A DNA stretch of 36,382 nt, taken from NCBI GenBank assembly GCA_947632835.1, contig CANRQI010000005.1, positions 1-36,382 on the forward strand. The letters run 5' to 3'. The stretch's first letter is position 1; each line of letters begins with the position of its first letter. The notes beneath the pieces were generated by a model. It worked only from the letters and a program-made list of their open reading frames with translations. It was not told the DNA's origin and did not search any database. The position numbers and the translations under genes were made by a program. This stretch comes from an uncultured Clostridia bacterium (lineage in GTDB: Bacteria; Bacillota; Clostridia; TANB77; CAG-508). Shown here piece by piece: positions 1-36,382 of this stretch.

Positions 1-101
1 CAAGTTTATACATAAGTGAAATTTTCGCTAATAAAATAATCTTATTTTTTGGTGAAATTTTCAAAAATTATTGACATCATATTTCCTGTATTTGTGCAGT
101 T

Positions 102-138
102 GTGTCAATGTGTCAAAAATCTCCGTCCCCATTGACAC
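102..138. repeat. Imperfect REP-like inverted repeat at the left edge
   Basis: GTGTCAAT at 102-109 is the exact reverse complement of ATTGACAC at 131-138. They enclose a 21-nt loop containing TCTCCGTCCCC. The loop composition, a GC-rich patch in very AT-rich surroundings, recalls the short palindromes left by Y1 (IS200/REP-associated) transposases, but no transposase gene is present in the window. The rest of 1-179 shows nothing else recognisable. It lies just downstream of the toxin gene and might also help terminate that transcript. Confidence 0.35.
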
Positions 139-179
139 TAATCCAATTTTTTAATATTGATTGATACTTTGAATATTTT

Positions 180-491
180 TTATACTAATTTATCAAAATT
201 TCTTCTTGAATATAAAATTCTTCTAACTTCCATAGTATTGTCTTTTACTGTATAAAAAACAGTATAATTATCAACATATATTCTAAAATATGTATTTTTT
301 CTATTTCTAATAGATATATATTCTTCATATGAATCAGGACTAAATGCTCTTTGTTTTATTTCTTTTTCAAGTTTATTAACGAAGTTATTTGCAGCTATTT
401 CATTTTTTAATTGGTATTTAATATAATCCGTAATATGATCTAAATCTTTATAAAACAAAGGAAGATATTTTATTTTATATTTTTTCTCCAT
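180..491 (-). CDS. RelE/ParE-family toxin of a toxin-antitoxin module
   Basis: This 103-residue basic protein has the compact alpha-beta plan of the RelE/ParE superfamily. An N-terminal strand and helices (KIKYLPLFYKDLDHITDYI) are followed by a central AANNFVNKLEKEI helix and a C-terminal strand pair with YRIYVDNYTVFYTV-like spacing ending in MEVRRILYSRRNF. That C-terminal pattern (Y-F/V-Y then R-I-Y/L-R) is typical of the family. It overlaps the end of the antitoxin gene by 17 bp, so the two are translationally linked in the antitoxin-first order usual for these modules. Members either cleave ribosome-bound mRNA or poison gyrase, and the sequence does not settle which. Identification is by fold pattern and context. 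Confidence 0.85.
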   Translation of the reverse strand: MEKKYKIKYLPLFYKDLDHITDYIKYQLKNEIAANNFVNKLEKEIKQRAFSPDSYEEYISIRNRKNTYFRIYVDNYTVFYTVKDNTMEVRRILYSRRNFDKLV

Positions 492-765
492 TCAATTTTC
501 TCCTTATACTGCCAAATACTTCTTCATGAGTAAAATATTTAGTATTAGGATTTTCTGCTTCTTTATCTGCTTCATCCAATGCATTTTCAATATATTCATT
601 ATATTCTAAATCACTCATCAATTTAGAGTATTTTTCTAAACTCATTACTACCATTGAACCATATCCGTTTTTTGTTAAATAAACCGCTTCATCTTCTTTT
701 AAAACTAACTCCTCTATTTCTGGATATTTATTCCTTAAATCTGATACTGGTCTAATATTAATCAT
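475..765 (-). CDS. Phd/YefM-family antitoxin
   Basis: This 96-residue protein begins with MINIRPVSDLRNKYPEI, the N-terminal Phd/YefM pattern in which a short strand precedes the DNA-binding helix. GSMVVMSLEKYSKL is the strand-turn-helix signature of the family. The acidic C-terminal half (DEADKEAENPN) is what would wrap the toxin. A GGAGGAAT ribosome site lies 6-12 bp before the ATG. It is the first gene of the pair and overlaps the toxin start. Such antitoxins usually autorepress the operon, and three tandem 11-bp units just upstream (791-823) are a candidate operator. Confidence 0.85.
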   Translation of the reverse strand: MINIRPVSDLRNKYPEIEELVLKEDEAVYLTKNGYGSMVVMSLEKYSKLMSDLEYNEYIENALDEADKEAENPNTKYFTHEEVFGSIRRKLNGEKI

Positions 766-790
766 TTTAAATTCCTCCTCAAAAAGTTAT

Positions 791-823
791 TATCATAATT
801 TTATCATAATTTTATCATTATTT
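791..823. promoter_or_regulatory. Three tandem 11-bp units upstream of the toxin-antitoxin operon
   Basis: TATCATAATTT occurs at 791-801 and 802-812, and TATCATTATTT at 813-823, giving a period of one helical turn. The array lies 26 bp upstream of the antitoxin ATG, where the promoter should be. Phase-aligned units in this position fit a cooperative operator for the Phd-type antitoxin. This is inference: the tract is AT-rich and could be simple repeat slippage. Confidence 0.4.
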
Positions 824-849
824 TATATCTTTTTCAATATTTTATGCAA

Positions 850-1195
850 TTTAAGTTTCGGTGTTTTTTATATACGTTTCAAAAAGCTTTAATATATTTT
901 TTAAGTTATTCTCCCCATTTAAGAAAATGTAATTCACTAACGTTTATAACATTTTCTAAAACGGTCCCCACAAACCATAACTGAAAAAATATATTAAAGC
1001 TTTTAAGCAATATAAAAAATTATGGAAAAATATATGTTTTATGAATGAGTTTCGTGGGGACCAGCTAGCTACAGTATGTTAAATTTTATGTTCTACAGAA
1101 CTTTAAAATTTTACAGACTGTGCGTGGTTGGGATAATAAATAAAACATATATTTTTCATAACTTTTGTATAATTAAAAAAACATCGAAACTTAAA
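850..1195. mobile_element. Inverted-repeat element copy 1 (MITE-like, full length, with 9-bp target duplication)
   Basis: The element starts TTTAAGTTTCGGTGTTTTTT at 850 and ends AAAAAAACATCGAAACTTAAA-like at 1195, giving terminal inverted repeats of about 20 bp. The 9-mer TTTATGCAA stands immediately outside both ends (841-849 and 1196-1204), a clear target-site duplication. Inside are two large palindromic arms. One spans about 888-1005 around GGTCCCCACA. The other spans about 1020-1165 around GTGGGGACC and an ACAGTATGTT...ACAGACTGT stem. No transposase is encoded, so movement would need one supplied in trans. Related copies lie at 12686-13054, 22561-22660 and 34790-34986. A 9-bp duplication suits families such as ISLre2, but the parent is unknown. 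Confidence 0.8.
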
Positions 1196-1319
1196 TTTAT
1201 GCAAAAATTTTAAATGTTTTACACATAAAAAGCAAGATGTTATAAAGCACCTTGCATCTGTAAATATTTTTATTTTAATTATAAAATTTAATATATGGAA
1301 ATTAATAAAATCCACAGGT

Positions 1320-1781
1320 GTGGATTTAAACTTACAATTTCCTGCTGATTGGGAACGTGCTAAAGAAATAAAATTTGCACAAGGTTTTACAACTCCAGCT
1401 CCAAGAGATTTTGTGGGGAAAGCACCAATTTCAGAACCTGAAAGTATTGCTATGTATAATTTCACTTTAAATCATAACTTCAATTTAATTTTAGCATATC
1501 ATACACAAGGAAAAGTAATTTACTGGCAATATCAAAACTATACTCCTGAAATTAGTAAAAATATTGCAAATACTTTTTCTAATATTTCTGGATATTCAAT
1601 GGAAGATACCCCTTATGAATCTAGTTTTGCTGGATATAAAGATTGGTTTATATATCAATATAGAAAGCCTGGATTCACAATAGAAGCTGGTGTTGGAGAA
1701 AATCCTCTTCCAATTTCTCAATTTGATGAAATTTACAAAGATAATATTGGTATACTTGTATTAGGTATGGTAATTACTTAA
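1320..1781 (+). pseudogene. C-terminal fragment of an M14-family peptidoglycan peptidase
   Basis: The reading frame encodes GVDLNLQFPADW, then LAYHTQGKVIYWQ, GYKDWFIYQY and PGFTIEAGVGENPLP. These are the second half of the M14 gamma-D-glutamyl-diaminopimelate endopeptidase family, including the third zinc-ligand His (AYHTQG) and the catalytic Glu (FTIEAG). The N-terminal half with the HxxE zinc ligands, and any LysM repeats, are missing. The frame stays open upstream of the GTG at 1320, and weak homology (FNIWK) seems to extend to about 1284, so that GTG is not an authentic start. There is no ribosome site. It is a 5'-truncated remnant, 125 bp downstream of inverted-repeat copy 1. The insertion alone does not explain the loss, because the missing half is not found on the other side of the element. 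Confidence 0.8.
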
Positions 1782-1820
1782 TAATTTCTTTTCACAAAAT
1801 TAAAAAGAACTGTATATAAA

Positions 1821-1860
1821 AAATAAGATTTAAGTTATAATTTTAACTTAAATCTTATTT
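1821..1860. terminator. Bidirectional rho-independent terminator
   Basis: A perfect 17-bp stem (1821-1837 with 1844-1860) has a 6-nt loop and is flanked by A and T runs on both sides. It sits between two convergent genes, the M14 fragment (+) and the SDR gene (-), and can serve both. Confidence 0.85.
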
Positions 1861-1866
1861 TTTTCA

Positions 1867-2811
1867 TTAACCCTTAAATTGCCCTCCATTTATGTGCATT
1901 ACTTGACCTGTAACATATGAAGAATCTGAACTTGCTAAGTAAATAAATAATGGAGCTATCTCAAAAGGCTGTCCTGCCCTTCCCATAGGTGCATCTGAAC
2001 CAAGTGTAGGAATTTTTTCTGCTTCCCAACAAGCTGGTTGTAATGGTGTCCAAAATACACCTGGAGAAACTGCATTTACTCTTATATTTTTATTTGCTAA
2101 GTTAGTAGCAAGAGACCTTGTAAATCCTACAATTGCACCCTTTGTAGTTACATAATCTATTAATTCAGGTTCTCCTTGAAATGTAGTTATTGAAGTTACA
2201 TTAATAATACTTGAACCTGGTAGCATACATTTTAAAGCCCTTTTTGTTAAGTAAAACATACCATATACATTTATTTTCATTGTCAAATCAAATTGCTCAT
2301 CTGTTATGTCTAATAAACTTTTTTGCTGATATTGTACCCCAGCATTATTCACTAAAATATCAATCTTTCCAAACTTATTCATAGTTTCTTCAACAATTTT
2401 ATCACAAAAACTAGTATTTTTTATATCACCTGCTAAAAGTAAACATTTTCCTCCAAGATTTTCAATAAATCTCTTTGTTTCTTCTGCATCTCTATGCTCA
2501 TTATAATAAACAATTACAACTGTCGCACCTTCCTTAACAAATCCTACTGCAACTGCCCTTCCTAAACCTGAATCTCCACCTGTAATAATTGCTACTTTAT
2601 TCAATAATTTTCCTGAACCTCTATAATATGGATTATCAAAGACTGGGCGTGGTGTCATCAAATATTCCATTCCGGGTTGAACATCTTGATGCTGTGGTGG
2701 AAATTCTAATTTATAATCTTTACAAATCAAACCATACCCTTGATTATTAACAGATTTCAAACCATAATCATCTTGCCCATTATTATTTGAAGTATAATAC
2801 CTATAGTCCAT
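1867..2811 (-). CDS. SDR-family oxidoreductase (extended N-terminus, YhxC/YdaD type)
   Basis: This 314-residue protein has a classical short-chain dehydrogenase core. The cofactor motif is TGGDSGLGRAVA at about residue 77, followed by VNNAG and the catalytic Ser (INVTSITT) with YVTTK. It ends with the usual SSYVTGQVMHINGG. About 50 extra residues precede the core, including HQDVQPGMEYLMTPRP. This lead-in is typical of the Bacillus YhdF/YhxC/YdaD general-stress dehydrogenases. The substrate is unknown and NAD(P) dependence is inferred from the fold. It is a single-gene unit with a GGGAGG ribosome site, bounded by terminators on both sides. Confidence 0.9.
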   Translation of the reverse strand: MDYRYYTSNNNGQDDYGLKSVNNQGYGLICKDYKLEFPPQHQDVQPGMEYLMTPRPVFDNPYYRGSGKLLNKVAIITGGDSGLGRAVAVGFVKEGATVVIVYYNEHRDAEETKRFIENLGGKCLLLAGDIKNTSFCDKIVEETMNKFGKIDILVNNAGVQYQQKSLLDITDEQFDLTMKINVYGMFYLTKRALKCMLPGSSIINVTSITTFQGEPELIDYVTTKGAIVGFTRSLATNLANKNIRVNAVSPGVFWTPLQPACWEAEKIPTLGSDAPMGRAGQPFEIAPLFIYLASSDSSYVTGQVMHINGGQFKG

Positions 2812-2880
2812 TTTAATTTTCCTCCCTCATTAAAATTTTTCTATTTATTTATATTCCAAATAATATTTTTTGGTGCAAAA

Positions 2881-2908
2881 AAGAACATCTTATTTCTAAA
2901 ATGTTCTT
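2881..2908 (-). terminator. Terminator of the PBP-amylase-nagZ operon
   Basis: AAGAACAT at 2881-2888 pairs with ATGTTCTT at 2901-2908, with three further pairs inside. On the minus strand a run of six T follows. It lies 48 bp past the nagZ stop codon. Confidence 0.8.
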
Positions 2909-2955
2909 AAAATTTATCCATTTTTATCTTATTTTTTATTTATAAAAATAATTAA

Positions 2956-4143
2956 TTACATTTCAATTATTCCATACTTTAATTTGCAAGCTAAAATTCT
3001 TCTCACAGCAAAATCAATTACATCTTCTGATAATTCTCCATCTTGTACTGCATTTAACACTTGTTGTTTTTGATTTTTAAAATCAGAAGTAATTATAACA
3101 TCATTTCCACTTTGTACAGCTAGTACAGCAGCCTCACCATTTTCAGCATATTCCTCTATTGCTCTCATTGCTAAATCATCTGTAATTATAAGACCTGAAA
3201 ATTCTAATTCCTCTCTTAAAATTTTATGTACATTTTCTGACAAAGATGCTGGATAATTTTGATCCATTGAACCTACAATATTATGACTAACTAAAATAGT
3301 AGGTGCACCTACTTCTATACCACTTATAAATGGTAAAAAATCTGAATTTTCAAACTCTTCATAATTTCTTAAATCAATAGCAAAACCTGTGTGTGTATCT
3401 CTATTGTTTCCATATCCTGGAAAATGCTTTATTGAAGAAACAAGATTATATTCATTCATAAGTTTTACTACTTCTGAAACATATTCTGAAGTTTGCTGTG
3501 CATCTCCACCAAGTGATCTATCATAAATAAAATCTTCACTTGAGTTTGATATATCTGCTACTGGCGCTAAATTCATATTAATTCCTATACTTTTTAGTAG
3601 TTCTGACTTTTCTTTTGAATCCTCTAAAATAAGTTCTAATCCACCCTCTTCATATAATTGTCTAGGTGATTTGAATTTTGATGACCTAAAAGCCTTATGA
3701 TTACTAACTCTAACAACTGTCCCACCCTCTTCATCAACTGCAAAAAACATATTTATTTTGCTATTTTGTTGATTTTCATCTAATTCATTTCTTATGCTTT
3801 CTTTTGTTTGATTATTAAAATCTTTCGAAAATAAAACATATCCACCTGGATTTTCTGTTTGTATATCATAAATTGCATCTTGACTATCATATCTCACTAA
3901 AAACATTTGCCCCACTTTTTCTTCTATAGTCATATCCTCCATAATTTCTTCAGCTTCGACATAATAATCTTCAAATAAATCTTTTTTTACTATTTCCTGC
4001 TTTTCTATTTGATTATCTATTTGTTCTTTTGATTCCTGTATGACTTTATTATCTCCTTGTAAATAATAAAATATCATAAAACCACCAATTATTAAAATTA
4101 CAAATAGTAATAATATTATTAATATCAATAATTTTTTTCTCAT
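2956..4143 (-). CDS. nagZ: Glycoside hydrolase family 3 beta-N-acetylhexosaminidase, membrane-anchored
   Basis: This 395-residue protein starts with a hydrophobic segment (residues 4-27) and no lipobox Cys, so it is probably a signal anchor with the enzyme outside the membrane. The GH3 core follows: VGQMFLVRYD, FFAVDEEGGTVVRV, NMNLAPVADI and KHFPGYGNNRDTHTGF (K239-H251, with the Asp-His acid/base dyad of NagZ). LIITDDLAM (321-325) contains the nucleophile Asp. The family releases N-acetylglucosamine from muropeptides in wall recycling. It is the last gene of an operon, 10 bp after the amylase and followed by a terminator. The length suits a single GH3 domain without the C-terminal domain of GH3 beta-glucosidases. 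Confidence 0.9.
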   Translation of the reverse strand: MRKKLLILIILLLFVILIIGGFMIFYYLQGDNKVIQESKEQIDNQIEKQEIVKKDLFEDYYVEAEEIMEDMTIEEKVGQMFLVRYDSQDAIYDIQTENPGGYVLFSKDFNNQTKESIRNELDENQQNSKINMFFAVDEEGGTVVRVSNHKAFRSSKFKSPRQLYEEGGLELILEDSKEKSELLKSIGINMNLAPVADISNSSEDFIYDRSLGGDAQQTSEYVSEVVKLMNEYNLVSSIKHFPGYGNNRDTHTGFAIDLRNYEEFENSDFLPFISGIEVGAPTILVSHNIVGSMDQNYPASLSENVHKILREELEFSGLIITDDLAMRAIEEYAENGEAAVLAVQSGNDVIITSDFKNQKQQVLNAVQDGELSEDVIDFAVRRILACKLKYGIIEM

Positions 4144-4153
4144 CTTGAATCCC

Positions 4154-5614
4154 CTAATTTACATATTGTCCATCTTTTATCCATACAGAGGCACTACCAT
4201 CTTTACATGAAAAATTTCCATTTCCTTCACTATCAACATAAACTTTTTCTTCAACATTTCCTAAGCAATCATAAAATACTGTATTAGCTAATTTTTTTCC
4301 TACATTCATAGTAATAGTTCCACCTTCTCTATCACTCATTACTACTGCTAATCCAGAATCTGAGTGTTCATAATCTCCTTCTCTGACAAAGCCTATTACA
4401 TCACTACTAACAAAATAATCTCTTTGCTCACCATAAGCAAAATATTTTCTAACCTTCAATAATTTATCTAATAACTCATTTTTAGCACAAACTTCTTTTT
4501 CTGGTATACCATAATAATCACCATAAAATATACAAGGTAAACCATCTTTTCTCAATAAAATCAAAGAATATGCATGAGGTTTAAACCAATCTAAAATCCA
4601 TGATTCCAAAGCTTGACCTGGTTCTGTGTCATGATTATCTACAAATGTTACCGCTCTTTCTGGACATTCCTTAACTAAAGTTCCATCAAAAATTTCAGCT
4701 AAATTAAAATCTCCATTACTAATAGATGCTTTAAAAAGATTATAATGAAGTGGTACATCAAATAAATTTATTCTATTTTCTGTTTTTTCTAAATATTTTT
4801 TCATTATATCAATATCAATTGTCCAATATTCACCAACTGTAAATATTTCTTGTGGGCTTAATTTATTTATTTCTTCTAACCATTCTGGAAAAAAGTCTGC
4901 TCTAATATGCTTTACAGCATCTAATCTAAATCCATCAACACCTGTAAATTGATAATACCATTTTCCCCAGTTAATAAGCTCATTTGATACATCATTATTG
5001 TTCATATCAATATCAGCACCCATTAAATAATCAAAATTGCCTTTTTCCTTATCAACATCTTCATCCCATTTTTTTCCATAAAATTTATACACTGAAGAAC
5101 TTCTAGTATTTTCATCCCAGTCCACTCCATGAAAATGAGTCCAGTCCCATTTAAAACTTGAATATATATCTCCTCTTCCTGGAAAAACATATTTTGTCCA
5201 TGCTTTTATTGCAATTGCTGAACTAAGACTAACATTTCTGTTTTCTGGATCATCTTGTATTGCTAATACTTCTTCTAATTCGTCAGCTCCAAGTTTGTGA
5301 TTTAAAACAACATCAGCTAATACTTTTATATTATTTTCTTTTAAACATCTTATTGCATTTAAGTATTCATCTTTTGTTCCATACTTTGTAGGAATAGTGC
5401 CTTTTTGATTAAACTCTCCTAAATCGTATAAATCATATACTCCATATCCAACATCATACACTCCACTTGCACCTTTGTATGCTGGTGGAAGCCAAACATA
5501 ATTTATTCCCAAATTGGATAAATGAGCTCCATCTTTTGCAACTTTATTCCAAAGTGTAGAATCACTAGGTAAATACCACTCAAAATATTGCATTAAGCAA
5601 CTGTTATTTGCCAC
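4154..5614 (-). CDS. Intracellular alpha-amylase, GH13 family
   Basis: This 486-residue protein has no signal peptide and begins MANNSCLMQYFEWYLP, the opening of cytoplasmic GH13 subfamily-5 alpha-amylases. All conserved regions are present: DVVLNHK, GVDGFRLDAVKH with nucleophile D232, VGEYW with acid/base E262, and FVDNHD with D329. A short C-terminal beta domain ends at ASVWIKDGQYVN. It should hydrolyse internal alpha-1,4 bonds in maltodextrin or glycogen inside the cell. It lies between the transpeptidase gene (31 bp upstream) and nagZ (10 bp downstream), an odd place for a starch enzyme. Confidence 0.93.
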   Translation of the reverse strand: MANNSCLMQYFEWYLPSDSTLWNKVAKDGAHLSNLGINYVWLPPAYKGASGVYDVGYGVYDLYDLGEFNQKGTIPTKYGTKDEYLNAIRCLKENNIKVLADVVLNHKLGADELEEVLAIQDDPENRNVSLSSAIAIKAWTKYVFPGRGDIYSSFKWDWTHFHGVDWDENTRSSSVYKFYGKKWDEDVDKEKGNFDYLMGADIDMNNNDVSNELINWGKWYYQFTGVDGFRLDAVKHIRADFFPEWLEEINKLSPQEIFTVGEYWTIDIDIMKKYLEKTENRINLFDVPLHYNLFKASISNGDFNLAEIFDGTLVKECPERAVTFVDNHDTEPGQALESWILDWFKPHAYSLILLRKDGLPCIFYGDYYGIPEKEVCAKNELLDKLLKVRKYFAYGEQRDYFVSSDVIGFVREGDYEHSDSGLAVVMSDREGGTITMNVGKKLANTVFYDCLGNVEEKVYVDSEGNGNFSCKDGSASVWIKDGQYVN

Positions 5615-5645
5615 TCTATCACCTCATTTAATTTCTTATGTATTT

Positions 5646-7904
5646 TTATTGTGCCTCAGTTAACTGTTCTTTAACTACTAAAGATATTATTGTTCCTTCC
5701 TCAACAGATTCATTAACAATACTTTGTGAAACAACAACTCCTCGTGTTCCTTCTACAATTACGTTCAACTTAGCATCTTGAAGAGTTTTTATAGCTTGAT
5801 TCATCTCTAAGCCTTCAACATTAGGAACACTTATAGAAGTTCTTACTTCATTTTCACTTGTATATAAATATATTGTTGAACCCATATTCAAATATGCACC
5901 TGATTTAGGCATTTGGTCAGTAACTAAACTAGAATTCTCATCTGCTGTATTTGAAACAACATTAAATCCACTTGCTACTAGTTTTTCTTTTGCAGAAGCT
6001 ACTGTCATACCTTTAACATCAACAACAACTCTATTTGTATTTTGTACTGTATTTGTACTATCAGGAGTTGCTAAATTAGTACTTGTAATATTCAAATATG
6101 GTAATACTTCTGATAAAATTTCTGCTGCAACTGGTCCACAAACTTGTCCACCCTGATATGCTATGTTTGTATTTGGATTATGTACCATTATCAAACAAAC
6201 TACTTGTGTATTTTCAATAGGTGAAATTGCAATAAATGAAGAAACATATCCTTCTTCTGGATGGTCTTGTGGTGGTTCTGAAGTACCACTTTTTCCACCT
6301 ATTTCATAGCCTTCTACTGCTGCCCATCCACCAGTTCCTTCTTCAACAACTGATTTCATCATATCTTTAACTTGATTTGCAGTTTCTTCTGAAATAACTC
6401 TCCTTATTTCAGTAGTTTCAACTGTTGTCATACTTCCTGTATCTGTATTTTCAACCTGTTTAACTATTCTAGGTTCTATTAATTTTCCACCATTTGCAAT
6501 TGCTGAAACTGCAGTTATTAATTGAAGTGGTGTAATTCCAAATCTTTGACCATAAGACATTGTAGCAAGTTCTACTAAACCAACTGCATCCTTCTGATAA
6601 AAAGATGATGCTGGAACATAAGCTATATTTGTACCTATTCTATCAAAAAGTCCAAAAGCATCAAAATATTTATACATTCTATCTACACCAATTCTTTGAC
6701 CTAATTGAATAAATGATGGATTACATGATTTTTCTAGTGCTTGTCTTAAACTTCTTTCATGATGTGCTGTTTTACTCCAACAATGCATTTCTCTATCTAA
6801 TACTTGAATTGATTGATTACAATAAAAATCTCCTGGTATATCTGTTTCAGTAATCCCTTCTTCCAAAGCAATAGCAGACATTAAAAGTTTAAATGTTGAA
6901 CCTGGTTCATAAAGATTTGATACATTTTTATTACTCCATAAAGCATTTTTTGCATCACTTTTTGTTTGAGTATCTAAAGTGTCCCATGTACTAGCTAGGC
7001 CAGTAGGAGAAGGGTTTTGAGGATCATTCAAATTATAATCTGGATAATTTGCCATAGCTAAAATATCACCATTTTGAGGATTCATTAAAATAACTCCTCC
7101 ATAACTTGCTTGATTTTTTTCAATTGCCTTTTTTAGATATGTTTCTGCAATACCTTGAATTTGTGTATCTATTGTTAAATATAAATTACTACCATTTTCA
7201 GCAGCTACATATTCCTCTGTATCATCAGAAATTGCATCTCCATTAACATCTGATGTTACAGTAACTTTTCCTGGAGTTCCAACCAGTACAGAGTTCCACT
7301 TTTCTTCTATTCCTGCTAAACCTGTATTATCTGTACCACAAAAACCAATTAAAGTTGAAGCTAAATTATCATTTGGATAATATCTTTTAAAATCTCCATC
7401 TATATTTATTCCTGAAGTTATATTATTTTCCTTCATCCAATTCTTTAATTCATTTACAACTGATGTTTCTACTTTTCTAGCAATAACTTCAACAGATTTT
7501 TTACTTTCTAATTTTGCTAAAGCCTCTTCTTTAGTAATTCCAAATAGTTTTGAAAATTCCTCCGCAACTAATTCATTTTCTACAGTTTTTCCACTTGCAT
7601 ATTCAATATCACCTGGATTAAATGAAACTGTATCAACAGGAACACTTGTAGCAAGTATTTCACCATTTCTATCGTAAATCGTTCCTCTATTTGAACTAAT
7701 AATTTGACTTTTAGTTTGTTGAGAATATGCAGCTTGTTTATATTCAGTACCCTTAGCAAAAATTACATAAGATAATTTTCCCATTACAACTAAAAAACCT
7801 GCTGTAATCACTAAACCTAAGCAAAATATTCTTTTATATGAGCTTTGTTTTTCTTTTTCAATTTTTTCAGGACTTAATTTTATCTTTTTCTTCTTTTTTG
7901 CCAT
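5646..7904 (-). CDS. Class B penicillin-binding protein with two PASTA domains (SpoVD/FtsI type)
   Basis: This 752-residue peptidoglycan transpeptidase has a short basic cytoplasmic tail, one membrane span (about 25-48), a PBP dimerisation domain (about 65-230) and a transpeptidase domain. The active-site motifs are intact: S336-T-F-K339, S393-C-N395 and K538-S-G-T541. Two PASTA modules follow (about 626-683 and 691-746). Two PASTA units match PBP2x/FtsI, whereas SpoVD usually has one, so the exact role in division or spore cortex is open. The usual neighbours rsmH, ftsL and mraY are absent. It is the first gene of an operon with an intracellular amylase and nagZ, driven by the promoter at 7946-7974. 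Confidence 0.92.
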   Translation of the reverse strand: MAKKKKKIKLSPEKIEKEKQSSYKRIFCLGLVITAGFLVVMGKLSYVIFAKGTEYKQAAYSQQTKSQIISSNRGTIYDRNGEILATSVPVDTVSFNPGDIEYASGKTVENELVAEEFSKLFGITKEEALAKLESKKSVEVIARKVETSVVNELKNWMKENNITSGINIDGDFKRYYPNDNLASTLIGFCGTDNTGLAGIEEKWNSVLVGTPGKVTVTSDVNGDAISDDTEEYVAAENGSNLYLTIDTQIQGIAETYLKKAIEKNQASYGGVILMNPQNGDILAMANYPDYNLNDPQNPSPTGLASTWDTLDTQTKSDAKNALWSNKNVSNLYEPGSTFKLLMSAIALEEGITETDIPGDFYCNQSIQVLDREMHCWSKTAHHERSLRQALEKSCNPSFIQLGQRIGVDRMYKYFDAFGLFDRIGTNIAYVPASSFYQKDAVGLVELATMSYGQRFGITPLQLITAVSAIANGGKLIEPRIVKQVENTDTGSMTTVETTEIRRVISEETANQVKDMMKSVVEEGTGGWAAVEGYEIGGKSGTSEPPQDHPEEGYVSSFIAISPIENTQVVCLIMVHNPNTNIAYQGGQVCGPVAAEILSEVLPYLNITSTNLATPDSTNTVQNTNRVVVDVKGMTVASAKEKLVASGFNVVSNTADENSSLVTDQMPKSGAYLNMGSTIYLYTSENEVRTSISVPNVEGLEMNQAIKTLQDAKLNVIVEGTRGVVVSQSIVNESVEEGTIISLVVKEQLTEAQ

Positions 7905-7945
7905 AAGTATTTTTACCTTTCAAATTATTAAATTTATTCTAAATT

Positions 7946-7974
7946 ATTATATCACTATGCAAATTTTATATCAA
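7946..7974 (-). promoter_or_regulatory. Sigma-A promoter of the PBP-amylase-nagZ operon
   Basis: On the minus strand TTGATA is followed by a 17-bp spacer and TATAAT, with an extended -10 TG one base before it. It lies about 40 bp upstream of the PBP start codon. Confidence 0.75.
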
Positions 7975-7985
7975 GCAAAAAAATA

Positions 7986-8027
7986 TTTGAGTTTTAGTAT
8001 TTTTTCAGAATTATACTAAAACTCAAA
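7986..8027 (-). terminator. Rho-independent terminator after the L,D-transpeptidase gene
   Basis: A perfect 15-bp stem (7986-8000 with 8013-8027) has a 12-nt loop and is followed on the minus strand by ATTTTTTT. It begins 4 bp past the stop codon of the L,D-transpeptidase gene. Confidence 0.88.
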
Positions 8028-8031
8028 TTTT

Positions 8032-9399
8032 CTATACTGATATTCTATTTTCATTTTTTCCAAAAATCATATAATGTTGAAAATATTCCACATAATTGTT
8101 TTGAAATGTTTTTAATAAATCATCATTTCTATTTTTATAAACTTTCACATTAAATACATCTGATGTTCTTCTCTCCTCATTAATTCCAAATCTTATAAAA
8201 TGTTTATATGCTTCTTCATAATTATTTTTAAAAGCATTTTGTAAATCAGTATTATACTTTAAATAATCTTTTAAATTAAATACTATTGAAGCTGTTCTTC
8301 CTTCTTTTATTCCAAATTCATACCAATGTTTTTTTAATAAATTTTCGTTACCTTTAAAAGCTGATTTTAAATCATTATACTTTTCAGAATAATATTTAGC
8401 ATCAAACATAATATTTTCTAAATTTTCTGGAATACATGAAATTCTATTTTCTTTTAATCCAAAATTAATATAATGATTTAGTGCTTCTAAATCTGACATT
8501 TTACTTAAATCTGTATTCATATATTTGTAAAAAGTAACATCAATGTTTTTACTAGCCGTTCTTCCCTCATTAACTCCATGTTCCACATAATGTATTAGTG
8601 CTAAACTATAATTATTATTAAATGCAGACTTTAAATCTGAATAATTATTCAAATAGAATTTTGCATCAAATATTGGAGTAGCAATTCTTCCTTCATTAAT
8701 TCCAAAATTCAACCAATGACTTCTAAGTTCATTTTCATTATAACCAAAAGCAATCTTTAAATCTGGATTATTATCTGCATAATACTGAGAATTAAAAGCT
8801 AATTGGAATAATTTAATCCATGGATTATTTGCATCTGTATCTGTTGGATCCCAATTTCTATAACTATAATTAGAAATTTTTGGTGCAGATGGTTTTCCTA
8901 AAGGACCTACATCTGAACTAGAAAAAAATGTTACTTGTGTACCACTTGCACAATTTTCATATATCCATTTAGCATCTTCTACTGTTAATCTAATACAACC
9001 TGCTGAAGCAAAACTACCTAGTTTATCATATTCCCAATATTCTAAAGAAGCTGGATTCCACTTTTGTGTATATGGAACTGAGTGAAACAATATACTTCCT
9101 GTAATTCTAGTACAATATTGACCATATACTCCACCAACTAAATTAAGCCAACGATATTTAAAATTTAATTTGTATGTACCACTTCTTGGAGTTGCAACAC
9201 CAGCAGAACATATCATTGATTTATATGGAACTGTAAAATTTCCACTAGCATCTTTTGTATATACTGTAACTACATTTGCTCCATAATTTACGGTTATGTA
9301 ATAATCTCCCGTCGCAGCATCTGAAGTATTTTTACTCACCAGTAAGAAAATTAAGAATATAAACAATACAAACAGGATTTTTTGTATTATCTTCTTCAT
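8032..9399 (-). CDS. Secreted L,D-transpeptidase (YkuD domain) with six C-terminal ~43-residue repeats
   Basis: Residues 1-29 form a signal peptide (KK...hydrophobic...SDAA). Residues 32-160 are a YkuD catalytic domain, with H106 in LFHSVPY and the catalytic C135 in SFASAGCIRL. It should make or exchange 3-3 (DAP-DAP) peptidoglycan cross-links outside the membrane. From about residue 200 to the end there are six tandem units of 42-44 residues. Their shared pattern is F-[DN]-x3-Y-x5-NxDLxxAF-x8-HYxxFGxxEGR-x-[AS]. Such units occur in clostridial surface proteins and may bind wall polymer, but I cannot name their ligand. A terminator follows at once. It could be the last gene of the 9440-12316 block (40-bp gap). 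Confidence 0.9.
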   Translation of the reverse strand: MKKIIQKILFVLFIFLIFLLVSKNTSDAATGDYYITVNYGANVVTVYTKDASGNFTVPYKSMICSAGVATPRSGTYKLNFKYRWLNLVGGVYGQYCTRITGSILFHSVPYTQKWNPASLEYWEYDKLGSFASAGCIRLTVEDAKWIYENCASGTQVTFFSSSDVGPLGKPSAPKISNYSYRNWDPTDTDANNPWIKLFQLAFNSQYYADNNPDLKIAFGYNENELRSHWLNFGINEGRIATPIFDAKFYLNNYSDLKSAFNNNYSLALIHYVEHGVNEGRTASKNIDVTFYKYMNTDLSKMSDLEALNHYINFGLKENRISCIPENLENIMFDAKYYSEKYNDLKSAFKGNENLLKKHWYEFGIKEGRTASIVFNLKDYLKYNTDLQNAFKNNYEEAYKHFIRFGINEERRTSDVFNVKVYKNRNDDLLKTFQNNYVEYFQHYMIFGKNENRISV

Positions 9400-9439
9400 A
9401 ATTTAACACTCCTTTCTTTAAAAAATTTATTTATAGATA

Positions 9440-9757
9440 TTAACCATATAATCTTTTTAAATATATTTCTTTCCCACTTATTATTAATTTTATAACATCT
9501 ACATCATCTAATTCTAAATTATCTCTTCCTTCTATACTTTTCATATCTCCAAATGTATAAAATGTGCTATATCCCTCATATTTTGGATTCACTAATTCAG
9601 CATTTATATATATATAATCTTTTTCTTTTGGCTCAACATCAATATCTAAAAAATTTAACCCTAATGTTACAATTTCTCCTTTATCACTTCTTAATCTATA
9701 TAAATATTCATCCTTTTCTTCGATTTTAAAAATTTTAACATTACTTTTAGCTTCCAC
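9440..9757 (-). CDS. Unrecognised 105-residue protein
   Basis: I do not recognise this family. It is a soluble, beta-rich, acidic protein without signal peptide or membrane segment. The pattern is alternating short strands (VKIFKIEEKDEYLYRLRSD, KDYIYINAELVNPKYEG) ending in DVIKLIISGKEIYLKRLYG. It starts 7 bp after the stop of the large repeat protein and is surely in the same transcript, so it may be a small partner of that protein. No catalytic motif is visible. Confidence 0.65.
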   Translation of the reverse strand: MEAKSNVKIFKIEEKDEYLYRLRSDKGEIVTLGLNFLDIDVEPKEKDYIYINAELVNPKYEGYSTFYTFGDMKSIEGRDNLELDDVDVIKLIISGKEIYLKRLYG

Positions 9758-9764
9758 TATAAAT

Positions 9765-11861
9765 TTATTTCCTTTCTTTATCCTCTTTATTTTGATTTCT
9801 ACTTAAGTTCTCTAATTCATGCCCTGCATTATTTACCTCTGTTGTAGTCAAATTACTTTTTTTGTCAAAAATAGATATAATTTTTGTTGTTATTTTCTTA
9901 AAACCACTCTTTATTGTATTTTTAAACTTTTGAATAGCTCCTACCTTTTCTAAATCTGTATCTTCCTTCTCTTCCTGATTAATTTCATTAGAAGAAATAT
10001 TTTCAATATCCACATCTTCTGGATTTTTACTAAATTTAGTTTTTAAAAAACCTCTCTTTTTTAATTCTGAAGTCAATTCTAAATTAGGAGCATCAAAAGA
10101 TTTTAAAGTTTCATTCAATGCTAAAAAATTCTTTCCTGTACTTCTTAAACTTGACAATTCAAGATTTTCCAAAGCATTATTGCTCATCAAAAATTCTTCA
10201 CCAACATCTTCTAACTTAAGAGCAGTAAATTGTTGTAATACTTTATTTGACCTTAGAAAGAAATCTCCTGTCTTTTTTAAATTTGGTAATTCTAAAGTTC
10301 TTAAATTTTCATTCGAAACAAAAAACTGATTTCCAACTTCTTCTAATTTTTCAGCTTTAAATTCTTTTAACTTTGTATTTGAACTTAAACAATTATTTCT
10401 AACTTTTACCATTTCTGGCAATTCTAAAGTTTCTAACTCTGTATTAACTCTTAAAAAATTATCACCTGCTTTCTTCAACTTAGGTGCTTCAAACCTTTTT
10501 AAGATTTGATTTGATGACATAAATTCATCTCCAGTTTCTAGTAATTTTCCAAGCTCTAAAACTTCCAAACCATTATTATAAGTTAAAAAGTCGTTTCCAG
10601 TTCTTTCTACATTTGGAATATTAAGTTCACTCAAAACTACATTTGAAAATAAGAAACCATCTCCTACTTCTTTCAATTTTAGTGCTTCAAAAGTTTTTAA
10701 ATTCTTATTTTTATTTAAAAAATTATTTCCAATTTTCTCAACATTTGGTATATTAATTTCTCTTATAGTATCATTATATGTAAAGAAATTATCTTTTACC
10801 TCATTCAAATTTTTATTTTCATATTTTATTATTTGATTATATTTATTTAATTCTATTATTATTGGATCTTCTTGCTCTTCAGTATAAATTGTTAAAGTTT
10901 TTATTTTTTCTTCATTCTCCGCTCTTGTTGTTACTTTTATTTCTTTTATATTATTAAAATCATTTAAAACATCATCTTCAATTTTGTTATCATATAATTT
11001 AATAGTTTTATTTTCTAAATCTACTACAAAATAATCTGTTAATATATTTTTTTCTGGCTCTCCAATTACTTGTGGTTCCCCATCTTTTATAATTATATTA
11101 TCTGGACAATAATATACTCCATTTATTTCCATATTATATTTATAATATTTTCCATCATTCGCCATCATATAATGTGGTATTTTAAATTCTTCACCTTTAT
11201 ATGGATTTTGAAAAAGATATATTCCTTTTTCAATTAATAGTTGTCTAAAACTTTCCTCTAAACCTAAATTTATCTTATCTAAATCATTATCCAAAGTTGA
11301 ATCTGGATTTTTAACTGTATGATTATATCTATTTTTTATTGATGGTTCACATATTCCACGTTTTGGAAACTGTATTGATATTACTGAAGTTCCATATTCA
11401 TCATCTCTTTCTGGATTTTCAGCTCTTTTTATTTTATCTACATCTTTTTTTACTGCAAAAAATACTTCACATATTTCTAATCTCTTCTCATCTCTAAAAG
11501 TACATATTTCTTCATCTTTACTATAATATTTTTTAAATTTTTGTATATCATCATTTGTTCTACATTCATATAAATCGTAACCAGCTTCTTCCATTAATTG
11601 ATATGGTGTTTTTTTTACTTCTACAGTTTTTTTTCCTTTGTGAAGATCAACTTTACTATATATAAAACCTTTAAATTGCTCTTGTAAAGAATTTTTTGTT
11701 ATATCATCATACAATGCTCTTCCGTTATTAGCAAAATTATCATTTAACACTTCTAATAATAAACCATCTACATTTAATATAGTAGAAAAATTCTTTCTAC
11801 AAAAGTGCATAAATTTTTCGCCATATTTTTTCTTTATTATCTTTAGTTCTTTATCTGCCAT
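9765..11861 (-). CDS. Intracellular leucine-rich-repeat-like protein with unrecognised N-terminal domain
   Basis: This 698-residue protein has no signal peptide. Residues 1-300 are an unrecognised domain with ICTFRDEKRLEICEVFFAVKK, SVISIQFPKRG and IKNRYNHTVKNPD. From about residue 375 to 625 come eleven 22-23-residue units of BspA/LRR_5 style. These mostly alternate between an L-x-L-P-N-L-x-x-T-G-x-x-F-L type and an F-x-A-x-K-L-x-x-V-G-x-x-F-L type. The C-terminal 70 residues are charged and probably disordered. BspA-type repeats usually occur in secreted adhesins, so a cytoplasmic version is unusual. It lies between two small unknown genes with gaps of 7 and 23 bp. Function unknown; protein binding by the repeats is a family-based guess. 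Confidence 0.8.
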   Translation of the reverse strand: MADKELKIIKKKYGEKFMHFCRKNFSTILNVDGLLLEVLNDNFANNGRALYDDITKNSLQEQFKGFIYSKVDLHKGKKTVEVKKTPYQLMEEAGYDLYECRTNDDIQKFKKYYSKDEEICTFRDEKRLEICEVFFAVKKDVDKIKRAENPERDDEYGTSVISIQFPKRGICEPSIKNRYNHTVKNPDSTLDNDLDKINLGLEESFRQLLIEKGIYLFQNPYKGEEFKIPHYMMANDGKYYKYNMEINGVYYCPDNIIIKDGEPQVIGEPEKNILTDYFVVDLENKTIKLYDNKIEDDVLNDFNNIKEIKVTTRAENEEKIKTLTIYTEEQEDPIIIELNKYNQIIKYENKNLNEVKDNFFTYNDTIREINIPNVEKIGNNFLNKNKNLKTFEALKLKEVGDGFLFSNVVLSELNIPNVERTGNDFLTYNNGLEVLELGKLLETGDEFMSSNQILKRFEAPKLKKAGDNFLRVNTELETLELPEMVKVRNNCLSSNTKLKEFKAEKLEEVGNQFFVSNENLRTLELPNLKKTGDFFLRSNKVLQQFTALKLEDVGEEFLMSNNALENLELSSLRSTGKNFLALNETLKSFDAPNLELTSELKKRGFLKTKFSKNPEDVDIENISSNEINQEEKEDTDLEKVGAIQKFKNTIKSGFKKITTKIISIFDKKSNLTTTEVNNAGHELENLSRNQNKEDKERK

Positions 11862-11884
11862 AATTTTCTCCTTAATTAAATATT

Positions 11885-12316
11885 TTATCTCTTAAAAATA
11901 TTTTTTATAAATAGAAATATTTTTTCATACCATTTTGTTTCTTCTACTTTTTGTAATGACATTTCTGGTTTTACATAATTGCTATTATCAATATCTTTAA
12001 ATAAATTTTCTGGATTATATTGTATTCTCTTTTGTTCCTCTTTTTGTACTTCATTAAATTTATGAATTTCTTCTAATAGCTTTCTTTGTTCTTCATTACA
12101 AAAATACTTCATATTCAAATATGATAACATTGCAATTGTTTTTCTATCCAAATTTTGCTCATCTAAATTTTTACTTTCATCATATTTCCAACTATATTGT
12201 TTATCTTTATTTTCTTTTATAGATTCAATTAATTGAGAAGGTAATTTTTGAAATTCTTCTTCATCTAAATAATTCAATACTTCATCTAATTCTACTAAAC
12301 ACTCTCTACTATTCAT
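11885..12316 (-). CDS. Unrecognised 143-residue protein upstream of the LRR-like gene
   Basis: I do not recognise this family. It is highly charged and mostly helical, with CLVELDEVLNYLDEEEFQKLP at the N-terminus and a basic-hydrophobic tail (WYEKIFLFIKNIFKR) that looks like an amphipathic membrane-contact helix. The N-terminal half resembles small regulatory or structural helical proteins found near phage-like or stress loci in Clostridia, but this is weak. It is the first gene of the three-gene block, 23 bp before the large repeat protein. An AGGGAATG ribosome site precedes the ATG. Confidence 0.65.
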   Translation of the reverse strand: MNSRECLVELDEVLNYLDEEEFQKLPSQLIESIKENKDKQYSWKYDESKNLDEQNLDRKTIAMLSYLNMKYFCNEEQRKLLEEIHKFNEVQKEEQKRIQYNPENLFKDIDNSNYVKPEMSLQKVEETKWYEKIFLFIKNIFKR

Positions 12317-12355
12317 ACAAAATCACATTCCCTTCATATTTTAAAGATAAAAAAT

Positions 12356-12421
12356 AAGAATTTTAAAGTTTCAAATTATTGAACTTTTTATTTAATAATT
12401 TAAGTTAACTTTAAAATTCTT
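12356..12421 (-). terminator. Terminator after the ferredoxin gene
   Basis: A 15-bp perfect stem (12356-12370 with 12407-12421) encloses a 36-nt loop that can fold further (AAATTATT with AATAATTT). On the minus strand the stem is followed by ATTTTTTATC. It starts 12 bp past the ferredoxin stop codon. Confidence 0.75.
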
Positions 12422-12433
12422 GCTTTTTACTTT

Positions 12434-12610
12434 TTAATTATTAGTTTCAGGTGCCTCTACTGGACAAACGCTCGCACAAGTTCCACACTCAATGCAACGT
12501 TCTTTATCTATTACAAAGCACTTTTCTCCTTGTTCTATACAAGTAACTGGGCATGCTCCACTACAAGCTCCACAACTTATACATTTTTCTGGGTTGATTT
12601 TATATGCCAT
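12434..12610 (-). CDS. Small 2[4Fe-4S] ferredoxin
   Basis: This 58-residue protein starts MAYKINPEKC. Two cluster-binding motifs are complete: C10-x2-C13-x2-C16-x3-C20-P and C39-x2-C42-x2-C45-x3-C49-P. Extra Cys are at 24 and 31. It is a low-potential electron carrier typical of anaerobic Clostridia. The start at 12610 is chosen because GGAGGG stands just before it and homologous ferredoxins begin there; a longer frame upstream has no ribosome site. It is a single-gene unit with its own promoter and terminator. Confidence 0.95.
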   Translation of the reverse strand: MAYKINPEKCISCGACSGACPVTCIEQGEKCFVIDKERCIECGTCASVCPVEAPETNN

Positions 12611-12644
12611 TTTATTCACTCTCCCTCCAATAAAATCTATACAA

Positions 12645-12673
12645 ATTATAGCTATTTTATGAAAAAAAGTCAA
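12645..12673 (-). promoter_or_regulatory. Sigma-A promoter of the ferredoxin gene
   Basis: On the minus strand TTGACT, a 17-bp spacer and TATAAT are followed after about 35 bp by the ribosome site and ATG. Its upstream edge lies 12 bp from inverted-repeat element copy 2. Confidence 0.8.
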
Positions 12674-12685
12674 TACAAATTTTAT

Positions 12686-13054
12686 CTAAGTTTTGGTGTT
12701 TTTTTTAACTATTTGAAAGTAAAAAAAATATATGTTTTATTCGTTCTCCCAACATACGCACAGTCTGTAAAATTTTAAAATTCTGTAGAACATAAAATTT
12801 AACAGACTGTAGCTAGCCGGTCCCCACGAAATAACTTCATAAAACATATATTTTTTATATTTTCAATATAGCAATAGCAAAAAAGTTTTAATATATTTTT
12901 TTAGTTATGGTTTGTGGGGACCGTTTTAGAAAATGTTATGAGCGTTAGCAAATTACATTTTCTTAAATGGGGAGAATAACTTAAAAAATATATTAAAACT
13001 TATTGAAATGTATATTTCTTGTAACTTAATAGTTAAAAAAACACCAAAACTTAG
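12686..13054. mobile_element. Inverted-repeat element copy 2 (full length, opposite orientation)
   Basis: The ends are CTAAGTTTTGGTGTTTTTTT at 12686 and AAAAAAACACCAAAACTTAG at 13054, which are inverted repeats of about 24 bp differing by one T. The interior matches copy 1 when inverted. It contains the ACAGACTGT stem, GGTCCCCACG, GTGGGGACCG, a GAAAATG/CATTTTC hairpin and AATATATTAAAA arms. No clear target duplication remains. It begins 8 bp beyond the mtaD stop and its many hairpins may act as that operon's terminator. It encodes no protein. Confidence 0.8.
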
Positions 13055-13062
13055 CTTTTTAT

Positions 13063-14334
13063 TTAAAGCACCCTTTTTGCATTTTTTATAACTTCTTCTT
13101 TTACTTTTTCAAAAGAACTGTTTAATAATTTTCTATTTTCCATAATTACTTTTCCATCAATTATAGTAGTTACAACATTATTTCCATTTACAGCATATAC
13201 TAAATTTGTTGCAACATCATTTTCGGGAATTAAATCTCCTGTATCAACTATTATTATATCTGCTTTTTTTCCAACTTCCAAAGTTCCTATTTCATCTTGC
13301 AAACCTAAAACTTCTGCTCCTTCAATTGTAGCCATTTTTAAAATATCCCAAGCTTTTATAATTTCTGAATTCATATATTTTATTTTTTGAAGATATGCTG
13401 TAAGCTTCATTTCTTCAAATAAATCTAAAGTTGTTGTGCTTCCAGTTCCATCAGTTCCTAAACCAACTTTAATTCCATTTTTTCTTAATTTTGTAACATC
13501 ACAAATACCAGAAGCCAATTTGCAATTACTTATTGGATTATGAGATATACCACCTTTAACATTTTTTAAAATTTCAATATCACTATCACTTAAGTATATT
13601 CCATGTGCTAATACAACAGGAACATCAAAAACATTAAAATCTTTAAAATATTCAGTTGATGTTTTACTATATTTAGTTTTTATAATATTAGTTTCATCAA
13701 CTGTTTCACTTAAATGTAAATGTATTCCTGTATTCAAATCTTTTGCTAAATCTACAACTAGCTTTACAGTTTCTGGTTTACAAGTATAAGGTGCATGAGC
13801 CGAAGTATATACTCTTATTCTACTTTCTTTATTATTAAAAAGCTTTGCATATTTTTTTGTTTGCTCTGGTTTATCTCTAACTGAATCATCTGTAATACAC
13901 CATGACACAATAGCTCTTATTCCTGATTCTTCTATTGCAGGTACAATTTCTTCCATTCCAAAATACATATCATTACAAGTTGTAGTTCCGCTTCTTATCA
14001 TTTCTAAACAAGATAAATATGAGTTCCAATAAAAATCTTGCTTTTCAAATTTATCTTCAACTGGAAAAATAGCATTATTCAACCAATCCATCAAGCTTCT
14101 ATCATCTTTGTATCCTCTAAAAACACTCATAGCAAGATGTGTATGTGTATTAACTAAACCTGGCATAACAATCATTTTTTTAGCATCTATAATTTTACCT
14201 ATTTCTTCAGTTTCATTTATATTTTCTTTTATTTCAGCTATTTTATTATCTCTAATTAAAATATCTCTATCTTTTACATTAGGCTCATCACCTATCATAT
14301 CAAGTAATCTAGCATTTTTTATTAATAAAGTCAT
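13063..14334 (-). CDS. mtaD: Amidohydrolase: 5-methylthioadenosine/S-adenosylhomocysteine deaminase
   Basis: This 423-residue member of the amidohydrolase superfamily has the metal-binding NTHTHLAMSVFRG (H64, H66) and the family-typical DRSLMDWLNNAIFP. Further motifs are SAHAPYTC, GIHLHLSETVDE, LAHGIYLSDSD, GGISHNPISNCKLASG and GLGTDGTGSTTTLDLFEEMK. Together these fit MtaD/SAH deaminases, which convert adenosine-type by-products of S-adenosylmethionine to inosyl forms. Related guanine and chlorohydrolase families are less likely given the motif spelling. It is the last gene of the lepB-holB-ricT-mtaD run, 36 bp after ricT. Confidence 0.88.
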   Translation of the reverse strand: MTLLIKNARLLDMIGDEPNVKDRDILIRDNKIAEIKENINETEEIGKIIDAKKMIVMPGLVNTHTHLAMSVFRGYKDDRSLMDWLNNAIFPVEDKFEKQDFYWNSYLSCLEMIRSGTTTCNDMYFGMEEIVPAIEESGIRAIVSWCITDDSVRDKPEQTKKYAKLFNNKESRIRVYTSAHAPYTCKPETVKLVVDLAKDLNTGIHLHLSETVDETNIIKTKYSKTSTEYFKDFNVFDVPVVLAHGIYLSDSDIEILKNVKGGISHNPISNCKLASGICDVTKLRKNGIKVGLGTDGTGSTTTLDLFEEMKLTAYLQKIKYMNSEIIKAWDILKMATIEGAEVLGLQDEIGTLEVGKKADIIIVDTGDLIPENDVATNLVYAVNGNNVVTTIIDGKVIMENRKLLNSSFEKVKEEVIKNAKRVL

Positions 14335-14370
14335 TTTACACCTCAGATTTTTATTATATTATTTTAACTA

Positions 14371-15297
14371 TTAAATTTGCTCTGAACTGTTTACATCATT
14401 TTTTTCTAATTTCTCTAGTTCTTGCAATTCTTTCAAATCTGCTTCACTTTCTACATCTCCTGCATTAATATCATCATCAGATTCAGCATCTTTTATAACT
14501 GTAACATCTTTAGCTTCATATTTTTTATAAAAAACATCTTCATTATCTTTAAATTTTACTCTTATTTTCTCTTTTAAAGTTTCTACTGAAACAACTTCAC
14601 CTGTTCCATCTTCAGTTTTTACAATAGCTCCAACCTTTGGAAGCCTTTTCAATTTTTCTGCATATACACATTCTTCATATTTTAAACAACACATTAAACG
14701 TCCACAACAACCTGAAATTTTTGATGGATTAAGAGATATATTTTGTTCCTTAGCCATTTTTATAGAAACAGTTTCAAAATTTCCTAAAAATGTAACACAA
14801 CATAATCCTCTACCACAAACTCCACATCCACCTAATCTTCGAACTTCATCTCTAACTCCAATTTGACGAAGTTCAATTCTTGTTCTAAAAATAGCAGCTA
14901 AATCTTTAACAAGCTCTCTAAAATCTATTCTTCCATCAGCAGTAAAATAAAATATAACTTTACTTCCATCAAATTTAAAATCTACATCTACAAATTTCAT
15001 TTGCAAACCATGTTTTTGTACTTTTTCTAAAAATACCTTTTTAGCTTCTGGTTCTTTAGCTTTATTTTCCAAATACATAGCTCTATCTGTATCAGTTACT
15101 ATTCTTATAACATCTTTTAGTGGTTCATTAACTTTCTCATCTTCTACTTCTCTAGTAGGAATTGCAACTTCTCCATATTCTTCTCCCATAGCTGTATCAA
15201 CTATTACATTCATTCCTTTTTCTAGTTCCAACTCTCCAGGATTAAAATAATATATTTTTCCATTCTTTTTAAACCTAACTCCTATTACCTTCTTCAT
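14371..15297 (-). CDS. ricT: PSP1-domain protein RicT (YaaT)
   Basis: This 308-residue protein has the PSP1 core and the Cys-rich signature GGCGVCGRGLCC...ISGCCGRLMCCLKYEE at about 152-205. In Bacillus RicT these Cys help bind the [4Fe-4S] clusters of the RicA-RicF-RicT complex. That complex steers RNase Y mRNA processing and promotes Spo0A phosphorylation. RicA and RicF are not in this window. The start overlaps the end of holB by 23 bp, the conserved holB-yaaT arrangement. The C-terminal 40 residues are acidic and probably disordered. Confidence 0.93.
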   Translation of the reverse strand: MKKVIGVRFKKNGKIYYFNPGELELEKGMNVIVDTAMGEEYGEVAIPTREVEDEKVNEPLKDVIRIVTDTDRAMYLENKAKEPEAKKVFLEKVQKHGLQMKFVDVDFKFDGSKVIFYFTADGRIDFRELVKDLAAIFRTRIELRQIGVRDEVRRLGGCGVCGRGLCCVTFLGNFETVSIKMAKEQNISLNPSKISGCCGRLMCCLKYEECVYAEKLKRLPKVGAIVKTEDGTGEVVSVETLKEKIRVKFKDNEDVFYKKYEAKDVTVIKDAESDDDINAGDVESEADLKELQELEKLEKNDVNSSEQI

Positions 15298-16180
15298 TTA
15301 ATTCCTCCCACATATTAAACAGTAATGAATCTATATTCATATCTAAATTTCCATTTGCCTTTAATTTATTTATACACTCATTTACAAATTTTATACAATT
15401 CAAATATCTTTTGTCCTCTATTGATTTGGAATATAAACATACAATTAAATAATCTAATATTTCAAATATTTTTTCTTTATCATACATAAATTTAGAAGTT
15501 AAAAAAATAGAAATAATATCTCCAGATTTTATGTTTTGAATAAGTATATCTACTTCTGCATATTTTTCCTTGTTTTCCTTAAGATTTATTGCTTTTCCTA
15601 TACTTCCATCAAATGTTTTAAGTAAATTATCTGATATTTCATCATACCCTATTACGTTTATTGCATAATCGTATAATTCTTTATCATCAATATTTTTAAA
15701 TTTTACTTTCATACATCTTGATTTTATAGTATTTAAAAGTAAATTTTCATTTGAAGACACCAAAATTATAGTTACAAATTCAGGTGGTTCTTCCAATGTC
15801 TTTAGTAAACAATTCTGTGCATCTTGTGTCATTTTTTCACAATCATTAATAATATATACTTTTCTTTTTGAAACGATTGGTTTTTCTATAACCTTTTGAG
15901 AAAGTTCCCTAATTTGAGCTATTCCTATGCTTTCTCCCGCTTCATTAATTAGCTTATAATCTGGATGATTATTTCCATCGTAACATATACAAGATTTACA
16001 ATTACATTCTTCTTTATTTTCTAAACAAAGAATATATTTAGCAAACTCTTTTGCTATTAATAATTTTCCTATTCCTTCATTTCCTAAAAATAAATAACTA
16101 TGTAAAATATTATTTGTTTCTATATTTTTTATTAAGTAATTTTTAACTTCTAAGTTTCCAATTACACTTTTAAACCTCAA
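15275..16180 (-). CDS. holB: DNA polymerase III subunit delta' (clamp-loader subunit)
   Basis: This 301-residue protein starts with the AAA+ core: NLEVKNYLIKNI, the P-loop-like LGNEGIGKLLIAKEFA, a zinc-type Cys cluster (CLENKEECNCKSCICYDG), ISKRKVYIINDCEKM and NCLLKTLEEPP. LLLNTIKSRC contains the SRC motif. The C-terminal collar domain is short, as in Firmicutes. It belongs to the replisome clamp loader. The holB-ricT order with overlap is conserved, and lepB lies 26 bp upstream. Confidence 0.93.
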   Translation of the reverse strand: MRFKSVIGNLEVKNYLIKNIETNNILHSYLFLGNEGIGKLLIAKEFAKYILCLENKEECNCKSCICYDGNNHPDYKLINEAGESIGIAQIRELSQKVIEKPIVSKRKVYIINDCEKMTQDAQNCLLKTLEEPPEFVTIILVSSNENLLLNTIKSRCMKVKFKNIDDKELYDYAINVIGYDEISDNLLKTFDGSIGKAINLKENKEKYAEVDILIQNIKSGDIISIFLTSKFMYDKEKIFEILDYLIVCLYSKSIEDKRYLNCIKFVNECINKLKANGNLDMNIDSLLFNMWEELNEEGNRS

Positions 16181-16206
16181 CTTATTATCCTCACATGCTA
16201 TATTAT

Positions 16207-16839
16207 TTATTTAACTGAACCAAAAGTATTTAATGGCCAAAATCTACAAATTACTTTTCCTTCTATTTTTTCAAAAGGTATACAACCAAATTTTCTACAA
16301 TCATCACTTTTCATTCTATTGTCTCCCATGCAGAATAAATATCCTTCTGGTACTATAAAATCATTACAAGATTCTGATATTGTAACTACATCTGGTTTTA
16401 AATAATCCTCTTTTAATTCTTTACCATTTATGAAAACTTTTCCATCTTTTATTTCAACATGCTCACCTGGCTCAGCTATAACTCTTTTTATAAAACTTTT
16501 TTTTGTAATTTCTATTACATTATATAAAAATCCTGAAAAAAGTCCTCTATCTTCATCTAAATATGTAGCAACTGGATTTGAATTATCAACTGTTATAGAA
16601 GATGAATTTAAAGGAGCTTCAAATGTAACAATGTCTCCTCTCTTTGGCATGTTTTTAGTTATTCTAAAAGTTCTAGTAACAATTAATCTTTGATTTTCTT
16701 TTAAAGTTGGATACATTGAAACCTGTTGAACTACTGTTGGAGTAGCAATAAAATATCTAAATAATAATGTTAGTACTACTGCAATAGCAATGCAAGCAAT
16801 CCATTCTAATATATTTTTAGTTTTTTCACTCATACGCAC
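16207..16839 (-). CDS. lepB: Signal peptidase I
   Basis: This protein of 210 residues (208 from the second start) has one N-terminal membrane span (about 12-31), then the catalytic S41 in QQVSMYPTL and K118 in SFIKRVIAEPGE. The C-terminal box GDNRMKSDDCRKFGCIP is also present. It removes signal peptides from secreted pre-proteins at the outer face of the membrane. Two starts are possible: GTG at 16839, 5 nt after AGAGGG, or ATG at 16833, 11 nt after it. The protein differs by only two residues. It heads the lepB-holB-ricT-mtaD operon. Confidence 0.94.
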   Translation of the reverse strand: MRMSEKTKNILEWIACIAIAVVLTLLFRYFIATPTVVQQVSMYPTLKENQRLIVTRTFRITKNMPKRGDIVTFEAPLNSSSITVDNSNPVATYLDEDRGLFSGFLYNVIEITKKSFIKRVIAEPGEHVEIKDGKVFINGKELKEDYLKPDVVTISESCNDFIVPEGYLFCMGDNRMKSDDCRKFGCIPFEKIEGKVICRFWPLNTFGSVK

Positions 16840-16906
16840 TTAATCCCTCTTGTCCTTTCTAATTTAAGCTCATAGCCTATAAAAAACATTTACAAATAAC
16901 AATATA

Positions 16907-16957
16907 CGGAAAGCCAAGAAGAAATAATAAAATATTTCAAAATATTTAGGCTTTCCG
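16907..16957 (-). terminator. Stem-loop after the acidic membrane protein gene
   Basis: CGGAAAGCC (16907-16915) pairs with GGCTTTCCG (16949-16957), with a second hairpin of AAATATTT units inside. It lies 10 bp past the stop at 16967. The T-tract on the minus strand is interrupted (TATATTGTTATTT), so efficiency is uncertain. Confidence 0.6.
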
Positions 16958-16966
16958 ATTCGTCAT

Positions 16967-18016
16967 CTATTCTTCTTTTTTCTTTCTTGTTGTAGTAGCT
17001 TTTTTTGTATTCTTTTTTGATTCCCTTTCTTCTTTATTTTTTTGAAGATTTCTTTCCATTTGTGCTAAAAATCCTTCATCTGCTGGTATATCATTAAAAG
17101 TTTCTGATATTTCACTTTCTTCATTCTTTGGTTTAGTATATTTTTTTGGTTTTTCAAATCCTTCAGAAATATCTAATTCATCTTTAGGTTCATCAGATAC
17201 TGAGAAACCTCCAAATGTACTTTCAGGTTCTTTGAAATTTTTAAGTGAATCTATTAATGGATCTGATGTGTCAGAACCAATATCAATTTCTTCTACATCA
17301 TCATTATTTTCTTCTTCTAAAACATTATCTAATAATTTAGAGTTATCAAAAACCATTGTTCCATCCATATCAATTGAATCAGATTCATTTATCTCAGATA
17401 AATCTGCAATGTTTGGTGTTTCAGGTATACTAGAAGTTGTTGTTGCTGAAGGTGTTGGTGTTTCAATAGGATCAACATTTTCTGTATAACCTAATGAATC
17501 ATCATCTTCAATACTATCAATTATACTTGTATCAAATTCTTCTCCCATTTCTTCTTCATCAAATGATGTTTCTTCTGGCTCCTCAATAGGAGTACTAGGA
17601 GGAGTATTATCAACTGAACTCATTCCTTCATGGCTTAATTCTAAATTATCATCATTTGAACTAGAAAATAAAGATTCTTCTTCTTCATCTTCATATTCTG
17701 TAATTTCATCAAAATCATCATCTACTGAAATAGATGGATCTTCCTCATAACTTTCATTATCTTGTTCGTATTCTTCTTCTTTCTTAGGTGATTTCTTTTC
17801 TTGTTTTTTTATTTTATAAACTTTATCATTTTCACCTTTTGAATCCATTTTGTACCCTAAAAATAAAAGCAAAACGATAACCAGTGCAGCTACACCCATA
17901 AAAATATATTTTGTGTAATTTCCTTCTGCCGTTGAACTTTCTGTAGTTGCATAAACACTCTTTGCAACTATCATTAAGCATGATGAAACTGTCACGATTT
18001 TTTTAAAATTTTTCAT
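16967..18016 (-). CDS. Unrecognised membrane protein with long acidic cytoplasmic tail
   Basis: This 349-residue protein begins with a probable signal peptide (1-23, ending SVYA). A short outer segment and one membrane span (about 36-55, FMGVAALVIVLLLFLGY) follow. A basic stretch (KKQEKKSPKK) then leads into about 200 residues very rich in Glu, Asp, Ser and Thr. The last 40 residues are strongly basic and contain KKATTTRKKKEE. No domain is recognised. Its ATG overlaps the kinase stop in an ATGA junction, so the two proteins are made together. It may be a scaffold or phospho-acceptor partner of that kinase, but this is inference only. Confidence 0.75.
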   Translation of the reverse strand: MKNFKKIVTVSSCLMIVAKSVYATTESSTAEGNYTKYIFMGVAALVIVLLLFLGYKMDSKGENDKVYKIKKQEKKSPKKEEEYEQDNESYEEDPSISVDDDFDEITEYEDEEEESLFSSSNDDNLELSHEGMSSVDNTPPSTPIEEPEETSFDEEEMGEEFDTSIIDSIEDDDSLGYTENVDPIETPTPSATTTSSIPETPNIADLSEINESDSIDMDGTMVFDNSKLLDNVLEEENNDDVEEIDIGSDTSDPLIDSLKNFKEPESTFGGFSVSDEPKDELDISEGFEKPKKYTKPKNEESEISETFNDIPADEGFLAQMERNLQKNKEERESKKNTKKATTTRKKKEE

Positions 18017-19492
18017 TTTTCTTCTTCCTCTCTTTTATTTTTTTCTGTTGTATTTTTCAAACTTTTATCTAAAGCCTGTTTCGTTGGTATTCTAATTACC
18101 ACTTCTGTACCTTTACCAAATTCACTTTTTATATCAATTCTACCATCATTTTGCATTAAAATTTCTTTTGCTATTGGTAAACCGAAGTCCAGTTCCTCCC
18201 ATTTCACGAGTTCTAGACTTGTCTACTCTATAAAATCTTTCAAATACTTTATCTAAATCTTCTTTTGGAATTCCTATACCTGTATCAATTATTTTTATGT
18301 AAGCATCATTATAAACAAATCCAACATATACTTTAATAACACCTTTTTCTGGCGTATACTTTATAGCATTAGATAAAATGTTCAAAATAACTCTTTCAAT
18401 TCCCTTTTTATCAGCATATACAAAAGGTACATCTGATGTAATTAAACATTCTGCATCTTGATTTTTCTTTTCTATTTCTAATTTTAATCTATCAAAAGTA
18501 GATTTTACTAATTCACCTAAATCAAATTCTTCTTTGTTAATTTGCATTTTATCAGTATCATACCTTGATAAAGTTAATAAATCACTAACTAATTCTGCCA
18601 TTCTATTAGCTTCTATGGAAATTCTACTTAAGAATTCTTTCTGCATTTCTTCTGGTACTTCACTTTGAAGTAAAGTATCTGAATAACCCATTATAGAAGT
18701 TATAGGAGTTTTTAACTCATGAGAAACATCTGCAACAAATTCTTTTCTCATAAGATCCAATTTTACATGCTCTGTTATATCTTGAATAACAACTATAACT
18801 CCACCTGGCCTATCATTTTCATTTTTAAAAGAAGCAAAAAACAAATTAATTGCTCTATCATTAACATTAATTTTTCTTTCAGAAGAAGTCCAATTTTCTA
18901 AATAAATAATTTTTTCCATATTAATATCAACATCATATTTATTGAAAATTTCTTCAAAATTTTGATTTTCATTAATATTTAAAAATGTTTTTGCAGCATG
19001 ATTTATATGAATTATTTTTCCTTCAATATTAAATGCTATGATTCCATCTGTCATGTGTAATAATATAGTTTCAATTTGTTTTTTCTGCCTTGTTGCTTCA
19101 TTAAGATTTTCCTGTAATTCATGATTCATTACTCCAAATGCGTTTGCTAAATCATCAAATTCAGTTTTATTTTTTCCATCACTTAAATATTTTTTTGTAT
19201 GTGAAATCATCTCAGCACTTTTAACCAATTTTGAAATTGGAGATAATACCACTCTCGCGACAAAAAAACTTAATATGATAGCAAATATTACAAAAATACT
19301 TAAAGAAGCATATATAGCTGTTTCAATTTGCTTAGATTCCTGTTTTAATAAGCTTGCTTCTGAATTACTTATATTTATAATTTGTGTAATATTTTCAACA
19401 CGATATAAACAAAATAATCCTAAAGCCGTTATTACTATAATGCCAAGAATTGCAAAAATCATAACAATTTTTACTTGTATGCTTTTCAACAT
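18013..19492 (-). pseudogene. Sensor histidine kinase (PhoR/WalK-like), broken by a +1 frameshift
   Basis: The first frame (448 aa) encodes a membrane span, an outer loop, a second span (about 60-80), HAMP (82-140), PAS (142-245), HisKA with H258 in SHELKTPITS, and HATPase_c with an N box (NILSNAIKYTPE) and GIGIP. At GGTGL the frame shifts. The expected GLPIAKEILMQNDGRI and the remaining tail continue in the next frame to 18013. The cause is one extra base, the G at 18184. Without it the protein would be a complete kinase of about 490 residues. No response regulator is adjacent. Sequencing or assembly error and true mutation cannot be told apart here. Confidence 0.9.
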
Positions 19493-19520
19493 TTCTTTCT
19501 CCCTACTATATGCTTTTTAT

Positions 19521-19549
19521 ATTATATACTTATATACTTTTTTATTCAA
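19521..19549 (-). promoter_or_regulatory. Sigma-A promoter of the sensor kinase gene
   Basis: On the minus strand TTGAAT, a 17-bp spacer and TATAAT lie about 30 bp upstream of the kinase ATG, which has a GGGAGAAAG ribosome site. Confidence 0.7.
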
Positions 19550-19600
19550 GTAAAATTTAAAAAAATATTTGTTTTTTATAAAATTTATGTTTCACTATTT

Positions 19601-20266
19601 TTAATTTACAGTTGTAGAAGTTGGTCCCATACCTACAACTTCATTCATTAATGTTCTCCATGTGTTTGGTCCAATAATACCATCAACTGATAAGCTTCTT
19701 GTTCTTTGGTATTCTATTACTGAATTATAAGTATTACCACCAAATACACCATCTAAACCACCAGTATTATACCCTAAATTAATTAAACAATCTTGTGCAA
19801 TACAAACATAAACACCTCTACTGCCATTTCTAATTATTGGATATCCACTAGGTACTTGCCTTTCATCAAAATGTACCCATCTTGGAGTATCTTCAGCTGG
19901 TTCTACATAATTCCATATTCCAGATTGTTTAGCTAAATTTCTCATATTATTTCTTTCTACATTTGTTAAATTTTGTCCTACATCAAACGCTACACCTGCA
20001 TAGTGTTGAGATAATATTCCATGACCACCTTCCCATGGACGTTTAAAAGCAAAACCTACATAAATTCCTTTGCCATATAAATATCTAAAACTATTCCATG
20101 CTTCCATACATCTTAAATCAGTCCACAAAATATTTGAAGTACTTGAACCTCTAAACTCTCCAACTGTCAATGTTCTATTAGAATTGTAGGGCATTGCCTC
20201 ATTCAACTCTCTATAAAATACTTGCATTCTGTTTATATCGCTATTATACACTAAAATCTTTGCCAT
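19601..20266 (-). CDS. M15-family peptidase with C-terminal peptidoglycan-binding domain
   Basis: Residues 45-135 of this 221-residue protein form an M15 zinc peptidase core. SQHYAGVAFDVG gives H88 and D95 (the SxHxxGxAxD motif), and RWVHFD gives H132. Residues 143-210 are a PG_binding_1 module (SRGVYVCIAQDCLINLGY...DGVFGGNTYNSVIEYQ...DGIIGPNTWRTL). Such enzymes cut peptidoglycan stem peptides as D,D- or L,D-peptidases, endolysins or spore-related hydrolases. No signal peptide is present, so release would need cell lysis, a holin or a mother-cell role. It is a monocistronic gene with a CAAGGAG ribosome site. Confidence 0.85.
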   Translation of the reverse strand: MAKILVYNSDINRMQVFYRELNEAMPYNSNRTLTVGEFRGSSTSNILWTDLRCMEAWNSFRYLYGKGIYVGFAFKRPWEGGHGILSQHYAGVAFDVGQNLTNVERNNMRNLAKQSGIWNYVEPAEDTPRWVHFDERQVPSGYPIIRNGSRGVYVCIAQDCLINLGYNTGGLDGVFGGNTYNSVIEYQRTRSLSVDGIIGPNTWRTLMNEVVGMGPTSTTVN

Positions 20267-20348
20267 AGTTTACTCCTTGCATAAATATATTTGGCTTTTT
20301 ACAAACCTTTTATAATATATGCAAAAGTAATTTTTTTGTTATTTATTT

Positions 20349-20909
20349 TTAATTACCAATTCTCCTACTCTCTTCTAACATCACCATTAAATCTCTAATA
20401 AAATCTAACTTTTTATTTTCATCTCTTAACAATGCAGCTGGATGCCATGTTGGTATATATTTTATATCTTTTTTTATAAACCACTTACCTCTCGAAGCCG
20501 TTATTTTATATTCTTTTCCTAAAATATTTTGAAGTGCTACACTACCTAATAATACTATTATTTTAGGCTTTACCAACATAACTTGATTTCGTAGATAATC
20601 TAAACATGCTTCTGCTTCATCATCTTCTGGATTTCTATTTCCTGGTGGTCTACATTTTACAATATTTGCAATATAGACCTCATCTCTATTTATTCCCAAA
20701 TATTCAAATGCTTTATTCATAAGCTGTCCTGCTTTTCCAACAAATGGCTCACCTTGAGCATCTTCATCTGCACCAGGACCCTCTCCAATAAACATTATTT
20801 TTGCATTTTTATTTCCTACACCAAATACAATATTTGTACGTGTTTTACATAATTTACATTTTTCACAATCTTTAACCCAATTTTGTAATTCTTCCCAATT
20901 ATTATACAT
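20349..20909 (-). CDS. Family 4 uracil-DNA glycosylase
   Basis: This 186-residue protein carries the [4Fe-4S] Cys set of family 4 UDGs: C15-x2-C18 near the N-terminus, then the Cys in NIVKCRPPGNRNP and ACLDY. The uracil-recognition motif is FIGEGPGADEDAQGEPFVGKAGQL and the later active-site motif is TWHPAALLRD. It removes uracil from DNA and starts base-excision repair. It lies 23 bp after the DnaB-like gene, so both are probably co-transcribed from the promoter at 22520-22548. Confidence 0.95.
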   Translation of the reverse strand: MYNNWEELQNWVKDCEKCKLCKTRTNIVFGVGNKNAKIMFIGEGPGADEDAQGEPFVGKAGQLMNKAFEYLGINRDEVYIANIVKCRPPGNRNPEDDEAEACLDYLRNQVMLVKPKIIVLLGSVALQNILGKEYKITASRGKWFIKKDIKYIPTWHPAALLRDENKKLDFIRDLMVMLEESRRIGN

Positions 20910-20932
20910 CTATTACTCCAATACTTAAAAAA

Positions 20933-22483
20933 TTATTCTTCTATTTCTTCCATTTGTTTTAATCTTAAGTATCCAAGTTCTTCCCAACTATTATAAGCAA
21001 GATTCAATTTTAGTAATACAGTTGGTTTAGCACCTGCTCTATTTTTATCAACAACACAAGCATAATATCTAACATCAACATCTTTTGGAGATTCTATATC
21101 AAAGCACTTATCAAATGTATCTGTTGAAGAATATTCATATTTTGACAAGCTTTGATAACTTATTTGCTTCATCAAACATAATGTATCTAAAACTTCCTTT
21201 ACTGTTCTACTAGCAGACATATCATTTATATTTAGATTAACTGGAAGAGTATTACTCTCTAATAACTGTAAAGATGAACCTATAAATACATTAAACTTTT
21301 GTGCAATATTTGAAAGAACTGTTGCTGTTTTTTTAACTTCATCACCATTTCCAATATGTTCTATATCAGTTTTTAATGTGTCATAAAAAATATATTCTAC
21401 TTCTTCTTTATAATAATAATTTAAAATTATTTTTCGTAATTGATCATTTTTATGCTCTGTTACATGTATAAAATAAATAGAATTTTCTACTTGTTCACTA
21501 AGCCAATCTGTAACAGCAATTGTTTTTTTAAATTCAGAAGAGCACTCATATAATCTATCAAAATAATCTTCATCAGATTCATTTTCTAATTTTATAACAA
21601 ACCCATTTTCATCAACTTTAACTTTATCTGGATTATCAGCTTTAAATTGTAATGCTAATAATTCTGATTCATTTTTTATAATTTCCTGTTTGTGTAATTT
21701 TTGAATTTCTTTATTATTAAGAACTGTTGTAATTAAGCAAAGTCTCATTTTTTCTTCTGACATCTCATTTGAAATAATCAAAACTTTTCTTTTTTGAATA
21801 AATGCTAAATAAGCAGCTAATTCTACTGTAAGCCTACTTTTACCAGAGTTTGAAGGCATAGCATAAGCCATTGTTTCTCCTTTTCTCAAGCCTTTAAATA
21901 CCCCTGACAATATTGGAAAAGGAAGTGGTACACCATTACTTAAATTATTATCACCACTTAATAAATAACTTGTAGCATCCTCATTTAAAATAACCTGACT
22001 AAGCCCACTTGTAACACCAATTTGTTCTAAAGCATTTTGAACTTCCTCAACTGACATATCAGAATATAATTTGTAATGTTGAATTTCTAAAATTTTATCT
22101 CTAATTTTTTGTGTTGGTGCAACTATATAACTTTTCTTTAAAATAAATAATTTTTTTAGTTCAGTATAAATAAATTCTATATTATAATTTTTTTGACCTA
22201 TTTCCATTTTAATGCTTTCTTTCATTGCAAAAGTATTACTTTTTTCTCTAGGAATATTATATTTTTCCTTTGCAACTGCTGGAGCATATTTTTCTGCTTC
22301 TTGAAATAATATAGATTTATAAATATCTAATAAATCTTCATTTGTAAAATGACAATCATCATACAAAAAATAATACATTGAAATTGCCTTTGGATTATTA
22401 AGTAATAAACCTATATATATGTATTCTAATCTTTCATCAGTTAATTCTGCTGGATATTTACTTTCTTTTTCATTTTCTTCCAT
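20933..22483 (-). CDS. DnaB-helicase-like RecA-fold ATPase
   Basis: This protein of about 516 residues has an N-terminal helical region (1-170) with DnaB N-domain flavour. A RecA-like ATPase core follows, with Walker A AMPSNSGKSRLTVELAAYL, the ISNEMSEEKM motif, Walker B VEYIFYDTLK, GSSLQLLES and NDMSASRTVKEVLD. It is shorter and more divergent than replicative DnaB and lacks a clear arginine-finger/QSRE match, so it is probably an accessory protein. The start at 22483 (MEENEKES) is chosen because AAAGG lies 9 nt before it. A frame open to 22513 would begin at the transcription start of the promoter just upstream. It precedes the UDG gene and diverges from the CRISPR array. Confidence 0.75.
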   Translation of the reverse strand: MEENEKESKYPAELTDERLEYIYIGLLLNNPKAISMYYFLYDDCHFTNEDLLDIYKSILFQEAEKYAPAVAKEKYNIPREKSNTFAMKESIKMEIGQKNYNIEFIYTELKKLFILKKSYIVAPTQKIRDKILEIQHYKLYSDMSVEEVQNALEQIGVTSGLSQVILNEDATSYLLSGDNNLSNGVPLPFPILSGVFKGLRKGETMAYAMPSNSGKSRLTVELAAYLAFIQKRKVLIISNEMSEEKMRLCLITTVLNNKEIQKLHKQEIIKNESELLALQFKADNPDKVKVDENGFVIKLENESDEDYFDRLYECSSEFKKTIAVTDWLSEQVENSIYFIHVTEHKNDQLRKIILNYYYKEEVEYIFYDTLKTDIEHIGNGDEVKKTATVLSNIAQKFNVFIGSSLQLLESNTLPVNLNINDMSASRTVKEVLDTLCLMKQISYQSLSKYEYSSTDTFDKCFDIESPKDVDVRYYACVVDKNRAGAKPTVLLKLNLAYNSWEELGYLRLKQMEEIEE

Positions 22484-22519
22484 TACACAAAACCTTTCTT
22501 TCATTAATTTCATATAAAT

Positions 22520-22548
22520 ATAATATAAATTTTAATAGTATTTGTCAA
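22520..22548 (-). promoter_or_regulatory. Sigma-A promoter of the DnaB-like/UDG operon
   Basis: On the minus strand TTGACA, a 17-bp spacer and TATTAT place the transcription start near 22513. This rules out the ATG at 22513 as a start and supports 22483. The -35 box is 12 bp from inverted-repeat copy 3. Confidence 0.8.
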
Positions 22549-22560
22549 TTAAAAATTAAA

Positions 22561-22660
22561 TTTAAGTTTCGGTGTTTTTTGAAGTATACTAAGTTACGAA
22601 AAATATATGTTTTATTCATTATCCCAGCAACGCACAGTCTGTAAAATTTTAAAATTCTGT
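22561..22660. mobile_element. Inverted-repeat element copy 3, half copy next to the CRISPR leader
   Basis: It begins TTTAAGTTTCGGTGTTTTTT and runs in step with copy 2 through AAATATATGTTTTATTC, ATCCCA, CGCACAGTCTGT and AAAATTTTAAAATTCTGT. It stops abruptly at about 22660, in the middle of the central palindrome. The other half, including the GGTCCCCAC box and the second terminal repeat, is absent. It is therefore a truncated copy, ending 17 bp before the CRISPR promoter. Confidence 0.8.
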
Positions 22661-22676
22661 TTTTTCCCATAAATAC

Positions 22677-22705
22677 TTGACTTATATTTTTTAGTATGGT
22701 ATAAG
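22677..22705 (+). promoter_or_regulatory. Promoter in the CRISPR leader
   Basis: TTGACT (22677-22682), a 17-bp spacer and TATAAG (22700-22705) place the transcript start at about 22712, a few bases before repeat 1 (22724). This fixes the transcription direction of the array as plus. Confidence 0.75.
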
Positions 22706-22723
22706 TATATTGAAAATACAGTA

Positions 22724-23079
22724 GTTATACTTTACTCATTAGAGATTTGAAACCCTTTGTCTGTTTGAAAAACCCATGTGCTTTCCTTGTTATACCTTAC
22801 TCATTTGAGATTTGAAACCCCTCAACTTTTTCAGAAACTGTTGTTGCACTTACTGTTATACCTTACTCATTAGAGATTTGAAACGGTCCTCTTAAAGCCA
22901 ATATAATGATGATAGCCATGTTATACCTTACTCATTAGAGATTTGAAACTTTGCTTCAAGTTTTCTTGCCTTCTTTTGCATTTTAATTTTGTTATACCTT
23001 ACTCATTTGAGATTTGAAACATTGATAACATACCGTTTTTGATATTTGCAACACGTTATACCTTACTCATTTGAGATTT
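22724..23079 (+). CRISPR. CRISPR array: six 30-bp repeats, five spacers, no cas genes in the window
   Basis: Repeats start at 22724, 22789, 22855, 22920, 22991 and 23055. Each begins GTTATACCTTACTCATT and ends GAGATTTGAAAC, with A or T at position 18 (A,T,A,A,T,T in order). Repeat 1 has one change (C8 to T). Repeat 6 loses its last five bases, as expected at the leader-distal end. Spacers are 35, 36, 35, 41 and 34 nt and share no similarity with each other or with the window that I can see. A 30-bp repeat ending in GAAAC with 34-41 nt spacers fits type I-B or type III systems. No cas1, cas2 or effector gene is present within 22 kb upstream or 13 kb downstream, so the array is isolated or served in trans. 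Confidence 0.97.
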
Positions 23080-23097
23080 TACAAAAATATTTTTGGA

Positions 23098-23124
23098 TAC
23101 AGCTTTTTTAAGCTGTACTTTTTT
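23098..23124 (+). terminator. Rho-independent terminator of the CRISPR transcript
   Basis: TACAGCTT (23098-23105), a TTTT loop and AAGCTGTA (23110-23117) are followed by CTTTTTT. It lies 19 bp after the last degenerate repeat. With the leader promoter this makes the array a closed transcription unit, separate from the deaminase gene. Confidence 0.85.
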
Positions 23125-23201
23125 CATAACTTTCATAGATATAATTTTGTATTTTTATCAAACTTAAAAATACATAGTTTCAAAAACTGTTCAAAAAACT
23201 A

Positions 23202-23230
23202 TTGTAATATTCCGTAATATATGATATAAT
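23202..23230 (+). promoter_or_regulatory. Strong extended -10 promoter of the deaminase gene
   Basis: TTGTAA (23202-23207), a 17-bp spacer and TATAAT (23225-23230) with TG one base before the -10. The start codon is at 23268, with GAAAGGA at 23256-23262. Confidence 0.8.
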
Positions 23231-23267
23231 ATTGAAAGTATATAAAAATTTTTATGAAAGGAATATT

Positions 23268-25751
23268 ATGGAAAATTTAGTTTATTTTGGAAAATTTTAT
23301 TTAGACAAAGAAAAAGATATTATCGTCAATCTTTTTAAATCTAATGAAGATGAATTAACTTACATTATTGAAACTCCAAATCACGGTACAGGAAATTTAA
23401 TTTCTAACCTTGCTAAAATCTGCAATGTTCAAATCACTAAAAATCAAAATAATATGAAAATAATAATAGGAACAATACCAGCTTCATTAAATGCAAATAA
23501 TGAAACTCTTTTTGTTTTTAATCTAAATAACAAACATATTGCAACTATTTATGGAGATGGAAAAATTGAGCAAAACGTAAAGATACCAGCCATTGTAAAA
23601 ACTTTAATGTCTCAAACTAAAGACTATTCTTTAAGTATAGATCACACTCTAATAAATAGTTATATTTTAAAGAAATCAAAATTCAGAACTGATTTACATA
23701 CTCACCTATATGCAAATTTACCTTCTGATGCATTAATTGCTCTTGGTATTAAACATCAAATTAGATTTCCTTTATATTTCATTAGAAAACTTAATTTAAC
23801 ATTATCATCAAGTCAAGAAATGCTAGTTGAAAATTACAGAAAAGAAATCGAATTAAAATATTTTGATTCTCCACTTGATACCAAAACTTTAGATAGAAAA
23901 ATTAAAGATGAAACATATTTGAATTTTGCAGATTTAATTTTAAATAATATTGAAAATGCAGAGGATAATATCAAAAAAATCAGAAATCGTCTATCTCTTG
24001 TAAAAGACGGGCAAGCAGTATTCACAAATTTAGAGAAATTGTACACATTTAGATATATTTTTGCAAAAGGAGAAAAATCTAAAATATTAACAGATATAAC
24101 TCCAGAAAAAATTCTTAATATTCCAGATTTAGATATAAAAAATTATTTAACAAAAATGTATGAAGATTCTCTTCCAGAAAGTACATACTCAAAAAATACA
24201 ATTTTACAAGATAAGCTTTTATGGGTTGCTAGAGAATATCAAAAACAAGGAATTGTATATGCAGAAATTGCATCAACTGATGTTTGTAAAAAAGGAATGC
24301 ATGCCGTAAATTATTTAATGCAACTTCATGAAATATTACCAAAAATTAAAGAAGAAACTGGTGTAGATTTAAGATTTTTAGGAGCTATTAGAAGAATTTG
24401 GATTTCTCCAAAAGAACAAGAAGAAACTAAAGAAATTTTAAAAATTATGTCAAAAAGCCCTTATGTAGTTGGTTGCGATGTAATTGGTGAAGAAGTTACA
24501 GACATATCAGACATTGAAGATATAATAACTGATTTAGTAAAATTCGCTATAAAAGAAAATAATGGCTTTACAATCAGATTACATGCTGGAGAAACAGATG
24601 CTTTTTCTGAAAATGTTGAAAAAGCTGTTACAATAATAGAAAATGCAATTGGCAAAAGCAAAATAATTCCTAGATGCAGAATTGGTCACGGCTTATATGG
24701 TATAGGTGCTAGTAAAGAATCTGATGAAAGAATTATGAAAAAAATTAAAAAAATAAATGCAATCTTAGAGTTCCAATTATCTTCAAATGTTAGATTAAAT
24801 AACTTAACAAGACTTGAAAATCATCCTATAAAATCTTATCTTTCTCATGGTATAGATTGTGTTCAAGGTACTGATGGTTTTGGAATGTATGGAACTGATA
24901 CCATTGAAGAACAAATGGCACTTCAAAACTTATTAAACTTAAGTGAAGAAGATTTTCAAAAAATGAAACAAGTAGAAAACAAAATCTTAGAAGAAAATGA
25001 AATCAACTTTAAGAAAAAAGTAAAATCTTTTGAAGAATTTTTAAATGGTAGAACAATGTCAGAAGCTTTAATAAATGAAGAATATGAAATGTTTCAAACT
25101 GTTAAATTTACTAATACACAAAAAACTGATAATAAAATTGATTCTAGTGAAAACTTGAAACCAAAAATTAAAGAATTACCTACAAATAAAGTACCTATTA
25201 TTATAGCTGGTGGAAGCTTCAATACAAACGGTAGAGAAACAGTTGTAGATGAAAACGGAAAGAAAATCTTAAAGGATTTAATTCAAAACATAGATAACAA
25301 CAAAGCATATTTTGTTATTGGTCATAAAATGCAAGGTTACGAAAAAGCAATTGTAGACATTTCAAATGAATTACATAAAAAATTTGAAATTAATGCAATT
25401 GTACCAAAAAGAGTTAATAGCGAAACTAAAGATACCTTATTAAATAGTAATGTTGATGGAATTAGAGTATCTGTTGAACCTGAAGAAATAGGAATATATA
25501 AAAGTTTTAACTATGAAATTTTTGAACGTAGAAATTCTGTAGTTGTTGCATTTGATGGCAACTCTCCTGTTTCAAACTTAGTTCAAGAAGCTAAAAATGG
25601 TAAAGGAAAAGCTAAAATCTTTGTAAATGGAAATGTTGAAACATTAAAAGAAAAAGCAAAATCTCTTAGTGGATATGTTGAAGAATTTAATGAAGATGAA
25701 AACATTTCTGAAAAAATAATTAACTGGAATCCAGATTTAAAACAAAAATAA
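23268..25751 (+). CDS. Adenosine/AMP deaminase-like protein fused to a C-terminal SLOG/LOG-like domain
   Basis: This 827-residue cytoplasmic protein has three parts. Residues 1-138 are an unrecognised, beta-rich domain. Residues 139-610 are an adenosine-deaminase fold with every metal and catalytic residue: H144-T-H146, H439-A-G-E442, H474 in RIGHGLYG and D536 in GTDGFG. The usual second Asp is Gly. The H146-H439 spacing is nearly 300 residues against about 200 in mammalian ADA, so there is an insertion of about 100. Residues 643-815 look Rossmann-like, with IIIAGGSF, YFVIGHKMQGYEKAI and RRNSVVVAFDGNSP...EAKNGKGKAKIFV. This pattern resembles SLOG/LOG nucleotide-binding domains. The start is set by GAAAGGA before ATG 23268. 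It lies 189 bp after the CRISPR array on the same strand. Deamination of an adenine nucleotide or nucleoside is well supported; a defence role is inference. Confidence 0.85.
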   Translation: MENLVYFGKFYLDKEKDIIVNLFKSNEDELTYIIETPNHGTGNLISNLAKICNVQITKNQNNMKIIIGTIPASLNANNETLFVFNLNNKHIATIYGDGKIEQNVKIPAIVKTLMSQTKDYSLSIDHTLINSYILKKSKFRTDLHTHLYANLPSDALIALGIKHQIRFPLYFIRKLNLTLSSSQEMLVENYRKEIELKYFDSPLDTKTLDRKIKDETYLNFADLILNNIENAEDNIKKIRNRLSLVKDGQAVFTNLEKLYTFRYIFAKGEKSKILTDITPEKILNIPDLDIKNYLTKMYEDSLPESTYSKNTILQDKLLWVAREYQKQGIVYAEIASTDVCKKGMHAVNYLMQLHEILPKIKEETGVDLRFLGAIRRIWISPKEQEETKEILKIMSKSPYVVGCDVIGEEVTDISDIEDIITDLVKFAIKENNGFTIRLHAGETDAFSENVEKAVTIIENAIGKSKIIPRCRIGHGLYGIGASKESDERIMKKIKKINAILEFQLSSNVRLNNLTRLENHPIKSYLSHGIDCVQGTDGFGMYGTDTIEEQMALQNLLNLSEEDFQKMKQVENKILEENEINFKKKVKSFEEFLNGRTMSEALINEEYEMFQTVKFTNTQKTDNKIDSSENLKPKIKELPTNKVPIIIAGGSFNTNGRETVVDENGKKILKDLIQNIDNNKAYFVIGHKMQGYEKAIVDISNELHKKFEINAIVPKRVNSETKDTLLNSNVDGIRVSVEPEEIGIYKSFNYEIFERRNSVVVAFDGNSPVSNLVQEAKNGKGKAKIFVNGNVETLKEKAKSLSGYVEEFNEDENISEKIINWNPDLKQK

Positions 25752-25767
25752 AATTATGATTTTTAAC

Positions 25768-25806
25768 ATCGGAAAGTCATTATATTTTGACTTTTCGATT
25801 TTTTTA
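25768..25806 (+). terminator. Rho-independent terminator of the deaminase gene
   Basis: ATCGGAAAGTC (25768-25778) pairs with GACTTTTCGAT (25789-25799) with one G-U pair, followed by TTTTTTT. It lies 17 bp after the stop codon. Confidence 0.88.
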
Positions 25807-25875
25807 TTGCAAATATTTTTTATAATAATATCAAGGAAATATAGAGATTTGTCGAAAAATGTAAAACGATTTTTT

Positions 25876-25904
25876 TTGACAAAAATTGATTTTTTATTTA
25901 TAGT
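25876..25904 (+). promoter_or_regulatory. Sigma-A promoter of the GHKL kinase gene
   Basis: TTGACA (25876-25881), a 17-bp spacer and TATAGT (25899-25904) give a start near 25911 and a leader of about 50 nt to the ATG at 25964. A 65-codon open frame covering 25756-25953 crosses both this promoter and the terminator and is rejected. Confidence 0.75.
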
Positions 25905-25963
25905 ATTATTAGCAATCATTTTTAATTGCATTTTAATTGTATTTATATTTTAAGGAGATCAAA

Positions 25964-26750
25964 AATGAAAGAAAATAAAATTTTAATATTTAACTTTTTA
26001 TTAATTTTTACTTCAGCCTTATTACTACAAAAATTCAATTCTATATTTGCAACATTAATTATTTTAATAATTTTAAATATTATTTTACAAAAAATTAATT
26101 TATTAAATTGTAAAAAAATGATACAACAACAGAAAAACGAAATTGAAAATCTAAATTATATATGTGATAGTACTCGCACTTTTAGACATGATTTTAATAA
26201 TATCATGCAAGCAATAGGTGGATATATTCAAACAAATAACATTTACGATTTAAAGCAATATTATAATCATCTCATACCAGAATGCTTTAAAATTAACAAT
26301 TTGTATAGATTTCACTCAAAATTAATAGCTAATTCTGCAATTTATAGTATAATTTCAGATAAATATAACTTAGCAGAAAATAATAATATAAAAATGTCAT
26401 TAAACATTCTATTAGATTTAAATTGTTTAAGAATAGATACTTATACATTAACTAGAATCTTAGGAATTCTTTTAGATAATGCAATTGAAGCTTCAAAAGA
26501 ATGCAATCAAAAAATAATTAACTTATCTTTTCAAACTTCAAATAATAAGCAATTAATAATAATTGAAAATACTTATTTAAATAAAGGAATATCAATAAAG
26601 AAAATTTTTGACAAAAATTACACTACTAAAGAAAAAAATTCTGGTTTAGGTTTATGGCAAGTTTCAAAAATTATTCAAAAAAATAAGAACTTGCATTTAT
26701 CTACAAAAGCAGGTGATGAATTTTTTTCTCAATGCCTCGAAATTAGCTAA
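25964..26750 (+). CDS. GHKL-type sensor histidine kinase (AgrC-like)
   Basis: This 262-residue protein starts at ATG 25964, 6 nt after AAGGAG. Two N-terminal hydrophobic stretches (about 6-24 and 27-44) form a small membrane part. A coiled segment and FRHDFNNIMQAIGGYIQ, the HxxxN-type phospho-acceptor motif of AgrC/CitA-like kinases, follow. The GHKL ATPase has GILLDNAIEASKE (N box) and SGLGLWQVSKII (G box). It should phosphorylate a LytTR- or CitB-type regulator, but none is adjacent. With so few spans it lacks the peptide-sensing domain of true AgrC. It sits behind the deaminase gene but has its own promoter. Confidence 0.88.
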
Positions 26751-26754
26751 AAAT

Positions 26755-26783
26755 AAAGATAAAGTGTTTAACACCTTATCTTT
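26755..26783. terminator. Bidirectional terminator between the GHKL kinase and dapF
   Basis: AAAGATAAAGTGT (26755-26767) pairs with ACACCTTATCTTT (26771-26783) with one mismatch and a 3-nt loop. A/T runs on both sides suit the convergent genes. Confidence 0.8.
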
Positions 26784-26792
26784 TCTATATAA

Positions 26793-27644
26793 TCAAATAT
26801 CTATTCTACCTTCAAAAACTAATTCTGCTCCTCCTATCATTAGAATTCCATTTTCGTTATTTTCATATTGTATATGTAATTTTCCACCATCTAGCTCAAC
26901 ATTAACATTTGCATCTACAAAAGAACGTTTCATAGCACATATTGCAGAAGCACAAGCACCTGTACCACAAGAAATAGTATTTCCTACACCCCTTTCCCAT
27001 ACTTTTATTTTTATATTGTTCTTATCAATAATTTGAACAAATTCTACATTTATTTTATTTGGAAAATACTTGTAGCTTTCAACTATTTTTCCAATTTTGC
27101 ACACATTAATTTTACTTACATCTTCTACAAAACATACTGCATGTGGATTTCCGATAGAAATTAAATCAAATTCATATTTTTCCTCATCAATATCAATAAT
27201 AACAGAATGATATTTTTTTACATACTCTTCTTTAGGTAAATACGCTGGTATTCTCTGAGGTTCAAAAAATGGTATTCCCATATTTACCTTTACAGCTATT
27301 ACCATTTTATTTTCTACAATTAAAGAAATTTCCTTAACACCTGCCAAAGTTTCAATTCTAAATTCTGTTTTTGTTGTAATATCTTTTTCAAATAAATATT
27401 TTCCTAAACAACGAATACCATTACCACACATTTCTGCTTCACTACCATCACTATTAAATATTCGCATTTTAAAATCTGCAATATTACTTCTAAATATATA
27501 AATTACACCATCTGCACCTATTCCATAATTTCTATTACACAAGTATTTACTAAGTGTAGCCAAATTATAATTAAAATATTGGCTTAGACAACTAATTACA
27601 ACAAAATCATTGCCTGTACCTTGCATTTTTGAAAACAATATCAT
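26793..27644 (-). CDS. dapF: Diaminopimelate epimerase
   Basis: This 283-residue protein has the DapF hallmarks: FSKMQGTGNDFVVI at the start, GADGVIYI, the first catalytic Cys in EMCGNGIRC (C73), and the second in VGNTISCGTGACAS (C226). WERGVGNT and the ISIGNPHAVCFVED stretch also match. It converts L,L- to meso-diaminopimelate for lysine and peptidoglycan synthesis in the cytoplasm. It is a single gene. Its presence supports a DAP-type cell wall, in line with the L,D-transpeptidase and the M14 fragment in the window. Confidence 0.96.
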   Translation of the reverse strand: MILFSKMQGTGNDFVVISCLSQYFNYNLATLSKYLCNRNYGIGADGVIYIFRSNIADFKMRIFNSDGSEAEMCGNGIRCLGKYLFEKDITTKTEFRIETLAGVKEISLIVENKMVIAVKVNMGIPFFEPQRIPAYLPKEEYVKKYHSVIIDIDEEKYEFDLISIGNPHAVCFVEDVSKINVCKIGKIVESYKYFPNKINVEFVQIIDKNNIKIKVWERGVGNTISCGTGACASAICAMKRSFVDANVNVELDGGKLHIQYENNENGILMIGGAELVFEGRIDI

Positions 27645-27706
27645 AATATTCTCTCCTCATTTTTTTATATATTAATTATTATGTGGAAAGAATTTTAATA
27701 TTACTA

Positions 27707-28456
27707 TTATTTTCCTTTTGCCTTTTGTCTTTTATATACCATGTAAATAACTATATTTGAAGGAGCTAATTTTGATGCTATTGACAATAATTTAATTGTT
27801 TTTCCAGGTATTATTATTTTTTTATTTTTAAACATTTTATCTATTGCATATTTTGCAACATATTCACTCGACAATCCCCTAAGTGAAAATTTTACATTTG
27901 CTACATTATTAAAGTCAGTATTAACAGGTCCAGGACACAATGCACATATTTTAACATCAGAATTCTTAATTCTAAGTTCTTCGGCTATGCTTCTAGTCAT
28001 AGAAACTATATAACTTTTCGTGGCATAATATGTTGACATTAAAGGACCACCTGGAAGCAAACCAGCAATTGACGCAACATTTAAAATATATCCTTTATTT
28101 TTTTCTTGCATTTTTTGTAAATATAATTTTGTTAAAACCTGCACAGCAACAACATTCGTATTTATCATATTTATTTCTTCATTAATATCTGTACTTACAA
28201 ATTCACCAAATTTGCCAAAACCAGCATTATTAATCAAAACATCAATATCTGGATATTTTGAAAATAACTTTTTACAATTTTCTGATTCACTAACATCCAT
28301 ACATTCTATTTGTACATTAGTTTTTAATTCTGATTTTAATTCCTCTAATAGATTTTGCCTTCTAGCAACTATAATTAAATCATAACCTAATTTGGATAAA
28401 TATCTTGCCATATCTCTTCCTATACCAGAAGATGCACCTGTTATTAAAGCTTTCAT
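27707..28456 (-). CDS. SDR-family short-chain dehydrogenase
   Basis: This 249-residue classical SDR has TGASSGIGRDMARYL as cofactor motif, CMDVSE, INNAGFGKFG, the catalytic Ser in LNVASIAGL, and YYATKSYIVSM with Tyr and Lys. The C-terminal LAPSNIVIYMVYKRQKAKGK is hydrophobic then basic, as in the YqjQ/DltE-like branch that acts on lipid or retinol-like substrates. The exact substrate is unknown. It sits 51 bp after the mscS gene with an inverted repeat in between. Confidence 0.88.
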   Translation of the reverse strand: MKALITGASSGIGRDMARYLSKLGYDLIIVARRQNLLEELKSELKTNVQIECMDVSESENCKKLFSKYPDIDVLINNAGFGKFGEFVSTDINEEINMINTNVVAVQVLTKLYLQKMQEKNKGYILNVASIAGLLPGGPLMSTYYATKSYIVSMTRSIAEELRIKNSDVKICALCPGPVNTDFNNVANVKFSLRGLSSEYVAKYAIDKMFKNKKIIIPGKTIKLLSIASKLAPSNIVIYMVYKRQKAKGK

Positions 28457-28467
28457 ATTTACAATTA

Positions 28468-28499
28468 TACCAGTAACATTTTTATTAATGTTACTGGTA
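28468..28499. terminator. Perfect 13-bp inverted repeat between mscS and the SDR gene
   Basis: TACCAGTAACATT (28468-28480) and AATGTTACTGGTA (28487-28499) are exact complements with a 6-nt loop. It lies 9 bp past the mscS stop. The T-tract on the minus strand is weak (TATAATTGT), so it may instead be an operator for the SDR gene, whose ATG is 12 bp away. Confidence 0.6.
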
Positions 28500-28507
28500 A
28501 CCCCCTT

Positions 28508-29578
28508 TTATTCTTTATTATCACTTTTTATATGTACTGTTTCAGTAGGATAAACAAGCTCTACATTTTCCTTTTCTAGTACTTTTAAAAATTCACAATT
28601 CAATTCTTCTTCTAACTTTAAAAATTTATTATAATTTGTTTCATTAACATATAAAAATATTTTTAAATCAGAACTATATGTATTAATTTTATTAAAACCT
28701 ACATAAACTGTATCTGCTCTAACAAAGTCTTTTGAACATATAACTACTTTTAATTCTTTTATAAGCTTATTAATTTTATCTGTTGGTGTATTTCTATCTA
28801 TACTTAATTCACATTCAAACCTTCTAGATGTAAGATTAGACCAATTAGCAATATAATCAGTAGTAATTATTGAATTTGGTATTGTAACAATAGAATTATC
28901 CAAACACTTAATACGTGTACTTCTAAAAGTAATATCAATTACAGTACCAGAATAATCACCTACTGTAATCCAATCACCTATTACAAAAGGTTTATCAGTA
29001 AGAATTGTAGCACCACTTAATAAACTTTTTACTGTATCTTGTGCAGCTAACGAAATAACTACAGTTCCAATTCCAAGACCAGTTACTAAACCACTTAAAT
29101 CTATTCCCCATCTATAAAATATAATATAAACTGCTATAATCCATACAATAAATCTAATAATTTTACAAATAAAATCATTAAAGGCATCATTATTAGCATT
29201 TTTCTTAGATTTTGTAAATAACTTAGAATCTTTAACTAAAACTACTGTATTAATAATTTTTGCAATAAATAAAATTACAATTGCCTCAGAAAGCCCTTTT
29301 CTAGCAACTAAAAAAGTTTCATTTCCAAGTGGTAAAATTTTAGTTGCTAAATAAATACCAGCAAATAAGTACATGTATTTTAAAGTAGAATACATATCGC
29401 TCTCAGTAGCTTTCTTTTTAACTTTTAAAATTTTATAAAATATTTTTATAACTAACTTTGCAAAAACAGCTTTAGTAGCAAATGCAATTATAATTATAAC
29501 AATTGCAATTTGTACATCAAATACTTTTACAACATGGATTAATTGCTCTTTAGATAAATTTGACAGTATATCTAACAT
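28508..29578 (-). CDS. Small-conductance mechanosensitive channel, MscS family
   Basis: This 356-residue protein has several N-terminal membrane spans up to about residue 165. The MscS pore-and-beta domain follows: WGIDLSGLVTGLGIGTVVISLAAQDTVKSLLSG with the Gly/Ala-rich pore helix, then ILTDKPFVIGDWITVGDYSGTVIDITFRSTRIK and IVTIPNS. The C-terminal alpha-beta domain is present. It relieves turgor on osmotic downshock. The start overlaps none of its neighbours. The Nudix gene lies 16 bp upstream in the same operon. Confidence 0.93.
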   Translation of the reverse strand: MLDILSNLSKEQLIHVVKVFDVQIAIVIIIIAFATKAVFAKLVIKIFYKILKVKKKATESDMYSTLKYMYLFAGIYLATKILPLGNETFLVARKGLSEAIVILFIAKIINTVVLVKDSKLFTKSKKNANNDAFNDFICKIIRFIVWIIAVYIIFYRWGIDLSGLVTGLGIGTVVISLAAQDTVKSLLSGATILTDKPFVIGDWITVGDYSGTVIDITFRSTRIKCLDNSIVTIPNSIITTDYIANWSNLTSRRFECELSIDRNTPTDKINKLIKELKVVICSKDFVRADTVYVGFNKINTYSSDLKIFLYVNETNYNKFLKLEEELNCEFLKVLEKENVELVYPTETVHIKSDNKE

Positions 29579-29594
29579 TTAATTTTTTCCTCCA

Positions 29595-30125
29595 TTACTC
29601 CATATATTTAGTATAATATAATAAAATTGCTACTATTTCAGTTGCATTTTCAAACTTTCCAGTCTTTGCCATTTCTATACATTTATCCATTGGTATCTTT
29701 TTTACTTCTAAAATTTCTTCTGTTTCATCAAAATGCGTACAACCCTTTTCAAAATCCTTTGCAACAAATATATGAACTTTTTCACTTGTATAACCATTAG
29801 ATGTATACATTGTTACTAAATGTTCTATGTTATTTGCTATAATACCAGTTTCTTCTTCTAATTCTCTTTTGGCTGTTTCTATTGGCTTTTCATTTTTATC
29901 AACCATACCAGCTGGTAACTCTAAACAAACTTTTTCAACTGATTCTCTATATTGAGTTATAAAAACAACTTCATTTTCAGAAGTAATTGGTAAAATAATT
30001 GTAGCATCTCCTGGATTAACTATATCTCTAATTATTTTTGTTCCATCATCTCTTTTATAAATTTTTCTAACTACATTAAATCTCGGTCCATCAAATTTTA
30101 TTTCTTCGTTAAGTAACTCTGACAT
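29595..30125 (-). CDS. nudF: Nudix hydrolase, ADP-ribose pyrophosphatase type
   Basis: This 176-residue protein has a complete Nudix box in GMVDKNEKPIETAKRELEEETGI (G-x5-E-x7-R-E-x-x-E-E-x-G-[IV]). The N-terminal beta strands with PGDATIILPI and QYRESVEKVCLELPAG are typical of ADP-ribose pyrophosphatases (NudF). It probably splits ADP-ribose to AMP and ribose 5-phosphate. It is the first gene of a two-gene unit with mscS and has a promoter at 30158-30185. Confidence 0.9.
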   Translation of the reverse strand: MSELLNEEIKFDGPRFNVVRKIYKRDDGTKIIRDIVNPGDATIILPITSENEVVFITQYRESVEKVCLELPAGMVDKNEKPIETAKRELEEETGIIANNIEHLVTMYTSNGYTSEKVHIFVAKDFEKGCTHFDETEEILEVKKIPMDKCIEMAKTGKFENATEIVAILLYYTKYME

Positions 30126-30157
30126 AATTGCCCTCCATTTTATGATTATATATTATA

Positions 30158-30185
30158 ATTATAAAAATGTACACAATTTATTCAA
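30158..30185 (-). promoter_or_regulatory. Sigma-A promoter of the nudF-mscS operon
   Basis: On the minus strand TTGAAT, a 16-bp spacer and TATAAT lie about 35 bp upstream of the nudF ATG, which has GGAGGG before it. Confidence 0.6.
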
Positions 30186-30209
30186 AATTTCCTTAAAATT
30201 TATTACGAA

Positions 30210-30350
30210 TTAGTTTACTTTATCTCTATAAAACTTTGCAATAAGTTCATCAAGCTCTACGCTAATAGAATAAATAATTGAGTAATCTTTTCCTGTTGAA
30301 ATACTCTCATTTAATTTATCCCTTAATTTACAAATTTCATCATTTAACAT
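30210..30350 (-). CDS. Spo0E-like aspartyl-phosphate phosphatase (46 residues)
   Basis: A small frame reads MLNDEICKLRDKLNESISTG and continues to SISVELDELIAKFYRDKVN. The SxELDxLI motif and the two-helix length of about 45 residues are the signature of Spo0E-type phosphatases, which dephosphorylate Spo0A~P and delay sporulation. An AAAGGAG ribosome site stands 11 nt before the ATG. It has its own candidate promoter and lies between nudF and lgt. It is too short for routine gene calls. Spo0E-like proteins also occur in non-spore-formers, so this suggests rather than proves sporulation. Confidence 0.85.
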   Translation of the reverse strand: MLNDEICKLRDKLNESISTGKDYSIIYSISVELDELIAKFYRDKVN

Positions 30351-30394
30351 ATAAATCACATCTCCTTTTACAAATTTTTCTTTAGTGTATTTTT

Positions 30395-30423
30395 AAATTA
30401 TCATATTATAATTTTAAAGTCAA
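30395..30423 (-). promoter_or_regulatory. Candidate promoter of the Spo0E-like gene
   Basis: On the minus strand TTGACT, a 17-bp spacer and TAATTT. An alternative -10, GATAAT with upstream TG, gives a 15-bp spacer. It lies between the lgt terminator and the small gene. Confidence 0.5.
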
Positions 30424-30424
30424 T

Positions 30425-30473
30425 AAAATGTCGACGATTGTTTTATTTTTCGTACTTCAAAATTCGACATTTT
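30425..30473 (-). terminator. Terminator of the lgt transcript, overlapping the stop codon
   Basis: AAAATGTCGA (30425-30434) pairs with TCGACATTTT (30464-30473), with a 29-nt loop. The upstream arm includes part of the lgt stop codon. A T-run on the minus strand follows (TTTTATTGACTTTAAAA). Confidence 0.6.
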
Positions 30474-31266
30474 ACTCTTTATATTTCTTTTTTAAATATA
30501 TACCCATAAAAAATGATGTTATTGAAAATAGAAATGCTAACTCAGATAAAGTCTGTGAAATTCTAGTTCCTTTAAACATTAAACTATCTACCCTCAATGA
30601 CTCAATAAAAAATCTTATTATTGAGTAAAACATTATATAGAAAGTAGTTATCTCACCTTTAAATATTCTATGTTTTTGTAAAATTTTTAATATTAAAAAA
30701 ATCAAAAAAGTTCCTATAGACTCATAAAGAAATGTAGGATGAACCTCCATATAACCATTGGCTGTATTTATTCCCATTCTCAAAATATTTGTACTCTGTA
30801 TTCCATAGGCTTCTACATTAAAGAAATTTCCCCATCTTCCTATTGATTGACCAATTGCTAAATACGGTACTAAATAATCACATAAATCTAAAAAATTCAC
30901 CTCTTTTTTTAAGCACCTTATGCCTAAATATATACCTGCTGCAATTATTCCGCCATATATTGCTAATCCACCATCTCTAATATTAAAAATCTGTAGAGGA
31001 TTTGATGTATATTTTTCCAAACTAAAAAATACATAATATAATCTTGCACCTATAATTCCAAAAATTAATGCACCTATTATTGATTCTAAAACAAAATCAT
31101 ATTTTATATTAAATTTTTCTTTACTTATTCTACTCAAAAATAAACCTACAACTATACCTAAAACTACAAATACAGCATATTTATAAATGTGTATATTTCC
31201 AATTTTTAAAGCATATTTTGATACGTAAAATTCTAATCCTAAACCTGGAAATTTTATTAAATTCAT
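30472..31266 (-). CDS. lgt: Prolipoprotein diacylglyceryl transferase
   Basis: This 264-residue polytopic membrane protein has the Lgt signature GRWGNFFNVEAYG with its essential Arg, and YGGIIAAGIYLGIRCL with GARLYYVFF before it. VHPTFLYESIGTFLIFLIL matches the family, as does the C-terminal FFIESLRVDSL region. It transfers diacylglycerol to the lipobox Cys of prelipoproteins in the membrane. It follows the M16 peptidase gene with only a 3-bp gap, so it is translated from the same transcript. Confidence 0.95.
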   Translation of the reverse strand: MNLIKFPGLGLEFYVSKYALKIGNIHIYKYAVFVVLGIVVGLFLSRISKEKFNIKYDFVLESIIGALIFGIIGARLYYVFFSLEKYTSNPLQIFNIRDGGLAIYGGIIAAGIYLGIRCLKKEVNFLDLCDYLVPYLAIGQSIGRWGNFFNVEAYGIQSTNILRMGINTANGYMEVHPTFLYESIGTFLIFLILKILQKHRIFKGEITTFYIMFYSIIRFFIESLRVDSLMFKGTRISQTLSELAFLFSITSFFMGIYLKKKYKE

Positions 31267-31269
31267 AAT

Positions 31270-32544
31270 CTATTCTATTCCTTTTACTATTGATATTACT
31301 TTTTTATTTTCATCAAATATTTCCTTTAAAACTTCTTCTAAATATTCTTTATTTAGTGTTTCAAATTCTTCAAAATATTCAAAAGAATTAATTTCTTTAA
31401 AATGATTCACTAATGTAGAATTTCCAATTATATCAGCACTATTATAATCTGTAACATATTCTCCATAAACTTTTTTCTTCATTCTATTAAACTCTTCTTC
31501 TGAAATTCCTTGATTTATAAAAAATTCAAATTCATTTTTTATTTCATCTATTACTTTTTCTGGTTCTTTTGCCCTTCCTTCAATTACTACATGTGCATAG
31601 TTTCTAGCATAATCAAAATTAAAACCAAACTCAGTTGAAATTAGACCTTGTTCATACAATCTTTTATATAATTTTGAACTTTTACCAATTATAATATTAC
31701 ATAAAATTTCAACTGCTAATTCTTTTCTAACCATATTTTTCTTGTCATTTTTTGATTTAAATGCAATAGTAAATATTGGTTGACTTATTTGCATTTTTAT
31801 TTCTTTTTTCTTTTCAAAAATCTCCTCTGGTTCTTTTTCATAAACTCTAGTTATTTTTTGATATTTTCCTTTTAAAATAATTCTTTTTTCTAGTTCACTA
31901 ATAATATTTTTAGGTTCAAAATCTCCAACAACTACTATGCACATATTTTCAGGAGTGTAAAAATTGTTATAAACTGTATATAAAGTTTTTGCATCTATTT
32001 TTGCTATAGATTCTTTAGTTCCAGCAACATCAATTCTAAGTTCACTCTTTTGATACATTAGCTGTAACGCATTCATATACATTGCCCATTCTGGTTCATC
32101 ATCATACATACTAATTTCTTGTTCTATTATTCCACGTTCTTTTTCAACATTTTCATCAGTATAATATGGATTTTGAATATAATCCATAAATTCATCTAAT
32201 GCTTCATAAAAATTATCTGTTGCATCATATAAATAGGCAGTAAAATTATTAGTAGTAAAGGCATTTGCATTAACACCTAAACTTGAAAGTGTATCTAAAC
32301 TATTTTTTCCACTTCTTTGCTCAAACATTTTATGCTCCAAATAATGAGCTATTCCATCTGGAATAGTAATTATTTCATCACTATCTCCAATTTTAAATTT
32401 ATTATCTACAGAACCAAAGTTAACTCCCCAAATTATATATTTTTTTCTAAAACCTTTTTTTGGAATAACTTTTATTGTTAGACCATTATCTAATTTTTCT
32501 ATATACATTTTTTCTTTTATTCTATTATTTTCAATTATTTGCAT
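31270..32544 (-). CDS. M16-family zinc metallopeptidase (YmfH-like)
   Basis: This 424-residue protein has the inverted zinc motif HYLEHKMFEQ (HxxEH). The downstream Glu lies in the ENVEKERGIIEQEISMYDDEPE helix, and TIYNNFY-like and VVVGDFEP repeats of the pitrilysin fold follow. NGLTIKVIPKKGFRKKYIIWGVNFGSVD at the start and GIAHYLEHKMFE together resemble Bacillus YmfH/AlbF. The upstream partner is the catalytically silent M16 gene at 32596-33910, as in the ymfF-ymfH pair. It probably trims peptides in the cytoplasm. The substrate is unknown. Confidence 0.88.
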   Translation of the reverse strand: MQIIENNRIKEKMYIEKLDNGLTIKVIPKKGFRKKYIIWGVNFGSVDNKFKIGDSDEIITIPDGIAHYLEHKMFEQRSGKNSLDTLSSLGVNANAFTTNNFTAYLYDATDNFYEALDEFMDYIQNPYYTDENVEKERGIIEQEISMYDDEPEWAMYMNALQLMYQKSELRIDVAGTKESIAKIDAKTLYTVYNNFYTPENMCIVVVGDFEPKNIISELEKRIILKGKYQKITRVYEKEPEEIFEKKKEIKMQISQPIFTIAFKSKNDKKNMVRKELAVEILCNIIIGKSSKLYKRLYEQGLISTEFGFNFDYARNYAHVVIEGRAKEPEKVIDEIKNEFEFFINQGISEEEFNRMKKKVYGEYVTDYNSADIIGNSTLVNHFKEINSFEYFEEFETLNKEYLEEVLKEIFDENKKVISIVKGIE

Positions 32545-32595
32545 ATTAAATTACATTCCTTTCCCACATCATTTAAAGGCACATGCCGTATAATT

Positions 32596-33910
32596 TTAAT
32601 CATCTTCCATTTCATTAGAATTTTTTTCAATTTCTCCTGTCAAAAAATAAATTGTATTTATTTGAATATTATTTGCCACTTCAATAATTTCTTCTTTAGT
32701 TACCTTTTCAATATCCTCAATATATTTTTTTACAGAATTCTTAATTTTACTAATCTCCTGACCTATATAAAATACCATTTCTGAATCTTGTTCTGTTTCA
32801 ATTGATTTGATTCCAGAAATAATATACATTTTAGCATCTTGTATGTCCTGTTCAGAAAAATTTCCATTCTTAAGATTATCTAATTGCTCTTTTATTATTT
32901 TAACAGCTTTATCATAATTCTCAATTTCAATTCCACATCTAATAAAGATATTATTTTTCATTCTATTGTAACTAGAACGTGCAGTATAAGCTAATCCAGC
33001 TTTTTCTCTAACATTTTGAAAAAGCATTGAATTTGCTCCATCTCCCAATAAAGTATTATAAACATTTCCTGCATTTTGCATATCTTCTTTTTTAAGTAAA
33101 ACATCAAGTCCAATAACTAATTTTCCTTGATTAATATTCATTTTTTCTTCAACCTTTTTAGGCTTTTCCACTTTTTGTTTATTTTCTGTGTATGGATTAT
33201 TAATAATTATATTTTCTTTTCTAGGTTTTAATTTTTTTATATTTTCATTTTGAATAATCAAATTTTTTACATTTTCCTCATCAAAATTTCCAGATAAATA
33301 AATATCTATTTTAGCTTCATTAACTAATTTTTTATAATAATCTGATAATTTTTTATTCGTTATTTTTTCTAAATCTTCTAAATATCCATATTTATATAGT
33401 CCAAAGCCATTATTCCCATACATGTCTTCTATACATCTATTTAACGCATAAAAACCTTTATCATCTATTTTTGCATTAATTACTCTTCTTAAATTATTTT
33501 TTTCAACTTCCAAAAACTCTTCTTTAAACATGCCATCTTTCATTAATGGATTGAAAACTATGTCTAAAGTCATGTTTATACTTTCTTTTAATAAATCATC
33601 ATTTTCCAAAACATATTCATTACTTATAGTTTCCATATAAAATTTTAATGCTTGATTATCTCCTATTTTATCTATTCCGTAAATCATAACTTGCACCATA
33701 CATTTCTTCAAGCTTCTTATTAATTTCACTTTGATCCTTATAATTTTGCGTTCCTCTTTTTAATAAAAAAGGAATTAGTGCTCCTAAAGTAACTGTTTCT
33801 CGTTTTAAAGGTGTAGTTATCATAACACAAATTAAGTTTGTTTTAAAAAGATCTGTTTTTATTAGATGAATTTTTATACCTTCTTTAATTTCAAATTGTT
33901 TTTCACTCAT
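32596..33910 (-). pseudogene. M16-family peptidase-like protein (YmfF-like), broken by a +1 frameshift
   Basis: The first frame (33910 down to 33668) gives an M16 N-terminus ending KLEEMYGASYD. The continuation GIDKIGDNQALKFYMETISNEY is in the next frame and runs to 32596. One extra T on the minus strand within the AAA run at 33681-33683 causes the shift, and without it the protein would be about 437 residues. It lacks HxxEH (the first frame has LGALIPFLLKRGTQ), as expected for the non-catalytic member of the ymfF/ymfH pair. The two frames meet exactly at a conserved region, so either an indel error or a very recent mutation is likely. Confidence 0.85.
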
Positions 33911-33967
33911 AATTTCTCAATTTCTCCTTTTAATATTATCAATTATATTATTTTAATAAATTAATTT

Positions 33968-33996
33968 TTTATACCATTTTATTATATAGTTTACAA
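33968..33996 (-). promoter_or_regulatory. Sigma-A promoter of the M16-M16-lgt operon
   Basis: On the minus strand TTGTAA, a 17-bp spacer and TATAAA. It is about 55 bp upstream of the first M16 start codon. The rest of 33911-34107 shows no other feature. Confidence 0.65.
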
Positions 33997-34107
33997 TAAT
34001 TACTATATAAAAAGCAACCCTAATAATAAATTTTATTAGTTTAATTGACATTTGTTGAATAAAATAACAGTTATAGTTTATATTATACACCAAAAATGAA
34101 TATTTTA

Positions 34108-34148
34108 AAAGAGAGAAAATATTAAATATCTTAACATTTTCTCTCTTT
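34108..34148 (-). terminator. Terminator after the 187-residue membrane protein gene
   Basis: A 13-bp stem (AAAGAGAGAAAAT at 34108-34120 with 34136-34148) has a 15-nt loop. On the minus strand TAAAATATTC follows. It begins 5 bp past the stop codon. Confidence 0.75.
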
Positions 34149-34153
34149 ATATT

Positions 34154-34717
34154 TTAACCAACATATTTTAAGATTTCTTTTTTCTCTAAAGGTAAAACTA
34201 ATAAATATACTGCTGTTAATCCAATTTCTACAATTACTAAATAAGTATATACTTGATTTTTTACATCTGAAATAAATTCTTCCTTTTCCTTATTGTATTC
34301 TTCCATTTCTTCATCATCATATAAACTTGACATCATAGTTTCTCTAATTCTTAATTGAAAATTAGAATTTATTGTTCTATCAATTGCATCATTAGCATTA
34401 AAAAACTGGTAAACTCCATTAATTATACATATCAGTATGGTAAAAATAATTAAATTTTTCATAACTTTTGGAACATCATCAGAATTCATAGTTCTTTTTT
34501 TAAAAGTTGATTTTGTACTAAACTTCCATATTATGAATGTAATAATTCCTTGAAGTATAATTATTATTATTGATTTTATTATTAATGAATCTGTAAAATT
34601 TGTAATAAAACGATACAAAAAAGTATATATGATTCCCCAAAGTATCCCCCAAAGAAACCATCCTACAATTAATCCTTGTGTAATTTTTCCACTTGTAACT
34701 ACTTCCTTTTCTTCCAT
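34154..34717 (-). CDS. Unrecognised four-span membrane protein
   Basis: I do not recognise a family for this 187-residue protein. It has four hydrophobic segments: about 13-33 (LIVGWFLWGILWGIIYTFLY), 43-64, 86-105 and 155-178. A charged loop (about 115-150, with LYDDEEMEEYNKEKEEF) lies between the last two. There is no signal peptide or catalytic motif. It is a single-gene unit with a GGAGG-like ribosome site, a terminator behind and inverted-repeat copy 4 upstream. Its function is unknown. Confidence 0.75.
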   Translation of the reverse strand: MEEKEVVTSGKITQGLIVGWFLWGILWGIIYTFLYRFITNFTDSLIIKSIIIIILQGIITFIIWKFSTKSTFKKRTMNSDDVPKVMKNLIIFTILICIINGVYQFFNANDAIDRTINSNFQLRIRETMMSSLYDDEEMEEYNKEKEEFISDVKNQVYTYLVIVEIGLTAVYLLVLPLEKKEILKYVG

Positions 34718-34789
34718 TTATATCCTCCAAAATAAATACTATATTTTTTATTATATCACATATATTCCAATTTTCAATCATTTTTTCTT

Positions 34790-34986
34790 TTTAAGTTTCG
34801 GTGTTTTTTATAATATACAAAAGTTACGAAAAATATATGTTTTATGAATGAGCTTCGTGGGGACCGACTAGCTACAGTCTGTTAAATTTTATGTTCCACA
34901 GAATTTTAAAATTTTACAGACTGTGTGCAGTTGGGATAATGAATAAAACATATATTTTCGTAACTTAATAATTTTAAAAATACTTA
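34790..34986. mobile_element. Inverted-repeat element copy 4 (short form)
   Basis: It starts TTTAAGTTTCGGTGTTTTTT at 34790 and keeps one palindromic arm: AAATATATGTTTTATGAATG, CGTGGGGACC, TAGCTACAGTCTGTTAAATT, ACAGACTGT and AAAACATATATTTTCGTAAC. The second arm present in copies 1 and 2 is missing and the right end is degenerate (AAAAATACTTA). It ends 2 bp before the stop codon of the queuosine gene and may act as its terminator. About 197 bp against about 346-369 for the long form. Confidence 0.75.
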
Positions 34987-34988
34987 TA

Positions 34989-35912
34989 TTAATAGTTTGT
35001 ATTTCTACATAAGTGATATGGTTTAGCAATAGATTGCACTTTTTTTGAATACACAAAAAGGAAATCATTTATATCTATTGGATTAGCATTAGTTAATATA
35101 TTACTAATATAATCTATTACTACAATTTGACTTGCTCTAATTTCAACTTCATATTTAGAAGAAATTTTTAATTCATTTCTTTGATCAACAATATCAGCTA
35201 GTTCATTATTATATTCTACAATTCCTAATGCTCTTAATGTTTGTGGAATCTTATAATCAGCACATCCAATTAAATTAGAATAATCAACTGATATATTTTC
35301 AAGTTTTTCTCTAATATGTAAAATATCAGAAGTTAATAATTGGGCTAATTTATAAAAATATATTACTTTACCATTGTATTCTCTTTCATCTTTAAATGAT
35401 TCAAAATTATTTATTATAATATTAAATAGTTCCGTATCTGAATTTATATCTTTAATAAATTTATAAAAATTTCCATTCATTTTTTCATTTACTATTCTAG
35501 TAATATTGATAATTGTTGAATATCTTTCTTTAAGCAAAGGAATATCAACATTACCTTTTAATAATTCGCTAAATTCATTTAAAGATAAATTACCAAAATT
35601 TTTATTTTTCTTTACATATTTAATCATAGCATATAGAAGAGCATCCGAACCGTCTTTTACTCCTTCTTCTGTTTCAATTTTCCATTTAGGTTGCCCCCAA
35701 AATGAATAACATATAGATTCAAAAATTAATAAAAAATTAATAACTGTTTCTATATCTAACTCTAATAAATCATAAGAATTAACTAATAACCAATTCTTTA
35801 AATTTTCATATTCAATATCATTTATAAAATTATCTAACTTAGCATAATTTATTTTCACATATTGACTATTATCAACTACATAATGACATGTACTCTTAAT
35901 TTTGTTTAACAT
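34989..35912 (-). CDS. Queuosine-nucleotide N-glycosylase/hydrolase (DUF2419, QNG1-like)
   Basis: This 307-residue protein has the Q-salvage family pattern: SICYSFWGQPKWKIETEEG, DGSDALLYAMIKYVKK, FSELLKGNVDIPLLKERYS, LIGCADYKIPQTLRALGIVEY, and KYEVEIRASQIVVIDYI. In eukaryotes and a few bacteria this enzyme releases queuine from queuosine 5'-phosphate so that it can be reused for tRNA modification. The spacing and motif order match. It is a single gene with an AGTAGGAG ribosome site. No other queuosine gene (tgt, queT, queA) is in the window. The assignment is from recognised motifs and was not checked by search. Confidence 0.85.
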   Translation of the reverse strand: MLNKIKSTCHYVVDNSQYVKINYAKLDNFINDIEYENLKNWLLVNSYDLLELDIETVINFLLIFESICYSFWGQPKWKIETEEGVKDGSDALLYAMIKYVKKNKNFGNLSLNEFSELLKGNVDIPLLKERYSTIINITRIVNEKMNGNFYKFIKDINSDTELFNIIINNFESFKDEREYNGKVIYFYKLAQLLTSDILHIREKLENISVDYSNLIGCADYKIPQTLRALGIVEYNNELADIVDQRNELKISSKYEVEIRASQIVVIDYISNILTNANPIDINDFLFVYSKKVQSIAKPYHLCRNTNY

Positions 35913-35959
35913 ATTACATTTCTCCTACTATTTGATAAAATGATTATACTATAACACAC

Positions 35960-36011
35960 AAAAAAACAAAATACTTAGGCTTATATAAAGGTATCAAAAA
36001 TTAAGTATTTT
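35960..36011 (-). terminator. Terminator at the end of the decayed ORF6N-like gene
   Basis: AAAATACTTA (35968-35977) pairs with TAAGTATTTT (36002-36011), with a 24-nt loop. On the minus strand GTTTTTTTG follows. The stem's upstream arm lies inside the end of the pseudogene. Confidence 0.6.
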
Positions 36012-36300
36012 ATTTATATTTTCTATAAATTCTATTCCTTCTATCTTATTAATTCCAAAGCATTTTTTCCCCAAGTCTTTGAGTGATGCTCCACATGATA
36101 AAGTTTTTTGTTATCTATAATAATAAACCTATCATGGAATTTATCTGTTCGTGCTATTTTTAGTGCCCCATATTGCTCATTAAACTTCTTAATATCTAAT
36201 TTTGTTATATTACAATTTTGTGAAGTTAAAATAATTGCTTGGACATTTTTATTTTTCTTTTGTAAAAAATGTTAATGTAGTTTTTTATATAAAGTGAAAT
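35994..36300 (-). pseudogene. Decayed C-terminal part of an ORF6N-type phage gene
   Basis: Pieces of one protein lie in different frames. KKNKNVQAIILTSQNCNITK, FHDRFIIIDNKKLYHV, then after a one-base loss GASLKDLGKKCFGINKIEG, ending at TGA 35994. The HDRFIIID...LYHxGASLKDLGKK pattern is the C-terminal domain of ORF6N/KilA-type antirepressor-like proteins from prophages. A further frameshift seems to lie near 36255 (an extra T), where the IDNYISL... segment should begin. At least two indels point to a real, old pseudogene. The N-terminal part would continue beyond 36300, but nothing convincing is left in 36300-36382. Confidence 0.6.
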
Positions 36301-36382
36301 TATTGGCTAAGTAGAAAGTCTATTATATTTATTACTTCTATTCCTTCGATTTGCTTATTTTTTACTTTATCCATGGTTAAAA

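Follow-up and report, generated by a model that had tools for sequence, protein, structure and literature searches.

An intact and conserved reading frame

Nucleotide deaminases gated by a sensor or a partner are a recent class of effectors (Cad1, RADAR), and a gene that joins a deaminase to a SLOG-like domain right beside a CRISPR array raises the question of whether its product is one more such effector and whether the array has anything to do with it. In the window analysed here (36,382 nucleotides of contig CANRQI010000005.1 from an uncultured Clostridia bacterium), positions 23268..25751 of the forward strand form an uninterrupted open reading frame of 827 codons plus a stop, and by translation, Pfam and homologue search its product consists of an N-terminal domain, an adenosine deaminase (ADA)-fold deaminase and a predicted TRPM-type SLOG domain, in that order. 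All 120 matches listed (the query included) cover 99–100% of the protein, and the listed relatives other than the query are 57–84% identical to it and 788–841 aa long. As this full-length coverage in the listed relatives comes together with six invariant catalytic residues, the observation exceeds chance, and the 827-residue frame is real, intact and conserved.

The start codon is preceded by a ribosome-binding-site-like sequence, GAAAGGAA, at 23256..23263 (+), and further upstream by a promoter-like site, TTGTAA-17-TATAAT with an extended –10, at 23202..23230 (+), which is a consensus match only (10 of 12 positions plus the extended –10). Promoter-like sites are no commoner in the window than in shuffled sequence (36 versus 34.3), so the strong promoter of its own that a preliminary description had given the gene is not established. 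Its terminator fared better, as the terminator-site scan places a terminator-like hairpin 3′ of the gene at 25768..25799 (+) and such sites number 4 against 0.8 in shuffles. Of the stand-alone unit proposed earlier, the terminator-like site is thus supported, whereas the strong promoter is not.

The neighbouring CRISPR array looks incidental

The array at 22724–23084 comprises five intact 30-nt repeats and one degenerate sixth, and ends 183 nt ahead of the start codon with a terminator-like hairpin (23098–23117) in between. That the gene lies next to a CRISPR array is therefore correct, but the array carries no evident meaning for the family, since arrays occur at only 2 of 80 family loci (L021 and L086), as counted with our own script requiring at least three exact 18-mers spaced 52–82 at loci many of which end at contig ends; this tally of homologues yields no clear tie to CRISPR. 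Pfam finds no cas gene beside the array among ten neighbours, and the single Cas1 found in the organism's own genome lies on contig C25, and type II models are the best matches for both it and its Cas2. We rejected a CRISPR link on these grounds (arrays at 2/80 loci, and a type II-like Cas1 on another contig in the own genome), and the array looks like an incidental neighbour.

L021, the closest relative, whose coordinates identify it with the copy in G003, has Cas9 and Cas1 5–9 kb upstream of its fusion; type II models again match these best, and a 107-aa open reading frame that we took for Cas2 accompanies them. A type III search of 40 genus genomes with Csm1 as the marker returned no Csm1 above the cut-off, with weaker matches in 12 genomes (E 2.6e-6 in the own genome) and a control that exceeded the cut-off in 3 of 14.

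The same 30-nt repeat forms a second small array elsewhere in the own genome (G000:C29:14529–14756). Separately, a repeat search of the window recovered three copies of an interspersed repeat, AAGTTTCGGTGTTTTTT...AAGTTACGAAAAATATATGTTTTAT, where none are expected, at 1011–1192 (–), 22564–22615 (+) and 34793–34980 (+). Two of them carry inverted arms in the manner of a small MITE-type element, and the copy left of the CRISPR array has none and may be truncated.

A complete deaminase site without the adenosine contacts

The adenosine-deaminase-fold domain spans residues about 139–590 (23682..25037, +) by Pfam and by fold search of the model. Pfam A_deaminase matches residues 320–568 with an E-value of 3e-19, and the ADA fold is clear in the predicted whole-protein model, whose fold-search lists are filled by the ADA part and could therefore hide other folds. 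Translation and alignment place the metal motif H144-T-H146 at 23697..23705 (+), the catalytic H439-A-G-E442 at 24582..24593 (+) and G-H474-G at 24684..24692 (+), and T-D536-G537, which retains the metal aspartate, at 24870..24878 (+). H144, H146, H439, E442, H474 and D536 are invariant in 26 of 26 close and 24 of 24 wide alignment rows, which were hand-picked among the listed matches and amount to 45 distinct rows, so that the complete active site reported from the sequence alone stands residue by residue.

The two aspartates that contact adenosine in canonical enzymes are a different matter. The place of mouse ADA Asp19 (P0001 position 148) is taken by Y148 (23709..23711, +) and that of Asp296 by G537, a mapping that is readable from alignments to Salmonella ADA, HLDG and TDDP; neither place holds Asp in any of the 45 distinct rows, and position 537 is Gly in every one of them. 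The metal and catalytic set of a canonical adenosine deaminase is thus present while its Asp19 and Asp296 adenosine contacts are absent. Since both contacts are lost, and since Cad1 departs from canonical ADA at these positions too, residue comparison indicates that the family is probably no ordinary adenosine deaminase. The listed relatives, where named at all, are called only 'adenosine deaminase' or 'hypothetical protein', and the former name is probably wrong for the family.

Two further parts of the chain are less conventional. A helical insertion seen in the predicted model and the alignment at residues about 190–311 (23835..24200, +) is longer in the own subfamily, and about 75 of its residues are missing from distant homologues; the insertion of about 100 residues noticed previously is consequently real but partly subfamily-specific rather than family-wide. 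The N-terminal domain (residues 1–138, 23268..23681, +), mostly beta in the model, gave no convincing Pfam or PDB sequence match, leaving it without a known family as had been described.

The C-terminal domain is a predicted TRPM-type SLOG domain

Residues 622–827 (25131..25748, +) are assigned to the TRPM (LSDAT) type of SLOG domain from the predicted model, fold searches and a profile search. The patterns that had first suggested a SLOG-like domain are each where they were said to be in the translation (GGSF at 648–651, VIGHKMQGYEKA at 683–694 and NSVVVAFDGN at 756–765), and Foldseek of the C-domain model returns the SLOG class with TRPM on top. TRPM heads both fold-search lists for the predicted domain, ahead of LOG-type proteins, which are second-tier Foldseek matches at ranks 9, 10, 18 and 36. 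Below rank 1, a molybdenum-cofactor carrier protein reaches the same fold-search Z as the TRPM rows (13.4, 159 residues), so what the search recovers is the SLOG class in addition to TRPM. The SLOG-like label can accordingly be narrowed to the TRPM type, mainly by predicted fold.

The MHR1/2 fold of LSDAT SLOG domains is seen in the predicted model only; the window protein's own C-domain has no Pfam SLOG match and a profile of it finds no TRPM by sequence. Distant homologues come somewhat closer: seven of nine match Pfam LSDAT, all below the curated cut-off (best 21.8 versus 25.4 bits), and when a profile of their C-domain is searched against the PDB, TRPM accounts for 23 of 24 weak matches, with partial domain coverage and weak E-values. 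A viral structure library contained no match to the C-domain at E 0.001. When only short proteins were searched with the distant C-domain profile, 27 matches of 101–335 aa emerged; almost none has a Pfam domain, they may be fragments, and they revealed no further architecture.

In TRPM2, the ligand of the SLOG domain (MHR1/2) is ADP-ribose. The TGGTN motif is absent from the window C-domain, which has IGHKMQG instead, and its ligand may therefore differ or be lost. A loop that aligns with the GGG loop of distant homologues reads D763-G-N765 (25554..25562, +). The glutamate of the LOG motif PGGxGTxxE falls on Asn770; across the alignments this catalytic position holds Asn in all 26 close rows, and in all 24 wider rows it holds either Asn or Asp, the latter in distant members.

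The gene is patchily distributed and its neighbours vary

A homologue search at E 0.001 recovered 5495 proteins of whatever domain make-up, and among public genomes at least 443 of at least 593 pattern-matched stretches encode a relative. The 80 loci retained have Clostridia-type titles and are nearly all marked as metagenome-assembled. The gene is present in 22 of 56 related genomes, counting the own genome and one 44-residue fragment, with all of these in the own genus (22/36) and none elsewhere in the order (0/20). Across the class it occurs in 15 of 393 genomes (own included), in the family of G078 in 7 of 150 (two as split matches) and, with a distant homologue as query, in 4 of 198 genomes of the order of G296.

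Within the own genus, where A_deaminase matches in open frames of 798–854 aa were counted in genomes 63–98% complete, 23 of 40 genomes have the fusion (G017 has canonical-type ADA matches as well), a canonical-type ADA alone is found only in G033, and 16 have no A_deaminase match. On these counts, the gene looks accessory and no simple stand-in for a canonical ADA.

A distant branch, 27% identical, keeps the same domain order, and its records are named Bacilli, Clostridia, Christensenellaceae, Ignavibacteriales and Azospirillum sp. Some distant homologues (P0124, P0129 and P0146, 969–1003 aa, and P0190, 1016 aa) carry an extra C-terminal stretch of about 190 aa, which in P0190 resembles a nucleoside 2-deoxyribosyltransferase (PF15891, 25.7 bits against a cut-off of 30, E 1.5e-5). 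Two scans of viral contigs confirmed no relative, and among phage and plasmid records none reaches 80% coverage of the protein.

The immediate neighbours vary and are, by eye, mostly housekeeping-like. A cytidine/guanine-type deaminase lies near the fusion in 13 of 81 loci, and the neighbouring permease at L124 is by eye purine-type. A RelA/SpoT-type small alarmone synthetase is nearby in nine of 81 loci (L041:8235–8972 and eight more), directly upstream in six of them and sometimes with an HD-domain gene, which may reflect a possible alarmone link or clade synteny. The GHKL gene downstream of the fusion in the window has close orthologues in six genomes, all of which carry the fusion, so that there is no empty site to compare; a relative of this kinase at G010:C23:30527–31273, about 3.4 kb downstream of the fusion, contains two in-frame stops.

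We ran PADLOC (E up to 1e-8) on two sets of 140 genes, one drawn from 182 deduplicated neighbours no more than two genes from the fusion and the other from 234 flank genes at distances above 5.5 kb (one gene per cluster, 100–900 aa, window left out). The near set matched 138 models and the far set 71, a difference that runs counter to the reading favoured below, although these are counts of models and not of genes. Among the 25 near models listed of the 138 are candidate (PDC), mads, DolB, RmrA and HTH models, which match one to three genes each, and no Cas system is named among these 25; the far-flank models include Cas1, Cas2 and DpdF. As for the window's own genes, a NUDIX gene hits the candidate model PDC-S07, and the fusion protein gives only a weak SduA match (E 0.0012).

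Proposed function and alternatives

The protein is a deaminase with a complete metal site and a predicted TRPM-like SLOG domain, and on balance it is likely a nucleotide deaminase that is switched by a bound nucleotide, a combination that we read as a new sensor–effector pairing. The literature searched contained no description of a deaminase–SLOG fusion; the primary SLOG survey (Burroughs 2015) lay outside that search, which leaves such absence unproven. Since Cad1, an ATP deaminase, carries changes at both adenosine-contact positions as well, the substrate would be a 5′-phosphorylated purine nucleotide rather than adenosine. The C-terminal domain would sense rather than cleave, because the LOG-motif glutamate is replaced at Asn770 (or by Asp in distant members), and by analogy with TRPM2 its ligand may be ADP-ribose-like. 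With this ligand bound, the SLOG clamshell would shut and so configure the deaminase site, and under stress ATP or another purine nucleotide would be converted to its inosine form, in a role that may lie in either phage defence or purine-pool control. A bolder version, which we regard as doubtful, would make the protein a soluble bacterial counterpart of TRPM2: NAD breakdown would supply an ADP-ribose-type signal, closure of the TRPM-like clamshell would activate the conversion of ATP to ITP, and gut Clostridia would thereby possess the equivalent of Cad1 in one protein and without CRISPR.

It is possible, if rather less probable, that the protein serves housekeeping or accessory AMP/adenosine deamination, with a SLOG domain that only provides allosteric regulation by common nucleotides, so that it would adjust adenine and inosine nucleotides in stress with no killing or arrest. 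The cytidine/guanine-type deaminase (13/81 loci), the alarmone synthetase (9/81) and the purine-type permease at L124 fit such an enzyme, as do the housekeeping-like appearance of most remaining neighbours and the lack of confirmed relatives in the viral collection. However, these recurring neighbours may be within-clade synteny, the loss of both adenosine-contact aspartates speaks against adenosine as substrate, and 16 of 40 genus genomes lack any A_deaminase match against 23 with the fusion, some of these absences perhaps being gaps in genomes 63–98% complete. Patchiness of this kind (22/56 relatives, 15/393 in the class, 7/150 in the family of G078) would be expected of a stand-alone anti-phage effector of the one-protein Cad1/RADAR type, in which infection raises an ADP-ribose-type signal that binds the SLOG domain, and ATP is turned to ITP until the cell arrests. 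A SLOG-gated effector is known in Thoeris ThsA (PMC12948488), and PADLOC models are more numerous near the fusion than far from it, though models are not genes. Cas1 is also commoner in genomes with the fusion (8/23 versus 1/17), a difference that is not significant (Fisher p 0.054), is unadjusted for kinship among few related genomes and involves a Cas1 on another contig in seven of the eight genomes, the same contig being shared only in G003. Against this, the near models listed match one to three genes each and include no Cas system while Cas1, Cas2 and DpdF fall in the far set, the scan of ten window neighbours turned up no recognisable signal-making gene, and the full-length protein is absent from phage and plasmid records; we consider a dedicated anti-phage role unlikely.

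Finally, the SLOG domain could itself be a LOG-type enzyme that splits a nucleotide into base and ribose phosphate, making the protein a two-step enzyme of nucleotide salvage or breakdown. The LOG proteins among the Foldseek matches (ranks 9, 10, 18 and 36) and the deoxyribosyltransferase-like domain added in the distant homologue P0190 (below its cut-off) point in this direction, but TRPM and not LOG tops both fold lists, and the position of the catalytic glutamate in the LOG motif is Asn or Asp in every row, which makes this reading very improbable. On the favoured reading of a nucleotide-gated deaminase, one purified protein could show what bacterial TRPM-type SLOG domains sense, and could also be used to test whether losing the two contact aspartates is a general mark of deaminases that act on phosphorylated nucleotides.

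Comparison with known systems

RADAR RdrB is, like the window protein, a bacterial ADA-type deaminase, but no RdrA-like AAA+ ATPase was found among ten neighbours by Pfam or nine by PADLOC, and the window gave no RdrB-named PADLOC match. Helix pomatia AMP deaminase/ADGF is 15% identical to the window protein and, to our knowledge, has no SLOG domain. Thoeris ThsA (SIR2–SLOG) resembles it in joining an effector enzyme and a SLOG domain, here a predicted one, in a single chain; a deaminase replaces SIR2. Pfam detects no SIR2 NADase domain in the protein, nor does any of the ten scanned neighbours look like a TIR gene of the ThsB kind. The MHR1/2 (LSDAT SLOG) domain of TRPM2 belongs to a channel, whereas the window protein is a soluble enzyme whose own domain lacks the TGGTN motif.

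In plan the protein resembles Cad1. In the TaqCad1 study (PMC12669630), the enzyme differs from canonical ADA at both adenosine-contact positions (Gly264 and Asn549), does not deaminate adenosine and converts ATP to ITP upon binding of cyclic oligoadenylate; restoring the canonical residues did not rescue adenosine deamination and left the variants unreactive with ATP. A second study (PMC11645235) likewise reports that Cad1 acts on ATP, and that its activity on adenosine, AMP, dATP or CTP was not significant. The window family has likewise lost both contact aspartates, and the Asp296 place is Asn in Cad1 and Gly in the window protein, a shared loss and not a shared gain. Cad1 has an N-terminal CARF domain, whereas the evident sensor of the window protein is its predicted C-terminal TRPM-type SLOG domain, with no CARF match in the Pfam or PADLOC sequence profiles; nor was a type III CRISPR locus found for the family in the Csm1 search of 40 genomes with its 12 weaker matches. 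As neither a CARF domain nor a type III locus was found, though neither search was decisive, we describe the protein as Cad1-like in plan and do not file it as Cad1. On this comparison the family would add another sensor to the gated deaminases, namely a domain that in TRPM2 reads ADP-ribose, placed here in a widespread protein.
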